Virus record (IMG/VR): IMGVR_UViG_3300023181_000028
Location: 1-64,000 of that record
DNA from: a virus
Strand: one strand, 5' to 3'
Length of the DNA stretch: 64,000 bases
Shown here piece by piece: positions 1 to 64,000 of this stretch (position 1 is the stretch's first letter; every line of letters starts with the position of its first letter). A model generated the notes under the pieces. It did not search any database. It was given only the letters and a program-made list of their open reading frames with translations, and was not told the origin of the DNA. Position numbers and translations under genes: made by a program.

Positions 1-99
1 TTGCTCAGAGTCCGTTAAATCAAACATGAAGTTTAATACATTCACTTTCTTCTCAATAGAAGATTCTTTTATGGATATTGATTTATTCATAGTTTGCAT
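1..99 (-). CDS. Partial small early protein (5' end only)
   Basis: An open frame starts at ATG 99 (or the second ATG at 90, three codons later) and runs off the left edge after 33 residues, starting MQTMNKSISIKESS. It is a lysine- and serine-rich N-terminus with no recognisable domain. It is the downstream neighbour of the small minus-strand genes to its right. The function is unknown, and the rest of the gene lies outside the window. Confidence 0.5.
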   Translation of the reverse strand, partial: MQTMNKSISIKESSIEKKVNVLNFMFDLTDSEQ

Positions 100-183
100 T
101 TTACTGACTACGGCTCTCCGTACTCGCTTTGATTTACTTAGCGGTAAAGATTGCCATAGCAGTGGTTAGGAAGAGGTTGCCAT

Positions 184-501
184 TTACTTAGTTTGACCTC
201 TCTGTTTAGCCATTAATTCAAGTCTTTCCTGAAACTTACTTTTATAGGTTTTTCTTTCTTTTCTGTCCTCAATTGCACTCGAAACCGACACCGCAATTAT
301 GCAAAATATTAGCCATGCTATACAGATGAATACAGTCCAAACACTCCACCAATTAAATGGCCTGTCCTTTACGAGGTATAAAATAAATTCAATTAATGCC
401 CATGCCGGACTTAATACAATTCCGATGTATGCTAAAATCATTGATACGCTTAATACTACTATTTTCATTTTTTGTTTATTTTTTATTTGGTTAATACTCA
501 T
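184..501 (-). CDS. Small membrane protein, two TM segments
   Basis: A 105-residue protein starting MSINQIKNK. A GTG at 513 is in frame, but ATG 501 is preferred because a GGTGGGG purine-rich tract lies just upstream. Two hydrophobic segments (about residues 13-35 and 48-70) are followed by a charged, Lys/Arg/Glu-rich cytoplasmic-type tail. It is probably an inner-membrane protein made early in infection. No family is recognised. Confidence 0.6.
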   Translation of the reverse strand: MSINQIKNKQKMKIVVLSVSMILAYIGIVLSPAWALIEFILYLVKDRPFNWWSVWTVFICIAWLIFCIIAVSVSSAIEDRKERKTYKSKFQERLELMAKQRGQTK

Positions 502-533
502 TTTACACCCCACCGATTAGGGCGGGGAGGGGG

Positions 534-794
534 TTAAAAAACTTCGAAGTTATCTTCAAAGTACTGTTTTGCCACAAGCCATTGATCGTTGTGGTTTTTA
601 GGATTCCTGGCGATCATATCACCAATTTTAGGGCTTCCGTTTTTTAAATCCACATCAGACACGGAAACTTTAAATTCTGTTTCCGTCATTATGTGAGGGT
701 GTTTGTCTTGGTTAAAAGCTGTAATGTCAGCTTCTGTAACCTTTCTCATTTCTGCAATTTGAGACCTTTTGAATTGTTTGAACTCGTTCATCAT
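534..794 (-). CDS. Hypothetical early protein (86 aa)
   Basis: A small acidic/basic soluble protein with start MMNEFKQFKR (two adjacent ATGs). It has no transmembrane segment or known motif. It sits in the same minus-strand row of short genes as its neighbours, spaced by 25-35 nt, which fits a polycistronic early message. The function is unknown. Confidence 0.6.
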   Translation of the reverse strand: MMNEFKQFKRSQIAEMRKVTEADITAFNQDKHPHIMTETEFKVSVSDVDLKNGSPKIGDMIARNPKNHNDQWLVAKQYFEDNFEVF

Positions 795-819
795 TTCTAT
801 TTTTAAGGGTTATTACTCG

Positions 820-1149
820 TTAATGGGGGTCTACTGATCCCTCTTGTTTTATTGATTTGAATTTGATGTATAGTTCAGCGGTGGTGTAAAATCGTTTATA
901 AGCTCCATCATTATGAGATAATTTATATTTAGCTGTAAAGGACCACGTGTCGCTAAAGTCTCTAATGAGATTATCATCACACCACTCAGCAAACTCACAC
1001 GCATCATTCGGCATAGATTCAGCGGCTCGGAAGCCTTTAGACCATGCGATACGATTGTTCTCTACAAACACAGCGTTACTTGCGTAGTCGCTATCTGGAT
1101 ACGCTACCTTAGCCATCCTTTCCAATTCTTCTTTACTTGTTTTTTCCAT
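820..1149 (-). CDS. Hypothetical early protein (109 aa)
   Basis: The sequence holds a pattern typical of phage 'AAxxxW-GFRAAE' proteins: a central RIAWSKGFRAAES segment and an aromatic C-terminal half (WSFTAKYKLSHNDG). No catalytic motif is visible. It overlaps the 3' end of the upstream gene at 1133-1399 by 17 nt, which suggests translational coupling. The function is unknown. Confidence 0.6.
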   Translation of the reverse strand: MEKTSKEELERMAKVAYPDSDYASNAVFVENNRIAWSKGFRAAESMPNDACEFAEWCDDNLIRDFSDTWSFTAKYKLSHNDGAYKRFYTTAELYIKFKSIKQEGSVDPH

Positions 1150-1399
1150 TGCGTGCTTTTTTACGTTTGTGTCCTTTACGATTGTTTTGTTTGCGGGATT
1201 TATTAAACTTACCCGGTAAATATTCTATTGGTGTTTCATGCCTGGCGCTAAATTTATATGCCTCAACAAATACTTTTGAATCGGCAGATATATCATCAAT
1301 CACCTCCACTTCTAAGCCTTGTTTTTCAATCTGCTTTTTTGCCATAATTGTTTCGGCCGCCAATAGCCCGGCACCGATCATGTAAATTTTCTTTTCCAT
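1133..1399 (-). CDS. Hypothetical protein with hydrophobic N-terminus and very basic tail
   Basis: An 88-residue protein. Residues 4-18 (IYMIGAGLLAAETIM) are hydrophobic and superficially resemble the start of a Rossmann or signal sequence. The last 25 residues are almost all Lys, Arg, Asn and Gly, which suggests nucleic-acid contact. It overlaps the next gene by 17 nt. No family is recognised, and the basic tail is the only functional hint. Confidence 0.55.
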   Translation of the reverse strand: MEKKIYMIGAGLLAAETIMAKKQIEKQGLEVEVIDDISADSKVFVEAYKFSARHETPIEYLPGKFNKSRKQNNRKGHKRKKARNGKNK

Positions 1400-1419
1400 T
1401 GCGTTTTATTTTCTGGTGA

Positions 1420-1725
1420 TTAAGCTTTAACTAATTTGTAAGTGCCTGCGAACTGATCCGGATAAACAAGTTCTTTTGCGCCAGACAATTTTTTATGTAT
1501 TACTTCATCAGTGAATAAATCACCTTGCGATGTTTTATAAACATTCACATACATCTCCTCCTGCGTTTCCTCTTTCTTATCGGCGCGGGATTCAGCGCAT
1601 ACTCTACATACTACGCGGCGCTTATGGCCTATAAACTCATTCTTACACTCTCTACATCTATTAGAGTAATTGCCGTTTTCACCTTCGAAGTCGGCTGTCC
1701 AGTTTCTGTCGCTTGTGTTATCCAT
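1420..1725 (-). CDS. Zinc-finger-like small protein
   Basis: A 101-residue protein with two CxxC pairs (CRECKNEF and CRVCAES, about residues 24-41) about 11 residues apart, the spacing of a treble-clef or zinc-ribbon knuckle. The C-terminal half lacks cysteines. It is probably a small zinc-binding early protein that touches DNA or a host protein. The target cannot be inferred. Confidence 0.6.
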   Translation of the reverse strand: MDNTSDRNWTADFEGENGNYSNRCRECKNEFIGHKRRVVCRVCAESRADKKEETQEEMYVNVYKTSQGDLFTDEVIHKKLSGAKELVYPDQFAGTYKLVKA

Positions 1726-1769
1726 TGGCGTTACTTGTTGGGAGGATTGCTTTGTATGGGGTCATAGCT

Positions 1770-1970
1770 TTATTCTGTTTCTAAGATTAAAAAATCAATA
1801 TGCCATTGTTCACCGTCTGGTAAATAAAATAGCTTCCCTCCATCAATATCAGCAACTTCGTTACTCTCAGAAACGTATGCATTTATCATACTTTTAAGAT
1901 CGTCCAAAAGGCTTTTATCTAAGTGACGTTCTGCGTAATCTGTTACGCCTATTAATTTTATCCTACTCAT
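1770..1970 (-). CDS. Hypothetical early protein (66 aa)
   Basis: A short acidic protein starting MSRIKLIGVTDYAERHL, with no membrane segment or known motif. Its ATG lies 2 nt after the stop of a possible 20-codon mini-ORF (1972-2034), so reinitiation is possible. Confidence 0.5.
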   Translation of the reverse strand: MSRIKLIGVTDYAERHLDKSLLDDLKSMINAYVSESNEVADIDGGKLFYLPDGEQWHIDFLILETE

Positions 1971-1971
1971 C

Positions 1972-2034
1972 CTATTTGTTTTTAGTGATTAGTTTAATCT
2001 TCGCCTTTACTTCGGCTGGTAGTGGTTTTTTCAT
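1972..2034 (-). CDS. Possible 20-residue mini-ORF
   Basis: ATG 2034 opens 20 codons (MKKPLPAEVKAK..., Lys-rich) ending in TAG just before the ATG of the next gene at 1970. It fills an otherwise empty gap in a tightly packed gene row. It could be a real tiny gene or a translational-coupling leader. The length is too short for confidence. Confidence 0.3.
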   Translation of the reverse strand: MKKPLPAEVKAKIKLITKNK

Positions 2035-2035
2035 G

Positions 2036-2272
2036 TTATAATTTAATTAACTGGATTTTCTTTATTTTATCAATACATCTGGGACAAGTAATATCACCTT
2101 TTTTTAAATGATACTTATTTTCAAACTCACACCCACTATCTCCAATACCATAAGCCTCGCCTTCACAAAAAGTTCTATGCGTTGCTGCCTCATAATCGTC
2201 AAGACACCATACTGTTTTTTTTCTTTTAATCCCATCGTCAGAAGATAGTATTTTAACTAATAAATGTTTCAT
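2036..2272 (-). CDS. Small Cys-containing protein (78 aa)
   Basis: This protein contains a CPRC pair near residue 65 and two further cysteines (C36 and C48 region), a layout consistent with one zinc site. It resembles the protein encoded at 3173-3445: both have a 'typical C/H, CxxC' arrangement near a basic C-terminus and may be distant relatives. The function is unknown. Confidence 0.55.
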   Translation of the reverse strand: MKHLLVKILSSDDGIKRKKTVWCLDDYEAATHRTFCEGEAYGIGDSGCEFENKYHLKKGDITCPRCIDKIKKIQLIKL

Positions 2273-2274
2273 CC

Positions 2275-2949
2275 TTATTTCTCTTTATTGGTTTGGTGGT
2301 ATTTGGTGAGGGCTGCTCTACACTTGTCAGTTACATCGTATAATAATCGCCGTGTTATTAAATCATGTAAGCTACCTGGAAATCTATCTTTGTGTTCAAC
2401 TGATTCAAGACGCTCTGATAACCCCTCTTCTTCGGCAACTTCAAAACAAGCTACGGTATTATTTAACGCCTCCGCCAACTCATCAGCACTCTGTTTTAAG
2501 GTGGTGTATTTATTTATAGCCTGCTCGATACCGACTTTGTTTGCATCAATAGTACTTGAAAGTAGGTTGCCACATTCGGACAGTTTCGCTTCCAACTCAG
2601 CAATGCGTTTATCCCGCTCGGCTAACTTGGTGGAGGCGTATTCGTCGCAAACTAATTTTACATTCTTCAACAATTTACCCTCTATTGTACCGTGCGTGTA
2701 GTAGTAGTTTGCGAAATGATATTTTAATTCAAAATCAGAATTAAGATTATTTCTGACTAATTCTAAAAAATATTCATTTTGTTCTGTATTGTTTTGCAAT
2801 GCAGGCTTATTAAATATCTCGTTAATCAGCTCAATCATTCTTGAATAGCTTATATCTCCTGAGAGCACCTGCTTTTCAAGATCTCGCATTCTTGATACCG
2901 TTAGCCTTTTATGCTCAGCACTCATTCCTTTGTTTGGTTCTTGGTTCAT
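2275..2949 (-). CDS. Coiled-coil protein, early region (224 aa)
   Basis: A largely helical protein. Residues about 110-165 form heptad-rich segments (AERDKRIAELEAKLSE, then TTLKQSADELAEALN) typical of the phage proteins that carry a long coiled coil. The C-terminus (FPGSLHDLITRRLLYDV) is globular-looking. It overlaps the next gene by 4 nt (ATGA type). It is probably oligomeric. No specific role is visible. Confidence 0.6.
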   Translation of the reverse strand: MNQEPNKGMSAEHKRLTVSRMRDLEKQVLSGDISYSRMIELINEIFNKPALQNNTEQNEYFLELVRNNLNSDFELKYHFANYYYTHGTIEGKLLKNVKLVCDEYASTKLAERDKRIAELEAKLSECGNLLSSTIDANKVGIEQAINKYTTLKQSADELAEALNNTVACFEVAEEEGLSERLESVEHKDRFPGSLHDLITRRLLYDVTDKCRAALTKYHQTNKEK

Positions 2950-3167
2950 GGTTTAGAGATTAATTTGTGTTTACTTTTAAAAGCTTTTATTTTTTCTAAC
3001 AACTTCGCCTTACTTTTTTCTTTATAATCAAGTATTTTTAAAATATCCGGCCCCTGAGAACCCCCTGAATAAGTATCACACATTACAATCCATTCACCAT
3101 CAGATTTAATAATGCGACCTCTAAAATAAAATTGTATTTTTTTGGTTCTTAAAATTATTTTTTCCAT
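2946..3167 (-). CDS. Hypothetical basic protein (73 aa)
   Basis: A small lysine-rich protein (pI clearly basic) with a beta-rich N-terminus and a Lys-rich helical C-terminus. Its stop overlaps the ATG of the gene at 2949, so the two are likely co-translated. No known motif. Confidence 0.55.
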   Translation of the reverse strand: MEKIILRTKKIQFYFRGRIIKSDGEWIVMCDTYSGGSQGPDILKILDYKEKSKAKLLEKIKAFKSKHKLISKP

Positions 3168-3172
3168 CCGTC

Positions 3173-3445
3173 TTACTTCTTTAAAATTAATAATACATTT
3201 TCTTTAATGCCATGAGAGGCAAGGCTAAGAAGACATTTTTTACACATGTTTCTTCTTTTAAGTATATCTTCTTTTTTTAAAATCAAATCAGTGCCACCTT
3301 CGAATCCAGATTCAGACAGAGGGTTGTAATTAAACCCTAATTCTCTACCACACAAAGAGTGTACAGTATGTATTTCCTTAGCTACGTGTGTTTTACCTTT
3401 TCCCCACACACTATAATCAGCTATTAAAGTGTAATTTAAGTCCAT
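3173..3445 (-). CDS. Small Cys-containing protein (90 aa)
   Basis: This protein contains HTVHSLCGRELGF and, near residue 68, a CKKC pair. Together these can make a single H/C zinc site of the type common in small phage proteins. Its first 10 nt overlap the 3' end of the upstream gene (3436-3633). The function is unknown. Confidence 0.55.
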   Translation of the reverse strand: MDLNYTLIADYSVWGKGKTHVAKEIHTVHSLCGRELGFNYNPLSESGFEGGTDLILKKEDILKRRNMCKKCLLSLASHGIKENVLLILKK

Positions 3446-3633
3446 TCTTGATTTTCGTTAAACTTACCAGTCTTTTTAGAATTAGAAAAAAGTGGTTTTA
3501 ATTTTTCTGCTTCAAATTCAGAAATCGAAATTCTAACACTTTCTTTTTTTGGTTCTTCAATATTTCCAAGTGTTAAAAAATAAGCCTCCCCAAATGTACC
3601 AAGATCTTGTTTATTCATTGAAACTACTATCAT
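3436..3633 (-). CDS. Hypothetical early protein (65 aa)
   Basis: The ATG at 3633 is used here; a second in-frame ATG (MNKQDLGTF) lies at 3618. The protein is mixed-charge with no motif. Upstream is a hairpin-containing leader (3677-3722) and then the 54-aa gene. Confidence 0.5.
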   Translation of the reverse strand: MIVVSMNKQDLGTFGEAYFLTLGNIEEPKKESVRISISEFEAEKLKPLFSNSKKTGKFNENQEWT

Positions 3634-3676
3634 TTTTTTATATTTTAAGTTTATATTTTTATTATCATTAAATTTT

Positions 3677-3722
3677 CTACACCCTCCGGCACACTTAGCG
3701 CGATCAGTTTAGTGGGGTGTAG
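3677..3722 (-). other. Hairpin between two early genes
   Basis: CTACACCC (3677-3684) is perfectly complementary to GGGTGTAG (3715-3722), with a 30-nt loop that can form an inner CACT/AGTG pairing. No U-run follows on either strand, so it is not an ordinary terminator. It may be an RNA processing or regulatory hairpin between the 54-aa gene and the gene at 3633. Confidence 0.35.
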
Positions 3723-3727
3723 TGGGG

Positions 3728-3892
3728 TCATTTTGATTGCTCCTCCAAAAGCTGTAAAACTTTGTCATAAGCAAGTATCTTCCCCCAATAAACACTTTCC
3801 ATTGAAGTGCCTGATGTTTGCTTTTTATATTCAATTTTCGCCTCATTCCTGAGTGCCTTGATTTTTTCGATTGTTGTTTTTTCTGGTGGCAT
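3728..3892 (-). CDS. Small helical protein (54 aa) behind an early promoter
   Basis: ATG 3892 opens 54 codons (MPPEKTTIEKIKALRNEAK... ending LQLLEEQSK). The product is a helix-rich, charged peptide. It is the first gene after an early-type promoter whose CG is 25 nt upstream of the ATG, which supports it as real despite its length. Confidence 0.6.
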   Translation of the reverse strand: MPPEKTTIEKIKALRNEAKIEYKKQTSGTSMESVYWGKILAYDKVLQLLEEQSK

Positions 3893-3910
3893 GAGTTATT
3901 ATTTAAACTT

Positions 3911-3949
3911 GTTTACGAATACAATTCATTAAGGTTGCGTTATTTTGCA
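3911..3949 (-). promoter_or_regulatory. Early-type promoter with TTGCA palindrome
   Basis: Read on the minus strand: TTGCA-N6-CGCAA palindrome, then CGCAACCTT (3939-3931), a 13-nt spacer and CGTAAAC (3917-3911). It drives the gene starting at 3892. It matches the bipartite motif seen before other early genes on both strands. Confidence 0.65.
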
Positions 3950-4509
3950 ATTTTCTTCTTAATCACTGAATTTATAGTTTCGGAGTAGCGCTTAGTGAAC
4001 AATTTAGCAAACGCGTCTATTACTTTAAAATCTGAATTAACAGCCTCCGTCCAATTTTTAGGTTTATCCCAAAGCTCTTTGTATTCCGCGCAAATAGATT
4101 TATAATTCGCCGCGCTTAAATATTCTGGGTGATAAGACAACATAGGATTGATTGTAAACACTTTCTTATCATAATTAGGTAGTAAGTATCCATTTTCAAT
4201 AAGATGCTTAAAATCCTCTCTAATTGATTTTACGTTCCCACTCAATTTTATACTAGGATTATACACAACATTTGCCGCCAAAACAGTTTCTTTAAAACTA
4301 ATTAATAAACGCGTGGAATATACAATCGTATTATCTGATTTAGATTGATATATAAGCCAGCTAAGCAAGGCAAATTCACTAGAAGGTAAATACATAGCGC
4401 AGTTAGTGAAATGCTTTGTAACCACCCTTGTTGTCTTTCCTCCGGTTAATTCCGGGAAATAAGGCAATGACTTAACCTGTGTAGATTCAATAGACTTAGT
4501 GTTAGCCAT
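3940..4509 (-). CDS. Winged-helix-like protein (189 aa)
   Basis: The segment FALLSWLIYQSKSDNTIVYSTRLL...VKSIREDFKHLIENGYLLP (about residues 47-115) has the pattern of an N-terminal winged-helix domain of phage or plasmid replication and regulatory proteins: a helix, a recognition-like helix and 'ENGYL' before the wing. It is therefore probably a DNA-binding protein, perhaps an early regulator. It overlaps the upstream gene by 8 nt. Sequence similarity to a named family is not certain. Confidence 0.5.
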   Translation of the reverse strand: MANTKSIESTQVKSLPYFPELTGGKTTRVVTKHFTNCAMYLPSSEFALLSWLIYQSKSDNTIVYSTRLLISFKETVLAANVVYNPSIKLSGNVKSIREDFKHLIENGYLLPNYDKKVFTINPMLSYHPEYLSAANYKSICAEYKELWDKPKNWTEAVNSDFKVIDAFAKLFTKRYSETINSVIKKKIAK

Positions 4510-4753
4510 CTATTTCATCCGCCCCTCTGCCGGAATACTTCAATCCATTATTTATAACAAATCCAGATGGATCTATATAAACCTCTCCTTCTTTACACAA
4601 TTCACCATTAACAGTGATTGTCCTTGCACCAGATACATATATTCTATGTGCTAAAAGATAAGCGTCTATTGCCGTGGCAACTTCATCTCCTGTTAATGAT
4701 ACTTCAACTCCTGGGCCATATTCAGATTGACCTCTTCCATATTTTACAGTCAT
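4502..4753 (-). CDS. Hypothetical protein (83 aa)
   Basis: A beta-rich, Gly- and Val-rich small protein (EVSLTGDEVATAIDAYLLAHRIYVSGARTITVNGELC). The 'AIDAYLLAHRIYVSGARTI' stretch is of the type seen in small phage proteins of unknown role. It overlaps both neighbours by 4-8 nt, so it is part of one message. Confidence 0.55.
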   Translation of the reverse strand: MTVKYGRGQSEYGPGVEVSLTGDEVATAIDAYLLAHRIYVSGARTITVNGELCKEGEVYIDPSGFVINNGLKYSGRGADEIDG

Positions 4754-4941
4754 AACTTCTGAAATAAAGCGTTCAACACCTTTAACTCAACCTGTATATT
4801 ATTTATACATTTTGATATTTCCTTTTTTAAATAGGATTTATCCTTCACAGTTTCTTTAACAGTGGTGTTAGGGCTTCTTTTAGCTTTAGCCTCAGTTACA
4901 AATTTGCCAGTCTTAGCTGAACGATTAATTGTTTTTTTCAT
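4750..4941 (-). CDS. Basic small protein (63 aa)
   Basis: The N-terminal half (MKKTINRSAKTGKFVTEAKAKRSPNTT) resembles the 'RSAKTGKFV(T/S)xxxAxxxPxTT' signature found in many small phage and bacterial proteins. The C-terminal half is a predicted helix with leucine spacing. The function is unknown. Its stop overlaps the next start. Confidence 0.6.
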   Translation of the reverse strand: MKKTINRSAKTGKFVTEAKAKRSPNTTVKETVKDKSYLKKEISKCINNIQVELKVLNALFQKL

Positions 4942-4952
4942 GGTTATTTATT

Positions 4953-5267
4953 TTAATTATCTTCTAAATTAGGGTTATTTTTAACCTTATCCAGCCATTT
5001 CCAGAAGGGGTCTTCCCTCATAATGATAGGATATTCACAATTAGTTCCGTGTGTAATAGCGTCAGATTTTGACTCTATAATAGCTATTAAAAGCCATTCC
5101 GCTCCCGTGAAATCGCGCGGAGTACCTAAATCATTAGCATCAATACATTTCTGCTTAATCCTTACTAAATCATCAACAATTGACTTCAATTTCCTTTGGC
5201 ATCTGCAAATACCGAAATAATAAGTTAAAATGTTTCCTATTTTATGCCATTCCTTATTATCTACCAT
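4953..5267 (-). CDS. Hypothetical protein (104 aa)
   Basis: A mostly helical protein with a cysteine near the centre (IKQKCIDANDLGTPRDF) and C-terminal acidic residues. No motif is recognised. It abuts the upstream gene (5268) with no intergenic space. Confidence 0.5.
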   Translation of the reverse strand: MVDNKEWHKIGNILTYYFGICRCQRKLKSIVDDLVRIKQKCIDANDLGTPRDFTGAEWLLIAIIESKSDAITHGTNCEYPIIMREDPFWKWLDKVKNNPNLEDN

Positions 5268-5564
5268 CTATACAGTTTGTAATTGTTCTTCTTTAATTTG
5301 TTCTTTAATATTCTCAAGTACATCCGCCGCGAATGTATCATCCAACTTTCGAAATTTTTCAGAATTAAACCTATACCTTTCTCCAACGATATTCGTTTGA
5401 TTAAAACCTACAAGGTAAACAGATCTATTATTAGGCATTCCGTCGCAAATATAAATTTCACCCTTAATAGGAAAAACTGTACCTGTCGGCGCGGATATTC
5501 CGGAAATCATACATTTGCCTAAAAATGCCTCAATACAAACCACGCGATCTCCCTGCTTAAACAT
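5268..5564 (-). CDS. SH3-like beta-barrel small protein (98 aa)
   Basis: FKQGDRVVCIEAFLGKCMIS...GTVFPIKGEIYICDG...VYLVGF has the alternating pattern of small SH3-like phage proteins that begin 'GDRVVCI'. It is likely a small adaptor of unknown partner. It abuts its neighbour. Confidence 0.5.
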   Translation of the reverse strand: MFKQGDRVVCIEAFLGKCMISGISAPTGTVFPIKGEIYICDGMPNNRSVYLVGFNQTNIVGERYRFNSEKFRKLDDTFAADVLENIKEQIKEEQLQTV

Positions 5565-5570
5565 AATCTT

Positions 5571-5852
5571 TTAAATTTTAGTATATTTTCGTTTAAACTG
5601 AGATACCACCATATCTCTCTCCCACCTACTTAACTTGCTTTTCTTTTCAAGAATTAATTTATATTCCTCGACTAAATTAACCTGTGGCATAGGACGGGAA
5701 TAATTACTTCCACCTATTCCTGACATAGCCATCATCATAGATGCCATCATAAGCATTTTAGGAGTCCGGCGGCTAGTGGGATGTTCTATTTCAGAATACC
5801 TCTCTCCATTAATTTCAAATACCCCATCATCTATTAAAGTTATACCTTCCAT
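5571..5852 (-). CDS. Hypothetical protein, Met-rich segment (93 aa)
   Basis: It starts with a beta segment (ITLIDDGVFEINGERYSEIEHP), followed by a strongly methionine-rich patch (KMLMMASMMMAMS, about residues 32-45) and a basic C-terminus. The Met-rich patch could be a membrane or interaction element. It follows an early-type promoter directly. The function is unknown. Confidence 0.5.
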   Translation of the reverse strand: MEGITLIDDGVFEINGERYSEIEHPTSRRTPKMLMMASMMMAMSGIGGSNYSRPMPQVNLVEEYKLILEKKSKLSRWERDMVVSQFKRKYTKI

Positions 5853-5867
5853 AATATTTTTTCTTAT

Positions 5868-5897
5868 TTATACCCTATCTACTATGTAAAGGTTGCA
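5868..5897 (-). promoter_or_regulatory. Early-type promoter (variant)
   Basis: On the minus strand: TGCAACCTT (5897-5889), 13 nt, then GGGTATAA instead of CGTTAAA. It lies 16-45 nt before the start at 5852. The conserved half is exact and the second half is degenerate. Confidence 0.5.
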
Positions 5898-5901
5898 AAA
5901 A

Positions 5902-6474
5902 TTATTCTTTAGCCCTTAATTTATCTCTCCACGCATTATTTACCCGCTGGTTGACCTTATTAAGATCCTTTAAATACATCATTTTATTACTAATCCGGCG
6001 CTTCTTTTCAACTTCTGGCGGAATAATAGACTTATGTTTCTTAGGCTTGTTTTTAGATTTATTATGAGGCTTACGCTCTTTTGGGTTCTTTTTAGTTCTA
6101 CCCTTTTTATCCTTAGCATAAGGATTATATACTTTTAATTGAATATTGTAAAACGGACTTAGCTTATTAATTTCCCTTTGTTCCAAATCATATAGCCTAC
6201 TCCGGTCAAATCCGGCCATATATTCTAAATGACGCTCAAAAACAAAATTATCTAATCCATGTAAGTCGAAATCAGCTTGAAGTTTATAATTGGAATGCTT
6301 TTTATGACTCAGGGCTAGTTTATGGCAATCAAACCTTCTTTCAAAATTGCCAGTGCTTCCAATGTAAATGTTATTGTTAACCACGCACCGAATAATGTAA
6401 ATCCCTGATCTGTATCCGATATATTTCTTCTTCAATATCTTTCCAAGCAATCTATCGTAAACTACATCAGCCAT
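5902..6474 (-). CDS. GIY-YIG homing-type endonuclease
   Basis: The N-terminal domain carries the GIY-YIG signature: SGIYIIRC (about residues 23-30) and IYIGSTGNFERRFDCH (about residues 36-51). The expected Arg and a downstream Glu (LEQREINKLSP) follow. The C-terminal half is extremely Lys/Arg/Asn-rich (KDKKGRTKKNPKERKPHNKSK) and looks like a DNA-binding tail. The family cleaves DNA, often as free-standing mobile nucleases in phage genomes. It is not nested in an intron here. It is encoded in the early region. Confidence 0.8.
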   Translation of the reverse strand: MADVVYDRLLGKILKKKYIGYRSGIYIIRCVVNNNIYIGSTGNFERRFDCHKLALSHKKHSNYKLQADFDLHGLDNFVFERHLEYMAGFDRSRLYDLEQREINKLSPFYNIQLKVYNPYAKDKKGRTKKNPKERKPHNKSKNKPKKHKSIIPPEVEKKRRISNKMMYLKDLNKVNQRVNNAWRDKLRAKE

Positions 6475-6523
6475 AGGATAATTAATAAGGTGGGGTAAAA
6501 TGATTCAAAAAGTGAACATTGTG

Positions 6524-7252
6524 TTAAAATCTATATTTATTGCAGCTTACAGCCATTACATAACCATTATGATAGTAAGAGTTTGGAATATCTTCCAGCA
6601 ACACTTTTACCTGATTCATGTTAGACGTTTTGATTATTTCTTTTCTGCCGTTAACGCAGAGAATAGAATTACTTTTCTTTAATTCTTTGATTCTATTATG
6701 TGCGGAACCAACGCTGCACCCTAACATGGATGCTATTTTACTCATAGATATGCTCATTAAGTCTTTTTCACCAGGTAACTTGTCTACATCTATATTCTTT
6801 CTTTTAACTGTCCTCTGAGCAGCTTTATATGAATTTAGATTTTGTGGGGTATGAAGGTCAAGGCTTAACTGCTTGTATCTATTAAATTGATTTTGCTTAT
6901 TCTTGAGAACTAGCAATTGAAGATCTTTGAATATTTGTTTTATACTATCAGCTATCTCAAACTTAACTATCACCTTTTTCTTATTGTGGTCAAACTTATT
7001 CAGCTTAACGAATAATAAATTCTTGCCGTGCATTTTACACCACCCGCTATTCAGAAATGATTTAATGTACTTACGGACGGCAGAAAGGCTTAGTCCAGAT
7101 TTTTCAGCTAATGATTTTTGGGTGTAATTGAAAACACAGGAATTAGAATAAAAAGACTTTAAATACAAAAACGCTGATAAATCTTTTAATCTTCCGCTTT
7201 TAGCGATAGCAATGAGATTTATTTTATTAATGTCTAAAGACCGATTATTCAC
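6524..7252 (-). CDS. Two-HTH DNA-binding protein (candidate operator-binding regulator or initiator)
   Basis: A 242-residue protein starting at GTG 7252. It has two helix-turn-helix motifs: residues ~43-70 (TQKSLAEKSGLSLSAVRKYIKS) and residues ~167-200 (MSKIASMLGCSVGSAHNRIKELK), joined by a basic linker. The layout is of the kind seen in phage replication initiators or transcription regulators. Immediately upstream is the pair of 15-bp TTACA-N5-TGTAA palindromes (7259-7311), 7 nt before the start codon. Autoregulation is therefore plausible, and this protein is the best candidate ligand for the four operator pairs. This is inference, not shown. Confidence 0.65.
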   Translation of the reverse strand: MNNRSLDINKINLIAIAKSGRLKDLSAFLYLKSFYSNSCVFNYTQKSLAEKSGLSLSAVRKYIKSFLNSGWCKMHGKNLLFVKLNKFDHNKKKVIVKFEIADSIKQIFKDLQLLVLKNKQNQFNRYKQLSLDLHTPQNLNSYKAAQRTVKRKNIDVDKLPGEKDLMSISMSKIASMLGCSVGSAHNRIKELKKSNSILCVNGRKEIIKTSNMNQVKVLLEDIPNSYYHNGYVMAVSCNKYRF

Positions 7253-7258
7253 TTTCTA

Positions 7259-7311
7259 TTACAATTTTTGTAAGGATTTGTGATTTTTTGATTCTATTAC
7301 AGATTTTGTAA
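7259..7311. promoter_or_regulatory. Paired palindromic operator (pair 1)
   Basis: Two perfect copies of TTACA-N5-TGTAA at 7259-7273 and 7297-7311, starting exactly 38 bp apart, separated by 23 bp. They sit 7-60 nt upstream of the two-HTH gene's GTG start at 7252 and downstream of the terminator region at 7322. This is one of four such pairs in the window. The likely role is an operator. Confidence 0.75.
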
Positions 7312-7321
7312 TAAAAAAGAA

Positions 7322-7373
7322 ACCCTCACCTTTTGTTTTCTCTGTGTTCAGCAAAGAAGTGCTTGGTGAGGGT
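7322..7373 (-). terminator. Terminator with long loop
   Basis: ACCCTCACC (7322-7330) pairs with GGTGAGGGT (7365-7373). On the minus strand the stem is followed by TTTCTTTTTTATT, so it reads as a terminator for the lipoprotein operon upstream. The 34-nt loop contains half of a second inverted repeat (see the pseudoknot candidate). Confidence 0.55.
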
Positions 7374-7430
7374 ATTTAAAATGGCTAGAGGCCGGATATT
7401 AAATGTCTTACTTAACTTACTTTGCTGAAC
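7323..7430. ncRNA. Pseudoknot-forming intergenic RNA candidate
   Basis: The gap 7253-7481 has no gene. Besides the terminator stem, GTTCAGCAAAG (7346-7356, inside that hairpin's loop) is the exact complement of CTTTGCTGAAC (7420-7430). The order stem 1a, stem 2a, stem 1b, stem 2b is that of an H-type pseudoknot. Whether it acts on RNA or DNA is unknown. Confidence 0.4.
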
Positions 7431-7481
7431 GGGATAAAATTACTACATCCTTTCATTCTGTGCAAATATTATTTTGTTAAA

Positions 7482-7883
7482 TTATTTAATCTTCTGATTA
7501 TAATTTCCAATACACCTGCATCCGCCGAAGTTTACGCTATACCCATTACCTAAACTATCGTTTAAAAACAGGCTAAACTTATTCTCCTGAACTATATACC
7601 CATTGCCATACAATACCATTCCAGGATTGTAATACACGCTCAAATCATCTCCCGCCTTACAATTGAAAGATAAATCTGTGATAGCCGCGCCAACCTTATT
7701 AGCCTTAACCACCCCATTTAACTTAATAATCAATGTATCTCCCGCTGAATTAGAACTTCGATTAGGATAGATATACGCTGAGTATTTGTGTTCTTTAATC
7801 ACCACGGGCGGATTCACCGACGGAGTTAATGGTTCTTTCTTACAAGCCACTAACATTAACGATAGTATTATTATTTTTTTCAT
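7482..7883 (-). CDS. Predicted surface-exposed lipoprotein
   Basis: The start is taken at ATG 7883 (MKKIIILSLMLVACKKEPL), not further upstream, because this gives a textbook lipobox (LMLVA|C) 14 residues in. The Cys is followed directly by KKE, resembling the short charged lipoprotein-export signal that sends Bacteroidota lipoproteins to the cell surface. The mature protein (~120 residues) is beta-rich (YIYPNRSSNSAGDTLIIKL), with a late CRC pair. It may act at the host outer membrane, for example by blocking re-infection. That role is inference. Confidence 0.6.
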   Translation of the reverse strand: MKKIIILSLMLVACKKEPLTPSVNPPVVIKEHKYSAYIYPNRSSNSAGDTLIIKLNGVVKANKVGAAITDLSFNCKAGDDLSVYYNPGMVLYGNGYIVQENKFSLFLNDSLGNGYSVNFGGCRCIGNYNQKIK

Positions 7884-7887
7884 GTTG

Positions 7888-8199
7888 TTAAATAGTGTAT
7901 TTCCACCTTTTTTTATGTTTGTTTTCCCTCTTAACAGGTATTGTATAACTAACTCCAATTACAAATCCACCTACAGCAGCACCCCATATTGTACTAAATG
8001 GGTCTTTAGGAGTGAAAATAGACACTGAGCATCCAAGAGCAGTGGAGCAGATAGTTCCCATTATAGGATGATCTGTTTGTTTTCTGAATATTAATCCTGA
8101 TGTTACCGTCACGCCGCACCCGAAGTAATTGAATAGTTTGCCTTGGGGGAACTGCGCGGATAATCTTAAACATATCAGCATTAACACAGCCGTTCTCAT
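7888..8199 (-). CDS. Membrane protein with N-terminal signal (103 aa)
   Basis: Residues 1-15 (MRTAVLMLICLRLSA) look like a cleavable signal or anchor. Two further hydrophobic stretches (about residues 30-40 and 68-85, GAAVGGFVIGVSYTI) are Gly-rich, followed by a basic tail. Its start overlaps the stop of the 47-aa gene upstream (ATGA), so it belongs to the same operon as the lipoprotein. The function is unknown. Confidence 0.55.
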   Translation of the reverse strand: MRTAVLMLICLRLSAQFPQGKLFNYFGCGVTVTSGLIFRKQTDHPIMGTICSTALGCSVSIFTPKDPFSTIWGAAVGGFVIGVSYTIPVKRENKHKKRWKYTI

Positions 8200-8339
8200 C
8201 CGTAAATAACTCTTAGGTAAGCTAAATAAAGCTCCAAATTGAAATGACCGGGCTTACAATCATTATTATCACTTTCCCAGAACCTTTTTGCTACATCTAT
8301 ATTAAATGGATGTTGTGTGGGTTGTAAATTAGTGTCCAT
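8196..8339 (-). CDS. Small protein leading the leftward early operon (47 aa)
   Basis: ATG 8339 opens 47 codons (MDTNLQPTQHPFNIDVAKRFWESDN...) ending in a TGA that overlaps the next start at 8199. It is the first gene behind the leftward early promoter at 8367-8395, which supports it. It is acidic and aromatic-rich with no known motif. Confidence 0.6.
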   Translation of the reverse strand: MDTNLQPTQHPFNIDVAKRFWESDNNDCKPGHFNLELYLAYLRVIYG

Positions 8340-8366
8340 AGCTTGATTTTATTGGTTTATAAGAGG

Positions 8367-8395
8367 TTTTACGAAAAACATATATAAAGGTTGCA
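8367..8395 (-). promoter_or_regulatory. Early-type promoter, leftward
   Basis: On the minus strand: TGCAACCTT (8395-8387), 13 nt, CGTAAAA (8373-8367). The start of the 47-aa gene at 8339 is 34 nt from the CG. It opens the leftward lipoprotein operon. Confidence 0.65.
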
Positions 8396-8615
8396 TTTAT
8401 TATTCAAATAGGCTTAAATACAGGGTTTATGTCATTAAACAGGGTAAAAGATTATGCCATTATTTTTATTATACAATTCTATTGCTTTTATCGGGGCCAT
8501 TCGGCGGAACAAGAAATAAATTATGCTCTATTATCATTGGGGCTATTTCAGGGTTAAAACGTATAAAATCAATTCAAATTTATTATTGAAGGTAGTAAAA
8601 TAGTAGTTAAAGATG

Positions 8616-8623
8616 TATATTTG
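8616..8623 (+). promoter_or_regulatory. Bacteroidota-like -7 box (TATATTTG)
   Basis: A perfect TAnnTTTG box on the plus strand, followed by the RNA candidate and its terminator. No well-placed TTG -33 element is seen (the nearest is 26 bp upstream of the box), so strength is uncertain. Confidence 0.4.
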
Positions 8624-8715
8624 CATTCAACAGAGACTTAGTCATGCTCGATCTCAGTTATGTTTTGTTGGTTCAAACAGGATAAATCCCGGCTAAATAC
8701 TGGGATTTTTTCTTT
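8624..8715 (+). ncRNA. Small RNA candidate upstream of a terminator
   Basis: About 90 nt from just after the TATATTTG box to the end of a strong terminator (AAATCCC 8684-8690 / GGGATTT 8702-8708, then a T-rich run). No ORF is found. Internal GAGA/TCTC pairing is possible. The element looks like a self-contained short transcript, but it could also be a leader region that ends before the early promoter at 8718. Confidence 0.4.
8684..8715 (+). terminator. Intrinsic terminator
   Basis: A 7-bp stem (AAATCCC/GGGATTT) with an 11-nt loop and a TTTTTTCTTTT tail. It isolates the early promoter just downstream (8718) from any upstream transcript. Confidence 0.7.
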
Positions 8716-8717
8716 TA

Positions 8718-8747
8718 TGCAACCTTTTGCAACTTCCGCGCGTATAA
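8718..8747 (+). promoter_or_regulatory. Early-type promoter, rightward
   Basis: TGCAACCTT (8718-8726), 14 nt, CGTATAA (8741-8747). The CG is 32 nt before the ATG at 8773. It is the first promoter of the rightward early block. Confidence 0.6.
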
Positions 8748-8772
8748 CTATTAACTTTTAAAACATAAAATT

Positions 8773-9522
8773 ATGCAGAAGAAAAAACAGGTTATAATGC
8801 TGCCTACAGATAAAGCAAGTAATATTTTATTATATCCTAAAGAGTTTAAAATAAACTACAGCAAAGTTCCTTGTTTTGGATTTGAAGAACAGATGTTAGC
8901 TCAACATCTATACATTCTATCAGATGAAGAAATAAAAGAAGATGATTGGTTTATTGAATGCATAGATAATGGTAGTGTAAATGCACCACATTATAGTATT
9001 AATAAGATGATTAATCCTAAATATTCAATTGAAGAAGAAACTTATTCAGCAATTGGAATAAATGGAGATGAACATACTTGTGGATATCACAATACTAAAA
9101 AAATAATAGCAACTACTAATTCTGAATTATTAGAACATTCTTTAACAAGAGAAATAAATGGATTTAGTGGTCATATTCCCCTGCCTAGAATATCTCAAGA
9201 CTTCATTGAAGCTTATATTAAATCATATAATGAAGGTAATGTGATTAAAGATGTAATGGTAGAGTACAAAGAAATAGTAGATGAAGTAGGAAGAGATAAA
9301 TTATCTAGCGGCGGAACGATAGGAAGATATTCGGTTAAAAAGAATCTTAAAATCAGATCTGATAACACTATTATAATCAATAGGGTTAAAGAAAAGAAAT
9401 ATACAGCAGATCAAATGAAAGAATTTGCCATAGCCTGTTGTTATGCTTCTCAAATTGATGGCGATCACAAATCAACTTTAGACATTGTGAATAACGCCTT
9501 CGATAAAAATTATCCTGAATAA
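8773..9522 (+). CDS. Conserved-type phage early protein (249 aa), unknown
   Basis: This is the first and longest gene behind the rightward early promoter. The middle carries an ordered segment (SGHIPLPRISQDFIEAYIKSYN-x-GN-x-I-x-x-VMVEY, about residues 134-170). That pattern seems familiar from unknown proteins of Bacteroidota phages, but I cannot attach a function. The N-terminus is acidic (LSDEEIKEDDWFIECID). There is no membrane segment. Position suggests it acts very early. Confidence 0.6.
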   Translation: MQKKKQVIMLPTDKASNILLYPKEFKINYSKVPCFGFEEQMLAQHLYILSDEEIKEDDWFIECIDNGSVNAPHYSINKMINPKYSIEEETYSAIGINGDEHTCGYHNTKKIIATTNSELLEHSLTREINGFSGHIPLPRISQDFIEAYIKSYNEGNVIKDVMVEYKEIVDEVGRDKLSSGGTIGRYSVKKNLKIRSDNTIIINRVKEKKYTADQMKEFAIACCYASQIDGDHKSTLDIVNNAFDKNYPE

Positions 9523-9543
9523 TTAATTATAAAATCAATAAAA

Positions 9544-9729
9544 ATGGAAAAATACCTGTTACCCTTGTTTATTTATTACTTCTTTGCGTTATTAATAATT
9601 TCGGATGACAAAACTATTGATCGTGCGGCGAAAAAAGTATCTCATGCTGTTGATACTTCCGTATCGGATTACGCGGAGAATAACCTAATATCTGCTACAA
9701 TTAAACAATACAAAAACTATAAACCATGA
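9544..9729 (+). CDS. Small single-pass membrane protein (61 aa)
   Basis: The N-terminus (LLPLFIYYFFALLIIS) is a single hydrophobic helix, followed by a soluble tail. The stop overlaps the ATG of the next gene (ATGA, 9726-9729), so the two are coupled. The function is unknown. Confidence 0.5.
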   Translation: MEKYLLPLFIYYFFALLIISDDKTIDRAAKKVSHAVDTSVSDYAENNLISATIKQYKNYKP

Positions 9730-9866
9730 AAACTTATACAAAAGACGAAGTGATTAAATTAATCTATGCTTATGAAAACTATTTAATGGGAAGTATCGGA
9801 AGAGATGGTTATTATAATGGAATAGACTTCGTAGAAGAATTTCTTAAAGAAAACCCTATTAAATAA
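9726..9866 (+). CDS. Small protein (46 aa), coupled
   Basis: ATG 9726 opens 46 codons (MKTYTKDEVIKLIYAYENYLMG...ENPIK), a helical acidic peptide. It begins inside the stop codon of the previous gene and ends just before the next early promoter. It is short, but the overlap and codon pattern support a real gene. Confidence 0.6.
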   Translation: MKTYTKDEVIKLIYAYENYLMGSIGRDGYYNGIDFVEEFLKENPIK

Positions 9867-9870
9867 TAAT

Positions 9871-9911
9871 TTGCAAATAAATGCAACCTTATTACCTTTA
9901 CATTCGTTAAA
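9871..9911 (+). promoter_or_regulatory. Early-type promoter with TTGCA palindrome, before the structured RNA
   Basis: The palindrome TTGCA-N6-TGCAA (9871-9886) overlaps TGCAACCTT (9882-9890). A 14-nt spacer and CGTTAAA (9905-9911) follow. The structured RNA begins about 30 nt further on, so this promoter appears to drive it. Confidence 0.7.
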
Positions 9912-9936
9912 CATACAAGTTCTTTAAAAACATTTA

Positions 9937-10290
9937 ATATTGCTTCGGTGGCCTAAATATAGGTAAAGTGTTGTGAGGCTAGCGCACGAGCAAGCAAAGG
10001 GAATGTAAAGTCCCGGCCCACCGAACGCAATATGATATTTCTTGCTTGAAGATAAACAATAGAGCAGTACGATACTTCCTTTAAGTGGGAAATACGCTGT
10101 ACATCTATAATCTATATCCAATAGATGTTGTTTATTGTAGAGATAATACTTTATGTAGTGGAGCCTTGGCAAGTACTCAGAAATGAGGAGATGTGAAGCT
10201 ACATATTGTCGGATTATTCCTTTGGAAATGGGACAAGAGATAAGAGCATTAGTACCGCAACCTTTTTAAGGCGTAGAAGCGGGCTAATGT
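9937..10290 (+). ncRNA. Large ornate structured RNA (~354 nt), no protein
   Basis: The 445-nt gap 9867-10311 holds no gene but many long-range pairings. P1: 9937-9943 with 10027-10033 and 9944-9951 with 10018-10025 (15 bp, one bulge). Hairpin: 9999-10002/10011-10014. Next stem: 10052-10059/10128-10135 (8 bp), enclosing 10102-10108/10121-10127 (7 bp) and a TTCC/GGAA hairpin. Then 10152-10158/10199-10205 (7 bp) encloses CTCA-GAAA-TGAG (10176-10187, a GNRA tetraloop). Then TGTC/GACA (10207/10232) with TTCC-TTT-GGAA. Finally CATTAG/CTAATG (10247/10284) encloses CCGC/GCGG and CCTT/AAGG. Also, CAAGCAA (9991-9997, inside P1) is the exact complement of TTGCTTG (10042-10048), a likely pseudoknot. A U-rich tail (10290-10297) follows. 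It could be a free RNA or the leader of the gene at 10312. No known family was recognised by eye. Confidence 0.75.
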
Positions 10291-10311
10291 TTCTTTTAAA
10301 ACTTAAAAATT

Positions 10312-10524
10312 ATGCAAACAGTAAAATATCATTTTAGTTTCTCCACGCAAAGCAAGGAGCCTATCACTGAGTCTCAGTTTATACGACTTATCAAATATCA
10401 AAAGAACTTAGACACTCTATTGATAAATGACTCAACTATATCTCAACAAAAAAGGCTTGCATTATGGGCGGAAAGTCAAAGAACAATTAAATTCTTAAGA
10501 AACTATGGGACTTATAACGGATAA
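10312..10524 (+). CDS. Small helical protein (70 aa) after the structured RNA
   Basis: Its ATG lies 22 nt after the last RNA hairpin. The product is basic and helical (LIKYQKNLDTLLINDSTISQQKRLALW). It overlaps the next gene by 20 nt. If the RNA is a leader, this operon (10312-15144) would be its target. The function is unknown. Confidence 0.55.
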   Translation: MQTVKYHFSFSTQSKEPITESQFIRLIKYQKNLDTLLINDSTISQQKRLALWAESQRTIKFLRNYGTYNG

Positions 10525-10651
10525 ACCTTACAGAAGGTTAAACAGGGAAACCGGACTATTTGAATGGGTGTATCCTGAGCCAACTCAATACGATCAGAAA
10601 GACGTTCTTAAGCCTATTAAGATAGTTAAACCTAAAAGAAGGAAGAGATGA
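10505..10651 (+). CDS. Small basic protein (48 aa), overlapping
   Basis: ATG 10505 opens 48 codons (MGLITDKPYRRLNRETGLFEWVYPEPTQ...KPKRRKR). It starts 20 nt before the stop of the previous gene and its TGA overlaps the next ATG (10648). The aromatic middle and Lys/Arg tail suggest nucleic-acid contact. The function is unknown. Confidence 0.6.
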   Translation: MGLITDKPYRRLNRETGLFEWVYPEPTQYDQKDVLKPIKIVKPKRRKR

Positions 10652-11061
10652 GTGTTTATGAGCAACGTATTGCCGCGCAACTCTATCATTTTTATGAGAG
10701 GTATAAAGAATACGAAGACCCTCTAAGCAGGTATCATTCACACTTGCATCTAGACCTCGTATTCGACCATTTAAAGGAGAGAAATAAGGAAATAGTGTTA
10801 GAGGGAGATATTAAAGATAAGTTGTGGAAAATGGCTATAATTGAATGTAAGGAACAACACGTCTCGTGGATGAAAGCATTAAAAGATAAGAGACTGGCTC
10901 AAACCGCAAAGGAATTATTAACGGCGGAAAAAATAAGATTTTTCAAGACATACATCACTAGATACTTCCTTTTAGAGAAACTAAAGGATGGTATATGGGT
11001 TCAGGTTACAGACGATGAAACAGGTAAAAAGGTTAGCTTATTAAGTTTTGTAGGGAAATGA
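10648..11061 (+). CDS. Hypothetical helical protein (137 aa) before the helicase
   Basis: A highly charged, mainly helical protein (YEQRIAAQLYHFYERYKEYEDPLSRYHSHLHLDLVFDHL). Its stop overlaps the ATG of the helicase gene (11058), so a joint role in replication or a helicase accessory role is plausible. No motif is recognised. Confidence 0.6.
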   Translation: MSVYEQRIAAQLYHFYERYKEYEDPLSRYHSHLHLDLVFDHLKERNKEIVLEGDIKDKLWKMAIIECKEQHVSWMKALKDKRLAQTAKELLTAEKIRFFKTYITRYFLLEKLKDGIWVQVTDDETGKKVSLLSFVGK

Positions 11062-12617
11062 AAGAACTCCGCGCATACCAATCCGAATGTATAAATACGG
11101 TTCAAAATGAACTAATTTCCGGCATTTCATCTCAATTGATCGTCATGAGTATGGGGCTAGGAAAGACTTTCACTGCCGTTAAGATGACAGAACAGCTTGG
11201 ATTTAAAAGTGTATTATGGGTAACGGATGATGAGCGCCTGCTTGAGCAATCTGCATTAGCGTTCGCTTATGATAAGTTTGAACCTGAATTAGTGGAGAAA
11301 ATAGCTAAGAACGGCCTGCTTAATTACATAAGATCCGGCGGAACGTTCAATGGGTATAAAATGGGGGTTATCAAAGCAGACTTGTTTAAGCCTGATGGCG
11401 ATGTAGTTTTTTGTTCCGCGCAAACATTATGGCGGAGATTAGATAAGTTAGATCCTTACAAATACGACTGTCTCATAATAGATGAATGCCACCTCTTCGG
11501 AGCCAATACATTTTTTAAAGGTATTTCACACTTCCACCCTAAACTGAGGCTAGGATTAACCGGAACTCCATTTAGGAAAGACGGCATGATGCTATCTGAT
11601 ATATTCCAAAAGATTGTATTTGAATACAATATGTTAGAGGGTATTAAATCAGGGTACTTGTGTGAACTAGATGCAATCAGGATTAAGACAAATTGCTCAT
11701 TGGACGGAGTGCATACGCTGGCAGGTGACTTTAACGAAAAAGAACTATCTGATGAATTGAACACTTTGGCGCGTAACAACTTAATCGCTCAGTCTTATAT
11801 TAAGTACTGTAAGGGTCGCCAAGCCATCGGATTTGGAATTGATATACAACATTGCATTGATCTTGCAGAAGCCTTTAGACAGCACGGAATTAGCGCAATA
11901 GCCATATCCAGCGACGAGGAAAGAACCGGAGATAAGAATATTGGAATTAAACAATATAGAGAAGGGATAATTGAGGTTATATTCAGTGTTAATCTATTAA
12001 GTAAAGGATTTGACCATCCCGATACCGGATGCACAATAGCGGCAGCCCCAACTAAATCAATAGTAAGATATTTACAAGGGCCAGGAGGAAGAGGAAGTCG
12101 ATTGAAGTCCGCGGAATACGTTTCTAAATTTGGACAAAATTGTATAATTTTAGACGTGGTGGATAATACCACTAAACACAACCTTATTAATGCTTGGGAA
12201 TTAGACAAACAAAAGCCAGTTGAAGAAAGAACTTTTATAAGTCAGGATAAGAAAGATAAATTACTAGCCGTTCGAAATGCTACAAAAATATCCCACGAAA
12301 GAAAAGAGGATGAAATTGTTAAACTTTTGCAGATACCTAGACTCAAACTATCTAAGTTCTACACAATGTCTGATGATGCCACGCCCGCTCAAATAGAAGC
12401 GATCAAAAAATTTGGATATACTGATGAAGTTCATTACACAAAGTTTATGATAACCGAGATATTTGCAGCGCAGCCAGTTACACCATCTCAATGGGGATGG
12501 CTAAAATATAAGGGATATGATGTGTCGGGTAAAGTGATAACGCGCGGAGAGTTTGAAGCGGCAAGAAGAGAAGTGGAAAGAAAAGAAGAAAAGAGAAACC
12601 TTAATAAGAAATTTTAG
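11058..12617 (+). CDS. SF2 DEAD/DECH-box helicase
   Basis: Walker A SMGLGKT (residues 31-37), Walker B DECH (142-145) and TGTPFR motif III (168-173) are in order. A C-terminal RecA-like domain with QGPGGRGSR (motif VI-like, about residue 345) follows. At 519 residues it has the size of phage UvsW/RAD25-like DNA repair or recombination helicases. It would use ATP to unwind branched or duplex DNA. The C-terminal ~60 residues (WGWLKYKGYDVSG...EAARREVERKEEK) are an extra helical module. The operon context of replication genes agrees. Confidence 0.85.
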   Translation: MKELRAYQSECINTVQNELISGISSQLIVMSMGLGKTFTAVKMTEQLGFKSVLWVTDDERLLEQSALAFAYDKFEPELVEKIAKNGLLNYIRSGGTFNGYKMGVIKADLFKPDGDVVFCSAQTLWRRLDKLDPYKYDCLIIDECHLFGANTFFKGISHFHPKLRLGLTGTPFRKDGMMLSDIFQKIVFEYNMLEGIKSGYLCELDAIRIKTNCSLDGVHTLAGDFNEKELSDELNTLARNNLIAQSYIKYCKGRQAIGFGIDIQHCIDLAEAFRQHGISAIAISSDEERTGDKNIGIKQYREGIIEVIFSVNLLSKGFDHPDTGCTIAAAPTKSIVRYLQGPGGRGSRLKSAEYVSKFGQNCIILDVVDNTTKHNLINAWELDKQKPVEERTFISQDKKDKLLAVRNATKISHERKEDEIVKLLQIPRLKLSKFYTMSDDATPAQIEAIKKFGYTDEVHYTKFMITEIFAAQPVTPSQWGWLKYKGYDVSGKVITRGEFEAARREVERKEEKRNLNKKF

Positions 12618-12629
12618 TAAAACCAATAT

Positions 12630-13214
12630 ATGAAAGAAATAAAAGGATCTATATCCTACACATTACAAATCTCTGATTCCGGCGAATGGACAGTTACATA
12701 CGGAACAGAAGGTCAATCAGAAGAGGATTCTGTGCATAATGACATAGCTTCTCTTGTGATTGCTCAGAATGTTATGGAGCAATGCGCCGCCACTATGAAA
12801 CTTAATAAAGAATCATTAAAGGGCAGAGATAAGAAATACATGACCCAAAAGCTAGATAAGGTGATTGATGGTAGGTTTGGATTAAAACTTATCGCGGATT
12901 ACCTGATTGATTGCTATGAAGGCTATATGGAGTTCTTATCTAAGAAAGCGTCGGACAAAGAAGCTAATCCTAAAGCAGAACAAGTTACAATGACTGAGGA
13001 AGAAATTAAAATGGCTAAAGAAACCCATGACAGGCTCACTAACGAATTAGTTAAAGGAGTGTTGGATAAATATCCAGATCACGTAAATTCATATAAAGAA
13101 GGGCAAACAGGACTGCTGGGGATGTTCGTTGGAGAGGCTATGAAGGCATCGAAAGGTAAAATAGATCCAAAATATCTAAATAACATTGTTAAAAATCAAT
13201 TAGATGGATTATAG
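12630..13214 (+). CDS. Hypothetical replication-operon protein (194 aa)
   Basis: It begins with a beta segment (GSISYTLQISDSGEWTVTYGTEG) and continues as a charged helical protein. Position between the SF2 helicase and the DnaB-like helicase suggests an accessory to one of them. It overlaps the next gene by 11 nt. No known motif. Confidence 0.5.
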   Translation: MKEIKGSISYTLQISDSGEWTVTYGTEGQSEEDSVHNDIASLVIAQNVMEQCAATMKLNKESLKGRDKKYMTQKLDKVIDGRFGLKLIADYLIDCYEGYMEFLSKKASDKEANPKAEQVTMTEEEIKMAKETHDRLTNELVKGVLDKYPDHVNSYKEGQTGLLGMFVGEAMKASKGKIDPKYLNNIVKNQLDGL

Positions 13215-13386
13215 TGAGTTTATAGGTGCGGCATTGGCGGAACCTCTAGGGGATGGAATGTGGAATGTATATGCTAATGGTTTTGTAAAGATTAGTGATT
13301 GTTCCGGCGACACAGAGTTTGAAGCCAAAGAAGACGCTTGGAGATACATACAAAGACTTAAAGATAAAATAGATGAAAAAGATTAA
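13204..13386 (+). CDS. Small acidic protein (60 aa)
   Basis: Starts MDYSEFIGAALAEPLGDGM. Small and acidic, it overlaps both neighbours by 11-14 nt. Nothing else can be said. Confidence 0.5.
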   Translation: MDYSEFIGAALAEPLGDGMWNVYANGFVKISDCSGDTEFEAKEDAWRYIQRLKDKIDEKD

Positions 13387-13729
13387 ATTAGAAGAGCAAT
13401 TCCAATTAGGAGATCAGGTGTATCTCTACACTAAAAACGATGAAGGTAAGCCTATTATTAAATCAGTGGCATCCTCAAATGTAAAGAAAGAGAAAGAAAA
13501 GAAGGCTTTTGTGCCACCCACCCTGGCGGATGTAATTGTATTCTTTAATAAGAATGGGTACGATAATGAACTTGCTAAAAAGTTTTTTAACGGCTACGAT
13601 GTAGCTGAATGGAAAGACAGCAATGGCAGACAAATACATAATTGGCAACAGAAAGCCCACCAAGTTTGGTTTAGAGATACTAACAAACTACCCGTTAAAG
13701 AGAAACAAGAGTCTAAATTCATGTTTTAA
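13373..13729 (+). CDS. Hypothetical protein (118 aa) before DnaB-like helicase
   Basis: A small protein with a conserved-looking C-terminal aromatic segment (FFNGYDVAEWKDSNGRQIHNWQQKAHQVWF). Such an aromatic 'N-x-Q-x-K' patch just before a DnaB homologue is reminiscent of helicase-loader or primosome accessory proteins, but this is only context. It lies 2 nt before the helicase ATG. Confidence 0.5.
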   Translation: MKKIKLEEQFQLGDQVYLYTKNDEGKPIIKSVASSNVKKEKEKKAFVPPTLADVIVFFNKNGYDNELAKKFFNGYDVAEWKDSNGRQIHNWQQKAHQVWFRDTNKLPVKEKQESKFMF

Positions 13730-13731
13730 CC

Positions 13732-15144
13732 ATGCAAGAAGCACATAGTCTGGATATGCAGACAAAACTATTGGGGGTGTACATGGGTAATCCCGATGCA
13801 TTCTCTCATGTAGAAAACTTATTCAAATCAAACATCTTCACCACAACTATCTATAAACACTGTTTTAAGATCATTACAGCGTATCATGCCAAGAATATAA
13901 AGTCTGATATGAATATTATCTTAAACGCTCTTATAAAGGCTGGAATAGATAAAAAAGAGGCTGCTATGTCAGTGTCTAAGTTAGATGTTTACACCCACCT
14001 ATCCGCCGGACAAATAGCTGAATATGTTACATCCCTATTTGAAGAAGCCCTTACAAATGATCTTGTTCCCTTTATCGAGAATGTTGCCTCCACTACAAAC
14101 CCACAGAATGTATTTGAGAAGATAGGGGAGTTGAAGGATAAGATTAATCGCGTGGAGTTGACGGTTAATAACGTTAGCAAGGAAGTGAGTATTAAGACTC
14201 AGTTTAAAGAGGCGGTTAACAGAATTAAGAATTTAAAGACGGGTAAAATAGAACAAGCTGGATTTAGCTGGGGTATACCCTCTTTAGACAAAAAAACTCT
14301 TGGAATAGTTCAGGGGATCAACATTGTCGCGGCATCAAAAGGCGGTGGAAAATCCTCAATTTTGATAAATATTATCGTGGAGAACGTTGTAAAAAAACAA
14401 CTTCCTATGTTATTTTTCTCTATGGAGATGACTGCAATTGAAGTGCTAACAAATGTGATCGCTAACGTGCGTAGGATTAATTCTAAAGCACTTAGAACCG
14501 GACAAGTTGACGAGAATGACTTAATTGATATTGAAGCCATAGAGGGCAGATTAAATGAATCTTTTGTCATTGACCCCACCGGCGGAATAACCCACCAATA
14601 TTTTAAAGCGAAAGCAAGGGCGTTTAGAAAGGCTAATAATATACCAGATAATGAAACTATATTAGTGGCACTAGATTATTTGGGACTTATGAAAAATACA
14701 CCGGACGAGGCCAAGATGACTAAGGAAGAGAAGATAGAGCAAATATGCACCGAATTAATGTGTAGCTGCAAGGATGAAAATATCGCTTTAGTTAAACTTG
14801 CTCAATTCGGAAGAGAACTAGACAGGCGCGGTAATGATAGCTACGCAGTTAAAAACGATTCGGATAAACTAAGAGCTTTACGTCCTAAAATGAGCGATCT
14901 TAAGGGTTCCTCTGCAATTGAAAGTAATGCGGTTACTATTCTTTTACTATACAGACCTAGTTATTATGGGATATTAGAGTCGGACGGGAAAGACTTTCGC
15001 GGACTTTGCGAGATAAACATAGCAAAAGGACGGTACGTGAATCCTGAGCCTGTATATGTGAAATTCAAAGGAGAATATTCTTTATTTCAGGATATTGAAG
15101 AGAGTGAATCGGCAATACAATCAACAGAAGAACCTCCCTTTTAA
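13732..15144 (+). CDS. DnaB-like replicative helicase (SF4)
   Basis: 470 residues, the normal length for DnaB. N-terminal DnaB-type helical domain (about residues 1-120), then a linker. Walker A is ASKGGGKSS (201-209), Walker B is VALDYLGLM (about residues 308-316), and the late SDLKGSSAIESNA motif of DnaB C-terminal domains follows. It unwinds DNA at the replication fork as a hexameric ring. It ends just before an early-type promoter (15150), so the next genes are a separate unit. Confidence 0.88.
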   Translation: MQEAHSLDMQTKLLGVYMGNPDAFSHVENLFKSNIFTTTIYKHCFKIITAYHAKNIKSDMNIILNALIKAGIDKKEAAMSVSKLDVYTHLSAGQIAEYVTSLFEEALTNDLVPFIENVASTTNPQNVFEKIGELKDKINRVELTVNNVSKEVSIKTQFKEAVNRIKNLKTGKIEQAGFSWGIPSLDKKTLGIVQGINIVAASKGGGKSSILINIIVENVVKKQLPMLFFSMEMTAIEVLTNVIANVRRINSKALRTGQVDENDLIDIEAIEGRLNESFVIDPTGGITHQYFKAKARAFRKANNIPDNETILVALDYLGLMKNTPDEAKMTKEEKIEQICTELMCSCKDENIALVKLAQFGRELDRRGNDSYAVKNDSDKLRALRPKMSDLKGSSAIESNAVTILLLYRPSYYGILESDGKDFRGLCEINIAKGRYVNPEPVYVKFKGEYSLFQDIEESESAIQSTEEPPF

Positions 15145-15149
15145 AATAA

Positions 15150-15189
15150 TTGCAAAATAATGCAACCTTATTCTTTTTATCACGTTTAA
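15150..15189 (+). promoter_or_regulatory. Early-type promoter with TTGCA palindrome
   Basis: TTGCA-N6-TGCAA (15150-15165) runs into TGCAACCTT (15161-15169). A 13-nt spacer and CGTTTAA (15183-15189) follow. The CG is 25 nt before the ATG at 15208. Confidence 0.7.
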
Positions 15190-15207
15190 CTTATAAAATA
15201 ACCAACT

Positions 15208-15681
15208 ATGTTTAAAATATACAAACACAAACAAACCGGAAAAGCTATTAGGGCTATTCAAGTGACAAATGACTTCACTATAAACAAAGCATTCTCAGAA
15301 TTAGACCTTACAGGGCATAAGTTTAATATAGGTGACTATGTTATTGAGAATCCTAAGATGTCTCCCGGCAGAACCATATCTATTATGACTGCCGAGGAAT
15401 TTGAGGCTAATTATCAGGAAATGGATAGCAAAGAAGCCTCTGAATTATTAAGCGGCGGATGTTCACCTGTATTAACTTATAAAGTTGAGAATAGCAGACA
15501 GATTGCAGAGATCAGATATAACACTGAATCTAAAACTCTGGAAGTGGACTTTAAAACCGGAAAGACTTATGAGTACTACGAAGTGCCTAAGGATGTGTTT
15601 GAGGGTGTGAGACTAGCTGAGTCTGCTGGCAAGTTCTTTAATTCAAATATTAAATCAAACTTTCAATACAAACAAATCTAA
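15208..15681 (+). CDS. KTSC-domain protein
   Basis: The C-terminal ~65 residues (IRYNTESKTLEVDFKTGKTYEYYEVPKDVFEGV...FFNSNIKSNFQYKQI) match the KTSC pattern: beta strands, 'YEYYEVP', an Ala/Ser-rich helix and a final 'FNSxIK'. The family is associated with RNA or nucleotide processing. The N-terminal half is unassigned. It is the first gene of its transcription unit. Confidence 0.75.
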   Translation: MFKIYKHKQTGKAIRAIQVTNDFTINKAFSELDLTGHKFNIGDYVIENPKMSPGRTISIMTAEEFEANYQEMDSKEASELLSGGCSPVLTYKVENSRQIAEIRYNTESKTLEVDFKTGKTYEYYEVPKDVFEGVRLAESAGKFFNSNIKSNFQYKQI

Positions 15682-15692
15682 AACCATAAACT

Positions 15693-16508
15693 ATGTTCAA
15701 TTTATTTAAGAAACTTAACCCCGCTAAGACAGAAACTATCTCAACTCCAATTTCAGGAATCGAATCGGCAATACCTTCATATCCAAAAGATGTGATTCAG
15801 ATTCACCATGAATTTAATACTGCCGCCGACTCTCTTATTGTAGAGGCAAATGTTATTATTTCAGAAGCCGCAACTAAAGATGTTAAAAAAGTAAGCAGAT
15901 TAGAGGCTTTAGGATTCAAACAGGCTGGACAAGTGACAGAATTAAAGCCTTTGATTCAAAAAGCAGAATTAAGTAAAGAGCAATTAGAATTATTGGCTTA
16001 TTATCGCAGAGAATATCCATTCAATAAATTCATTACAGAAGATCAGGTTAAAAACATTTGCCATAAATGGAACTTGGTTTGCGGAGAAGTTAACAGATTT
16101 AAAGGATTTGTTCCTGAAAAGAACCTTAAAGAAATTGAGAATTTTGTTATAAAAAATAATGATTCGGACGTTTATTTATACGCCTTTGGATCGCAGTTTT
16201 ATACTGAATCCGAATGTATTGAATTAGGCTATTGGGAAAGAAATTTTGATGAATACACTTCTTATAAAAAAGACCCTCAAAACACAAAAAGTACCAGATT
16301 TCAAATAAAATCTTCTACTCTTCAAATTTGCGCTCCTGTAAAAGATATGGATATAAGAGGATTAGAACTTGTAGAAGGGTATAAACTTCAAAAGAAACAT
16401 ATACCTGATCCGGTAGTACTTCAACCTGTGAAAGGCGGTTATCTTATCCTTACGGCTTGGGGTGACGAGGCAAGTGATGAAAATGTTGTTAACTCTATAA
16501 ACAATTAA
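15693..16508 (+). CDS. Unknown early protein (271 aa)
   Basis: A long protein with a helical N-terminal half, a cysteine-bearing middle (ICHKWNLVCGEVNRFKGFVPEKN) and a beta-rich C-terminal half (IKSSTLQICAPVKDMD...VLQPVKGGYLILTAWGDEASDEN). The GGYLILTAWG end seems familiar from Bacteroidota phage proteins. I cannot assign a function. It is co-directional and closely spaced with neighbours. Confidence 0.6.
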   Translation: MFNLFKKLNPAKTETISTPISGIESAIPSYPKDVIQIHHEFNTAADSLIVEANVIISEAATKDVKKVSRLEALGFKQAGQVTELKPLIQKAELSKEQLELLAYYRREYPFNKFITEDQVKNICHKWNLVCGEVNRFKGFVPEKNLKEIENFVIKNNDSDVYLYAFGSQFYTESECIELGYWERNFDEYTSYKKDPQNTKSTRFQIKSSTLQICAPVKDMDIRGLELVEGYKLQKKHIPDPVVLQPVKGGYLILTAWGDEASDENVVNSINN

Positions 16509-16510
16509 TC

Positions 16511-17518
16511 ATGAACCAAGAATTAATAACATCTAATCCAAAGTTGGCAAAAGACCTTGCTATTGTCACTGAATTAAAAACTCAATTAGACGAAGCCGCA
16601 AGCCAATTAAGCCTCATTAAGGTGGTGGACACAGGTACACTATCAGTGGCACAACAAAACATCTCTAAAGCCACGCAATTAGTGAATTTTGTGGAAGAGA
16701 AACGTGTGATTATTAAGGAGCCTTACTTATCCGCCGGAAAACTTGTAGACAAAACTTGTAAAGACTTAGTGGAAGAACTTGTTAAGTCTATCGCAGGAGC
16801 CAAGAAACAGATATTAGAATGGGAAGCTGCCCGAAAAGCAGAAGAAGCCGCTAAACAAGCAGAGATTGATCGTGTTGCCGCCGAAGAGAAAGCTAAACTA
16901 CAAGCAGAAGCAGATCGTAAACAAGCCATTCAAGACTACATCACAGATGTAATGGTACCAAAGCTTATTAAAATGACTGAGCAATGCACAACTGTGGAAC
17001 TCTGCGAAAAGGCTTTGAATAACATCAATGCTAATTTCAAACCAAAAGAATATTTTGAACACCTGGCGGATCATGCTTATGATATCAAAGACAGATATGT
17101 TGAGATTATTAAGTCCAAAAAAACTCAATTAGAGAGCGCTGACACACTTTCTGACTCAGAGAAGGAATTAGCCAAGCAGAAGCAGGAAATGGCCGAGGAG
17201 AAGGCTAGAATGGCGGAGAGAGAAGCTAAAGTTAAAGCCGCTGAGGACAAGATCAAATTAGAGAACGAACAGAAGCAAAAAGATTTAGAAGCGGAAGAGG
17301 CTAAGAGATTAGCAGAACAAATGTCTTCCCTGAATAAGACTAAAGGCATTCGTTACAATTGGGGATTTGAATTAGCGGATATTAAGAAGGTTCCGGCGGA
17401 ATGGTTAACTATTGATGAAGCTAAAGTTAAATCCTATATCAAAGAGAATAAGGATAGCCTTAAAGAGGGAGTTGTCAACGGAGTTAAATTTATTAAAACA
17501 CCATCAGTGACAGCGTAA
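16511..17518 (+). CDS. Helical/coiled-coil protein (335 aa), DUF1351-like layout
   Basis: Long helices rich in Ala, Glu and Lys (about residues 95-145 and 205-285) dominate. Such proteins in phage operons are often DUF1351-like, of unknown function and found near recombination genes. The C-terminus (WLTIDEAKVKSYIKENKDSLKEGVVNGVKF) is typical of that family's end. The assignment is tentative. It ends 1 nt before the next gene. Confidence 0.5.
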   Translation: MNQELITSNPKLAKDLAIVTELKTQLDEAASQLSLIKVVDTGTLSVAQQNISKATQLVNFVEEKRVIIKEPYLSAGKLVDKTCKDLVEELVKSIAGAKKQILEWEAARKAEEAAKQAEIDRVAAEEKAKLQAEADRKQAIQDYITDVMVPKLIKMTEQCTTVELCEKALNNINANFKPKEYFEHLADHAYDIKDRYVEIIKSKKTQLESADTLSDSEKELAKQKQEMAEEKARMAEREAKVKAAEDKIKLENEQKQKDLEAEEAKRLAEQMSSLNKTKGIRYNWGFELADIKKVPAEWLTIDEAKVKSYIKENKDSLKEGVVNGVKFIKTPSVTA

Positions 17519-17794
17519 ATGCCTAAACGCCTCTTTATACCCCCTGAGTTATTAGCCCTTAATCCTACGCTTGAATTAAAGGAAATAAGGGCTATTATAC
17601 AGGTGATATTTAAGTCTAAAAATAATATCCTCAGGAACTCTACAATAGTGGATATAAAGATTCCGGGAATAGGCAGGATTAAATCTCATGGGAATAAGAA
17701 GAAGAACAATAGTAAAGCATTAACAAAAGACAAGCGGCGAAAACGACTTGAAAGAAGGAAAAAAGAACTAACAATTGAATATTTATTATTTTAA
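17519..17794 (+). CDS. Small basic protein (91 aa), possible HU/IHF-like
   Basis: The middle shows ILRNSTIVDIKIPGIGRIKSHGNKK, similar to the beta-arm region of HU/IHF DNA-bending proteins (hydrophobic strand, Gly-x-Gly-x-hydrophobic turn, then basic residues). The final third is Lys/Arg-rich (TKDKRRKRLERRKKEL). A DNA-binding architectural role is plausible. The resemblance is partial and unproven. Confidence 0.45.
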   Translation: MPKRLFIPPELLALNPTLELKEIRAIIQVIFKSKNNILRNSTIVDIKIPGIGRIKSHGNKKKNNSKALTKDKRRKRLERRKKELTIEYLLF

Positions 17795-17806
17795 AAAACA
17801 ACAAAC

Positions 17807-17992
17807 ATGACAAAACAAGAAGCTATTTCAGCAATTTACAATGGTAATTTAGTGGAATGTACAAAGGAACAGTATCCAGAAATAAGAACCGCTTTACAAG
17901 ATAAAGCAGGAGAAATGGTTGATTCAGGAGACGGATTAAGGGCAATGATGATGTTAGAAGAAGTGAGAAGGTTAGATAAATTATATAACTAA
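17807..17992 (+). CDS. Small protein (61 aa)
   Basis: A helical acidic protein (MTKQEAISAIYNGNLVECTKEQYPEIRTAL...MMMLEEVRRLDKLYN). It is the last gene before the variant early promoter at 17994. The function is unknown. Confidence 0.5.
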   Translation: MTKQEAISAIYNGNLVECTKEQYPEIRTALQDKAGEMVDSGDGLRAMMMLEEVRRLDKLYN

Positions 17993-17993
17993 C

Positions 17994-18038
17994 TTGCAAA
18001 ATAATACAATGTTGCATATATTTACAAACAAATACATA
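17994..18038 (+). promoter_or_regulatory. Degenerate early-type promoter before the SSB-like gene
   Basis: TTGCA-N6-TACAA, then TACAATGTT, a 13-nt stretch and AACAAAT. The palindrome is almost kept but the CG box is lost. It lies 20-65 nt upstream of the ATG at 18060. The motif is weak but the position fits. Confidence 0.35.
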
Positions 18039-18059
18039 AACCAATAAAACAAAACAATT

Positions 18060-18842
18060 ATGCCAAGAGAAAATCCAAACGGAGATCGTTTACAAAATCC
18101 TGCAAAATTTTTCTACTCGTGGAGTTCCGATGACGGATGCTTCAAGTATTACGACAAGGAAACTAAGAAAAATGTCAGCGTAGAAGTGACAGCTAAGAAG
18201 CCTTTTGTCTTCCTGCCATTAGATGTTCTTTCAACAGTTAAAGGTTACTGCGAAGCGGATAAATCAGGTTATACAGCCAACGAAGTTCGCGATATCACTA
18301 AAGATATTCTAACAGTTAATACGTGGAGTAACGGTAAGTCAAACCTAAAAGCCTCAGGAATCTGGTCTAACATAAAAGATAAAATCAAAGCTGGCGGAGG
18401 TAAATTCTCAGTTAGTATTTACGCGGCAATGAAAAGCTCAGATGGATTTGATATTGTAAACATCCAAATGTACGGAGCCGCGCTTAACGCATGGATTGAC
18501 CATGCCAAAGAGAACAATATTTATGAAAGCGCCATTGCTATTCGTAAAAGTGAAGAGAAGAAGAAAGGAAAGATTGTATGGACTGTGCCAGTATTAGAGA
18601 AGCTAGATGTTACGCAAAAGACTGATGATGCTGCCGGAGAGCTTCAAAAAGAATTAAAGGTGTATCACACAGCCTATTTTGCTAAGAATGCTTCTAGTGT
18701 CCCGCAAACGGCTCAGGAAGAGACTAAATCGGAACCTGCTAAGGAAACTAAGTCAGGTAGATCTTCAAAGAAAGAAGAGCCGGAAGAGGAACAGGCTATG
18801 GATATTGATTTGGGTGAAGATATAGACGAAGTTCCGTGGTAA
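18060..18842 (+). CDS. Single-stranded DNA-binding protein (SSB-like)
   Basis: 260 residues. The N-terminal part (FFYSWSSDDGCFKYYDKETKKNVSVEV...) has the beta-rich look of an OB-fold. The C-terminus is an acidic tail after a Pro/Lys/Glu linker, ending DIDLGEDIDEVPW. It recalls the acidic, hydrophobic-ending tails by which SSBs recruit partner proteins. It would coat single-stranded DNA during replication. The SSB call rests on layout and context. Confidence 0.6.
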   Translation: MPRENPNGDRLQNPAKFFYSWSSDDGCFKYYDKETKKNVSVEVTAKKPFVFLPLDVLSTVKGYCEADKSGYTANEVRDITKDILTVNTWSNGKSNLKASGIWSNIKDKIKAGGGKFSVSIYAAMKSSDGFDIVNIQMYGAALNAWIDHAKENNIYESAIAIRKSEEKKKGKIVWTVPVLEKLDVTQKTDDAAGELQKELKVYHTAYFAKNASSVPQTAQEETKSEPAKETKSGRSSKKEEPEEEQAMDIDLGEDIDEVPW

Positions 18843-18843
18843 T

Positions 18844-19290
18844 ATGAACCTAGACATTAAACATCATGGTAGGATAGTAGACGGCAAAAAGCAGTACTAC
18901 AACCGTGAACTATACATGGATCAGATAGCCGCGCTGAATGGTAAAGAATTTGTAGAGATCATTAAGGAGAAGCACGTTAAGCCCTCCACAGATCAACATG
19001 GATACTATCGCGCGGCTATCCTTATCACTTGCTATAAAACAGAAATGTTTAATTCTCTGGATAATAAAGATTGTGTACACGATGACTACTTCGCCCCTAA
19101 ATTCTTAGGTTATTACAAGCCCGTTACAGTGAGCGGAAGGACAACCGAGCATTTCAAAGTGCGGAGTCTGGCCGATCTGAATAAGGATGAAATGACTGAA
19201 TTTATTAATAGAGTTTTGGCGGAGTGTGAAGAATTGGGAATAAGCTGCCCTCAGCCTGAGGAATATTACCAAAAATATTATCAACGATGA
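18844..19290 (+). CDS. NinB-like recombination protein candidate
   Basis: This protein carries the segment KVRSLADLNKDEMTEFINRVLAECEELGISCPQPEEYY (about residues 103-142), close to the end of the lambda NinB/YbcN pattern of 'R-S-x-x-x-L-x-x-x-E-M-x-x-F-I...ECEELGI-x-x-P-x-P'. NinB-type proteins are single-strand-binding recombination mediators. Position after the SSB-like gene agrees. No direct family match was checked. Confidence 0.55.
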   Translation: MNLDIKHHGRIVDGKKQYYNRELYMDQIAALNGKEFVEIIKEKHVKPSTDQHGYYRAAILITCYKTEMFNSLDNKDCVHDDYFAPKFLGYYKPVTVSGRTTEHFKVRSLADLNKDEMTEFINRVLAECEELGISCPQPEEYYQKYYQR

Positions 19291-19592
19291 AAATAGAAAA
19301 GTACTCATTTAAGCGCCACTATGTAAAGTCTTATAATAAGTGGCAATATAAGGTTGCAAAATTAGCTAAGTTGACATTAAAGGAATCTTTTTATGTAGAA
19401 TTAGATTTCTTTACTAATGGCGATATTAAATGTGGGGACGTTGTAAGATTTGACAACCATTTACAGGCTAGGATAGAAGAGAAGATTGGAGATAAATGTA
19501 AATGCTTCTTTTTTACAGAAATTCCCGTGAATGAATTTGATTACGTATTCAATTCAGTATATGTAATAGCACGAATGTTTAACGAATATTAA
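19287..19592 (+). CDS. Hypothetical protein (101 aa)
   Basis: A beta-rich small protein (YVELDFFTNGDIKCGDVVRFDNHLQARIEEKIGDKCKCFFFTEIP), with start overlapping the previous stop by 4 nt. It is probably a small structured protein of unknown role. Confidence 0.5.
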   Translation: MKIEKYSFKRHYVKSYNKWQYKVAKLAKLTLKESFYVELDFFTNGDIKCGDVVRFDNHLQARIEEKIGDKCKCFFFTEIPVNEFDYVFNSVYVIARMFNEY

Positions 19593-19604
19593 ATCTCAAA
19601 AACT

Positions 19605-19844
19605 ATGGCAATAGTAAAAGACAGTTACACTCACACTGTAACACACAACAAAAAGAAACTGGCAATAACAGTGAATGTTTATGATGAACCATGTCTACGC
19701 AATCAGGTGAATGATTTTCACACCCATGTACATGTGAGTCATTTAGGCAAAACATGGGGAGAATGCTTCCTTCCTGAGCCAGTGGAAAATCCTGAGCAAA
19801 CCGCGCGGGAAACTATTAAAATACTAGACAAAATTAAACTGTGA
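19605..19844 (+). CDS. Hypothetical protein (79 aa)
   Basis: A beta-rich protein (IVKDSYTHTVTHNKKKLAITVNVYDEP) with two histidines in HTHVHVSHLG. It is coupled to the next gene by a GTGA overlap. The function is unknown. Confidence 0.5.
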   Translation: MAIVKDSYTHTVTHNKKKLAITVNVYDEPCLRNQVNDFHTHVHVSHLGKTWGECFLPEPVENPEQTARETIKILDKIKL

Positions 19845-20179
19845 ACTTAACAAAGAACCCTAGATTAAGGGAGAAGATACTTGAGCGTCTTAAAGAACTG
19901 GATTACACCCAAAGCTTTCTTATTAAGGATGCCTCGGAGAGAAACATGGATATTAAGCCTGAGAGACTTTCCCGATATCTAAAGAACAAATCCGGCGGAT
20001 TAACAGAAGATCAATTGTTATGGGTGGCTACAAGACTAGGTATATTCCTTAACATTAACTTTGGAAACTTAGTTGTGGAAGAGGGAGTGGCTAAGTTTGT
20101 TATCCCGCCTTACAATGAATTAGAGATAATTAAAAAATTGAAATTAATATTTCCACCTAAAATTAAAACAGATGATTAA
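19841..20179 (+). CDS. Small HTH-like regulator (112 aa)
   Basis: Start is GTG 19841 in the stop of the previous gene (GTGA). The N-terminal half (REKILERLKELDYTQSFLIKDASERNMDIKPERLSRYLKNKSGG) has the length and hydrophobic pattern of a lambda-repressor-like HTH followed by 'LTEDQLLWVATRLGIFLNINFG'. It is a likely early regulator or replication accessory. No cognate DNA site is evident. Confidence 0.5.
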   Translation: MNLTKNPRLREKILERLKELDYTQSFLIKDASERNMDIKPERLSRYLKNKSGGLTEDQLLWVATRLGIFLNINFGNLVVEEGVAKFVIPPYNELEIIKKLKLIFPPKIKTDD

Positions 20180-20540
20180 CATTTATGTAGTACTGGCAAT
20201 TCTATTCATCCATTGGATAGCGGATTTTATTTGTCAAAATGATTGGCAGGCTAAGAATAAGAGCAAGCGATTAGACGCTTTGTTATTACATACATTGACG
20301 TATAGCATGATATGGTTTATTCCTTGCGTGGCATACATTTGCGAAAACAAACATAATTTTAGTTATTTCTTTTTCATCCCAATTACATTTGTTTGCCACA
20401 CAATTACCGATTACTTCACAAGTAGATTAAATTCAAAGCTTTGGTCGGAAGGTAAGATTCATTGGTTCTTTGTAAGTGTTGGATTCGATCAAATCCTCCA
20501 CTACGTTCAATTATTATTAACCTATCAATTACTTAAATAA
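20172..20540 (+). CDS. DUF3307-type membrane protein
   Basis: Hydrophobic segments at about residues 4-19, 43-60, 68-84 and near the end. The signature residues of DUF3307 are visible: HWIADFICQNDWQAKNK near the start, H39 and H77 in hydrophobic helices, and DQILHYVQ near the end. It is an inner-membrane protein of unknown role, often near phage replication genes. It overlaps its upstream neighbour by 8 nt. Confidence 0.7.
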   Translation: MINIYVVLAILFIHWIADFICQNDWQAKNKSKRLDALLLHTLTYSMIWFIPCVAYICENKHNFSYFFFIPITFVCHTITDYFTSRLNSKLWSEGKIHWFFVSVGFDQILHYVQLLLTYQLLK

Positions 20541-20749
20541 TGGGATTTTTTAATTTTGATTCCGACGAGGATAGTGATTTCAGGAAATATTCTGAAAAAT
20601 ATAAAGAGATAACAGGAATTGAATATAGCGGGGATAATATTCACGATCTTAAGCGTCGAATAGAATCTGAAATTGACGGAGGATGGACTTCAATGAGGGA
20701 AGAAGGTAATTTAAATGAACTTTTAAGTAAAATAAAAGACAATGAGTAA
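20540..20749 (+). CDS. Small acidic protein (69 aa)
   Basis: Starts MGFFNFDSDEDSDFRK, acidic throughout, no motif. It overlaps both neighbours by 1-8 nt. Confidence 0.5.
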   Translation: MGFFNFDSDEDSDFRKYSEKYKEITGIEYSGDNIHDLKRRIESEIDGGWTSMREEGNLNELLSKIKDNE

Positions 20750-21071
20750 TTTTAGATGGCAGGCATTTAAGTCAACGGTTAAAGCGTGGTTCAATTTTAA
20801 TTTTACGCACTGGATTAATCATTACTATTTAATCAAAGGGAATTTAGAAAGAGAAGATGCGAGGCTTAAAAAAGAAGAACTTGATAAAAAACTAACTGAT
20901 GATAATTTTGCTGCCATTGTAAGGGATTTCTCATTTGAAGATAGCAAAGATCCGAAAATGACAGATTCATATAGGTGGGTTAGAAAAGAAGAAGAGGATG
21001 AAAATAACCACTTCTTTAAATTGTACGGAAAAAGTTATTGGTTTCATGTATTTAAAAGCAAAAAAAGATAA
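20742..21071 (+). CDS. Hypothetical protein (109 aa)
   Basis: Starts with a basic aromatic stretch (WQAFKSTVKAWFNFNFTHWINHYYL), then charged helices. It is coupled with the resolvase gene that follows (1 nt overlap). Unknown. Confidence 0.5.
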   Translation: MSNFRWQAFKSTVKAWFNFNFTHWINHYYLIKGNLEREDARLKKEELDKKLTDDNFAAIVRDFSFEDSKDPKMTDSYRWVRKEEEDENNHFFKLYGKSYWFHVFKSKKR

Positions 21072-21658
21072 TGGCGAAGAAACCAAGTAATAATTTCACT
21101 GAGGAGTTTTTTATTCAAAAGGGATTTTTACCTGATGGAAAAGGTGGGTGGAGTAGAGGTCCAATTGCATCCGAATACATACGTGAAAAGAAAGGAGAGT
21201 TAATTGCTAAAGAAAAGGTTATTGAAACTCCCGATTTTACAATTAAACCTGTGACTGAGTGGTGGATCGGCACACAGGTTCCATCAAAAAAGAACTGCCA
21301 GCAATTATTCGTTACAAGAACCAAACTAGGCAAGTATATACCAGGAACAACTACATCACAACGCTATAAAGATTACATTACAGCCACTAAAAACTATTGG
21401 ACTGCGTTCGGCAAGGAATTTAGAAAATCCGTCCTTTTATTAGGCTTAAAAGAGCCGCTTCACGTAGAGTTTACATTCGTAAGGTCAACTCAACAAGTTA
21501 TGGATTACGTGGGGCCTTTAGAGTCCGTACAGGATATTATGCAGGATTATGATTGGATAGACGGGGACGACTACAAGAGATTAAAGCCTTTCTTAGGAGA
21601 TATAGAGGTGGATAATAACAATCCGGGAGTACGTATTAAACTTTTAACCAACAAATAA
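21071..21658 (+). CDS. RusA-like Holliday-junction resolvase
   Basis: Contains VPSKKNCQQLF (about residues 76-86) and a later DYVGPLESVQDIMQDYDWIDGDDYKRLKP. These are the two halves of the RusA signature: basic/Asn loop, then Asp-rich 'DxxN...VQDxM...D' catalytic segment. The family resolves branched recombination or replication intermediates by nicking them. At 195 residues it is a little long (extra N-terminal ~50 residues). It sits in the replication operon. Confidence 0.75.
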   Translation: MAKKPSNNFTEEFFIQKGFLPDGKGGWSRGPIASEYIREKKGELIAKEKVIETPDFTIKPVTEWWIGTQVPSKKNCQQLFVTRTKLGKYIPGTTTSQRYKDYITATKNYWTAFGKEFRKSVLLLGLKEPLHVEFTFVRSTQQVMDYVGPLESVQDIMQDYDWIDGDDYKRLKPFLGDIEVDNNNPGVRIKLLTNK

Positions 21659-21659
21659 T

Positions 21660-21836
21660 ATGAAAACAATCTATTTTAAAAACGGAACAAGTGTTAAGGT
21701 GCCGCAAGTAATAGTTAATTCTATATTTACCAAAAAAAATCTCGGACAGGCTACAAATGTTTTCGAGTCGTTTAGCGAAGATTCTGTAAATATAGACCTT
21801 GTGATTAATGTAAATGAAATAAGTCACGTTGAGTAA
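21660..21836 (+). CDS. Small protein (58 aa)
   Basis: ATG 21660 opens 58 codons (MKTIYFKNGTSVKVPQVIVNSIFTK...EISHVE). Its TAA overlaps the ATG of the next gene (21836). Beta-strand-rich start, no motif. The tight TAATG coupling supports it. Confidence 0.65.
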   Translation: MKTIYFKNGTSVKVPQVIVNSIFTKKNLGQATNVFESFSEDSVNIDLVINVNEISHVE

Positions 21837-22255
21837 TGGGAGAGTTCCGGCCATATCCAAAACAAGGCGCTAAACCAAAGAAAGAACCCAAGCCTCTTAA
21901 AAGAACTGCTATTAAGAAGAAGGTTAAAAGCACCGGAGAAAAATCAGTTTTCGAAGAGGTCCTAGACGATATCCCTTATGACGGGCCGACAAGATGTTTT
22001 GTATGTAATAAGCAGATATCAGTGGTGACGCATCATAATTTTAGCCATATTTTGAGCAAAGGGAAGTATCCATTGTTCCGCCTTAAGCCTGAAAATATTA
22101 AAATTATGTGTTTTAATTTCGTGGCGGTTAACGGAGACCAGGGATGCCATTATAACTATGATTTTAAGCCTCGTAGCGAACTTAAAGAAGAGATGTGGCA
22201 AAAGGTGTTTGAATTAGAGGAACGGCTTAAGAATGAATATAAACAACTAAAATAA
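21836..22255 (+). CDS. NinG/HNH-like recombination protein
   Basis: A Lys-rich N-terminus (PKKEPKPLKRTAIKKKVK) is followed by a Zn-type core: CFVCNKQ...HHNFSHILSKGKYP.F.RLKPENIKIMC...GCHYNYD. This is the CxxC...HH...C...CH layout of NinG/HNH-type phage nucleases. A role in recombination is likely. The basic tail suggests DNA contact. Confidence 0.65.
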   Translation: MGEFRPYPKQGAKPKKEPKPLKRTAIKKKVKSTGEKSVFEEVLDDIPYDGPTRCFVCNKQISVVTHHNFSHILSKGKYPLFRLKPENIKIMCFNFVAVNGDQGCHYNYDFKPRSELKEEMWQKVFELEERLKNEYKQLK

Positions 22256-22260
22256 CTAAC

Positions 22261-22509
22261 ATGAGAAACAGGACTCCAAGAAAAACAAAAAAGCAATTAG
22301 GTAAAATGTTAATAATTTACGATAGAGCAGTGCTGCCGATTAACTTATCAATGTTAGACGTTCTAAATAGATTTAAAGACCACAAAGTTTTAGAGTGGGA
22401 CTCAAGTGCGGCTGGTAACGTTAGTTGCATGAATATAATGAGTAGGCCAGTAATAATGAATTATAGGAAAGGATTTCAAATAAAAAACAATTCCTTACAA
22501 AATCTGTAA
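22261..22509 (+). CDS. Small protein (82 aa) ending in an operator
   Basis: A basic protein of unknown fold. Its last codons (…SLQNL*) are TTA CAA AAT CTG TAA, the operator half-sites themselves. The first half of operator pair 2 is therefore read through as protein. The function is unknown. Confidence 0.55.
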   Translation: MRNRTPRKTKKQLGKMLIIYDRAVLPINLSMLDVLNRFKDHKVLEWDSSAAGNVSCMNIMSRPVIMNYRKGFQIKNNSLQNL

Positions 22510-22547
22510 TAAAACCCACAACCTTTAAATCCTTACAAAAAATGTAT
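22495..22547. promoter_or_regulatory. Paired palindromic operator (pair 2)
   Basis: TTACA-N5-TGTAA at 22495-22509 (overlapping a stop codon) and the imperfect TTACA-N5-TGTAT at 22533-22547 (overlapping the next start codon at 22542). They start exactly 38 bp apart, as in the other three pairs. The second copy covers the start codon of the 63-aa gene, so binding could also block translation initiation or transcription. Confidence 0.7.
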
Positions 22548-22733
22548 AAATCAGAGAAGTTAATAGAGGAGTTGATCTCCGCCGGAATAATAACAGATAA
22601 GCTCTGTGACAAGGTTAAGGCCAGATTAATAATAAGACAAACCCTGATTGAAATACATAATGAGGCAGTACTTGAAACTGTTATGGCTCACAATAAAGCA
22701 ACGTTTGTAGCCCCTCAATATTTAGATAAGTAA
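22542..22733 (+). CDS. Small helical protein (63 aa) under the operator
   Basis: Helical and charged (MYKSEKLIEELISAGIITDKLCDKVKARLIIRQTLIEIHNEAV). Its ATG lies within operator copy 2. It may be a regulated middle gene. The function is unknown. Confidence 0.55.
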   Translation: MYKSEKLIEELISAGIITDKLCDKVKARLIIRQTLIEIHNEAVLETVMAHNKATFVAPQYLDK

Positions 22734-22751
22734 CCAATAAAAACAAATAAT

Positions 22752-22985
22752 ATGTCAAAGAAAAAATGTACAAAATGCGGAAAGGTTCGCCCCGAATACC
22801 AATACAGATGCGATTGTGGCGGGAGCAATTATTCTTTAACTAGCAAGGACAGTTCAAGTTATAGCACTTCATTTGACTATTCAAGTGATAGTAATGGATC
22901 ATCTAATTCTAGCGATAGCAGCAGTAGCTCATTTGATTTCGGTGGCGGCGAAAGCGGCGGCGCTGGATCGGGAGGAGATTTTTAG
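22752..22985 (+). CDS. Zinc-ribbon with Ser/Gly-rich low-complexity tail (77 aa)
   Basis: The N-terminus has two pairs, KCTKCGKVRPEYQYRCDCGG (CxxC and CDC, residues 5-25). The remainder is almost entirely Ser, Asp and Gly (SSSSFDFGGGESGGAGSGGDF), a disordered tail of the type also found in phage and bacterial membrane proteins. It is probably a zinc-binding protein. Confidence 0.6.
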   Translation: MSKKKCTKCGKVRPEYQYRCDCGGSNYSLTSKDSSSYSTSFDYSSDSNGSSNSSDSSSSSFDFGGGESGGAGSGGDF

Positions 22986-23011
22986 TAATTAATAAATAAA
23001 AACAACCATAT

Positions 23012-23467
23012 ATGAGTAAATTTGAATTACCAGCTAATTTCCCTAAAGCAAGAAGGGGTAGCGTTATCCTTAAACAGGTGATACAGGGGACTTCCATCAC
23101 TGACGGAGGTATTATCCTTGCAGATGCCGCCGAGAACGTCCAGCGCCCTAATGTAGGTATTATATACGCCACAGGAGAAGGCGTAGGAGAAGATCTAGCC
23201 CCTGGAATGAAAGTGTATTACAATCAATACGCCAACCTTGAGCTTCATATCAATGGCCGTCCTTATTTCATGATGCATGACGCGGATATCTATTGCATAT
23301 TGGATGATGAGAATCGCGTGGCTAATATCATTAAGCCAAAAGATGAAGTTCGCAGAGGTAAAAAGATCACCCAGCAGGCAGGAATGGTTAAGAGATTAGC
23401 TGTTAAAAGCGCTAACGACAAAGACAAAAGAGAAGAAACCTACAAAAAAATAATCAAGAAGAAATGA
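23012..23467 (+). CDS. GroES-like co-chaperonin
   Basis: The central core ASI...GGIILADAAENVQRPNVGIIYATGEGVGEDLAPGMKVYYNQYANLELHINGRPYFMMHDADIYCIL matches the Cpn10 beta barrel: 'G-x-V-x-x-x-G', 'L-x-P-G-x-x-V' and 'x-x-x-D-I-x-x-I'. GroES-type proteins bind GroEL; phage forms (such as T4 gp31) are needed to fold their capsid proteins. At 151 residues it has an added basic C-terminal tail. It is placed late in the early block. Confidence 0.75.
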   Translation: MSKFELPANFPKARRGSVILKQVIQGTSITDGGIILADAAENVQRPNVGIIYATGEGVGEDLAPGMKVYYNQYANLELHINGRPYFMMHDADIYCILDDENRVANIIKPKDEVRRGKKITQQAGMVKRLAVKSANDKDKREETYKKIIKKK

Positions 23468-23796
23468 AAACTATCCAAAATCAAAAGCTAGTGTACATCA
23501 CTAAAGAACCCAACGCTACAATGACGGCTATTGAGGATAAGCACAATGACTCTGATTATTTTAAACTAATAGAAGAGTCTTGTAACAGACCTACTAACCC
23601 TCAAGTGGGATTTACATACGATGACATTAAAAGTATTGACAGGGTTAAAAAGGCTATTAAAGCCGCTAAGAAAGAGGTGATGAGCGTGGAGGATAAAGAC
23701 TTTGAATTTATTAAATCCCGCGTGGAAACTAAATCATGGGTGTCATCATCTATTGAAATAGCAGACTTTGTAGACTACATCAAAGGAATTAAATAA
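23464..23796 (+). CDS. Hypothetical protein (110 aa)
   Basis: Starts MKTIQNQKLVYITKEPNA. It has a helical C-terminal half (VKKAIKAAKKEVMSVEDKDFEFIKSRVETKS). It overlaps the co-chaperonin stop (4 nt). It is the last gene of the rightward block before the bidirectional terminator. Confidence 0.5.
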   Translation: MKTIQNQKLVYITKEPNATMTAIEDKHNDSDYFKLIEESCNRPTNPQVGFTYDDIKSIDRVKKAIKAAKKEVMSVEDKDFEFIKSRVETKSWVSSSIEIADFVDYIKGIK

Positions 23797-23815
23797 CAAT
23801 ACACGCACACAAAGT

Positions 23816-23850
23816 AAAAAGCCTCCCTATTAACTTAAGGAGGCTTTTTT
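23816..23850. terminator. Bidirectional terminator between converging blocks
   Basis: GCCTCC (23821-23826) pairs with GGAGGC (23839-23844), flanked by an A-run and a T-run. It separates the rightward early operon (ending 23796) from the leftward late operon (ending 23875). Confidence 0.8.
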
Positions 23851-23874
23851 AATTAGATTATATAAATTTACATT

Positions 23875-25098
23875 TTAACGAGTTATTTCTTGACCGCCGA
23901 TATACGTAACAGTGCCAGTGCCAGTGGTAGCATATCTTATTCTTACATTAGCACCTCCCGGTATTCCGCCGCCTATCATAGTAGTTTGACCATTAGTAAT
24001 CTGAATAGCCACCGCTAAAGCCACAGAGCTTAAATTACCCGCAGGCTGCAATACAGCAGTCCATGTAGAACCGCCATTAAGACTATATTCTAAATACACT
24101 GTAGCCGTGCTAGATCCTGCCAACAAAGGATTTGACACTGAACAAGTCACATAATAATAAACTGTAGAAAAATTTGGAGATATAGTGAATCCCGTACTAG
24201 AAGTACTTGTAGTTACACCTCTTACAGGATTATTATTTATTGTTGGCTCAGCTAATGAAATAGTAAAATTAGGATAAGTGCCAGATATAGATACACCCTT
24301 TATTCCCGTTAAATTTACAACTTGGTCAGGAGCAGTATTAGTGATAACAGTATTAGTTACATTAATTCCAGTACTCCCACTATAAGATGTAGTTCCGGTT
24401 GGGATAGTCCATGCGCGATTAGCTGATAAATCCTGAGATACTCCATTGATAGTTAAAGACCTCGTTAAAGGCGCTTTAGAGGCAATAGAGGAATTAATAG
24501 AAGCTATTGATGCTGCCGCCCTATCTTTAGACATTAGTCCATTAGCACTACCCGTATCGGCTTTAATAACCATATTAGGCGCAGTTCCAGTCATTATCTC
24601 CCCGTATCCCGCCGAATAATTCATAATGGCAGGTAAGCTAAATGTTCTACTTGCTTGCATATTTTGAGTTATAGCAGTAGTTCCATTCATAATAGTGATA
24701 GTATTCCTTGCATTTGCATACAATGTATCTGATTCAAATTTATGCCAATACACAGGTATATTATTCAAATCAGGAGCGTAAGACAAATCATAATAACTTC
24801 CACTTAATGCTACACTTGCAAGGTTAGGCAGCACATCTATATCAAAACGATAATCTGGTCTTGCGGCAGGGTAAAACACACCAGATCCATCAAATCCTAT
24901 ATTAAATCCAAATGTTTGCATAGTCGGGACGTACCTTGCAGGCTTAAACAGTACCGTGTCGGCCAGTGTTAGATACTGAGCCTTCACCTCTTTAGTTATT
25001 TCACTTGCTAAAATACCACCTCCCACTATTTTTACGGAGTTTTTGGCGGTGAACGAGAGCATTAAAGCTACAATCGGAATGGAGATTATTTTTTTCAT
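23875..25098 (-). CDS. Tail-fibre-like protein with N-terminal signal-like segment
   Basis: 407 residues. Most is beta-rich Ser/Thr/Asn/Gly sequence (TGTGTVTYIGGQEITR) with two recognisable phage fibre motifs: 'LASVALSGSYYDLSYAPDLNNIP' and 'INGVSQDLSANRAWTI'. It is likely a receptor-binding or distal fibre protein. Unusually for a fibre, it starts with a classical signal- or anchor-like segment (MKKIISIPIVALMLSF). It is the last gene of the tail-fibre group. Confidence 0.6.
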   Translation of the reverse strand: MKKIISIPIVALMLSFTAKNSVKIVGGGILASEITKEVKAQYLTLADTVLFKPARYVPTMQTFGFNIGFDGSGVFYPAARPDYRFDIDVLPNLASVALSGSYYDLSYAPDLNNIPVYWHKFESDTLYANARNTITIMNGTTAITQNMQASRTFSLPAIMNYSAGYGEIMTGTAPNMVIKADTGSANGLMSKDRAAASIASINSSIASKAPLTRSLTINGVSQDLSANRAWTIPTGTTSYSGSTGINVTNTVITNTAPDQVVNLTGIKGVSISGTYPNFTISLAEPTINNNPVRGVTTSTSSTGFTISPNFSTVYYYVTCSVSNPLLAGSSTATVYLEYSLNGGSTWTAVLQPAGNLSSVALAVAIQITNGQTTMIGGGIPGGANVRIRYATTGTGTVTYIGGQEITR

Positions 25099-25110
25099 AT
25101 TTTTAGGTTT

Positions 25111-26808
25111 TTATTCTTCTGTAAATTCTATTGATATTGCCATTGTTCCTCCGGCCACAGTTACTCCGTTTAAATTAATAGCTATTGTCTGAGCCACGCC
25201 AGCTAAAATAATTGGCTTCCCTCTTTCTGCTAGGTTAATCTCAAATGGAGGGTATCCAGCAGTTGCGCTTCCAATAGGTACATATACAGCCCTTACATTA
25301 CCAACCGGAGTTCCAAGCGTAGGGTTAGCCGTATAAATAGTTCCAACGGCAGTAGCGGCAGCGTCAGTTGACTCATTAGGTACTAAGGTAGCTGTAGTAG
25401 ACGTTCCGCCAGAATTAGCAGTACTACGCTTAGAGATCAAAACCAAAACTTGTCCAGCGGTTGTTTGAATACCGCTTATAATGATTTTAGTAACTTGTAC
25501 GTTTGTAGAGGCAGAACCAATTAATTGAAATATATCTGTTGCGGAAGCCGCCAGTACTACTGTAAATGATACTGAATATGTCCTTTTGTGTTTTTGTTGA
25601 TCTTTAACAATAGTAGCTCCGTATCTATCCGCGATAGGTATCGTATAACTGCCAGAAGTTCCAAATAGCGTTAGAGTATCATTTCTGTTAAATCCGGCTG
25701 CTAAAATAGTATCCGTGGCTCCTACTGCAGAGTTCCTTGCTTTGGCTAAGTTGGTCGCCCCTGTTCCCGGAACAATTGTACCAATATTACCGATAGTATT
25801 AGTTCCGGTAGGTAGTGCAATCATTCTTGAGATCTCAACTGGCAACAAAGAATTAAAAGATTGCGGCCTTATAGACGTAAGACTAACTTGCTGAGGTACG
25901 TAATTCTCAACATCTATAAATCCAATCGTCCAAGTTGTTGAAGTAGCAGGAGTAGTTGACCCATTTACTGAACGTATTTGAAGGTGCAGTACAACGTTTG
26001 AGTCAGGAATATTCCTTACATTTTGAGACCTTAAAGTTAATTGAACACTTGTTGAAGATGCAGACAATTGATCTGCGTATACAGAAATACCATCTTCAAC
26101 GTTTAATGCTCCAACGTGTCCGGGAGAAGCACTTGTATTAATTGTAGAAGATATGTCGGCTATCGGATATCCATTTCTCTGATTTCCGAATAAATTACTT
26201 GTTGCCGTCGTGCCGTTATATAAAATATGGTGGTAATTCCATCCAAACAAAGAACAGGTTCCCACCCCTACAGTAAATCCAGATACCGTGAAGGTTACAT
26301 CGTTACCAACTACCGAAGCAATTGGATAAGAGCCAGACAAAAAAGTGCCTGTTCCTGCAAAGGATCCTAAGTTTATGGACTGTCCAATGTTTTGGGAAGT
26401 GAATGGATTCGACGGAATAGTAACAGTTATAGCAGTTGAGCTACCTATTGAATAGGCTAATCCGTCACCAATAACATCCACTAACTCTATAAAGAAGTTA
26501 TTATTTGCAATTCTCTGTGATAATATTGTTGCATATCTTAAAGTTATAGCATCTTTCCATGTTGCTGCGGTTCTTATGATCGTTTCCGATCTGGCAGTTG
26601 TTCCAGAAGTTATCACTAATGATCCGGCACTTTGATTTACGGTTTGGCCGGTGCCGTTAATTAGCAAGGTCATATCTGAATGAACCCCATTCGCTATAGT
26701 CCTGTCGAATCCATATCTGGTTTTAAACTGTGGCAGTTGTCTAGTTGGCACATAGTCGTCATTTTCTAACGGAAATGTGTTTTTTTGAGGTATCGGATCG
26801 TATGCCAT
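25111..26808 (-). CDS. Putative tail fibre/spike protein (565 aa)
   Basis: A Ser/Thr/Gly/Ile-rich beta protein with no clear catalytic motif, ending MAISIEFTEE. It lies between two fibre-like genes and is closely spaced with both (2-12 nt), so it is most likely a structural distal tail component. Confidence 0.5.
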   Translation of the reverse strand: MAYDPIPQKNTFPLENDDYVPTRQLPQFKTRYGFDRTIANGVHSDMTLLINGTGQTVNQSAGSLVITSGTTARSETIIRTAATWKDAITLRYATILSQRIANNNFFIELVDVIGDGLAYSIGSSTAITVTIPSNPFTSQNIGQSINLGSFAGTGTFLSGSYPIASVVGNDVTFTVSGFTVGVGTCSLFGWNYHHILYNGTTATSNLFGNQRNGYPIADISSTINTSASPGHVGALNVEDGISVYADQLSASSTSVQLTLRSQNVRNIPDSNVVLHLQIRSVNGSTTPATSTTWTIGFIDVENYVPQQVSLTSIRPQSFNSLLPVEISRMIALPTGTNTIGNIGTIVPGTGATNLAKARNSAVGATDTILAAGFNRNDTLTLFGTSGSYTIPIADRYGATIVKDQQKHKRTYSVSFTVVLAASATDIFQLIGSASTNVQVTKIIISGIQTTAGQVLVLISKRSTANSGGTSTTATLVPNESTDAAATAVGTIYTANPTLGTPVGNVRAVYVPIGSATAGYPPFEINLAERGKPIILAGVAQTIAINLNGVTVAGGTMAISIEFTEE

Positions 26809-26812
26809 AATA

Positions 26813-28291
26813 TTATTTTATTAACCAATTAGAATTATTTGAATATACAGTGATTGAGGCGTATAAAGTGCTAACTACTGCGGTTAATCCGCCGTCAATA
26901 GTTTGTGATGACGTTGTATTTACTGTAGGCGTACCGCCGTTGTTTTTAAAAGTGTATTCATTAGTATTACCTACCGCAGTTGGTAGCGTCACAGTTAAAT
27001 TGGCAGTGCATTCATAATAATAATCAGTATTAGCAGCAGAGCCAGCGGCAGTATTTGTGGATATTGTATTAATAGACCTTGAGAATACAGCCACAGGCTG
27101 CCACGACCCCAATCCTACACCATTTGTAGTAAGAACATATCCATTTGATTGAGTTCCATCTACAATCTTGATCTTACCGTTAAGCGTCAACACTTGATTT
27201 AAAGGATTAGCGTCGAATATACCATATAGCAATGATCCCGTTTTATCTCCGGCTGTATTAACCCTATCCTGATTGTTTAAGTAAAATACATTACTATCAG
27301 TAGTGGAATATAATCCAGAATAAGCTCCTAAGAATACATTTCCAGAGCCAGTAGTGTTATTTCCACCTGAAAATATTCCTAACGCAGAGGAAAAGCTTCC
27401 CGTAGAATTTTGAGATAAACTAGCATTGCCCATTGCTGTATTTGAACTTCCTACGTTTTGAGCGTAAAGAGAATAAGCTCCAATGGCAGTATTAAAACTA
27501 GAATTTCCTCCCATTTCCATAGACCTAAGCCCAATAGCCACGTTTTCCGATCCTGTTATGTTAGAAGAGGCTAAAGCAGCCTTCCCAATAGATACGTTAC
27601 CTGTAGCACTAGTCATTGAGAATCCAGAGCCATCCCCAATAGCCACATTATTACCGCCAGAAGTTAAACTACCTAATGCGATATACCCTAAAGCCATATT
27701 AGAGCTTCCTGTAGCGAATTTTAAGGCTCCACTACCCAAAGCAACATTCGCTACCCCGGTGGAATTAGTGATAAGAGCATCAAGCCCTATTGCCACATTT
27801 AATGTACTATTCCCCCCGCCGTTAACAATTAATTGTTGGCTATTGAAATTAATAGTTTGATTTGCTCCTGTATATGGAATATAACCTGCTAATGCTGCGG
27901 ATGTAATATACCCCGCCCCATTAGTTAGTTGATTGTTATTGCTTATTATAGTGGCTAAAGAGCCGTTTCCTAATATATATTGACTTGATGTTCCTTGCCA
28001 AGCGAATGCTAAGGTTCCAGAGGTTGTTACAGGGCCACCGGTTACCGCTAATGCTCCACTTATAGTAGCATTAATACTTGTTACAGTTCCGGTTCCGCCA
28101 CCACCGCCTCCAAAATAGGGTAATGAAGACCACGGATTAACACCGTCACCAAATTTAAGTCCCTTAAGGTCTAATTCATATCCAGGTTCGCCTTGCGCTA
28201 ATATTGGATTCTGAAATAGCCATTGAGCAGAGGTTTTCCTTTTAATCTGAATGACAACATCCTTGAAATTACCATCGTGACCTTTTCCCAT
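26813..28291 (-). CDS. Receptor-binding fibre: Mtd-like N-terminus plus YadA-type repeats
   Basis: Residues 13-60 (VVIQIKRKTSAQWLFQ..NPILAQGEPGYELDLKGLKFGDG..W..LPYF) match the N-terminal domain of Bordetella-phage Mtd-type tropism proteins. Residues 165-325 are repeated NVAIG/NTAIG/NVFLG 14-mers typical of trimeric autotransporter heads (YadA-like beta-roll). The last ~100 residues (NEYTFKNNGGTPTVNTTSSQTI...) form a C-terminal cap. It probably contacts the host surface. Confidence 0.75.
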   Translation of the reverse strand: MGKGHDGNFKDVVIQIKRKTSAQWLFQNPILAQGEPGYELDLKGLKFGDGVNPWSSLPYFGGGGGGTGTVTSINATISGALAVTGGPVTTSGTLAFAWQGTSSQYILGNGSLATIISNNNQLTNGAGYITSAALAGYIPYTGANQTINFNSQQLIVNGGGNSTLNVAIGLDALITNSTGVANVALGSGALKFATGSSNMALGYIALGSLTSGGNNVAIGDGSGFSMTSATGNVSIGKAALASSNITGSENVAIGLRSMEMGGNSSFNTAIGAYSLYAQNVGSSNTAMGNASLSQNSTGSFSSALGIFSGGNNTTGSGNVFLGAYSGLYSTTDSNVFYLNNQDRVNTAGDKTGSLLYGIFDANPLNQVLTLNGKIKIVDGTQSNGYVLTTNGVGLGSWQPVAVFSRSINTISTNTAAGSAANTDYYYECTANLTVTLPTAVGNTNEYTFKNNGGTPTVNTTSSQTIDGGLTAVVSTLYASITVYSNNSNWLIK

Positions 28292-28602
28292 TATGGATTA
28301 CCGTCTATTCCGTTAATAATTATTTCTTCTTCTGGTGGCATAAAGTTAGAATTTATATACCTCTTAATTAATGTAGGTGCAGGACATACATAAATAGGAT
28401 CTATGTTGTTTCCCGATGAGTCAAAGTTGTTATTGTAAAACCTCTCTAAAGCATCAATTTGACCCGTTAAAATGATAAGTTTATTCTCTTTACATCCCAA
28501 CATCTCTCCTCCCTTTTCGAGGGTTATAAACTTAGCAGCCAGCTTTAAAGCAAGTTCCTTTTTATCAGATATATCTTTTAATATTTTATTTGCACTTGTC
28601 AT
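28291..28602 (-). CDS. Small tail-region protein (103 aa)
   Basis: Helical N-terminal half, then Cys-containing 'MLGCKENKL...IYVCPAPT'. Its start and stop abut both neighbours within 1 nt (28291/28603), so it belongs to the fibre operon. It may be a small tail or chaperone-like component. Confidence 0.5.
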   Translation of the reverse strand: MTSANKILKDISDKKELALKLAAKFITLEKGGEMLGCKENKLIILTGQIDALERFYNNNFDSSGNNIDPIYVCPAPTLIKRYINSNFMPPEEEIIINGIDGNP

Positions 28603-29286
28603 TTAACATCCGCAACCACAGTCGCATAAAGATTTAGCCTTGTTTATAAATAAATTAGCTTTTACATAATCCTCATATTTCACTGCGGATTCAGCAATAG
28701 AAAGATAGGATTGTGATAAGATAGCCTTATTAGCTTCTTTACTATCGCATTCGCAATCAATCTCAACCTTATTGAATATCTCATCCATACAGCATTGAGT
28801 TGCAAGTTTTTGCAATATCATATCCGTAGTACTTAAATCGAACGCGGTGGGAGTTCCACTCACTGAGGTGCTACCCGTAATGTTATAAATAACACCATAA
28901 GCTCCGTCAACTAGCGAAGGAAGATTATAGACCTGAGAAGACCCATACGTATAGCTATTTAACAACATAAAGCCATTTAGAGGGAATGTTGTGGAGTTTA
29001 GCTGAGATAGTATAGTTTGAGCGCCAAGCCCGTTAAAATTGATTGTAGCGGCTGTAATAGTGCCATTAAGAATAGTAAAGGTATATACCGCAGAAACTTG
29101 TAATTGAGTGTAATTAACAGTTAAAACAAGACCTGTAACATCGTTTATTGCCACCCCATTAGGTGATCCATAACCAAAAGGCGCTGAAACAACATTGTAA
29201 GTCGGAGTGATATCAGTAATGTATAAAGTATCGAAAGCATTATTAAGTGCTAAGTCAACTTCTAAGTCTAATTGTGTTACTGGCAT
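28603..29286 (-). CDS. Cys-rich tail protein, copy 1
   Basis: 227 residues. The first ~150 form a beta-rich domain (LALNNAFDTLYITDITPTYNVVSAPFGYGSPNGVAINDVTGLVLTV); the C-terminus is helical with the Cys cluster CDCGCGC and a separate CEC. It has the same layout as its neighbour at 29366-30070 (beta domain, then CxC and a Cys-rich C-terminus), so the two are paralogues. They are probably tail-tip structural proteins. Metal or disulphide stabilisation is inferred. Confidence 0.6.
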   Translation of the reverse strand: MPVTQLDLEVDLALNNAFDTLYITDITPTYNVVSAPFGYGSPNGVAINDVTGLVLTVNYTQLQVSAVYTFTILNGTITAATINFNGLGAQTILSQLNSTTFPLNGFMLLNSYTYGSSQVYNLPSLVDGAYGVIYNITGSTSVSGTPTAFDLSTTDMILQKLATQCCMDEIFNKVEIDCECDSKEANKAILSQSYLSIAESAVKYEDYVKANLFINKAKSLCDCGCGC

Positions 29287-29302
29287 TATGCTGATTTTGG
29301 AA

Positions 29303-29310
29303 TAAATGTA
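29303..29310 (-). promoter_or_regulatory. Late-type -7 box (TACATTTA) before copy 1
   Basis: On the minus strand TACATTTA 17 nt before the start of the copy-1 gene (29286). It resembles the box before the scaffold-like gene (62829), with the same AAAAAAT[TC]G preceding sequence. It is a candidate late promoter. Confidence 0.4.
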
Positions 29311-29337
29311 CGATTTTTTAAAATACAGACGATTTAA

Positions 29338-29366
29338 CGCAACCTTTATATTTTAATTACGTAGAT
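29338..29366 (+). promoter_or_regulatory. Early-type motif on the antisense strand
   Basis: CGCAACCTT, 13 nt, CGTAGAT: a full match to the early promoter pattern, but on the plus strand, pointing toward and into the 3' end of the copy-2 gene (29366-30070), against all late genes. It could be a functional antisense promoter or the reverse face of a late promoter element. Confidence 0.4.
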
Positions 29367-30070
29367 CAGCACCCACAATTACACGCGCATATAGATTTAG
29401 ATTTTTGTAATAATTGGTTGTATAATGTGTAATCCTCTTTCTCCTCTGCGTATTTAGCTATATCCAAATAAGCCTTAGACCTCATAGTTTCTTTTAATTT
29501 CTTGTCATTACACCCGCAATCAATATCCATGTCATAAAAAGACTTATCTATACATGAACTAGATTCACAGTCTCTTATACAGGTATCGTTGACAGTGTAA
29601 TCAAATATAGTTGGAGTGCCATTATCAGAAGCAGAGCCTCTAATCCTATAAGCCACATTATATTGACCGTCAGTTAAAACCGGAAGTGTAATAGTTGTTA
29701 CAGGAAAAGATGAGATATAAGGCCCAACTGTAATAAATGGATTAGAAGATGTTGGCGGGAATGTCAAACTAGGAAGATAAGAAGCGAGGGTAGGCACATT
29801 TATAGCACCTTGCCCGGCAAAATCAACTGCCATAGCCCCTATAACCCCATTAGTTATTAAAAAAGAGAAAACGGCAGTTATCCCCAAATTAACATAAGTG
29901 ATGGTTATAAACATCATAGTTACATCGTTAACCGCAACTCCATTGGGAACCCCGTAACCTAAAGGATTAGACACAGAATTGTAAAGTCCGGTTTCATCAG
30001 TTACTATTAAATGCTTACAATCGTCACTAACGACAATCTTAGTTTTGAGGTTTATTTGAGTTAAGGCCAT
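29366..30070 (-). CDS. Cys-rich tail protein, copy 2
   Basis: 234 residues with the same plan as copy 1: beta domain (SVSNPLGYGVPNGVAVNDVTMMFITITY) then CIRDCESSSC, CGC and the Cys-rich end CACNCGC. The VAINDVT/VAVNDVT and PLGYG/PFGYG signatures are shared with copy 1. It was probably formed by tandem duplication. A structural role in the tail is inferred from position. Confidence 0.6.
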   Translation of the reverse strand: MALTQINLKTKIVVSDDCKHLIVTDETGLYNSVSNPLGYGVPNGVAVNDVTMMFITITYVNLGITAVFSFLITNGVIGAMAVDFAGQGAINVPTLASYLPSLTFPPTSSNPFITVGPYISSFPVTTITLPVLTDGQYNVAYRIRGSASDNGTPTIFDYTVNDTCIRDCESSSCIDKSFYDMDIDCGCNDKKLKETMRSKAYLDIAKYAEEKEDYTLYNQLLQKSKSICACNCGC

Positions 30071-30093
30071 TTTTTTATAAAGATAAGTGTTTT

Positions 30094-33000
30094 TTAATCT
30101 TCCTCGATAAATTCTATTCCGGCTTTAATAGCTTTTGAGTTAGGCAACGCACTAATAATATCTTTACTTCCCTTTTCAACATCTAATTTCATTACATCTT
30201 CCATTACATTTACGAACTTACTTACAGTGGCTTGCGCGGCAACCGGAGATTTAACAAAGAATTTAATATTATCAATGTCAAAGATGAAGAGTAAGTTAGA
30301 AAGGGCTTGGTCAATAGCATCACCCTTTTTTCTCTTATTTTTATCGTCGTCTCCACCAAGCCTCAAAGCCATAAACGCAGCAACCACCATTAAGCCCTTT
30401 AGATTAGACATAGCGTCTTTATTCTTTGTGAATCCCTCTATTCCGTCCTTTTTAATAGCCTCTTTAAGATCAGTGAAGCCTTGCCCTAAGAACGCTCTAT
30501 AAGTACCTCTATGAGTCACACCATTAGCGTCTATGTATTCTTCGCCCATTCTCTGCTTAAATGCATCTGGAACCCATATTTTGAATTGCCCAACCAATTT
30601 ACCGAACTCTCCGGCTTGGTAATTTCTTTTATCGGCCTCTCCATATTTACCTTGAATATCCGACACTGTTTTAATATTGGCAATCGCGCGGCTTTTAATC
30701 CCCTTCTCGTCAGCACCTTCTTTTAACTTAACCTGTCCAGTACTTTCGTTGTACTCAATACTATTAAAATCCTTATCACTCATTAATCCTAAGAATGCTG
30801 AACCTTGTATGTAATACTCACCACCCCTTGTTAATCCATGCGCTAACATTTCAAACAATTTACCTGCGTATAATTTAGGATTAGAATCAAAATCTAAACT
30901 AACTGCATTGTATTTACGGATAATAGCAGCAGCCTTTTTAGGATTCTGTATTAACCGCTTGGTTCCTTTGTATTGCGCCTCAGCACTTTCTTTTCTTATA
31001 GTATTATAAATACCCATTGCTATATTAAACCCACCTGCGCGATATGCAAACGCCATCACATTCAATGAAGTTAACTTGCGGATTATTCTGAAAAACGTGT
31101 CTAATTCTGGCCCTAACGCTCCAACTTTTTCTTTCTTGAAAATATGAAGATCAGTCCATTGTTTTACCCATTCCGCAACATTCTCTTTCTTTTCATGCTC
31201 CTTAAATCCAACTTGATTTAAATACTCTATAGATTGAATGTAAGGCAATAGTTTGCCGATATGTTCTGTATGTGTGTAGTCATCAATGAATGAATGCGCC
31301 GCCTTGTAGAAGTCCTTAGAATAACCCCTGGACTTATCTCTTGGTTTGTTGAATTTACTTTTTAATCTTCCATCTGTAGATAAATTGTACTCAGCTCCAC
31401 CAGTTAAGGCCAAAGGATTTTCTTTCTCATCTACATTAGTTCCGGTTTTAAGTTGCCTTCTCGCGGCCAATTGATATTTAACCATCTGCAACAAAGCCTT
31501 CATCTTATCCAATGCCCCCTTATTACCCTGTTTGATTAAATCTCTCTCAATCTCCCCATAAGACATTACTTTATTACCGTACTTAATCCTTACATTCTGG
31601 ATGTTATGACCATTACCCAAATAAGCACTGAACGCCTGTAAGATGCCTTCCTCTCTAAACGATTCCGCCACTCCCTTATCCACCTTTAACACTTCATTGT
31701 TAAGTTGATCTTCATCCATGCCCTCAAATTGCTTATTTCTAAGATCGTTGAGACCCAACATAAACTTTAAGAATTTAGTTTGCGCGGGAGTGAAGCTCTT
31801 AGCCTTAGCTTCCTCTAAAGTGTAATAACGCCCGTCAGGATGCTCTACAAATTCAAAGTATTTAACTGAACCTGACATTACAAATTCCTTAGCCTTGTCA
31901 GTGATGCCTAGAGATTTATTTTTCTCCTTTATAACTTCCTTGCCGATATTCTCTAATTCTCCTTTGAGTTTATCGCGCTCTTGTTGCATGTCGAAATAAG
32001 TCTCGTCAAATTGTTTGCTGAAAGATTGTAATTCCGGCTGGTTTTGGGTCATATGACCTAAGTTCTTCATAAGAACATCTTTGGCGGATAAGTCAGTTTT
32101 ATTGGCTTGCTCTTCTACATATCCCTTTAACCCTTCCAGTTCCGTTTTACGTTTAACGAACATCCGGTAGCCTATTTGCTGCTTTAATTGATTTAGTTTA
32201 GGTTCTTTCGCGGCATCTGCAAAATCCCCACTCACCATCAGATTATAAGCCTCTAATAACCGCTCATCCGTCATATCTTCTAACCTACCTTCACTTAATA
32301 TAGAAGACAGCATATCCACATCCTCTTTGTATGCAAACCACTTAGAAGCATCTCTTTTGGCCTCCTTGTCGATGTTAGCCTTAAACACCTTTAATTTCTC
32401 TTTTTGCTCCTCAGTATATTTTTCATCCGCCAAAGCGTCTTTAATAAACTGCAAGTCTTTACGAATCTGCTCTAAAGATCTTCCTAATACATTCTCCCTG
32501 TAAGATTCCAATGACATAGTTAATTTCTTAGCTAGGTCTTTCGCGGACATTTCATCCAATGTTTTAAAAGGCTTTTTCTTAGATAATTGCTCTTGTTTAC
32601 TTTCTCCAACCTTATTCCTTGTATTAACGCCTCCTATTATCTGTTTAGCTAAGCTCTTAGCAACGTTCTTGTCTATTCCGAGTAATTGCTTAAGTCGGTT
32701 AAATATGTAGCTTAAAACGGCTTCAAATTTATTCCTGACTGACTCTTTATCAAAGATCAATGAACCTTCCATTCCTATCGCTTCTGCCAACACTTCCTTA
32801 CCCAACATCTCTTCATTCAGCTCAGGGTATCTTTCCTTAACGTCATCCCATAGCGGAGTATCTTTAAGTTGCTTAATCCCCACTTGAATAACTTTATTGT
32901 TATATCCAATAGCATCAATCATAATGTGACCAGCTTCGTGAATAGGCGTGTCAATACCAGCATAATCAGGATTGATTTCGATAGTGTTGCCTATTAATCT

Positions 33001-36000
33001 TCCGGCGAACTTAGCCCCTTCCTTATACACCACTTTAACCTTTGGAAATGATTTTCTAACCCTCTCCACAACTTTCTGTATCTGACCTTTACGATCACTT
33101 GACTTCTGGAATTGTCCGGTTTCCGAAAACGCCTGTTCCCTTGCTTGTTCTTTCTCTAACTCAGCATTCTCTTCCTCTTCTGTAAGTCCGCGATCAGGAT
33201 TGACATTTTCAAGTAAACTCTGATACAAAGGCATAGTATATCGCTCTGACGTTCCGCCAGTGCCGGATAAAAACTTAATATTGCCCGTTTCTTTTACATC
33301 CTCTACAAAGTCCAATAACTTCTGTAATGTTTTACTATCCTTACCCTTCTCAATTTGTTTTAAGGTTGCGGCGTATTCCCGCGCATCCAATCCTACATCC
33401 GGTCTAAATTCTTGATTGCCTTGAATGCCAATATTAAAGACACCTAACTTCCTAAGTTCTTTATACAAATCTTGGGCAGGCATCTTTAAAAGGTCATTAG
33501 AGCGTCTTATAGCCTTGTTTATTGAAGAGTTGTCATATCCCTCTCCGATTAAAGATTCTCTCTCTAATTCGTTTACAGTGACAGTAGCGGGGGCTTTTCT
33601 AACCTTCTCCTCCACTTTAGTTGTAGTTGGACGTTCTTTTACAGGTTCCGGTTTAACCACAGGAGCTTTTACAGGTTCAACTTTAACTTGTGGCTTTTCA
33701 GGCTGCTTAACACCCTCAATTGGTTTAAGTCCTTGTTGCTGCAAAGCCACCATTCTTTTAATCTCATCCGGCGTATAAGCGCTATTACCCTTCTCTTTCT
33801 CCTTTACCGAAACGATGTATTTCCCCGTAGACTTATTATAAACGTTTAGAATACGTAAATTCTCTGTCTTTCTAGGCTTACCATTAGCGTCAACCTTATC
33901 AGCTTTAATAGTCTGTATCTTAACTGTAACAGGCTCTTTAAACTTAGAATACTCTCTACCATCACTATCAGTAGTTGTTTCTTCGCCGCTAGGAAAATTC
34001 TCCCTCTCCCCTGTATATTCATCTCTCTTAACAGATCTTCCAAACTGAACAAATTGTCCTGTTCCGCCAAGATTTAATTGCCATACCTCATTCTGACCAC
34101 CTTCAATAAAAGCATCCATCTCTCCATTAAGATCAGGATTGGCGTCAAAATAATCATGCAATATCTCTTTTCTTTCTAAAGGCTTCTGTTTGTTAAATTC
34201 AAATGTTCCATTATCATCCTTCTGACCAAACTTAGGAGCATTCTTTCTTCTTTCAGATTTCTCCACTACAGTTTCCGTCGGAGTTTCCACTTCCTCAGTA
34301 GTAGTTTTTGTTCCGCCGTATCTCTTTCCTAAATCCTCGATAGTTGATTCTTCTGCTTTCTTTTCTTCGTTCTTAACAACCTTACCGACAGTATCAGGAG
34401 CAACAGTAGTTTCTTTCTTGACATTCTCTTTTAATATAATAGCATCCAGTTCCTTTTGTAGTCCCTTCACTAATTCTTTCTTGCCAGCCACCTTAGCAGC
34501 CTCAATAGGACTCATTTTTTTAATCTCACTCTCATCTGTAGGGATTTCAGATTTAATTCCCTCTATTGTAAAGGATAGGTCAAAAGACTTCTTTCTTTCT
34601 TCGTCTGTTAAATCCAATCCTTTAGTTTGATCGTGATAAACATTGTAAGCGTCTAACTTAAATTTAGCCCTCTCAGCATCTTCGGGAGTCATTTCATCAT
34701 TAGCCACAGAATTATCAATATCAGCCTTTAAAGCTGTGATTGCCTCAGTTCCCTTCTTTACAGTCTCATACGCATTGTTAGATTGCTTCTCCGCGCGATC
34801 AGCTTTTCTTTTCTGACTCACACCAGCTAATGCGGGGCCACCAGCACCTAAAGCACCAGCCAAAGCACTATTAACATATTCCCCAAATGATTCTAAACTA
34901 AAAGGATCTGTTTTAAACTTCTCCTCTCCACTTATCTTATCATAAATATTCTTAGCAGCATTTAAAGCAAAAGATTGCGCGGCTTCCGTTCCTGCTTCGC
35001 CTGCGATATTACCAGCCAATTGACCTGCAAACGTGCTGTTTAATTTAGTTGCGGCAGTCGTTGTGGCGTTGTACAGACCTTCTAATGACTCCTTTGTTAT
35101 CTTACCCTCACTATCTTTTAATAATCCAGCAGCGAGGCTATTAAACATCTCTTTCTTGCCGTTACGGGCTAGTTGGTTCTTAATGAATATCCCCTCAGTA
35201 CCCCCAACCATTTCTAATAGGGCAGTGGGAATAGTGGCAACCGAAGCAAAAGCATATTTATCCCTTCCTTCTAGTCCAGCTTGTTCAGCAGCAGTTAAGG
35301 CTTCATCGTAATTAACCATGTATGAACCCGCAAATCCATTAGCTAATTTACCTGAGTTAGAAGCTCCCGATAAGAATGAAGCGGCCTTACCACCTTCTGA
35401 GATCAATCCGGCACCTTCTGCGCCCGCTCCTAATGTTCTTGTAGCACCCCCAATACCTTTAGCCCCTACAAGGAAAGAGGTGATAGATTCCATCCCCTGT
35501 AATACAGCACCCTGAATATTGTTTTTAGTAAAGTCATATCGAGAAGGGTCAAAGAAATCACTTATCCCTTTTAATTCTTTAGTGTCGAATATTTGTTCAT
35601 TCTCATATTCGGGAGTTTTGAATTTAAGATAGTCAGCACTATTCTTCATAGTCTGGTACCACGGCAATTCTTCTCCTGTAATGGCTCCGTATGCGATTTG
35701 AGGCAAGTTAGCCACCCCTTCGGCGGCACCTATCACCCCATTCACTAAGTGTTTAGCAGCAGACTTAATAAATCCATCGTCATTAGCACTCTCTTGGCTT
35801 CCCCATATACTTGCAACGTCATAACCTTCTGGCGGACGTTCATTATTAGCAATAGGAACAGGCTTTTGAACACCATTTACATCTTTCATGTAGTATTTGG
35901 TTCCGCCGGATTGTTTAGGATGTTGACCTTGTATAGTTAGTATTGCATCAGATATATCTTCAACAGAGGCTCTACCTTGCTTCTGAGCAATAGCAATATT

Positions 36001-36219
36001 CTTAATGATTTGTTTTTCATCGTCGTTTTTAGTGTCAAGTCTGTCTATGATTTCATCTGCTTCCGCCTCTGATCTAATGCCATTAAGGAATGAATAGTCA
36101 GTGCCGCTTGATCTAGTGTCAGCAACAGCCTTAACAGGTTCATTAGGATTAAAAGCAGGTTTATTAGTGCCGGTGTTCACTGGCTTATTAGGATCAAAAG
36201 GCGGTTTGTTTTCAGGCAT
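30094..36219 (-). CDS. Giant virion/ejection protein with HEAGH metallopeptidase motif
   Basis: The chosen start is ATG 36219 (MPENKPPFDPNKP). The frame also opens two codons earlier with a TTG, which is less likely. 2041 residues. It holds (i) a disordered Pro/Lys/Thr-rich stretch (VEPVKAPVVKPEPVKERPT), (ii) the zinc-peptidase signature HEAGH at about residues 1094-1098, and (iii) long helices. A C-terminal half with a large hydrophobic, Lys-rich domain follows. Large, multi-domain virion proteins of this type are ejected with DNA in podoviruses. A role in cell-wall or protein remodelling is inferred. Confidence 0.7.
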   Translation of the reverse strand: MPENKPPFDPNKPVNTGTNKPAFNPNEPVKAVADTRSSGTDYSFLNGIRSEAEADEIIDRLDTKNDDEKQIIKNIAIAQKQGRASVEDISDAILTIQGQHPKQSGGTKYYMKDVNGVQKPVPIANNERPPEGYDVASIWGSQESANDDGFIKSAAKHLVNGVIGAAEGVANLPQIAYGAITGEELPWYQTMKNSADYLKFKTPEYENEQIFDTKELKGISDFFDPSRYDFTKNNIQGAVLQGMESITSFLVGAKGIGGATRTLGAGAEGAGLISEGGKAASFLSGASNSGKLANGFAGSYMVNYDEALTAAEQAGLEGRDKYAFASVATIPTALLEMVGGTEGIFIKNQLARNGKKEMFNSLAAGLLKDSEGKITKESLEGLYNATTTAATKLNSTFAGQLAGNIAGEAGTEAAQSFALNAAKNIYDKISGEEKFKTDPFSLESFGEYVNSALAGALGAGGPALAGVSQKRKADRAEKQSNNAYETVKKGTEAITALKADIDNSVANDEMTPEDAERAKFKLDAYNVYHDQTKGLDLTDEERKKSFDLSFTIEGIKSEIPTDESEIKKMSPIEAAKVAGKKELVKGLQKELDAIILKENVKKETTVAPDTVGKVVKNEEKKAEESTIEDLGKRYGGTKTTTEEVETPTETVVEKSERRKNAPKFGQKDDNGTFEFNKQKPLERKEILHDYFDANPDLNGEMDAFIEGGQNEVWQLNLGGTGQFVQFGRSVKRDEYTGERENFPSGEETTTDSDGREYSKFKEPVTVKIQTIKADKVDANGKPRKTENLRILNVYNKSTGKYIVSVKEKEKGNSAYTPDEIKRMVALQQQGLKPIEGVKQPEKPQVKVEPVKAPVVKPEPVKERPTTTKVEEKVRKAPATVTVNELERESLIGEGYDNSSINKAIRRSNDLLKMPAQDLYKELRKLGVFNIGIQGNQEFRPDVGLDAREYAATLKQIEKGKDSKTLQKLLDFVEDVKETGNIKFLSGTGGTSERYTMPLYQSLLENVNPDRGLTEEEENAELEKEQAREQAFSETGQFQKSSDRKGQIQKVVERVRKSFPKVKVVYKEGAKFAGRLIGNTIEINPDYAGIDTPIHEAGHIMIDAIGYNNKVIQVGIKQLKDTPLWDDVKERYPELNEEMLGKEVLAEAIGMEGSLIFDKESVRNKFEAVLSYIFNRLKQLLGIDKNVAKSLAKQIIGGVNTRNKVGESKQEQLSKKKPFKTLDEMSAKDLAKKLTMSLESYRENVLGRSLEQIRKDLQFIKDALADEKYTEEQKEKLKVFKANIDKEAKRDASKWFAYKEDVDMLSSILSEGRLEDMTDERLLEAYNLMVSGDFADAAKEPKLNQLKQQIGYRMFVKRKTELEGLKGYVEEQANKTDLSAKDVLMKNLGHMTQNQPELQSFSKQFDETYFDMQQERDKLKGELENIGKEVIKEKNKSLGITDKAKEFVMSGSVKYFEFVEHPDGRYYTLEEAKAKSFTPAQTKFLKFMLGLNDLRNKQFEGMDEDQLNNEVLKVDKGVAESFREEGILQAFSAYLGNGHNIQNVRIKYGNKVMSYGEIERDLIKQGNKGALDKMKALLQMVKYQLAARRQLKTGTNVDEKENPLALTGGAEYNLSTDGRLKSKFNKPRDKSRGYSKDFYKAAHSFIDDYTHTEHIGKLLPYIQSIEYLNQVGFKEHEKKENVAEWVKQWTDLHIFKKEKVGALGPELDTFFRIIRKLTSLNVMAFAYRAGGFNIAMGIYNTIRKESAEAQYKGTKRLIQNPKKAAAIIRKYNAVSLDFDSNPKLYAGKLFEMLAHGLTRGGEYYIQGSAFLGLMSDKDFNSIEYNESTGQVKLKEGADEKGIKSRAIANIKTVSDIQGKYGEADKRNYQAGEFGKLVGQFKIWVPDAFKQRMGEEYIDANGVTHRGTYRAFLGQGFTDLKEAIKKDGIEGFTKNKDAMSNLKGLMVVAAFMALRLGGDDDKNKRKKGDAIDQALSNLLFIFDIDNIKFFVKSPVAAQATVSKFVNVMEDVMKLDVEKGSKDIISALPNSKAIKAGIEFIEED

Positions 36220-36255
36220 ACGCAAATATAGCTAATATTGATGTATTTAAATTAT

Positions 36256-36295
36256 TTGCATTTATTTGCAACCTTATTAGATTTGTATCGTTAAA
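36256..36295 (+). promoter_or_regulatory. Early-type promoter with TTGCA palindrome (cassette 1)
   Basis: TTGCA-N6-TGCAA (36256-36271), overlapping TGCAACCTT (36267-36275). A 13-nt spacer and CGTTAAA (36289-36295) follow. The ATG is only 15 nt from the CG, so the transcript has a very short leader. Confidence 0.7.
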
Positions 36296-36303
36296 GAGGG
36301 TTA

Positions 36304-36483
36304 ATGACAAGAAAACAAAAATACTACGAATCACTAAACAAGGTTTCAGAAAGTGCGTGGATGAAAGGAGTTCAATACGCTCTTTCGGTGGCAGTAAATC
36401 ATTATAACGTGCCGGAAAGTGTAAGAGAGGGAATTATGCAATTAATTGAAATAGAAAAAAATGAAAAGAGAAATAAAGTTTAG
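36304..36483 (+). CDS. Small protein (59 aa), leader gene of cassette 1
   Basis: ATG 36304, 59 codons (MTRKQKYYESLNKVSESAWMKG...). It lies directly behind the early promoter and its 3' end overlaps the YopX gene by 23 nt. It is helical and basic. The function is unknown. Confidence 0.6.
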   Translation: MTRKQKYYESLNKVSESAWMKGVQYALSVAVNHYNVPESVREGIMQLIEIEKNEKRNKV

Positions 36484-36838
36484 AGGCTTAGCATTGCCAT
36501 CAGGAAATTGGGTATTCGGAAGTTTAATTACAGGTAATTACCCCACATTTGAAGGTTCCACTCAAATATACAATGGCGGTGGATTTACGATAGTTGACCC
36601 TAAAACAGTTGGGCAATTTACTGGCAAAGTAGTGAATGGAAAGGATTTATACGAAGACGACATCATTACATGGGAAGAAGAGGACGATGACTATCCTTTA
36701 GCGTGGATTGAATGGGAGCCGGAAGATGGTAAGTTTTGGGTTGAATCTGATGCCCAATGGGGAGGATATTTAAGTGAATTTGAAAACATTAAAGTAGTTG
36801 GAAATATTCATCAACATAAAGGTATGTTAGCGCCATGA
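36461..36838 (+). CDS. YopX-like protein (copy A)
   Basis: Shows the YopX layout: start MKREIKFRGL, then 'QFTGKVVNGKDLYEDDIITWEEEDDDYPL', then 'VVGNIHQHKGML' at the end. The family is common in Gram-positive and Gram-negative phages, of unknown function. Its copy B at 58425-58856 has the same start (MKTREIKFRAW). It is in the + strand cassette 1. Confidence 0.75.
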   Translation: MKREIKFRGLALPSGNWVFGSLITGNYPTFEGSTQIYNGGGFTIVDPKTVGQFTGKVVNGKDLYEDDIITWEEEDDDYPLAWIEWEPEDGKFWVESDAQWGGYLSEFENIKVVGNIHQHKGMLAP

Positions 36839-37185
36839 AAGATATATTTATACCATTCGAACTAGCTTTATGGGCAAGAGATTTAGGATTTGACGAGCCT
36901 TGCGTTGGCAAATACTCAGGAGGATCTAAAGAACTCAAAGTAGGCGTGATTAATCAGCAAATGGCTACATGGTTATTGGCCCCAACATATCAACAAATAC
37001 TAGATTGGCTAAGAGAACAACATAGTATATTTATTAGTCATTCCCATGCTTCGTGGGGAGAAGATTGGTTTTATTCAGTTGGTAACGGAAACGTAAAATT
37101 ACTTGTCACAGACATTAAAGATTATTACGAAGCATTTGATTCATGTTTAATTAAAGTATTTAAAATAATAGACAAAAATGACTAA
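36835..37185 (+). CDS. Hypothetical protein (116 aa)
   Basis: A Trp-rich protein (FELALWARDLGFDEPC...WLLAPTYQQILDWLREQHSIFI). It resembles many small phage proteins by overall look ('FELALWAKDLGFDEPC'). It is coupled with YopX (4-nt overlap). Unknown. Confidence 0.55.
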   Translation: MKDIFIPFELALWARDLGFDEPCVGKYSGGSKELKVGVINQQMATWLLAPTYQQILDWLREQHSIFISHSHASWGEDWFYSVGNGNVKLLVTDIKDYYEAFDSCLIKVFKIIDKND

Positions 37186-37894
37186 AGAGAAAATAGAATC
37201 AGTTTGCCGCGCAGTTGAAATATATATTCAATCTAGCGCCTATTACAAAGAATGTATTATCGGAGGAAACTTTTCAGGCAGGTTTAATGAGTTTTTAACT
37301 CAAGAAATTTGTAATCAAATAGTTAGGCAACATGAAAAGTTATTAAGCCAACTAAAAGCATCAGAATACGAAAATGGACATTTGTCTGGCAAAGTTTCTG
37401 ATTTAGTAAGGTACATATCTGACCTTGATGAAGACTTTAAAAAAGAAGACGCGCGGAATAACGAACTCACTGATAAGGTGGCGGAATTAGAGTTAGGTAT
37501 AGGCATATTGGAAGATAATTTAGATGCAGCTCAGGAGAAGATTTCGGAATATGAAGAAGCGATAGGGTTAAAATCTAAGCATATTCAACAATATCACGAT
37601 TCTTTGTTAAATAAAGATATCGAAATTCGTAAATGGCGAGAATTAGTTGAAAATATGAAATCAAACCACGCTAAAGAAACTGATAGTATTAGAGGGGATC
37701 ATTGCGATTATTTAAAAAAGGTATTGGGAGAGATGCAAATCATTAAGGGTTACAATCAGAATTTAATAAATGAATTAAGGCGTTGCAGAACACATATGCT
37801 TGAAGCTGGATTTCATTCTCAGTCAGCGCCTATAACCGCGTTAGATCAAACAATACGTCAAAACACAATTGAATTAGGAGAACTTAGAGATTAA
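37178..37894 (+). CDS. Coiled-coil protein (238 aa)
   Basis: A long heptad-rich coiled coil (about residues 60-160: DLDEDFKKEDARNNELTDKVAELELG). It overlaps the preceding gene by 8 nt. It is probably a small oligomeric early protein of unknown partner. It ends 16 nt before the late gene on the opposite strand. Confidence 0.55.
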   Translation: MTKEKIESVCRAVEIYIQSSAYYKECIIGGNFSGRFNEFLTQEICNQIVRQHEKLLSQLKASEYENGHLSGKVSDLVRYISDLDEDFKKEDARNNELTDKVAELELGIGILEDNLDAAQEKISEYEEAIGLKSKHIQQYHDSLLNKDIEIRKWRELVENMKSNHAKETDSIRGDHCDYLKKVLGEMQIIKGYNQNLINELRRCRTHMLEAGFHSQSAPITALDQTIRQNTIELGELRD

Positions 37895-37909
37895 TAAAAT
37901 AAAGGCTAA

Positions 37910-39316
37910 CTACTCGTACTTGCCAGTTTTCGGATTCCAAGTGTATTGATAACCATTCTGAGTTACAGTAGTGGGTCTATCTCCGCCACCCTCTTGAGGA
38001 GCATCAGCCATTAATTTAGATTTAGCAATATGGGCTTGTTGATTAAAAGCACCCGCATAACTTGAGTTCAATTCCACAGGCATAAAGCTCTTAACCTTAA
38101 CCATTTTTACATCTTCTCCCTTGCCATTAGCCTGTGTAATCAATTCAGCATTCTTATTCCATTCCGGTACAATCTCTTCTCCCTGAAAAGGATTCCAATT
38201 GCCATCATCGTATATCCCTTTCTCCTTAGCCACCTCTAAAGGAAGATAAGTGTAAGTTTCTACAAGTTTCTGTCTGCGTCCGCCAGCCTCTACATATTTA
38301 TGTCCGCCAGTGTAATAAATCCTATTACCTGTTATATCCAAAGGATTTTGACCCTTATTATCATAAATAATAGCTTTAGGTTTAGAGCCATAAGTTTGTT
38401 CTAAGAACTCAGGGCTAACCACACCTTCCTGGCGGTTAACAAAAGCGTCCTGATAAGCATTACTTGGATTTGCAATACCACTTGATTCTAATTTATTCTT
38501 ATACCCGGCAACTGTTAACGCATCACTTAATCCATAATCCCCAAAATCTCTCTTCTTAGGCACGTGAGCATTAATACCCTGTTCAATGTATGTCAATGGG
38601 TCTAAACCTTGTTTACGGGCTTCTATATCAATTTGGCGCTTATTCTGAGAATACATTTGCGTGGCAACCGCGCGTAATGACGTTGGGTCTGCAAATTCTT
38701 CATAAGCATTCCTTCCTCCCTTAATAGGTTTAGTCTTTAAATCCTTAAAGCTATTTCCTGTTTCCTGAAAAGCCTTGTTTATATCAATGAAGTCTCTAGG
38801 TTTCTGATATACAAACGCCTGTTTACCTTGTAACTTAGCAGCCTCTTCACCAGCTTGATTACCATATTTGAGATAATTTTGCCATTGGCCTTGCAAATCA
38901 TTGTAGGCTTGTGTATCATGTTGCTGAGGGTTCTTTGCAACTTCCGCCAAATCCTGTAAATAAGATTTATATGCACTATCAGAAGCAAGTCCTCTCAATA
39001 ATGTAGGATTGTCTTTAAGCGAACGTTTAAGTTCATTCAATTGCATTCTCTTGTCCACGTTAGTAGCCCAATCAGGATTCTCGCGGACAAATGAACCTAT
39101 CTTTTTAATAGTCGATTGAGATTCTAATTTTACAAGAGGATTATCATGCCCATTTATAGCATTCTGATAGTTAAGATCATCAGAGAAAAGTCGTGCTTTC
39201 TGGGCGGCCATAGCTTTTGCTCTAGCATCAGCTTGCTCATTATAACGAGCATCATTTATTTTCTGATCGAACTGTAAGTCAACTGCAAGTCCATTTATTG
39301 TACCAATCTCTGCCAT
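37910..39316 (-). CDS. Internal virion/ejection-type protein (468 aa)
   Basis: Soluble helical N-terminal half (DLQFDQKINDARYNEQADARAKAMAAQKARLF) with mixed C-terminal half. It shares its 1-nt boundary with the upstream gene (39316) and sits in the same group as the giant peptidase-like protein. This trio is typical of the podovirus internal virion (ejection) set. The function is inferred from position. Confidence 0.55.
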   Translation of the reverse strand: MAEIGTINGLAVDLQFDQKINDARYNEQADARAKAMAAQKARLFSDDLNYQNAINGHDNPLVKLESQSTIKKIGSFVRENPDWATNVDKRMQLNELKRSLKDNPTLLRGLASDSAYKSYLQDLAEVAKNPQQHDTQAYNDLQGQWQNYLKYGNQAGEEAAKLQGKQAFVYQKPRDFIDINKAFQETGNSFKDLKTKPIKGGRNAYEEFADPTSLRAVATQMYSQNKRQIDIEARKQGLDPLTYIEQGINAHVPKKRDFGDYGLSDALTVAGYKNKLESSGIANPSNAYQDAFVNRQEGVVSPEFLEQTYGSKPKAIIYDNKGQNPLDITGNRIYYTGGHKYVEAGGRRQKLVETYTYLPLEVAKEKGIYDDGNWNPFQGEEIVPEWNKNAELITQANGKGEDVKMVKVKSFMPVELNSSYAGAFNQQAHIAKSKLMADAPQEGGGDRPTTVTQNGYQYTWNPKTGKYE

Positions 39317-41295
39317 TAAATACCGTTTAAATAAGAGTTATCAATGTTAGTTCTGTTTGCAATAGCCCTTTTCTCAGCTTCGTATCGGCCAGCTCCAACT
39401 AAGTTGCTTAAACCTGTCCCGACCAAGTTAGCCCCTGCTTGCTGTGATTGTTGCCATCCTGTTAGTTTATCATTGAAGAGTCTACGAGACAGATCAACTT
39501 TCTGCAATCTTAGATTATCCGCGCTAGCAGCAATATTATCAGCCTCTCTTTGCTTCTGTAACTGTAATTGTCTGTTTGCCACAGAACTTGCTAAACCTCT
39601 TCCAAATGAATCATTTAAAGCGCTACGTTCCATGCCATAAGCATTCGCCGCGCTACCTCCACTATAATTCCTTGCTCCAAACCTTTGCGAAGCTGTGACA
39701 TTAGCATTGTTGTTATTAATCACCGCCTGTTCTTCCGGTGTAAATCCATAAGAAGCCCTTTGATAAGCATTTGCAGCACGATTATCTGCGTTGTTTAATG
39801 ATATTTGATAGTTAGGGTCAATTGAATCAACAGGTCTATCTCCTGCCTTTCTAAGGTAGTTTAAGCCTATTCCTGTTTGTAATAATGGAACTCCGTAATT
39901 TAACGCTGTAGATAATCCACTTCCAATAGCTGAATAGTTAGGTGTAGTTGAAGGGGTGGTTTCCGCCAATCTCGTGGCTAGTTCAGCTTCATAAGGGGCT
40001 AAATTAGCAGCGTCATCAATAGCACTATCTCCTTTTGTCACTGCCGCCGAAACCCCCTTAGCTAATCCGCTTGTAGGCGCTGTGATTGCATTGTCAATAT
40101 CCTGATTAGCCATTGTCTCTGCTAAGCTCTCAGAAGCATTACTTGATTTACTTATAGGCACCTTGCTACTTAATGAATTGCTTAATCCTTTTCCTGTTAC
40201 AGATGTAGTGGAAGTTTTAGGGATCTCAATACCTAATTTTTTAGCTAAATCTTGTTGGTATTTCTCAGGGCTTGAGCGATCAATTGTTCCTGTCTTGTAA
40301 GTTGCATCCAGAGAATCAATCTTCCCTTTTGTATATTTTAATATTGCTTCATTCTTAGCTTTGTTAGCAGGATCTTTATCCGCCAAAGCCTTATTTCTTA
40401 AAGCATATAAAGATTCAACCTTTGATAGGTATTCCTCTGTTTTGCCGTCTTTAATATTTTTAGTGTCAGGCTTCTCTACTCCCCCGCCTTTAGCATATCC
40501 TTTAACCTTACCTCCCTTGTTCATATAACCTCTAAGGTCATTCTGGGCATCCGGCGACAAGTCATCTAAATCTATTCCATTAGCTTCAATCTCCTCCACT
40601 TCCTCAGGAGTGAATAAATGTTCCCCATTTGAAAGTTTAACAGCAATGGCTTTGTCTTGGTTTAAATCAGCTTTACTATTCTCATCTTCACCTAACACTT
40701 CTTTACGAATAACCTCTGCCACCTTAGCGTTTTTCTTAGGTACAATATGCGAACCCTCTTTAACCTTAGCCTTAATACTATCAGATGTACCCGTTCCTTT
40801 ACCGACAACTTTACCTCCCTTGCTATATGAATTTCTACTTGCTAATTGATTAGCTAAATTACTATTGAATAATGTAGAGTTCTTAGCGTTTATTTCAGCC
40901 AGATTCTCTTCCTCATTTAATGTATTAATATCACTATTAGATTTATCAGCGTCCCTAAAGCCTTTAATAGCGCCTAGTGTTCCGCCAGCCAATAACCCTA
41001 TTCCACCACCTATCAATGTCCCAACTCCCGGCACCACTGAACCAATAGTTGCTCCTAATGAAGCGCCTTTGCCAGCAGCTTTTAATCCGCCGGATAGCGC
41101 AGCTTTGTTAGCGTCAATCATTCCGGCATCGTTAGGATTGTTTGTAGCGTCGATAAGAGAACCTGCGCCTGTAGCAAGTGCAGATCCGGCAGCAATAGAA
41201 GGGGAGTATGTATTTAACTTAGGGTCAATATACCCTCCATTGGCATATCCTTTAACTTTCTTAACTAAACCTGATTTCTTTTTAGGATTCTTCAT
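39316..41295 (-). CDS. Internal virion/ejection protein with Gly-zipper (659 aa)
   Basis: N-terminal Lys-rich KKVKGYANGGYIDPK and a Gly/Ala-zipper (GASLGATIGSVVPGVGTLIGGGIGLLAGGTLGAIK, about residues 70-110) that could insert in a membrane. Two copies of 'GYAKGG/NGG' and a long Ser/Thr/Ala middle follow. A role in DNA passage across the cell envelope is plausible. It lies downstream of operator pair 3. Confidence 0.6.
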   Translation of the reverse strand: MKNPKKKSGLVKKVKGYANGGYIDPKLNTYSPSIAAGSALATGAGSLIDATNNPNDAGMIDANKAALSGGLKAAGKGASLGATIGSVVPGVGTLIGGGIGLLAGGTLGAIKGFRDADKSNSDINTLNEEENLAEINAKNSTLFNSNLANQLASRNSYSKGGKVVGKGTGTSDSIKAKVKEGSHIVPKKNAKVAEVIRKEVLGEDENSKADLNQDKAIAVKLSNGEHLFTPEEVEEIEANGIDLDDLSPDAQNDLRGYMNKGGKVKGYAKGGGVEKPDTKNIKDGKTEEYLSKVESLYALRNKALADKDPANKAKNEAILKYTKGKIDSLDATYKTGTIDRSSPEKYQQDLAKKLGIEIPKTSTTSVTGKGLSNSLSSKVPISKSSNASESLAETMANQDIDNAITAPTSGLAKGVSAAVTKGDSAIDDAANLAPYEAELATRLAETTPSTTPNYSAIGSGLSTALNYGVPLLQTGIGLNYLRKAGDRPVDSIDPNYQISLNNADNRAANAYQRASYGFTPEEQAVINNNNANVTASQRFGARNYSGGSAANAYGMERSALNDSFGRGLASSVANRQLQLQKQREADNIAASADNLRLQKVDLSRRLFNDKLTGWQQSQQAGANLVGTGLSNLVGAGRYEAEKRAIANRTNIDNSYLNGI

Positions 41296-41315
41296 TCGTA
41301 ATGAATTGATAATCT

Positions 41316-41323
41316 CAAAAGTA
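41316..41323 (-). promoter_or_regulatory. Late-type -7 box (TACTTTTG)
   Basis: TACTTTTG on the minus strand, 21 nt before the start of the ejection gene at 41295. It lies downstream of operator pair 3, so the operator may control it. Confidence 0.45.
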
Positions 41324-41357
41324 AGGATTTTTTCAATCTCTTGCTATTAAAGATTTA

Positions 41358-41410
41358 TTACAGATTTTGTAAGGAAATGCAATGGTTGTAAATTATTACA
41401 ATAATTGTAA
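41358..41410. promoter_or_regulatory. Paired palindromic operator (pair 3)
   Basis: TTACA-N5-TGTAA at 41358-41372 and 41396-41410, both perfect, 38 bp apart. It lies in the divergent gap between the ejection protein gene (minus) and cassette 2 (plus). The plus-strand early promoter starts 8 bp after copy 2, so one element could control both directions. Confidence 0.75.
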
Positions 41411-41418
41411 TAGAATAT

Positions 41419-41447
41419 TGCAACCTTTTATAATTAGCTTCGTTAAA
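41419..41447 (+). promoter_or_regulatory. Early-type promoter of cassette 2
   Basis: TGCAACCTT (41419-41427), 13 nt, CGTTAAA (41441-41447), 17 nt before ATG 41458. It lies directly beside operator pair 3. Confidence 0.65.
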
Positions 41448-41457
41448 GTACATAATT

Positions 41458-42201
41458 ATGATATTAATAGGTTCAAAAGCAATTAAACACCATTACCCTG
41501 AGTTTCCAAGAGAACCTAAGGATATAGATTACATAGTTAACACTAATAGTAATCTAAAAAGCGGCAACGGGATAGAGTATCTTCAAAATCCAATAATATA
41601 TAACAGATACAAGCCTTTTACTAATACCATTGTGTCTAAAGACGATTTAGCCACTATAAAAGCATCTCACCTTTTTTGGGATATAAAATGGGAAAAGCAC
41701 ATGTTTGATCTACAATTCTTACTTAAAAATGATTGCGAGATAAACGAAGAGTTGTTTTTTAAATTATACGAATACTGGAACGGTTTTCACAGCAAAAACA
41801 AAAGGAGTGACCTTAAAATGTCTAAAGAAGACTTTTTTACCAACAAAATAAATTACAGCCAGAATCAACATGACGACCTCCACAAAATAATAAATCCTAA
41901 TCCGGTTTATGAGATGTGTCTTTTGGACGGAAAGGAAGTTGAATTAGATGAAAATAAATTTAATTCTTTGTCACATGAAAATAAGTTGGAATTTGTAAGA
42001 GAAGAAGTTATGGTAATGGCATACGAAAGATATTCTGAATTAGGATACAAAATAGCTTATTCTAAAATGCTTAAAAAATTCATTATTAGTCACGCACCGT
42101 TGTTTTCTTTAATATTCATTTTAGAGAATTTCATTGAACTACATAAACCAAAATACAACTATATAAAACAAATAAACAATGGACTACAAAAAAATCAATG
42201 A
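41458..42201 (+). CDS. Nucleotidyltransferase-like protein (247 aa)
   Basis: Near the N-terminus, LIGSKAIKHHYPEFPREPKDIDYIV (residues 3-26) has the GS and DxD motifs of the nucleotidyltransferase fold (GS-x(n)-D-x-D). The remaining helical part resembles the extra domain of phage NTase-like proteins. It could modify a host or phage molecule. Substrate unknown. First gene of cassette 2. Confidence 0.6.
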   Translation: MILIGSKAIKHHYPEFPREPKDIDYIVNTNSNLKSGNGIEYLQNPIIYNRYKPFTNTIVSKDDLATIKASHLFWDIKWEKHMFDLQFLLKNDCEINEELFFKLYEYWNGFHSKNKRSDLKMSKEDFFTNKINYSQNQHDDLHKIINPNPVYEMCLLDGKEVELDENKFNSLSHENKLEFVREEVMVMAYERYSELGYKIAYSKMLKKFIISHAPLFSLIFILENFIELHKPKYNYIKQINNGLQKNQ

Positions 42202-42421
42202 GGCGTTGAGAGATATTTCCGCAATTAGAAACAAAAAAGCCGTTGAAACGGTTAAAACAGATGAAGATACGACCGACGAGGTTTATCCATCAGAAATTGA
42301 AGATGTTTTTATCAAACTAACAGTGACAACAGATTCATATGGCGATAATGAAAAAATAACATCTATTCAATTTGTTTCGCCTGTTACAAAAAACATTACT
42401 AATTACGAACCAATAAAATAA
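42179..42421 (+). CDS. Small protein (80 aa)
   Basis: Overlaps the preceding gene by 23 nt. Start MDYKKINEALRDISAIRNKK; acidic, beta-rich C-terminus (IKLTVTTDSYGDNEKITSIQFVSP). Unknown. Confidence 0.5.
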   Translation: MDYKKINEALRDISAIRNKKAVETVKTDEDTTDEVYPSEIEDVFIKLTVTTDSYGDNEKITSIQFVSPVTKNITNYEPIK

Positions 42422-42426
42422 AAACA

Positions 42427-42726
42427 ATGGAAAAGCTTACGGGAGAACAAATTATTGAAATTTTAAAAAAATCAGACATTGAGTTAAAAGAATTTGCTTA
42501 TGGAGATTTTGATTCAAATGCTTTGGGATTAGGTGAATGGGAAGAGGTAGATCAAAAGGGGGGAGAGGGAGAAGGCGAAAGCTGGCACTCCGTTAAACAT
42601 TTTAAAGATCATGATGTATATCTACGAATAGATGGACATTACACCTCTTACGACGGAACAGATTTTTACGGTTCTGAAATCGAAGAAGTTAAGCCGAAGC
42701 AAAAAACAATCACAGTATATGAATAA
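42427..42726 (+). CDS. Small acidic protein (99 aa)
   Basis: Acidic and aromatic-rich (EKLTGEQIIEILKKSDIELKEFAYGDF, then WHSVKHFKDHDVYLRIDGHYTSYDGTDFYGS). It ends just before the terminator. Similar small acidic proteins accompany phage replication genes. Unknown. Confidence 0.55.
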   Translation: MEKLTGEQIIEILKKSDIELKEFAYGDFDSNALGLGEWEEVDQKGGEGEGESWHSVKHFKDHDVYLRIDGHYTSYDGTDFYGSEIEEVKPKQKTITVYE

Positions 42727-42733
42727 GAATATA

Positions 42734-42757
42734 GGCGGCTAACAACCGCCTTTTTTC
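42734..42757 (+). terminator. Terminator of cassette 2
   Basis: GGCGG (42734-42738)/CCGCC (42746-42750) with loop CTAACAA and a T-run. The late tail-stabilisation gene ends just next to it on the other strand. Confidence 0.75.
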
Positions 42758-42758
42758 A

Positions 42759-45700
42759 TTACCTCTTACTCTCAAAGAAGCTAGTCACTAATCTTAAAAT
42801 CTTAACACCTCTACTCACAACGCGCGGATCAGTATTCCAGTTTTTCTTGCGGAATGTCATAAGTAGATAAGAATTAGTTATACGACCTGCTCTTGATAAA
42901 GGGAGGTTACTTGTTATCTTATCGTATATCTTGCGGTAAAACCTGCTTGTAGACCTTATATTAACATCCTGAGCGGTTTGATCTTCCGCCTCAATATACA
43001 AGTCAGTGATATTCTCCATATTACCCTCCTGCTCTATATTTAATACAGAGAAAGGGTTTTGACTTCTTGGATTAACTACAAACTGCAATAGATTATTAAT
43101 AACCTGACCAAACACACTATTATACAAATAATCAGGTGCCACCGCTTGTCCTAACAATCTTGGCTGGTTATCCACCCACAATTCATTAGTTTGATTGATC
43201 TTAGCCCAATAAATAGAGCCTGGATAACCAGGAACTTCATCCCCAACTCCCGGATATGAAGCGATATCAACTTCCGCAATACAGATATACTCAGCATTCA
43301 TATAAGGAACTACATCTCCAACCTCAAACAGAGTGCCGTTCATTCCGGTTCCGTAGTACTTAACCTTATTCTTAGGATTGTTCGCATGAATTACAATTTG
43401 ATTATGGTTCCAACTTATCGCCGGAGTTTTATCGTAAAACCCTATAAATTGCTTGTCAGTGTGACTGTATCCAATAGTGAAGTCTTTGTTGTATTTTACT
43501 GTAACGCCTCTCTGAATGAACTTAAAAGTTAAATAAGTCATTTTAAACTTAGGATCATACACTCCACAAACACCCACTCCAATTAATGGCCTATCACTAT
43601 ACTTAGTAAACATAGGATCATTCAATAGATTATTAGAGATAGCCGAAGTATTGCCTATAACCTCTAAAAAAGCCTCGTTAAAGAATCCTTCTAATCCTTC
43701 TACCTTGCTTATCTCAGACACACCTTCGCCTAAACTAAGGGTAACTACAGCCTTTCTGCGCATATCAAACCACGCCCAGCCATATTCAGTGGCAGTTAAT
43801 CCCCATTGGTGCTGATTACCATAATAAGATGTTACAGGATCAAATCTTTCCACTACTCCTCCGGTTCCTAATGAGGTTTCTGCCCCATCTAAACCACTTA
43901 TCAATTGTCTTTCTAAAATAGGAATTAAGTCAATTGCAGAATTTTGCCATACAAACGTTCTACCATCCTTAGTCCTTAAATTATTAATCTCTCCACCATG
44001 CCCGTCAGTATCTTTCCTATCGTTAATAAGAAACGTTCTGAATGAATTAATAAGTTCGCCCGGAAACTTCTCTCCGCCAAACCTAATTCTATATCTGAAT
44101 GTGTTAGATGTTGAATAGTTTAAAGGAAGTGCCGGATAAGCCACGAAGTTACCATCACTTGAATATCCCTGATTATATTGAAAACCTTCTAATTGACTAC
44201 TTGTTCCTAGCTTATAGTAAATCCCATTGCCCGGAGTCGGATTAGAATGCATGAAATCAGGAGCAATCTTTCTTTTTGGAACACCTGTCCTTAAAGCGTA
44301 GTTAGCATTTGATTGACAAGGGAACTTAATACCCCATGAATAAGAACCCGTAGGGCTTCCATCAATAGGTTTTACAGCAGCATCATCATATAATGCGTAT
44401 CCATAATCCACTAACTGAGTGAAGCAATCTCCTCCAAATACCTCTACGTCATTAAATACATAGTTGCCACCAGACAATGTATCAGCTAATACAGCAGGTG
44501 TTATAGGTTGAAAATGTCCTGTTGAAATATAATTAGTGGTGGATAAAGCCGCCTCCGAATTACCTCCGTATTGGTTAGTTTTAGTATTAATAATGTTAAC
44601 CATCATTTTTCTCACTCCTGAGTTAGGAATAGAAGCATAGGTAGTGGCAACGTTATAGTCTAATAAAGTATCATCTGTAAGCTCTAAAATAGCTCTTAAT
44701 CCTCCGACTCCCACAGTATTTAAAGGAAGTGTATTAGTAGTATTAGGAACTCCGCTAAAGCATTCAGTATCTATATTTACAGCATTACCCGTATCAGTTA
44801 CATTTTGATAATAAATAGTTGTATTTGAGAATTGAGCAAGGTTAGCCTTCTCCGCTACATCAAACTTACTTTTAATAACTTCTGTTTGAGGCTCTGCCCC
44901 AGCATATCCTAATGTATCAAAATACTTAGTTTCAAACTCATTACTAGCAGGAGTGACAGATTTTAAATACCCAGCATCACCTAATTGGTTTTGAGCTTGA
45001 TCGCGCGGTCCAACCCAATAAGCCTCTTCAATAGACAACGAACCATCCGAAATACCATCTCCAAAATTAGTTATAGGGAAGTCAACTAAGTTGTCAGGGC
45101 AAATGAATGAATAAAACTTAGCCCTACTCCCCGGCGAATTGTCTTTACTTAACTTATGAACAGAGGCAGGTTGAATAACTGTATATCCAGATACTGTAGC
45201 ATAAGAATCAGTGGTTTGAAATAATAACCCTTGAGTTAATATCTTAGGATCTCTTTCCGCTCTCACAATACTAAACCCTGATATTTGCGCGGCAATCTCT
45301 GGTGAAATAGTGATACCGCTAAATCTAACTCCCGTCTGTAATGTATACAGAACATTTCCATCATTATCAGCTTCTATTAAAGTTGGCCCGCCATTACCTA
45401 AAAAAGGAACTGAATTACCATAAGCAGTTTCAATATCCGCTAAATGTCTTACGTAAAAAGGATTTCCCTTTAAATCATAAAACAATATTCCATATCTATA
45501 TTTATCACCCTCCCATATACCCTTTACATGGTGAGCAACTGTAGGATCTTTATAATCCCAATATCCCGAACTTAACAATAAAGCATCAGGGCGTGGAGTA
45601 CCACCTGTAGTAGTATATTTATTCCTACTTGCACATGGCCCTATGGTGCTTCCTAATGGAATGGTTACAGTGAAAACACCTGGAACCCCCACAAACACAT

Positions 45701-47189
45701 CTCCCGCATTATAATTATTTCCATTGTAGAATACAGGCCCATTTGAATCATTTGTAACTAACCAATGACTATATGGAGGAATTGCATTAGGCCCCGTAGG
45801 ATTATTAAATGGATCATAGTCTAAAGGAACATATGTCATCACATTTGAACAACTTGGCCCTGCCGCCCAATTATTATCTCTGTGCGCGGGAATAGGGTAG
45901 TCAAACTGTTCAATAGTTACACTTGACTTATCAAAAGCAAACTCTCCTCTTTCTGTAATGTTTCCAATAAGAATATAGTTCTTATTAGTGGTCATTGTTT
46001 TACAGGTCAAAATACTTGCAGGGAATAGCGTTAACTCATTTAAAGTTAAAGTACCTAAGTTTATATTACTTGAATGCTCAAATTGCATAGAAGCACTTGT
46101 AATGGCTTCATCTAAAATAATAGCTAGGTTTCTTGGAACATCCACTAATTGATCGAACTCCGCAACTGCAATCTGTATTCTTTGAAAGTTTAAATCTATA
46201 TTGTTAACAACAAGCACAACACTCTTACCGCTGTTAACTAAGGATGTAGGTGTTCCGCCACCAACGTCATTAAAATAGTCGTTAGAATCACCTAACCTTA
46301 CAGGAACCGGAAAACTACCATAAGACCATGATGTATAAATACCCTCAGTTGGATTACCCAGCCTGTAGAAGTACATTTTATTGCCGCAATACAAACTACC
46401 CGTTCCGTATTGACCAAAATAAATATTACCTAAACTCCTTGAGGGAGTAAAACTTAATAACTGATAAGCTACGTAGCGAATAACCTTTGGAGTGGGAGCT
46501 GTACCTGTAACAGATGTGTAATTAGCATTTACAGCAGTGAATACATTGCCTACAATCGTTCCGGCGACACTTGGCCCATACTGAACCCCATTATGCGTTA
46601 TAACACCCTCTAATACCATGTATTGAGTTCCGGTTATTAATCCACCACTAGCTATATAGGTAGTGTAAATAGGGTTGCCAATGTCAATAACACGCGGTTC
46701 ATTCAAATCGTCAGTCCAATACACCCTTTGAATGTCATCGTTCTCCTGAAAAGCAAAGCCTTCTATTTGTTGGAGTTTAGTAAACTTGAGATCAGAACTG
46801 TGATATAAAGGAACATAACCGTCGTTGTTATTGCCTGCCACTATAACCGGAGCAACACCTTCTCCATAAGGTTGGTAATTAATTAATCCAATCTCCCCAT
46901 ATCCGCCAGCTTCACTTTCGCTATTCGTGGAAAACACTACTAATTTATCAGGGAATGAAATAAAGCCTATTGGCATAGGGGGCAAATCAAATGTAGTTGA
47001 AGTACCACCGTATCGGATATTAATAACAAACGTCCTTACATTACCTAAACAGTCTTTAATCACATAGTTATTACCATCCTGAGATAATAAACTACAATTA
47101 ACACAATGTCTGTATGTACCATCAGGCTGATAAAGGACATTGTAGTCCTTAGTCATACCCTTATTAAATGTGTTTACGTGTGATTGCAT
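42759..47189 (-). CDS. Tail stabilisation protein (crAss-like/P22 gp10-like)
   Basis: 1476 residues, start ATG 47189 (MQSHVNTFNKGMTKDYNVLYQPDGTYRHC). The N-terminal FNKGM-x-KD and 'P-x-G-T-Y' signatures are those of large tail-stabilisation proteins of crAss-like phages. The rest is beta-rich, with domains that would form the collar or tail hub. Start overlaps the stop of the upstream gene (TAATG), so they are one late operon. Confidence 0.65.
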   Translation of the reverse strand: MQSHVNTFNKGMTKDYNVLYQPDGTYRHCVNCSLLSQDGNNYVIKDCLGNVRTFVINIRYGGTSTTFDLPPMPIGFISFPDKLVVFSTNSESEAGGYGEIGLINYQPYGEGVAPVIVAGNNNDGYVPLYHSSDLKFTKLQQIEGFAFQENDDIQRVYWTDDLNEPRVIDIGNPIYTTYIASGGLITGTQYMVLEGVITHNGVQYGPSVAGTIVGNVFTAVNANYTSVTGTAPTPKVIRYVAYQLLSFTPSRSLGNIYFGQYGTGSLYCGNKMYFYRLGNPTEGIYTSWSYGSFPVPVRLGDSNDYFNDVGGGTPTSLVNSGKSVVLVVNNIDLNFQRIQIAVAEFDQLVDVPRNLAIILDEAITSASMQFEHSSNINLGTLTLNELTLFPASILTCKTMTTNKNYILIGNITERGEFAFDKSSVTIEQFDYPIPAHRDNNWAAGPSCSNVMTYVPLDYDPFNNPTGPNAIPPYSHWLVTNDSNGPVFYNGNNYNAGDVFVGVPGVFTVTIPLGSTIGPCASRNKYTTTGGTPRPDALLLSSGYWDYKDPTVAHHVKGIWEGDKYRYGILFYDLKGNPFYVRHLADIETAYGNSVPFLGNGGPTLIEADNDGNVLYTLQTGVRFSGITISPEIAAQISGFSIVRAERDPKILTQGLLFQTTDSYATVSGYTVIQPASVHKLSKDNSPGSRAKFYSFICPDNLVDFPITNFGDGISDGSLSIEEAYWVGPRDQAQNQLGDAGYLKSVTPASNEFETKYFDTLGYAGAEPQTEVIKSKFDVAEKANLAQFSNTTIYYQNVTDTGNAVNIDTECFSGVPNTTNTLPLNTVGVGGLRAILELTDDTLLDYNVATTYASIPNSGVRKMMVNIINTKTNQYGGNSEAALSTTNYISTGHFQPITPAVLADTLSGGNYVFNDVEVFGGDCFTQLVDYGYALYDDAAVKPIDGSPTGSYSWGIKFPCQSNANYALRTGVPKRKIAPDFMHSNPTPGNGIYYKLGTSSQLEGFQYNQGYSSDGNFVAYPALPLNYSTSNTFRYRIRFGGEKFPGELINSFRTFLINDRKDTDGHGGEINNLRTKDGRTFVWQNSAIDLIPILERQLISGLDGAETSLGTGGVVERFDPVTSYYGNQHQWGLTATEYGWAWFDMRRKAVVTLSLGEGVSEISKVEGLEGFFNEAFLEVIGNTSAISNNLLNDPMFTKYSDRPLIGVGVCGVYDPKFKMTYLTFKFIQRGVTVKYNKDFTIGYSHTDKQFIGFYDKTPAISWNHNQIVIHANNPKNKVKYYGTGMNGTLFEVGDVVPYMNAEYICIAEVDIASYPGVGDEVPGYPGSIYWAKINQTNELWVDNQPRLLGQAVAPDYLYNSVFGQVINNLLQFVVNPRSQNPFSVLNIEQEGNMENITDLYIEAEDQTAQDVNIRSTSRFYRKIYDKITSNLPLSRAGRITNSYLLMTFRKKNWNTDPRVVSRGVKILRLVTSFFESKR

Positions 47190-47923
47190 TACCAAGTAGA
47201 ATTATCTAGTGTAGTGTGCATTCCGGCACTTAATGAAATCCCTATGTAGGGATTGTGTAGTATGCCATAAACAATCTCTTGTCTATCAACATCACTTATC
47301 TGAGAGTCTAAAGCGCGGGCATGAGAACATTCCCTGTGCCATTCTTCTCTGGCCATATTCATCTTACCGTATTCCAAGCTATTCATTCCCTTCATACGGT
47401 AAAAATACCTCCAAATAATAAACTCCGTTATAGCCTGAACGTGATTCTCTCCCACAAGGTAAAACCCTTCGCAATCTGTTTCCTGTGCTAAATATTTGAT
47501 TGTTATCGCGCGGCTTGTACAATTATGGTCGAACACTAATTTATTGTTCTGAATAGTGTAATTAAGGCTTCCATTAAAGTTACCATCTCCGCCAACATCC
47601 ACAATCAAGAATGTAGGAATCTCGAATGTAGACGTAGTATTTATCCACGAGCAAGCTCTATCCATCAAAGCATCACAATGACACCCATGATCGCCATTAA
47701 CAGCCAACTGAATATGAATAGCCTCACTAGGCAAACAAGCAATGCCGTGTTCGATATTTAGAACAGCAATCTTAGGCACATACTGAGCTTTGCTTCCAAT
47801 CTCCTTTTCAGCCATTGTAGCCCATCTTGTAAATAAAGGGATTAACTTGTCATGATCTATACCAAGTCTGTCCATTGCGTCTACAATAGGGTTCTTTATG
47901 GATATAAGTTTGTTAATTGACAT
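47189..47923 (-). CDS. Ring/tail-tube type protein (244 aa)
   Basis: A mixed alpha/beta protein directly before the tail-stabilisation gene in the transcribed direction. Central cysteines (GCHCDALMDRACSW) and an Arg-rich helical C-terminal part (FIIWRYFYRMKGMNSLEYGKMNMAREEWHREC) fit a ring/gp4-like adaptor. Assignment from gene order only. Confidence 0.45.
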   Translation of the reverse strand: MSINKLISIKNPIVDAMDRLGIDHDKLIPLFTRWATMAEKEIGSKAQYVPKIAVLNIEHGIACLPSEAIHIQLAVNGDHGCHCDALMDRACSWINTTSTFEIPTFLIVDVGGDGNFNGSLNYTIQNNKLVFDHNCTSRAITIKYLAQETDCEGFYLVGENHVQAITEFIIWRYFYRMKGMNSLEYGKMNMAREEWHRECSHARALDSQISDVDRQEIVYGILHNPYIGISLSAGMHTTLDNSTW

Positions 47924-48371
47924 TCTCTATTCTATAATATGTATAAGTATTCTTTAATTCTTCGTGTACCCTGTGAGACATTTTCCTATCCGGCTGAAAC
48001 ACTAATTTACCCTTGTAATTCTTATCCTCCAACACAATCTTGTACTTAACATCCGGTCTACCTTCAAACTTTACAGCCTTCTTAATCTTTCCGGCTTTAG
48101 TTATGTTTCTTCCCGCCACTAGCAATCCAAAAGTTTTAGCATCCTCCACAATCTTCGTCCCAACTATCTCAAGACTAAAATTACTATCTACCTGCACCTT
48201 CCCCATTTTTAACAAGGGCTTAGTCAACCCATACTCCACATACTCCCTTAATATCTTATCAACGTCACTAAGCTTAATAGTCTTTTTAAACCTAGCCCTC
48301 ATCATTTTCTTAGCCCTACGCCTCAATACAGGCATATTAAAGGGCTTTGCTTGCGTCATCTTTGCTGTCAT
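47913..48371 (-). CDS. Tail completion-type protein (152 aa)
   Basis: A strongly basic protein (RRRAKKMMRARFKKTIKLSDVDKIL), overlapping its downstream neighbour by 11 nt and its upstream neighbour by 35 nt. It is likely a small head-tail joining or neck protein. Placement only. Confidence 0.45.
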   Translation of the reverse strand: MTAKMTQAKPFNMPVLRRRAKKMMRARFKKTIKLSDVDKILREYVEYGLTKPLLKMGKVQVDSNFSLEIVGTKIVEDAKTFGLLVAGRNITKAGKIKKAVKFEGRPDVKYKIVLEDKNYKGKLVFQPDRKMSHRVHEELKNTYTYYRIENVN

Positions 48372-49167
48372 TCCTAATGTCCGCTACTTGCTGCCTTTCA
48401 ATATTAAATTCCTTCGTTAGTATTTCTAATTCAATCTGTCTCATCATCTCTCCACCAGCAGGATAAGGATCAGTGTCCTTATAAGCTACAAACTGAGAAT
48501 ATAAATAAACGCTTCCCGAACCCTGATAAGTAGTGTCGGTTACAGCAGTGAACGATGTACATGGTTCTAACACTACCCCTTCATAAACTATCTGATTTCC
48601 TAAAACATAATACTTGATTCCTGGAACTAAAGTTGTAACGGGAGCAGAATTAATTAAAAATCCTTCCGCCGGATCTAACAATATGCCTATAAACCTTAGT
48701 TTCTCTACAACCCTATCCACATAGATAGTTGTATTAACCCTTGCGTACTTAGCAAATAGTTTATTAGTATGACCTTCGGGAGTATATCTCCACTGAGACA
48801 TTCTACTTGGGTAATATGTTGTTTTACCACATAAAGATATAAGGCTATAAACACCTAAATCCAAGTTACCGTCTTTACTCTGTAATGTTATAGTTTGAGG
48901 GATAGTGGACTTGGATATATCCCAGCAGCATGATTGATCTACTGTATCTCCCGATGTAACCCTATGAAATGTTAAATGAGTTCCTTCTGATAGCCAAGCA
49001 AAGTCTATAACGCCTGTACGTGCGTATTGAGCGATAATAAACTCTGCCCTAACCTGATTGTATTTGTATAACAGCCAGTCGTCATCAAGCCTCGAATCAT
49101 CAGTTATGCCGAAACGGGCAAGGATGTTCTTTAAGCTATCAATTGCATTTTTGGCTGTTTGTGGCAT
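48337..49167 (-). CDS. Ring/connector-type protein (276 aa)
   Basis: The N-terminal half is helical, followed by a beta-rich part (LTFHRVTSGDTVDQSCCW, then YYPSRMSQWRYTP). It leads the small tail/ring group of genes. No clear family match. The start at 49167 lies 5 nt from a TATATTTG box, too close to be a standard promoter. Confidence 0.45.
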   Translation of the reverse strand: MPQTAKNAIDSLKNILARFGITDDSRLDDDWLLYKYNQVRAEFIIAQYARTGVIDFAWLSEGTHLTFHRVTSGDTVDQSCCWDISKSTIPQTITLQSKDGNLDLGVYSLISLCGKTTYYPSRMSQWRYTPEGHTNKLFAKYARVNTTIYVDRVVEKLRFIGILLDPAEGFLINSAPVTTLVPGIKYYVLGNQIVYEGVVLEPCTSFTAVTDTTYQGSGSVYLYSQFVAYKDTDPYPAGGEMMRQIELEILTKEFNIERQQVADIRNDSKDDASKAL

Positions 49168-49183
49168 AAAGCAAATATACTAC

Positions 49184-49594
49184 TTAATGTATTAGGATAA
49201 TCAGGCCGGATAATATTAATGTAGTGCAGCCAAATATTAACGTGGTAGACTTGAAGTTCTTTAACTTCTTTTCCTGCTTGTTGTATTTAATTACAAGTTC
49301 ATCATTAGCCTCTTTACGCGCGGCAATCTCATCATTCTTAACCTTCAATATAGACTCGTGTTTATCGTAACTGTCCGCCATCTTCAATATAATGCGATTT
49401 AAGCCTTTTATCTTATCAGCCTTTAATGTAGTATCAATTCTCAGGAATTGCGCGTCACGTTGCTCAAAAAGCAGGTAATCAATGCGCTCAACTGACATAC
49501 ATATAATGGAATCATTTTCCTGTGCCTTTAAAGAGACTGTCGATGTAACGAATACGAGAAGCGGTAGTAAAATTCTTAAACTGTTTTTTAGCAT
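49184..49594 (-). CDS. Spanin-like outer protein (nested)
   Basis: Signal-like N-terminus (MLKNSLRILLPLLVFVTSTVSLKAQ), a central coiled-coil (residues 60-105) and a C-terminal hydrophobic helix (LIFGCTTLILSGLIILI). Its first 83 nt overlap the next gene upstream (49512-49838). Overlapping coiled-coil pairs are typical of lysis (spanin) proteins. The assignment is by layout. Confidence 0.55.
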   Translation of the reverse strand: MLKNSLRILLPLLVFVTSTVSLKAQENDSIICMSVERIDYLLFEQRDAQFLRIDTTLKADKIKGLNRIILKMADSYDKHESILKVKNDEIAARKEANDELVIKYNKQEKKLKNFKSTTLIFGCTTLILSGLIILIH

Positions 49595-49838
49595 CTGAGA
49601 GATTTTTAAAGTTAATTTTAGATAATGAGTCTGTATGACGAAGGTATTGTTTAAATACTAATATAGAGTCATTATTACCCTTTATAATCATATTAAGACT
49701 ATCCTCCCTGCGTAGATAAGCACTATTGTCAAATGTTTTTTCAACGGGAGGTTTTACAGTGCATGATTTTAATCCCCATCCTATTCCGCCGAATAAGACC
49801 GCAATAGCGCATATAATATAAAGATCTCTTTTACTCAT
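49512..49838 (-). CDS. Spanin-like inner protein
   Basis: Start taken at ATG 49838 (MSKRDLYIICAIAVLFGG) since upstream sequence is a promoter region. A single hydrophobic helix (residues ~6-22) is followed by a charged helix (YLRREDSLNMIIKGNNDSILVFKQYLRHTDSLSK). It looks like a Rz-type inner-membrane spanin partner. It is divergent from the gene at 49906. Confidence 0.55.
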   Translation of the reverse strand: MSKRDLYIICAIAVLFGGIGWGLKSCTVKPPVEKTFDNSAYLRREDSLNMIIKGNNDSILVFKQYLRHTDSLSKINFKNLSDAKKQFKNFTTASRIRYIDSLFKGTGK

Positions 49839-49843
49839 AACGG

Positions 49844-49851
49844 TAAATGTA
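49844..49851 (-). promoter_or_regulatory. Late-type -7 box before the spanin-like pair
   Basis: TACATTTA on the minus strand, 6 nt before ATG 49838. The sequence resembles the late boxes at 29303 and 62829, but the gap to the start is very short, so it is uncertain. Confidence 0.3.
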
Positions 49852-49859
49852 AAAATAAA

Positions 49860-49889
49860 TGAAACCTTTTGCAAATAATTGCGTAATAA
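49860..49889 (+). promoter_or_regulatory. Early-type promoter of cassette 3
   Basis: TGAAACCTT (49860-49868), 13 nt, CGTAATAA (49882-49889). 24 nt from the CG to ATG 49906. It opens a single-gene cassette within the lysis region. Confidence 0.55.
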
Positions 49890-49905
49890 TACAAAACTTA
49901 AAAAC

Positions 49906-50313
49906 ATGGAAACAAAAACATTAGAAGATTTCAGGGCAAACATTCAAGAGTTTGCGGACAAATTCAATTTACATTATAACGAAGAAGGTGAATGCGGATT
50001 CGGTCGAGAATGTGTAGGATTGTCTAAAAACAATAATTACGTGGAATATAATCCGACAAGTAGTCAGAATTACGAAAACATCCCTGAATTTTACGACGAA
50101 AGACTTTTAGATATAGTGCCAGAAGATGCGTATCATAAACATGATTGTTTAGCTGTTTTAGGACGTGGAGAAAACGCTATTCGTCAATTATCCGAATGGG
50201 TAGATAAACTAAAAGAATTAAATTGCACGGTTGAATCTTTTGACACTGGAAACACTGGCATTCAAGCTATTCTTTCTGGAACTATTAGATACGCAGTTAA
50301 GATTAACGATTAA
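49906..50313 (+). CDS. Single-gene early cassette protein (135 aa)
   Basis: Start at ATG 49906 (METKTLEDFRANIQEF), since the upstream frame covers the promoter. Acidic, with cysteines in CGFGRECVG. Its stop overlaps, on the opposite strand, the stop of the holin-like gene (50310-50313), with no space for a terminator. The function is unknown. Confidence 0.55.
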   Translation: METKTLEDFRANIQEFADKFNLHYNEEGECGFGRECVGLSKNNNYVEYNPTSSQNYENIPEFYDERLLDIVPEDAYHKHDCLAVLGRGENAIRQLSEWVDKLKELNCTVESFDTGNTGIQAILSGTIRYAVKIND

Positions 50314-50594
50314 TCCTTCTTATCAGGCGAATTAAGGGTGGCACCGTCTACATTTTCAATGTTATCCACTTGAATGTTAGCCTTGTCATCCTTATTTCTT
50401 TTAGAGCTTACAAAATAATATCCTAAAGCCAGCATAGCCATAGCATTACTATTCTGTAATATAATAGTGGTGTTAGTCTCAGTAGTGCGTACCTGACGCA
50501 ATAAAACTAATATATTAACAGTGCCGTCTAATAGGATTATAAGCAGCCCTATAATGGCTGTAATAGTCATATTTTCCTTTAGCCACGCTTTCAT
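50310..50594 (-). CDS. Holin-like membrane protein (94 aa)
   Basis: Two hydrophobic helices (TITAIIGLLIILLDGTVNILVLL, about residues 10-32, and about 50-65), followed by a charged, disordered C-terminus. It abuts the endolysin gene (1-nt overlap) in the same direction. A holin of the phage lysis set is likely. Confidence 0.6.
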   Translation of the reverse strand: MKAWLKENMTITAIIGLLIILLDGTVNILVLLRQVRTTETNTTIILQNSNAMAMLALGYYFVSSKRNKDDKANIQVDNIENVDGATLNSPDKKD

Positions 50595-51178
50595 TACACC
50601 CTCTTGTTTAAATCTACATTAGTAGTGATACCATTAACAAGTCCTTTCTGCGTGTATTGCCACAAAACAGGTTTAACCCATCCTTTAGGAATTTTATAAC
50701 TATCTGAATAAGCCGCCACCCATAAAGGCACATTACCCAAATCGTGGTTCGCAGGTAAGTTCTCATTCAGAAACGGAGTGTAAGAATAAATCCAATAGTC
50801 GCTCACCCCATTAGCCTCCATCTCTTTAAAAAATGACTTAATCCACAATAGCACCTTATCTTTTGGCAACTTAGAAGCATTAGTCTCTAAATCCAATACA
50901 TAAGGCATCTCAGGATTAAAATTCTTAGTGATGCTCAGAAAGTACTTAGCTTCCGTTTTAGCGTCATTAACTACGTCAACGGCATTCAGACTAGCAAAAT
51001 GATAGAACCCTATCTTAAATCCAACCTTTTTGGCCTCCACTGCATTAAAAGTCATGTTAGCGTCCTTAAATCCAACACCCTCACTTGCTTTAATATAAAC
51101 ACCCTCTATTGCAGGTACATTACTTTTAACTGTCTTCCAGTCAATCTTCTTTTGCCATTTACTTACATCTATTATCAT
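50594..51178 (-). CDS. GH25-type endolysin (lysozyme)
   Basis: Starts MIIDVSKWQKKIDW with the Asp at position 4 and 'FYHFAS' near 58-63. The catalytic DLE motif (Y-V-L-D-L-E, residues 93-98) and the later YTPFLNENLP...WVAAYS match family GH25, which cleaves the glycan strands of peptidoglycan. It is 194 residues, the usual size, without any cell-wall-binding tail. It is in the lysis cassette with a holin-like gene and spanin-like genes. Confidence 0.85.
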   Translation of the reverse strand: MIIDVSKWQKKIDWKTVKSNVPAIEGVYIKASEGVGFKDANMTFNAVEAKKVGFKIGFYHFASLNAVDVVNDAKTEAKYFLSITKNFNPEMPYVLDLETNASKLPKDKVLLWIKSFFKEMEANGVSDYWIYSYTPFLNENLPANHDLGNVPLWVAAYSDSYKIPKGWVKPVLWQYTQKGLVNGITTNVDLNKRV

Positions 51179-51615
51179 TGTGGTGGGCTTTTAGTGATTT
51201 TAATTTTAGGCACGTATTTTAATGTGTCCGGCCAGTTTCTCTTACTTACTGTATCAGTTTTGATATCTATGTGATCCTCCAACTTGGGAGAAGCAAGTAT
51301 AACTATTCTTTTAATCTTTTTTTTATTCTCAGCCTTTTTAGGCATCTTTAAAGCGCTAAAATCCCTTTTTTGTAGTTCGATAAGCGCCGGATTTGAAGAG
51401 TCGTTTATGTGGTAGTTATTCAGGAATGTGGGGGCTAATTCCACAGAATATTCATTCATTATTTCCCCATATAAATTATTCTTCAGGTCTAAACTATGCA
51501 CGGCAAACCAAGCCCCGAACATCTCAAATATTACAAATGATAATAATATTAAAGATTTTGCCGTCTTTAAAAAGTCTAATATACCATCTAAAATATTAAT
51601 GGTTATGGCTTTCAT
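51175..51615 (-). CDS. Single-TM lysis-cassette protein (146 aa)
   Basis: One hydrophobic helix (LILLSFVIFEMFGAWFAV, about residues 22-40) followed by a large, charged, Lys-rich outside or periplasmic part. It overlaps the endolysin by 4 nt and its upstream neighbour by 20 nt. Could be a spanin- or antiholin-like accessory. Confidence 0.5.
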   Translation of the reverse strand: MKAITINILDGILDFLKTAKSLILLSFVIFEMFGAWFAVHSLDLKNNLYGEIMNEYSVELAPTFLNNYHINDSSNPALIELQKRDFSALKMPKKAENKKKIKRIVILASPKLEDHIDIKTDTVSKRNWPDTLKYVPKIKITKSPPQ

Positions 51616-51808
51616 ATTGCTTCATTAATAAATTCACATTCACTTTAAGCTCCGCAATGGTTATTTTAATATCTGTCATAGCCTCCGCGTTTGTTGCCCA
51701 ATCCTTATTATAAGCAAAAAAGCAGCCAACGATAAGAGTTATAACACTGAGGTATTCTTTTATATAGTCCCAAAATGTTTTAGGCTCTGGCTTCTTTGCT
51801 GCTGTCAC
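51596..51808 (-). CDS. XhlA-like small membrane protein (70 aa)
   Basis: A single hydrophobic helix (YLSVITLIVGCFFAY) followed by 'AMTDIKITIAELKVNVNLLMKQYE', a short amphipathic helix of the haemolysin XhlA-type. A holin accessory is plausible. It overlaps its neighbours by 20-29 nt. Confidence 0.5.
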   Translation of the reverse strand: MTAAKKPEPKTFWDYIKEYLSVITLIVGCFFAYNKDWATNAEAMTDIKITIAELKVNVNLLMKQYESHNH

Positions 51809-52193
51809 TTATATTTGGATAAAGTTTATAAATCAAAACAAATATTGTAAATACAAATATAACCTTATCTACAATACCAAAACTGTATACATTAGCATAA
51901 GTTCTTTCCCACGCATCTGTCAAAATCAAATTACACGGAACCGTTAATATCGCTCCCACAAATCTATGTCCAAAGTAAGCACAAAGCAAACTACACACAC
52001 TAACAAATGCTGCGGTAATTAAAGATAATATCCTTTTTTCCAACCTATAACCATCTTGCCAGCAATAAATATCATCACACATAGTAGGGTATTTCATTCT
52101 CACGTATGTGTCTTTATACATAAACCAATAAGTTGCAAGAATTACCAAGCAACTTATTAGCGTAATGTACATTATTTTAATCCTCTTACTCAC
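51780..52193 (-). CDS. Multi-pass membrane protein (137 aa)
   Basis: Three to four hydrophobic helices (about residues 7-24, 56-75, 79-92 and 104-121) with little loop sequence. It lies at the start of the lysis group. A holin-type role is possible. Two cysteines near residues 39-44. Confidence 0.5.
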   Translation of the reverse strand: MSKRIKIMYITLISCLVILATYWFMYKDTYVRMKYPTMCDDIYCWQDGYRLEKRILSLITAAFVSVCSLLCAYFGHRFVGAILTVPCNLILTDAWERTYANVYSFGIVDKVIFVFTIFVLIYKLYPNISDSSKEARA

Positions 52194-52384
52194 TAGTGAG
52201 GTTTTGGTGGACGTGGAGGTAAATCTTCATTCCATGTTTCCACAACAGCGTCAATTCGCCTTGCAATAGCCTCAGCAATAGACTCATTATACGGAAAGTC
52301 AAATGTTCCAGTACTGTCATATTCAGTTTTTATAGCCGCAATCTCGGCTTGAAGCGCTGAATCTAAATCATTAATTTTACTCAT
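52193..52384 (-). CDS. Small protein (63 aa)
   Basis: Helical acidic, ending with a Pro-rich tail (NEDLPPRPPKPH). It overlaps its neighbour by 1 nt. Proline-ended small proteins of this type are often structural. Unknown. Confidence 0.5.
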   Translation of the reverse strand: MSKINDLDSALQAEIAAIKTEYDSTGTFDFPYNESIAEAIARRIDAVVETWNEDLPPRPPKPH

Positions 52385-52411
52385 AGTTTATTTATTTTTT
52401 ATTGTTTATAA

Positions 52412-53323
52412 TTAAAAGCTTGATTTTACATATTTATAAATATCCGCGTCTGGCTGTGCTGTATTTGCATCTAATCCGCCAATGGTCATAAATTCATCAA
52501 GCGTATTCACTACCATGCCACTAGCATGCCTCCTACGTGGACTGTAAGGCGCTTTAAGCCAATTGCGACCAAAGTCACCTGAATAATAAAGTCCATCCGT
52601 GACGTTAGCCACCTGATACCAAATTAATCCAGCCCATACAATTCCGGTAGAAAATAATCCTCCCATATTTGTTGGAAGCGTGGCAACCTCAGTCCAGCTT
52701 ACACCAGAATTAATACTTTCAATTACCTTGTAATTTAAAACCTCGCCATCATTATAAAGCCCTCCGGCAATATAAATAAAGCGAGTAGAACTTATTGCAT
52801 AAAATACCCCAGCAGAAGACGTAACTAATGGTAAATTACCCATATCCGTAACTACACCTGCCGCTGTTATTCTATAAAGTTTTAATAAAGCGGTAGCGCC
52901 AACCCCATTTGGTTGAGTTTGACCGCCTGCAATGTAAAAATTTGTACCGTCAAATCCCCTACCAGCTACATAAACACCTGGTATATCTAAAGCGGCAGTT
53001 ATTAAAGTCCATGTGTTAGCGATGTAATCGTACTCATACATATCCACAGCACTATCTCCACCTACCACGTACCCCTTGTTCCCTATAACTCCACTTGTAA
53101 ACCAATGTCTTCCTGTGCCGGGAAATGACGCTACAGAAGTCCATGCGCCAACTCCATTGTTTGTATTTTTATAACAATTTGTAATATAAGTTGTGCCATT
53201 CCATCCCATCACCTTAACTAAGGTTCCATCTGGGAATAGCCATACGGCATGACTGTCAGTCTTTATAAAACCAGCATCCGCAGTAACTAATGTTTGTTGA
53301 AATTTATAAGGTGTTCTTGCCAT
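52412..53323 (-). CDS. Kelch/BNR-like fibre protein (303 aa)
   Basis: A beta-propeller-like pattern: repeats containing 'W-x-x-V-A-S-F-P-G-T-G-R', 'G-Y-V-V-G-G-D', 'F-Y-I-A-G-G' and 'Y-I-A-G-G-L'. It probably folds as a kelch/BNR propeller. Such domains are typical of phage tail proteins that bind sugars or receptor. Confidence 0.6.
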   Translation of the reverse strand: MARTPYKFQQTLVTADAGFIKTDSHAVWLFPDGTLVKVMGWNGTTYITNCYKNTNNGVGAWTSVASFPGTGRHWFTSGVIGNKGYVVGGDSAVDMYEYDYIANTWTLITAALDIPGVYVAGRGFDGTNFYIAGGQTQPNGVGATALLKLYRITAAGVVTDMGNLPLVTSSAGVFYAISSTRFIYIAGGLYNDGEVLNYKVIESINSGVSWTEVATLPTNMGGLFSTGIVWAGLIWYQVANVTDGLYYSGDFGRNWLKAPYSPRRRHASGMVVNTLDEFMTIGGLDANTAQPDADIYKYVKSSF

Positions 53324-53325
53324 AA

Positions 53326-54231
53326 TTACGCGGGTGAATAAAATCTAAGTCTAACAATTCCATCCGCTCCATCTCCTCCGTTGCCACCAGTTCCACTTCC
53401 AGGCGCGCCACCACCGCCGCCACCACTTCCCGGAGAACTTCCGTTACCTCCGTTAGCAGCGCCAACAGCTCCATTTCCACCACCACCATCACCACCTAAA
53501 CCTGGAATCCTACCAACGTAACATCCACCGCCGCCACCAGCAGCATCTTTAGTTCCTGTGATTAATGACAGCGTTCCGTCACCACCTTTACCTGTTATAG
53601 CCCCATCACCACCAACTTCAAATGTACTTCCGCCCCCGCCTCCGCGATAAGGTTCATTATTATTTATTGACTGACCTCCGTTATTATCTGCACCTATACC
53701 TCCCGGACTTGGAGCGCCAGCTTGACCACCACCTCCACCTCCGTTACCACCATTGCCTGCCGCTAAAGAGTCAATACCAACACCTCCATAGCCACCACCC
53801 TCTGATGTTATTCCGTTAAAATAAGAATCACCACCCTTTGTACCTACAGTTGGAGCAGAAACACCTTGAATGCCAGCTATTCCACCTACACCCTTAGCCC
53901 CTACAAATATTGCATAAGGCATTGCTAGTGGCCTAAATGTACCAGACTTCCATTGTCCTGCACCACCGCCGCCAGAAGCAGCTCCATTTCCAGTTCCGCC
54001 GCCTCCACCTCCGCCTCCCGGAACAACTTCATAATAAACATCACCATCCGAACTATCAGGAACGAATGTAAAGTCTATTTGATAAGTTGTAGCAAGAGGA
54101 AATATTATTTCTTTATAATTACCATCCTGAGTAACAGTTCCGTCAGTCCCAAATTGCATGAATTGAGAACCTGAGCCACCTATTAAGTTTCTTCTAAAAA
54201 ACGGGGATTTGGCTATACCTTTTCCGGGCAT
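53326..54231 (-). CDS. Glycine-rich fibre protein (301 aa)
   Basis: Most of residues 60-290 is poly-Gly, Gly-Ala-Gly and Gly-Gly-Asn runs (for example GAASGGGGAGQWKSG), like the Gly-rich tips of phage fibres. N- and C-terminal ends are beta-rich. It is probably part of a head or tail fibre, and lies next to the kelch-like protein. Confidence 0.6.
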   Translation of the reverse strand: MPGKGIAKSPFFRRNLIGGSGSQFMQFGTDGTVTQDGNYKEIIFPLATTYQIDFTFVPDSSDGDVYYEVVPGGGGGGGGTGNGAASGGGGAGQWKSGTFRPLAMPYAIFVGAKGVGGIAGIQGVSAPTVGTKGGDSYFNGITSEGGGYGGVGIDSLAAGNGGNGGGGGGQAGAPSPGGIGADNNGGQSINNNEPYRGGGGGSTFEVGGDGAITGKGGDGTLSLITGTKDAAGGGGGCYVGRIPGLGGDGGGGNGAVGAANGGNGSSPGSGGGGGGAPGSGTGGNGGDGADGIVRLRFYSPA

Positions 54232-54232
54232 A

Positions 54233-54556
54233 TTATGAGTACGCTAGAATTGAACCTGACGCTAAAGTAATAGCTGTTATAGTATAACCATTAGGAACTA
54301 TTAAAAGATCCACTGTGTTTAATGTAAGGCCGGAAATATTAAACTCAGTTAAAAAATTAACAGTCGTTCCGCTTGCATTAGTTCCCGACAGAAGAGATAT
54401 CACGGTAGCCTCTCTTGGCTGTATAGACGACACGCTTAACCCCGTTCTTGCGTTAGTATCAGCGTAAACCTTAGTTCCGCCATTTGCGCCCATTTTGTTT
54501 AAATTCGGATTGTTAAGTATCGCGTGTAAAAGCGCACTAAAATATTTATATTCCAT
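54233..54556 (-). CDS. Structural protein (107 aa)
   Basis: A short protein with beta-rich Ile/Thr/Ser sequence (LTLNTVDLLIVPNGYTITAITLASGSILAYS). First gene of the fibre/lysis operon, following a terminator (54590-54607) and a late-type box. Its job is unknown. Confidence 0.5.
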   Translation of the reverse strand: MEYKYFSALLHAILNNPNLNKMGANGGTKVYADTNARTGLSVSSIQPREATVISLLSGTNASGTTVNFLTEFNISGLTLNTVDLLIVPNGYTITAITLASGSILAYS

Positions 54557-54571
54557 TGAATGTAATTTTGA

Positions 54572-54579
54572 TAAAAGTA
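54572..54579 (-). promoter_or_regulatory. Late-type -7 box (TACTTTTA)
   Basis: On the minus strand 16 nt before ATG 54556 and immediately after the terminator T-run, so it should begin a new transcript. Confidence 0.45.
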
Positions 54580-54580
54580 C

Positions 54581-54607
54581 AAAAAAAAAGGAGAACTTTC
54601 GCTCTCC
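54581..54607 (-). terminator. Terminator with GAAA tetraloop
   Basis: On the minus strand: GGAGAGC-GAAA-GTTCTCC (7-bp stem including a G-T pair), then a run of nine T. It ends the 54615-55058 gene. The loop is a GNRA tetraloop. Confidence 0.8.
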
Positions 54608-54614
54608 CTTAAAT

Positions 54615-55058
54615 TTAAGATTTAATCTCGAAGCCTATAGTTAAGACCCCGTTTAAAGCGTTCGTCGCATGAGTGTTGACAATCACAATGTCGAAAGTAG
54701 TAGCAGTTCTATTCTTCACAATTACAGAAGGAACACCATTAGTTAAAATAGTTCCTGCGTAATCCGTAATATAAGCCTCCACATTTGCAGTAGCAGATGT
54801 AGAAGAGTTAGTTACAGTGAATGTAGAGGCCGCTAAACCTGCCGTAGTTGCATTGAAAGTAGTAATTAACCCTTTGGTGCCATTTAAGGTTACGCCCGTT
54901 GTAAGGGAGGTTAATTGAGTTGCTGTATTGGTTGCCACAATAAGCATAGTTTGACTTACAATAGTAACGTCATTAGGCAATATGCCCGGAGCAACGTTCC
55001 CTATTCTAGCAAGTCTTTGTAAAACGTATCTAACGTTATCTTTTAATGTTAATACCAT
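54615..55058 (-). CDS. Structural beta protein (147 aa)
   Basis: Beta-rich, Thr/Asn/Val-rich (VNTHATNALNGVLTIGFEIKS), resembling a small decoration or tail component. It is bracketed by the terminators at 54581 and 55076. Confidence 0.5.
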   Translation of the reverse strand: MVLTLKDNVRYVLQRLARIGNVAPGILPNDVTIVSQTMLIVATNTATQLTSLTTGVTLNGTKGLITTFNATTAGLAASTFTVTNSSTSATANVEAYITDYAGTILTNGVPSVIVKNRTATTFDIVIVNTHATNALNGVLTIGFEIKS

Positions 55059-55075
55059 AATATTTAGGTTTAAAA

Positions 55076-55094
55076 GGGGGCTTTTTACACCCCC
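55076..55094 (-). terminator. Terminator after the 535-aa gene
   Basis: GGGGG (55076-55080) and CCCCC (55090-55094) form a stem with a 9-nt loop and a T-run on the minus strand. Confidence 0.7.
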
Positions 55095-55105
55095 TAAATT
55101 AATAA

Positions 55106-56713
55106 TTAGTCAATTACTGTATCAGATCCAACAGACCAGAACTCAGTGATATTCGGAACCGCAGCAACACTATTTAAGTTAGTGTACTGGAAGAAAGGAA
55201 TAAGCACAGTACCAGCAGCAAACACTAAAGGCACAGTAGTTCCTACAGAGTAGATAGGGTAAGATACGTTGTTCACAAACGCTGTTACAGTACCATCAAT
55301 GGCAACCTCTACGCGGAAGTCATAAACAACCGTAGTGAGTAAGTTAACCGCAGAAGTAGTAGTTACAGAAGCGGCAGAAACCAATGAACCGTAAGTTGCA
55401 ATCGCAGTTCCAGCAGCGCCAGTTCCAATAGTAGCAAGTTTACCGTATGTTCCAAAAGCTGCTTGGTGAGCCTCTTTACTTCTGAATCCAACCATGAACA
55501 CAATGTTCGCAGGAGTTGTAAAAGATGCCTTAGCGTTAACCGTAGCAGGAGTTTTACCAACAATGAATTGCTGACTGTTATTCGTGCTTAAAGAAGGAGT
55601 ATAAGCAGCACCCTCAGTTGCAGTTGCATCTTGCTCAAACAAGAAACCTGTAGCGGAGTTAGCACCTGTAACGATAGTTTGAGTTCCAATGTTAAAGTGA
55701 TTCAACATTCCATAAGGAGTAAGGAACTTGTTAGCAACACCAGCAGTTGTAGCAGGAGCCGCGCCAAGTAAACCTTGCTCTACGAAATCTTGGTCAAACC
55801 ATTGTTGAACTAAAGAAGCGTCCATGTAACAAGTTTGAACCATCAATTTACGAAGTTCACGCTCAGCAGTTAAGAAACCAGCTAAGTTAGTTGTAGATGA
55901 TCCAGTACCATTATCCACAGCGATTGCAGATTCACGAGGAACATATACATACTGACCTGATAGATTTGCACCAACGATCTCTTTTAAAGAGTTGATAACG
56001 AAAATATCATAATTCTGACCAGCGGTAGCATAAGTCTTAGGATTAGTTGCAGTTCCAAAAGGAGCATCTAAATTACCTTGAATTAAGTTACCATACATAT
56101 AGTCGATAACCGGAGCTTGTTGCGCCAATTTAGCACCTACACCACTTGAAGTCTGACCCGCAGTTGTTACAGTGAAATTACTTCTTGTGAAACCTGATTG
56201 ATCTGGATTAGCCACAGTGATTACAGTACTAGCGAATTTCTCGTTAGTCATTGTCTGTGATTTCTCTGGATAGTAATCAGTGTTATCTGTTACTGTGAAA
56301 CCATTACCACTTCCTAAAGAAACGGCAGTAACGCGATTCACACCACTCTCTAAGTTGATTTTAGCAACTAAACCAGCGTGGATAGCCTCACGTTGCTGAG
56401 CAACCGTACCGTAAATGTTTACGTTAGAATTGGTTTGAAATGTGTAACGTCTAAGGTTTTCCTGATAACCATCTCTAGTACGGTTAGGATCACCAATTGC
56501 TACTGTATAATTTGTTAAACCGGTTGGCGTATAAGCCGTGTTACCTACTGTTACTACTTGAGCCACAGCGGCGCGATACTTGATTTGAACGATTCCGGTT
56601 ACATTCTTTTTAAGAATTTCCTTCAAACCTGTGATGTTAATTTTTCCACCACTGCACTGCACATCCGCATTTGAGGATGTTTTCAACAGTACTGATTCTC
56701 TTACTGATTTCAT
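55106..56713 (-). CDS. Large structural protein (535 aa)
   Basis: A long, beta-rich protein (YTVAIGDPNRTRDGYQENLRRYTFQTNSNVNIYG) with a C-terminal Val/Thr/Ala part. It sits in its own unit, flanked by a candidate promoter upstream and a terminator downstream. No known domain. Position next to the capsid genes suggests an abundant virion component. Confidence 0.55.
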   Translation of the reverse strand: MKSVRESVLLKTSSNADVQCSGGKINITGLKEILKKNVTGIVQIKYRAAVAQVVTVGNTAYTPTGLTNYTVAIGDPNRTRDGYQENLRRYTFQTNSNVNIYGTVAQQREAIHAGLVAKINLESGVNRVTAVSLGSGNGFTVTDNTDYYPEKSQTMTNEKFASTVITVANPDQSGFTRSNFTVTTAGQTSSGVGAKLAQQAPVIDYMYGNLIQGNLDAPFGTATNPKTYATAGQNYDIFVINSLKEIVGANLSGQYVYVPRESAIAVDNGTGSSTTNLAGFLTAERELRKLMVQTCYMDASLVQQWFDQDFVEQGLLGAAPATTAGVANKFLTPYGMLNHFNIGTQTIVTGANSATGFLFEQDATATEGAAYTPSLSTNNSQQFIVGKTPATVNAKASFTTPANIVFMVGFRSKEAHQAAFGTYGKLATIGTGAAGTAIATYGSLVSAASVTTTSAVNLLTTVVYDFRVEVAIDGTVTAFVNNVSYPIYSVGTTVPLVFAAGTVLIPFFQYTNLNSVAAVPNITEFWSVGSDTVID

Positions 56714-56744
56714 TTTTTAATTTAGTTTAAATTGTTTATATGCG

Positions 56745-56752
56745 TAAATGTC
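56745..56752 (-). promoter_or_regulatory. Late-type box (GACATTTA) before the 535-aa gene
   Basis: GACATTTA on the minus strand, 32 nt before ATG 56713, followed by CG as in the 62829 element. A candidate late promoter. Confidence 0.35.
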
Positions 56753-56819
56753 GGATTAATTCAAATACAAAACACATTTTAACAATTAAAATGAAACCTT
56801 TTTGGAATTATAGAGCCAT

Positions 56820-57641
56820 TTAACTCCTCTCAACTTCTGAATCGACTGCCTGAGCCGCCGGATAATTACTTGTTACTAATAACATAATCCTAGAAGCTGC
56901 TTTACATATCTCATCGTGAACCTTCTCGGGTAAATCCACTGGCGATGTATTACTAGCCAAGATAACCTGACCAGAAGTTAAATCTGCCGTACCTGCCGTA
57001 AATTGATCCCCTATTTGATAAGTGTTAGTATTCTCTACACTTACTTCCACCGCAATATAATCATCCCCCGGAGTCAATACGCCCGTACCTTCGTCTATTA
57101 ATTGATCTTCTGAGCCTACACTAAAGTCCACAGGAGTTCTTAGGTACGTTAGTTTGGCAGTTGTGAATGTTCCGCCAACACCCCTATGAATTGTAAGCCC
57201 TGTAGCATCTTCATTATAATACGTTTTAAGATTGGTTGGATGCTTAAAGCTATCTTTTAATAACGGCCCAAGTTCATTGAATGTAATGGGTCTACTGTAA
57301 TCCCAGAACGCGTCTATAAGCGTGTCTAATTGAACAAAAGCATAATAATCAGGCGGAAAGTTAATATGGCTTGGAGTGGACGAATAATACCTATTAGCCC
57401 TAACTGTACCGTTAGTTATAGAGGGAGTTGCCACTGCTATCAAAGTGAATAGATCGTCGCGAATTTGTTGAATCCATTGGAAGTTCTCAGGATTACGCTG
57501 CTTCTCATCTCCGACCTTTTCATCTATATAATTATGTATAGCGTCATTCACAGCCTTATTGTAATCTGAGAAGAAGAAGCGGGCGTTACGTGACACATCT
57601 AAATAAAAATCTATTCTGGCAAGGGTCTGTAGTGCATTCAT
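56820..57641 (-). CDS. Head-tail connector-type protein (273 aa)
   Basis: A mixed protein with helical N-terminus (NKAVNDAIHNYIDEKVGDEK...) and beta-rich C-terminal half. Size and location suit an adaptor or ring protein. It is the first gene after the small RNA and its terminator. Confidence 0.5.
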   Translation of the reverse strand: MNALQTLARIDFYLDVSRNARFFFSDYNKAVNDAIHNYIDEKVGDEKQRNPENFQWIQQIRDDLFTLIAVATPSITNGTVRANRYYSSTPSHINFPPDYYAFVQLDTLIDAFWDYSRPITFNELGPLLKDSFKHPTNLKTYYNEDATGLTIHRGVGGTFTTAKLTYLRTPVDFSVGSEDQLIDEGTGVLTPGDDYIAVEVSVENTNTYQIGDQFTAGTADLTSGQVILASNTSPVDLPEKVHDEICKAASRIMLLVTSNYPAAQAVDSEVERS

Positions 57642-57657
57642 CTGTAAGTTGTTTCCA

Positions 57658-57665
57658 CAAATATA
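57658..57665 (-). promoter_or_regulatory. Late-type -7 box (TATATTTG)
   Basis: TATATTTG on the minus strand 17 nt before ATG 57641, following the terminator of the small RNA. The sequence TTTTTTATTTAGTATATTT after the stem is repeated behind the terminator at 57826. Confidence 0.5.
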
Positions 57666-57671
57666 CTAAAT

Positions 57672-57696
57672 AAAAAAGCCGCCCATTAAAAGCGGC
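57672..57696 (-). terminator. Terminator of the small RNA
   Basis: GCCGC (57678-57682)/GCGGC (57692-57696) with a U-run on the minus strand (A-run at 57672-57677). Confidence 0.75.
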
Positions 57697-57800
57697 TCCA
57701 AATGATCTTTTGCCATTTAAACATTCCTTACACGTCTGCAAGGCGATAATCGTAATCCCGATTCTCTCTGATGCGCTGGTCAAGTGGAAGCGTAGAGTTG
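57672..57800 (-). ncRNA. Small structured RNA (~130 nt)
   Basis: Bounded by a TATATTTA box (57807-57814) and its own terminator. On the minus strand: CGCT/AGCG (57789-57792 with 57774-57777), AATCG/CGATT (57759-57763 with 57748-57752, 6-nt loop), and TGCAAGG/CCTTACA (57737-57743 with 57726-57732, 7 bp, 4-nt loop). A terminator stem GCCGC/GCGGC with U-run closes it. No ATG-initiated ORF was found. A tRNA was checked and rejected. Confidence 0.55.
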
Positions 57801-57806
57801 CTGCGG

Positions 57807-57814
57807 TAAATATA
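57807..57814 (-). promoter_or_regulatory. -7 box of the small RNA (TATATTTA)
   Basis: TATATTTA follows the second terminator at a fixed distance, matching the TATATTTG box after the small RNA's own terminator. It would start the small RNA at about 57800. Confidence 0.45.
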
Positions 57815-57820
57815 CTAAAT

Positions 57821-57845
57821 AAAAAAGCCTCCGGTTAAAGAGGCT
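57821..57845 (-). terminator. Terminator of cassette 4
   Basis: AGCCTC (57826-57831)/GAGGCT (57840-57845) with U-run on the minus strand. It ends transcripts from the 58856-57988 cassette. Confidence 0.75.
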
Positions 57846-57949
57846 TAGTAAAGTGTTCAGTCTTCACTTCGTAAACGTTTTATAGGTTTTATTTTAATCT
57901 CGGCGAACGTTAACCACTTTTAACCGAAAAGGATTGAGTTTTAAATCTA

Positions 57950-58002
57950 TTACAAATATTGTAATGAAACAAATATAATTAAAATCCTTACAAATTCTGT
58001 AA
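57950..58002. promoter_or_regulatory. Paired palindromic operator (pair 4)
   Basis: TTACA-N5-TGTAA at 57950-57964 and at 57988-58002, starting 38 bp apart. The second copy covers the stop of the 144-aa gene, so its last codons read LQNL*. It lies at the 3' end of cassette 4 and before the small RNA. Confidence 0.75.
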
Positions 58003-58422
58003 TACTTTCTCGTCAGATAGTTTCTTAAACTTAGCATACAGCACCTCTATATCAGACTTATTCTTCTCTCCCCTCTTGTATGCTAGAACGTTTTTCACAT
58101 CCGAGATAGAAAGGCACGGTTTGTTTTCTAATACATATTGTTCAGCTAAGGGACGGGCGGAATAGAACTTCGGAATAGGATAATAAGTATTCGCTGTGGC
58201 TTGCGTAATTCTCCAATCTAATCCTACACACCACACTTCACTACCAGACTTAACCTCAACCCCATCAATAGATATAAATACCACCTCTATTTTAGGAATC
58301 TCCACCCAATCTGTGGCACCTTCAATAATAAGCTTAGGAATAGGATTTCCATTCACTTCGTAATTATTCTCGTCTATCTCCGTGGCTAATAAACTTAACT
58401 TCTTGTTTTCGTATTGTTTCAT
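57988..58422 (-). CDS. Hypothetical protein (144 aa), cassette 4
   Basis: A mixed-composition protein (ITQATANTYYPIPKFYSARPLAEQYVLENKPCLS). It ends in LQNL where its stop codon overlaps operator copy 2. It follows the YopX-like gene with a 2-nt gap. Unknown. Confidence 0.55.
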   Translation of the reverse strand: MKQYENKKLSLLATEIDENNYEVNGNPIPKLIIEGATDWVEIPKIEVVFISIDGVEVKSGSEVWCVGLDWRITQATANTYYPIPKFYSARPLAEQYVLENKPCLSISDVKNVLAYKRGEKNKSDIEVLYAKFKKLSDEKVLQNL

Positions 58423-58424
58423 GG

Positions 58425-58856
58425 TTATTTTATAATTAATAATTCTGGATTTTGGTAAATATTACCAGCAACAAAATCAATAAGTCCGTAATCATAAAGA
58501 TCGTATTTTTGTTCATCACCTATTTCAGTAACAACCCACTTGCCATCTTCATTGTCCCACGAAACAACACTTTTAATGGTATAATGAATAGCTTCCGGCC
58601 CGTAACCCTCTGAGTCACTGCCGCACAAAATATCCCCTTCATAAATTTGGACATCATCATTAATTTCCATTCCGGTGTATTGCATTAAAAACAATTCATC
58701 CCTATCTATTCCAATGTAACCAGTCTCTTTTGGCGGTATCATTTTACCATTAACATCTTCATAAATTATCACCCTTAACGGCGTTACGCCAACACCGTAA
58801 TACATTTCTTTTTCGTCGGCATCCCACGCTCTGAATTTAATTTCTCTTGTTTTCAT
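58425..58856 (-). CDS. YopX-like protein (copy B)
   Basis: Start MKTREIKFRAWDADEKEMYYGVGV. The core 'MQYTGMEINDDVQIYEGDILCG', followed by the later 'DFVAGNIYQNPELL', matches the YopX family. It is the first gene of cassette 4, 13 nt from the CG of its promoter. Function unknown for the family. Confidence 0.75.
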   Translation of the reverse strand: MKTREIKFRAWDADEKEMYYGVGVTPLRVIIYEDVNGKMIPPKETGYIGIDRDELFLMQYTGMEINDDVQIYEGDILCGSDSEGYGPEAIHYTIKSVVSWDNEDGKWVVTEIGDEQKYDLYDYGLIDFVAGNIYQNPELLIIK

Positions 58857-58862
58857 ACCCTC

Positions 58863-58891
58863 TTAAACGCAAACAATCTCACAAGGTTGCA
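58863..58891 (-). promoter_or_regulatory. Early-type promoter of cassette 4
   Basis: On the minus strand: TGCAACCTT (58891-58883), 13 nt, CGTTTAA (58869-58863), then GAGGGT and ATG 58856. It is directly downstream of the terminator at 58893, which insulates it from the capsid operon. Confidence 0.7.
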
Positions 58892-58892
58892 T

Positions 58893-58918
58893 AAAAAAAG
58901 GGAAACTTTCACCTCCCT
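58893..58918 (-). terminator. Terminator with GAAA tetraloop after the capsid block
   Basis: On the minus strand AGGGAGGT-GAAA-GTTTCCCT, 8-bp stem with GNRA loop and U-run. It ends the 58941 gene and precedes the cassette 4 promoter. Confidence 0.75.
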
Positions 58919-58940
58919 CTTAAATAATCAAATATAAGTA

Positions 58941-60050
58941 TTATCCCTCAAATTCAGGATTCACTTCTCGCACCTTTTCTTTTAAGCGTTCTAAGTCCTT
59001 AATCATGTGTATGCCCTTAATATTTAAACGCTTGCCCTCAGTCACCCAGATTAACCTCTCTTCCGCATCCTCAACTATATTAACAGCAGCAGCTTTCTTT
59101 AAAGCCTCTTCCTTAGCCATTAATTCAGCTTCTAAACGCGCAATCCTAGCATCCTTATCATCACCAACAAACGCAGTGTGCTTAACCGGAGTTCTTGTCA
59201 TAGACTTATCAGTGTCAGCGTCAACCTTCTTAGTCAACAAATCAATAGTCTGACAAACCTGTGGATACTCTTTTAAATAATCCACTGCCATAACCTCATT
59301 TGCTCCCAAAGGCTGTCCATTGTAATTCCATCCATTAACAACATCCATAGCGATAACACCCGCAGCAACACCTCTTTTAAAGATAGTTAATTCCTTACGT
59401 GTTGGACTATCATAAATAGCCATAAACGCTTTAGAATCATTCTCTGCCCTTTTAATCACCTCTGCTTGTAATGTTACATCTGAGTTAGCTTCCGGCGGAA
59501 TACCCAAATTCCTAGCCATATCATGTAAAGCCTCTCCAAATAACGCCTCAGCAATATCAATAGCCTTACGTTTCTGAACCCTTCCAGATAAAAATACCTG
59601 AGCTTCTCTCTCTTCATCTTTCACCTTATACAAAGGTTTACCCCTCAAATTAGGACTTCCTTCCACGAACAAACTGTTTTTAATCACAGCCCATTTTCTT
59701 GCCTGATCTGCATCTGCTAAATCAAACACTTCATTCTCATCTAGAATAATCTTTTGGAATTTAATTTTTTTAGTTTCAGGGTCTATTCCGATTGGAATCC
59801 CCCAAACAACTCCCATTTTCCTGTCAATAACAATCTCAAAGAACATTTTAGTTCTATGTCTGTCACCACTTCTCATTGGAGTTAATATGATCTTACCCGT
59901 CCTAGAGCAAAGATCTGGATTGTCTAAGTTTGCAATCCTTGTCTCATTACCTGCGCCATCTTTATATAGCTTGTAATGTACACCTTCTTGATACAGGTCA
60001 TCCCCTGCCGCTGTTTTGTTACCTGATGTGAAAAAATTATTTATTTGCAT
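58941..60050 (-). CDS. Capsid-block protein (369 aa), unknown
   Basis: A mixed protein: N-terminal beta part (TRIANLDNPDLCSRTGKIILTP), then helical C-terminal half with an Ala/Glu/Lys coiled coil (ARIARLEAELMAKEEALKKAAA, residues ~300-325). It comes after the MCP gene in the transcribed direction. A head-associated or head-fibre role is plausible. Confidence 0.5.
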   Translation of the reverse strand: MQINNFFTSGNKTAAGDDLYQEGVHYKLYKDGAGNETRIANLDNPDLCSRTGKIILTPMRSGDRHRTKMFFEIVIDRKMGVVWGIPIGIDPETKKIKFQKIILDENEVFDLADADQARKWAVIKNSLFVEGSPNLRGKPLYKVKDEEREAQVFLSGRVQKRKAIDIAEALFGEALHDMARNLGIPPEANSDVTLQAEVIKRAENDSKAFMAIYDSPTRKELTIFKRGVAAGVIAMDVVNGWNYNGQPLGANEVMAVDYLKEYPQVCQTIDLLTKKVDADTDKSMTRTPVKHTAFVGDDKDARIARLEAELMAKEEALKKAAAVNIVEDAEERLIWVTEGKRLNIKGIHMIKDLERLKEKVREVNPEFEG

Positions 60051-60073
60051 CTCGCTAATTTTTTAATTATTAA

Positions 60074-60104
60074 TAAAAAAAGGGGGCAGGGTTAGCCACC
60101 CCCT
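60074..60104 (-). terminator. Terminator after the major capsid gene
   Basis: AGGGGG (60081-60086)/CCCCCT (60099-60104) with a U-run on the minus strand. It sits right after the most highly expressed late gene and could reduce the expression of the genes beyond. Confidence 0.8.
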
Positions 60105-60113
60105 ATACTATGA

Positions 60114-61607
60114 TTAAGATTTATAGATAATACCGCACTCTTGAGTGTTGTAAATAACCATTAAATCTTCTTTTAACATTGCGTATTTCATTACGTCTTC
60201 CTCTGAAATCATTGTTTCATTGGCACCGGTCATACCGTTAAACTTAGCTGTTACACTTGCACGGTTTAATCCGTTTGCTTCTTTAGCAAGGATTTCCATG
60301 TTCATGTTAGAACCAGAACCTAAATTCATAATGAATAAGGTAGAGCTTAACAATAGTTTTCCGTCAGCACCTCTCTCAGGGAACGCAGCTTCGTCATCAA
60401 ACAACGGGTGTTTAACAAGGATCATTGTGTTACCATTGATGTTGAATTTACCGAAGTTGTATCCGGCATCCACGATTGCACCACCAGCTTGTCCATTTTG
60501 AGTTACATTAGTAACGATTTGGATGTTTTGATTACCAAGTAAGTTAATCAGTTTCTTTTGACCATTTGCATAGCCATCAGTACCGGTAATACCTACCCAT
60601 GTGAATCCTGACACCTTATCGCCTTTTTTCTCAAGTTGACCCATCATGTCAGCGATATCGTCTTCTGTCCACTCTCCGTTTAAGCCTGAACCGTATGCTA
60701 CGTTACCGCCAGCAACTTGCTCTTCCCAGCCGTCACCTTGAACGATCTCAAGACCTGTTTCAGTATCAATTAAGTTTGAACTTGCACGGATAGTACCATC
60801 AGCATTTTTCATACTTGATACACCAAACAACTTGTTACGCTCGTCTTCCATTACGAAAGTAGCTTGCGCTTGCGCTAATTCTTGATACATCCAACCTTTA
60901 GAGAAAGCTCCACCTTCACCTTCGTAGTTATACCAAAGTACATTTGAAGCAGCTCCACCGGTGATACCAACAGTTTTACGTTGAATAGTCATGTGGTTAA
61001 CAAACTTACTAGGCGCAGCCGAACGACCGTAACCACGAAGTGATTTCTCTCCATATGAAGTGTAAACTCCAAAGCAGGTTTTAGTTCCTTGTTGTGGCGC
61101 TACGTGAGTTGCATAGCTAAACAAATCACCAGATGGAGATTGGAAGCTATATAAGTAACCCGCAGAAGGGGAACCTGTAGGGAAAGCCATTACACGAGCG
61201 ATAAAACGACCTGTGTAGAAAGCAACGTTCATTCCCGGTACTAAGTGCTTATCGCGCATTAACAACTGGAAAGAACCGTCAGGCTGAGTAGCACCAACTT
61301 GTTTAATGATCTCAGATGCTTTCTCAATACGACCCATAACGTCAAATTGATAAGCGTTTGCTCCGATACCTTTACCTTTAGTTGTTACTTGAGGAATTTT
61401 AGTACGCTCAGGGTTAACGATACCATAAGGTGTTACCGCGCCGGATACTAAGATTGTAGTTAAAGCTCTACGATTCGCATACTCTAACATGTTTCGGATT
61501 GCAGGCTTATTGGCCTGATTTTTCATAAGGTCATTGTTAGTAACACAAGTGTCTTCCGAAAATACACCTTGATTAATACTAATTCTACCTGCGTGTGATG
61601 ATGGCAT
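60114..61607 (-). CDS. Major capsid protein candidate (497 aa)
   Basis: 497 residues. Assigned by its place directly after the portal-like and scaffold-like genes, by length and by composition (even, high Gly/Asn/Ala, no membrane segment). N-terminus MPSSHAGRISINQGVFSEDTC. It is followed by a strong terminator, as for an abundant late protein. It would form the HK97-fold shell. The HK97-fold claim is from context, not a domain match. Confidence 0.7.
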   Translation of the reverse strand: MPSSHAGRISINQGVFSEDTCVTNNDLMKNQANKPAIRNMLEYANRRALTTILVSGAVTPYGIVNPERTKIPQVTTKGKGIGANAYQFDVMGRIEKASEIIKQVGATQPDGSFQLLMRDKHLVPGMNVAFYTGRFIARVMAFPTGSPSAGYLYSFQSPSGDLFSYATHVAPQQGTKTCFGVYTSYGEKSLRGYGRSAAPSKFVNHMTIQRKTVGITGGAASNVLWYNYEGEGGAFSKGWMYQELAQAQATFVMEDERNKLFGVSSMKNADGTIRASSNLIDTETGLEIVQGDGWEEQVAGGNVAYGSGLNGEWTEDDIADMMGQLEKKGDKVSGFTWVGITGTDGYANGQKKLINLLGNQNIQIVTNVTQNGQAGGAIVDAGYNFGKFNINGNTMILVKHPLFDDEAAFPERGADGKLLLSSTLFIMNLGSGSNMNMEILAKEANGLNRASVTAKFNGMTGANETMISEEDVMKYAMLKEDLMVIYNTQECGIIYKS

Positions 61608-61632
61608 AATTTTTAGTTTTTAAGATTTTAGT

Positions 61633-62802
61633 TTAATTGCCAAATTCTTTGTCTAATGCTGTCCAATTATCAGTTTCTGTGTTTGTTGGTTGTTTTGATC
61701 CACCTCCTGCGGTTTTCACCGTAGGGATGTTTAAAAGTTTATTAGTGTGATCCGCTTTCGCTTTCTCAGAAACCTTGTTCTTGATATGCGCGACAGCTTT
61801 TGCCTCTAACTCCCTTTTCACTATATACTCCGCTCTACTGCTTGCACTCGACAATTCCTTATCATACACGCCATTGGTGTATTTAGTGATAAGTGCATCC
61901 ATGACTTTTTTCGGTATCTTCACTCCCGCAATCTCTTGGATCTTACCAAGCTCATTGATAGTTTCGGTACGTTCTAATGCCTTTTTTTCATCGGCTGCCT
62001 TTTGTTTTTGTGCTGTGTATTTCTGGATTATATTAGTATGCTCTAAGGCCATAGCCTCTTTTTGATTATTTAGTTCAACGCGAATCTTAGCCGCGCTATG
62101 GTCAATCTTTCCGCTCTCAATAAGGTCTTCAATCTCCTTATCAATCATTTCATTAGTCCAATTAGGAATAGTGGCTAATTCAGCTCTCACTAACTCCACA
62201 TCGTCTAATTTAAGATAACCTTCAATTTCTTTAGTGGGTTCTAATAGTAAATGATCTGGAACTCCAAGTTCTTTCATTTCTAAAGCAGCCGCCACTTTAG
62301 GATCAAGATTAGCGAAATAAGTTTCTTTGCTTACCTGCGCTTGCTTCTCAGCTTCTGCTTTAGTGATATAAACCTCTTTAAAGGCTTCCGCAGTGTCTTC
62401 CTTAATGTCCGCGCCTAATTTCTGAGCAATGGCTTTAAATGAGTTCTCTGGATATACAATGGGAGCATCTGACTCTTCATCTAATGTTAATTCATCAGCA
62501 GTAGCCGCCAATTTAGCAGCCTCAATTTCTTCTTTTGTAGATGTTTCAGGTAAGTTTAAAGCCTTAGCTTCTTCTGCCAAAGCAGCTTTATTGGTTTCCT
62601 CTAATGCTAAAGCATCAGCAACGGCTTTTTCTGTTTCGGCTGTTTTCTCGGCAACCTGCTCAGGAGTTTCATCAACATCCTTAGTAATAACTTCTTCTTG
62701 TTTCTCTTCCTGTTTTGGTGTAGCATCCCCAAATTCTTGAGATGAGGTCAATGCGTCCCAATTAGCTTCAACCGTCTCGGTCGATTTATTTGTTTCTGAC
62801 AT
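61633..62802 (-). CDS. Scaffold-like capsid assembly protein (389 aa)
   Basis: Highly acidic and Ala/Glu/Lys-rich, predicted to be almost wholly helical, as for scaffold proteins. It sits between the portal-like and capsid genes. Unusually, the same peptide pattern NW(D/T)AL...EFG occurs at both ends: residues 14-25 and 379-388. A terminal capsid-binding motif is a possible reading. No protease motif was noted. Confidence 0.6.
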   Translation of the reverse strand: MSETNKSTETVEANWDALTSSQEFGDATPKQEEKQEEVITKDVDETPEQVAEKTAETEKAVADALALEETNKAALAEEAKALNLPETSTKEEIEAAKLAATADELTLDEESDAPIVYPENSFKAIAQKLGADIKEDTAEAFKEVYITKAEAEKQAQVSKETYFANLDPKVAAALEMKELGVPDHLLLEPTKEIEGYLKLDDVELVRAELATIPNWTNEMIDKEIEDLIESGKIDHSAAKIRVELNNQKEAMALEHTNIIQKYTAQKQKAADEKKALERTETINELGKIQEIAGVKIPKKVMDALITKYTNGVYDKELSSASSRAEYIVKRELEAKAVAHIKNKVSEKAKADHTNKLLNIPTVKTAGGGSKQPTNTETDNWTALDKEFGN

Positions 62803-62828
62803 GGTTAATAATTTTAATAGTTATTGCG

Positions 62829-62836
62829 TAAATGTA
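62829..62836 (-). promoter_or_regulatory. Late-type -7 box (TACATTTA) before the scaffold-like gene
   Basis: TACATTTA on the minus strand, followed by CG, 27 nt before the ATG at 62802. Preceded by TTAAAAAATTG, as at 29303 (AAAAAATCG). Candidate late promoter for the scaffold/capsid unit. Confidence 0.45.
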
Positions 62837-62856
62837 CAATTTTTTAACATTCAAAA

Positions 62857-62885
62857 TGCAACCTTATTAAAATTTCAACGTAGCT
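62857..62885 (+). promoter_or_regulatory. Early-type motif on the antisense strand
   Basis: TGCAACCTT (62857-62865), 13 nt, CG at 62879-62880. A full match on the plus strand, aimed into the 3' end of the portal-like gene. It is either a real antisense promoter or part of the late promoter read backwards. Confidence 0.4.
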
Positions 62886-64000
62886 AAACCAAATCAGTGT
62901 TATTTATAATGTCATTTTCAGTCTGTAAAGACGTTAAATGCATATCGTTATTTGCCTTGTTATTGTCCACTTGCATCTGAACCTGACCCTTTAATACAAT
63001 CTCTTCTTTCGCAGAATTTTGAATATCCTCACGATTTTCATTGGCAATCTGAATCTGAGTTTGAAGGTTAGCTTCGTTCATTTGAGCCTGCGCTTGGTTA
63101 TTAGCCTCGTTTTGTTGCTGAATAACTTTTTGCATCTCAACCCAGCTGTTCTCTAATTTATTCTTCATCTCCGCCACAGTGGTGGATAAAAGAACATTTA
63201 AAGCATCCATTGGTCTGATATCCTTAGCATTTAAAGAAAACTCCATCATTCTCTTAATGTCCTGCTTGATTTCCATATAATGTCCGCCATCTTCCACGTG
63301 AACACCATAATCCCTATATCCAATATCTTTAGTTAATTGCAAGTATTTTAACTTACTAGCCCCTAAAATATGTTCTCCCTTCTCTAATTTGTAAAACGCC
63401 CAAGATATAGCAGAACTATCTACAATCCCCTTCATAACCCTTGTAACAAAGCCATTCATCCCATAAAACAGGGATTCGGTGATTATCCGCGAATTAGCAA
63501 TGTCATTCTGAGCATTAGTAGCCGTTGAACTCGCGGCAGTATTACCCTCTCTACCCTCATTAATACCTGTGATCTGACTCAAAGTATTAATAATATCCTG
63601 CTTCATAGCAAGTAAAAACTGAAACGATTGACTTAAACCTAAATCAAGTTCCTTAAACATATTCTGAGGATCTAAGTTCCTTTGACTTGTATTTCCGGCA
63701 GCACTCGAATCATATTCATAAAATTGATCGTTATGAATATTGTACATCACTTCCTTAACAGTTTTATTAATTGGCTGTCCCGCGCGATCATACGTAAACA
63801 CCTTACCTTTTGCCCTTGCAAGCTCTTTTAATATTTGATACATACATATATCAAACATATTATCAAAGTTCTCTATAATCTCCTGTAATGACACTGTAAT
63901 GCCATTAACCCTACCGTGTATATAACCATAATAAGAACTACTCATTATATGAGCGGGCTTGTCAACACTTCTCTTCTGGAAGTAAGTCCTACGCATATTT
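62884..64000 (-). CDS. Portal-like protein, 3' part (runs off the window)
   Basis: An open frame of more than 370 residues runs to base 64000, so the 5' end is missing. Features are the long C-terminal Gln/Asn-rich helices (NEANNQAQAQMNEANLQTQIQIANENRED) and a central segment (DIINTLSQITGINEGREGNTAASSTATNAQNDIANSR) that resembles the crAss-like or podovirus portal region. It is the first gene of the capsid block. An ATG at 63996 is in frame but likely internal. Confidence 0.65.
   Translation of the reverse strand, partial: NMRRTYFQKRSVDKPAHIMSSSYYGYIHGRVNGITVSLQEIIENFDNMFDICMYQILKELARAKGKVFTYDRAGQPINKTVKEVMYNIHNDQFYEYDSSAAGNTSQRNLDPQNMFKELDLGLSQSFQFLLAMKQDIINTLSQITGINEGREGNTAASSTATNAQNDIANSRIITESLFYGMNGFVTRVMKGIVDSSAISWAFYKLEKGEHILGASKLKYLQLTKDIGYRDYGVHVEDGGHYMEIKQDIKRMMEFSLNAKDIRPMDALNVLLSTTVAEMKNKLENSWVEMQKVIQQQNEANNQAQAQMNEANLQTQIQIANENREDIQNSAKEEIVLKGQVQMQVDNNKANNDMHLTSLQTENDIINNTDLV

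Follow-up and report, generated by a model that had tools for sequence, protein, structure and literature searches.

Antitermination at boxA is best known from host rRNA, CRISPR transcripts and lambdoid phages, and boxA-led CRISPR arrays were reportedly described by Stringer et al. in 2020. On rRNA transcripts, boxA is the binding site of NusB and S10, which together with other Nus factors shield the untranslated rRNA from Rho; CRISPR-array transcripts receive the same protection (PMC12691694). The boxA consensus, GYTCTTTAANA, was derived for gamma-proteobacteria (PMC5725501). Two large RNA classes of phages, ROOL and GOLLD, occur near tRNA islands (PMC12286853). In the literature examined, no documentation of boxA function was found for phages of Bacteroidota. 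Here we describe an early phage locus that reprises several features of these systems. Our best explanation, in which we place roughly even confidence, is that it is a boxA-led untranslated unit at the head of a helicase and replication operon, transcribed mostly as a discrete RNA of ~390 nt with some readthrough.

The window, by which we mean the whole stretch of 64,000 nt that was analysed, is part of a virus record of 80,011 bases. The ends of that record share a 137-bp repeat (97.8% identity), and the record is therefore probably close to complete. Its terminase has ~25% identity to terminases of crAss-like phages and its capsid protein resembles those of Flavobacterium phages, so that the source virus is, judging by these two likenesses, a phage of Bacteroidota. 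A gap of 445 nt (9867-10311) separates a 46-aa ORF, which ends at 9866, from a 70-aa ORF that starts at 10312; as originally predicted it encodes no protein, in that no convincing ORF is present. The features of the locus are as follows.

9871-9900, plus strand: Bacteroidota-type promoter, TTG-N19-TACCTTTA, from the sequence and a regular-expression scan
9919-9929, plus strand: boxA GTTCTTTAAAA, the putative NusB/S10 antitermination signal, from the consensus match, Bacteroidia rRNA leaders and identity to relative L060
9937-10033, plus strand: domain 1, multi-branched, closed by 9937-9953/10015-10033, z -3.2
10036-10242, plus strand: predicted domain 2, closed by UAUUUCUUG/CAAGAGAUA (10036-10044/10234-10242)
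10244-10297, plus strand: terminator-like 3' element, a long irregular hairpin followed by TTTCTTTT, z -2.7, stem P 0.93
9917-10304, plus strand: possible leader-trailer pairing of AAGUU..UUAAAA (9917-9929) with UUUUAA.AACUU (10294-10304), P 0.77, AU-rich and weak
9991-9997, plus strand: CAAGCAA, pseudoknot arm of the original prediction, with partner TTGCTTG at 10042-10048
10312-15144, plus strand: downstream genes, comprising the 70-aa ORF, small ORFs and two helicases, from PHROGs and the ORF list
11058-12617, plus strand: DEAD-type helicase, from PHROGs
13732-15144, plus strand: DnaB-like helicase, from PHROGs

The operon also holds a GatB/YqeY-domain protein (12630-13214), and a free-standing GIY-YIG endonuclease is encoded elsewhere in the window (5902-6474, minus strand).

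The promoter consists of a -33 TTG (9871-9873), a 19-nt spacer and the -7 box (9893-9900), with the -33 part sitting in a palindrome, TTGCA-AATAAA-TGCAA (9871-9886). That the RNA has its own promoter upstream had been predicted, and it does; the promoter was placed about 25 nt upstream, but the distance from the end of the -7 box to 9937 is 37 nt. Transcription from this promoter would start at ~9906-9910. Further copies of the 24-nt promoter core, TTGCA-N6-TGCAACCTTATT, lie in the same orientation at 15150 and 36256, compared with 0.02 occurrences expected, and the three intergenic plus-strand copies therefore appear to form a small set of phage promoters that are probably co-regulated. The palindrome-containing core common to all three suggests one shared phage regulator.

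The boxA itself was overlooked in the original prediction. It is a perfect match to GYTCTTTAANA, a gamma-proteobacterial consensus. It begins 26 nt downstream of the first base of the -7 box, in the putative transcribed leader, with no convincing ORF before the next gene, and it is the sole intergenic occurrence of GTTCTTT[AG]WW in the window. The 17 nt at 9918-9934 are identical to the leader of L060. As a host-type comparison, 16S rRNA loci of Bacteroidia were collected; GTTCTTT is found in 24 of the 31 leaders counted, against a shuffled mean of 3.3. These leaders typically hold GTTCTTTGAAAATATTG or close variants ~55-210 nt upstream of the 16S gene, with the variant GTTCnTAGACATATTG in Flavobacterium and Aquimarina. 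A search of bacterial genomes with the exact 18-nt boxA context returned 81 stretches, 80 of which were inspected; these were mostly coding and none preceded a recognisable 16S start, which leaves the search uninformative.

The arrangement resembles rRNA-operon antitermination (NusB-S10/NusE, NusA, NusG, SuhB) in having a matching boxA soon after the promoter, followed by untranslated structured RNA, with tRNAs in the unit of two relatives. It differs in that it is phage-encoded, heads a helicase operon and comprises a short RNA, with NusB-S10 binding being putative here. In common with boxA-led CRISPR arrays it has a boxA before a long stretch of untranslated RNA that would otherwise be terminated by Rho, but no CRISPR repeats or cas genes are seen here and the carrier is a phage, not the host. 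Like the lambda nut site (boxA-boxB with N), it belongs to a phage early transcript with boxA downstream of the early promoter; unlike nut, it continues into hundreds of nucleotides of other RNA, and two of the relatives have a terminator at the end of the unit. By eye, no short GNRA-type boxB directly follows the window boxA, and no N-like gene was identified, N-like proteins being too variable to exclude.

The segment predicted to be a structured RNA, 9937-10290, has a minimum free energy of -98.2 kcal/mol and a z-score of about -2.8. Among 60 random 354-nt windows of the same phage (mean energy -67), two have a z-score as low or lower, the shuffle for this background being a segment-swap approximation. 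Domain 1 and the 3' hairpin score well (-3.2 and -2.7), and the middle (10034-10237) reaches just -0.75, no better than shuffles. The claim of a fold beyond random thus stands for the two flanking elements and is not borne out for the middle, the whole being matched by two of the 60 windows. An equally good fold is predicted for the reverse strand (z -3.5), and the strand assignment therefore rests on the promoter and boxA.

The individual stems that had been named do recur in the predicted fold, mostly with high pair probability. The 15-bp closing stem of domain 1 (9937-9951/10018-10033, one bulge) extends to 17 bp with P 0.91, and within it a GGGA/UCCC hairpin reaches P 0.98, the inner hairpins being less certain. 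Domain 2 is predicted to carry arms at 10051-10058/10129-10136 (0.91) and 10152-10158/10199-10205 (0.79), with helix probabilities of 0.8-0.9 and a CTCA-GAAA-TGAG hairpin at 10176-10187 (0.98). The terminal CATTAG/CTAATG stem (0.93), which encloses CCGC/GCGG, forms the 3' hairpin; the AU-rich base and the interrupted T-run are weaknesses of this element as a terminator, and a similar stem and T-run also end the RNA units of relatives G027 and G015. Termination would occur at this hairpin and T-run. The picture of an ornate RNA of great size, built from ten helices plus a pseudoknot, is not borne out. The exact complement of 9991-9997 does exist at 10042-10048, but 10 such 7-mer matches compare with 4.5 expected (p 0.06), which is within chance, and the pairing clashes with helix 10036-10044/10234-10242. 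Two elements of the window RNA thus stand out and the remainder is a prediction.

The put RNA of HK022 is likewise structured and opens an early phage operon, but put is ~70 nt, whereas the window RNA is ~390 nt, boxA-led and predicted to be multi-branched. A put-type RNA, with two closely joined stem-loops, was rejected as a candidate, as the predicted fold branches over ~350 nt.

Searches for known classes and for homologues of the window RNA were negative. Rfam 15 covariance models match nothing in the window at gathering level and nothing at E up to 10 in 9860-10320, in line with the original prediction, which had seen no signature of GOLLD, ROOL, HEARO, RNase P, tmRNA or a group I intron core. 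In the window region, neither GOLLD, ROOL, OLE and HEARO (no significant match) nor RNase P, tmRNA, group I/II introns, 6S and the Rfam 15 riboswitches are matched by their models; ARAGORN and Rfam find no tRNA or tmRNA in the window, and in the relatives the only credible Rfam match is tRNA. It is accordingly very improbable that one of the large classes, RNase P, tmRNA or an intron was overlooked at first, even with tRNAs at the locus in two relatives and the tRNA-island setting of ROOL and GOLLD. The window RNA shares with the latter two the character of a phage non-coding RNA, often near tRNAs, but is shorter, is without a covariance-model match or evidence of multimers, and is boxA-led at a fixed locus.

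Sequence and covariance-model searches of phage records, relatives and viral contigs returned no homologue of the window RNA. Blastn returns one chance match among phage records and only 11-18-nt matches among relatives, an exact 28-nt pattern is absent from the viral contigs searched, and a covariance model of domain 1 matches only itself. A model (R1) of the RNA shared by L060, L061 and L062 scores at best 6.9 bits in the window (E 0.83, unfiltered), compared with 141-162 bits for its members, and the 17-nt core of the L060 RNA occurs only in four already known contigs.

Single-protein searches with either helicase returned no relatives; terminase and helicase alignments did, and a second helicase alignment returned the same close relatives again. 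In these relatives, boxA followed by 190-600 untranslated nt lies just upstream of the helicase operon. Loci with boxA and a long untranslated gap are those of the window, G027, G015, L060, L061 and L062; L068 is identical to L061 here, and the truncated contig of L064 carries boxA at the corresponding position. No promoter-boxA unit was found in G005/L069, L063, L070, L071 and L072, which are without such an RNA. Among the phage loci examined, a promoter and boxA ahead of a long untranslated gap occur only upstream of the helicase operon. The distance from the start of the -7 box to boxA is 26 nt in G027, 25-26 nt in G015 and 17 nt in L060 and L061. These orthologous loci, in conjunction with the promoter, boxA and the fold of domain 1, support the central claim of the original prediction, a non-coding RNA with some structure at least and a promoter of its own.

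The untranslated gap measures 627 nt in G027 and 507 nt in G015. In both, boxA is followed by a 65-nt hairpin, tRNA-Gln, more structured RNA and a stem with a T-run, and a second promoter-like box precedes the next gene. The tRNAs, the terminator and this second box mark the RNA of these two phages as an apparently separate unit. G027 also holds a weak tRNA (30.9 bits, L048:489-562). A degenerate tRNA-like gene, Met-type with a CAT anticodon, is seen by eye near the boxA of L064 at about 40-107. G027 and G015 are 86-99% identical around the locus, but the segments between tRNA-Gln and the terminator do not align. In these two closely related phages (L056:6987-7613 and L057:8866-9372), the unalignable RNA lies between a near-identical tRNA-Gln and a near-identical downstream promoter region, which suggests a recent exchange of RNA cargo. 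In the G015 helicase (L057:5740-8361, minus strand), an intein-like insert containing a LAGLIDADG homing endonuclease lies at the ATP-binding motif.

L060 and L061 show a canonical promoter, then AGTTCTTTAAAA, then ~430 untranslated nt to the helicase, and L062 has a shorter version of the same RNA after an inserted gene. The conserved core, GGTTGAGGCT, GCGTAGAATAGCATTAAT and GGTGCTACACRTATCGTAAGAAACA, lies within helices that show two-sided substitutions: both partners have changed in 14 of 60 pairs, a result reached in none of 500 shuffles, with only 2-3 such pairs when the alignment is slid. These compensatory changes are good evidence, from three sequences, that the RNA is real. In L062 only ~35 nt separate it from the helicase gene, and there it looks like a leader rather than a discrete RNA. 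The region L060:4225-4540, which has 26 nt of similarity to window positions 8340-8772, is an AT-rich divergent-promoter region with CTGATWAWT-like repeats at a switch in GC skew and is a candidate replication origin. The RNAs of G027/G015 and of the L060 family show no detectable homology to each other or to the window RNA. What the phages share is the place, the promoter-boxA start and an untranslated structured RNA, not one RNA family.

In the boxA-led unit that we propose, the promoter at 9871-9900 would start a transcript with boxA within its first ~20 nt. Host NusB and S10 (NusE) would bind boxA, travel with the polymerase alongside NusA and NusG, and block Rho, allowing ~390 nt of untranslated RNA to be made without ribosomes. 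The RNA would fold, at least in domain 1 and the 3' hairpin. Most transcripts would stop at the hairpin and T-run (10244-10297), giving a discrete non-coding RNA of the phage, and some would read through and supply the helicase genes. Members of the phage group would keep the promoter and boxA and exchange the RNA behind them, either for tRNAs plus RNA or for an unrelated structured RNA. The sequence elements, their position, the co-occurrence with boxA and the covariation in three relatives are observed; we infer NusB/S10 binding, protection from Rho, termination, the discrete RNA and its function. By analogy, these phages most likely use the host boxA signal for untranslated RNA of their own.

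A less probable, though still substantial, alternative is that the RNA acts only in cis, as the 5' leader of the helicase operon. The boxA and RNA would then form a processive antitermination or attenuation element for the early genes, comparable in function to lambda nut, to HK022 put or to a riboswitch-type leader, with the 3' hairpin as attenuator and nothing acting in trans. The original prediction had offered such a leader as its alternative, and L060 and L062 fit it best: in L060, L061 and L062 no gene or clear terminator lies between the covarying RNA and the helicase start codon. The long downstream operon, as in phage antitermination systems, also suits a leader, but the tRNAs, strong terminators and second promoter-like box of G027 and G015 imply that the RNA there is not one. 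Failure to keep the RNA between phages would be odd for a cis element of the same operon, and the put leader has just two stem-loops in its ~70 nt. In the window, no second promoter fits between the 3' hairpin (10297) and 10312, leaving the operon without room for a promoter of its own, as a leader would have it; with a terminator-like hairpin at the same place, a discrete RNA with readthrough is therefore favoured over a pure leader.

It is rather unlikely that the gap is an ordinary AT-rich regulatory spacer, in which the promoter, boxA and terminator-like hairpin are functional but the intervening RNA has neither a conserved structure nor a function of its own, domain 1 being a hairpin that arose by chance or that stabilises the transcript. 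The poor score of the middle, the random windows that reach the same overall z-score and the lack of any sequence or structure homologue of the window RNA are what such a spacer would give. It does not readily account for the z-score of domain 1 and its 17-bp closing helix, or for relatives that retain an untranslated RNA at this position, with compensatory changes in three, and a boxA-led spacer of 390 nt would be costly for nothing.

For the boxA-led unit, one possible function is counter-defence. Counter-defence genes typically occupy fixed early loci whose cargo turns over rapidly. In L062, the gene inserted after the early promoter and before boxA and its RNA (L062:4306-4641) is Tad1-like (Thoeris anti-defence 1), with a match to PDB 8kbb (E 5e-12) and a weak one to Pfam Acb2_Tad1_hairpin. 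This is a lead only. The fuller version, an RNA cassette behind a copied host boxA whose tRNA or unrelated-RNA cargo is quickly exchanged like that of an anti-defence locus and whose RNAs act in trans against host defences, is a long shot in our estimate.

That the promoter-boxA start is retained while the RNA differs suggests that these phages have in common a locus for non-coding RNAs that change quickly. A host rRNA-type boxA appears to serve phages of Bacteroidota in making untranslated structured RNA at a fixed early position. The arrangement provides a search rule for further phage non-coding RNAs that share no sequence: a promoter, a boxA and a long gap, in this order, ahead of a helicase operon. 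In addition, the covarying RNA of L060, L061 and L062 is a concrete candidate for a new RNA family. The locus may also serve as a handle on how phages of Bacteroidota escape Rho early in infection.
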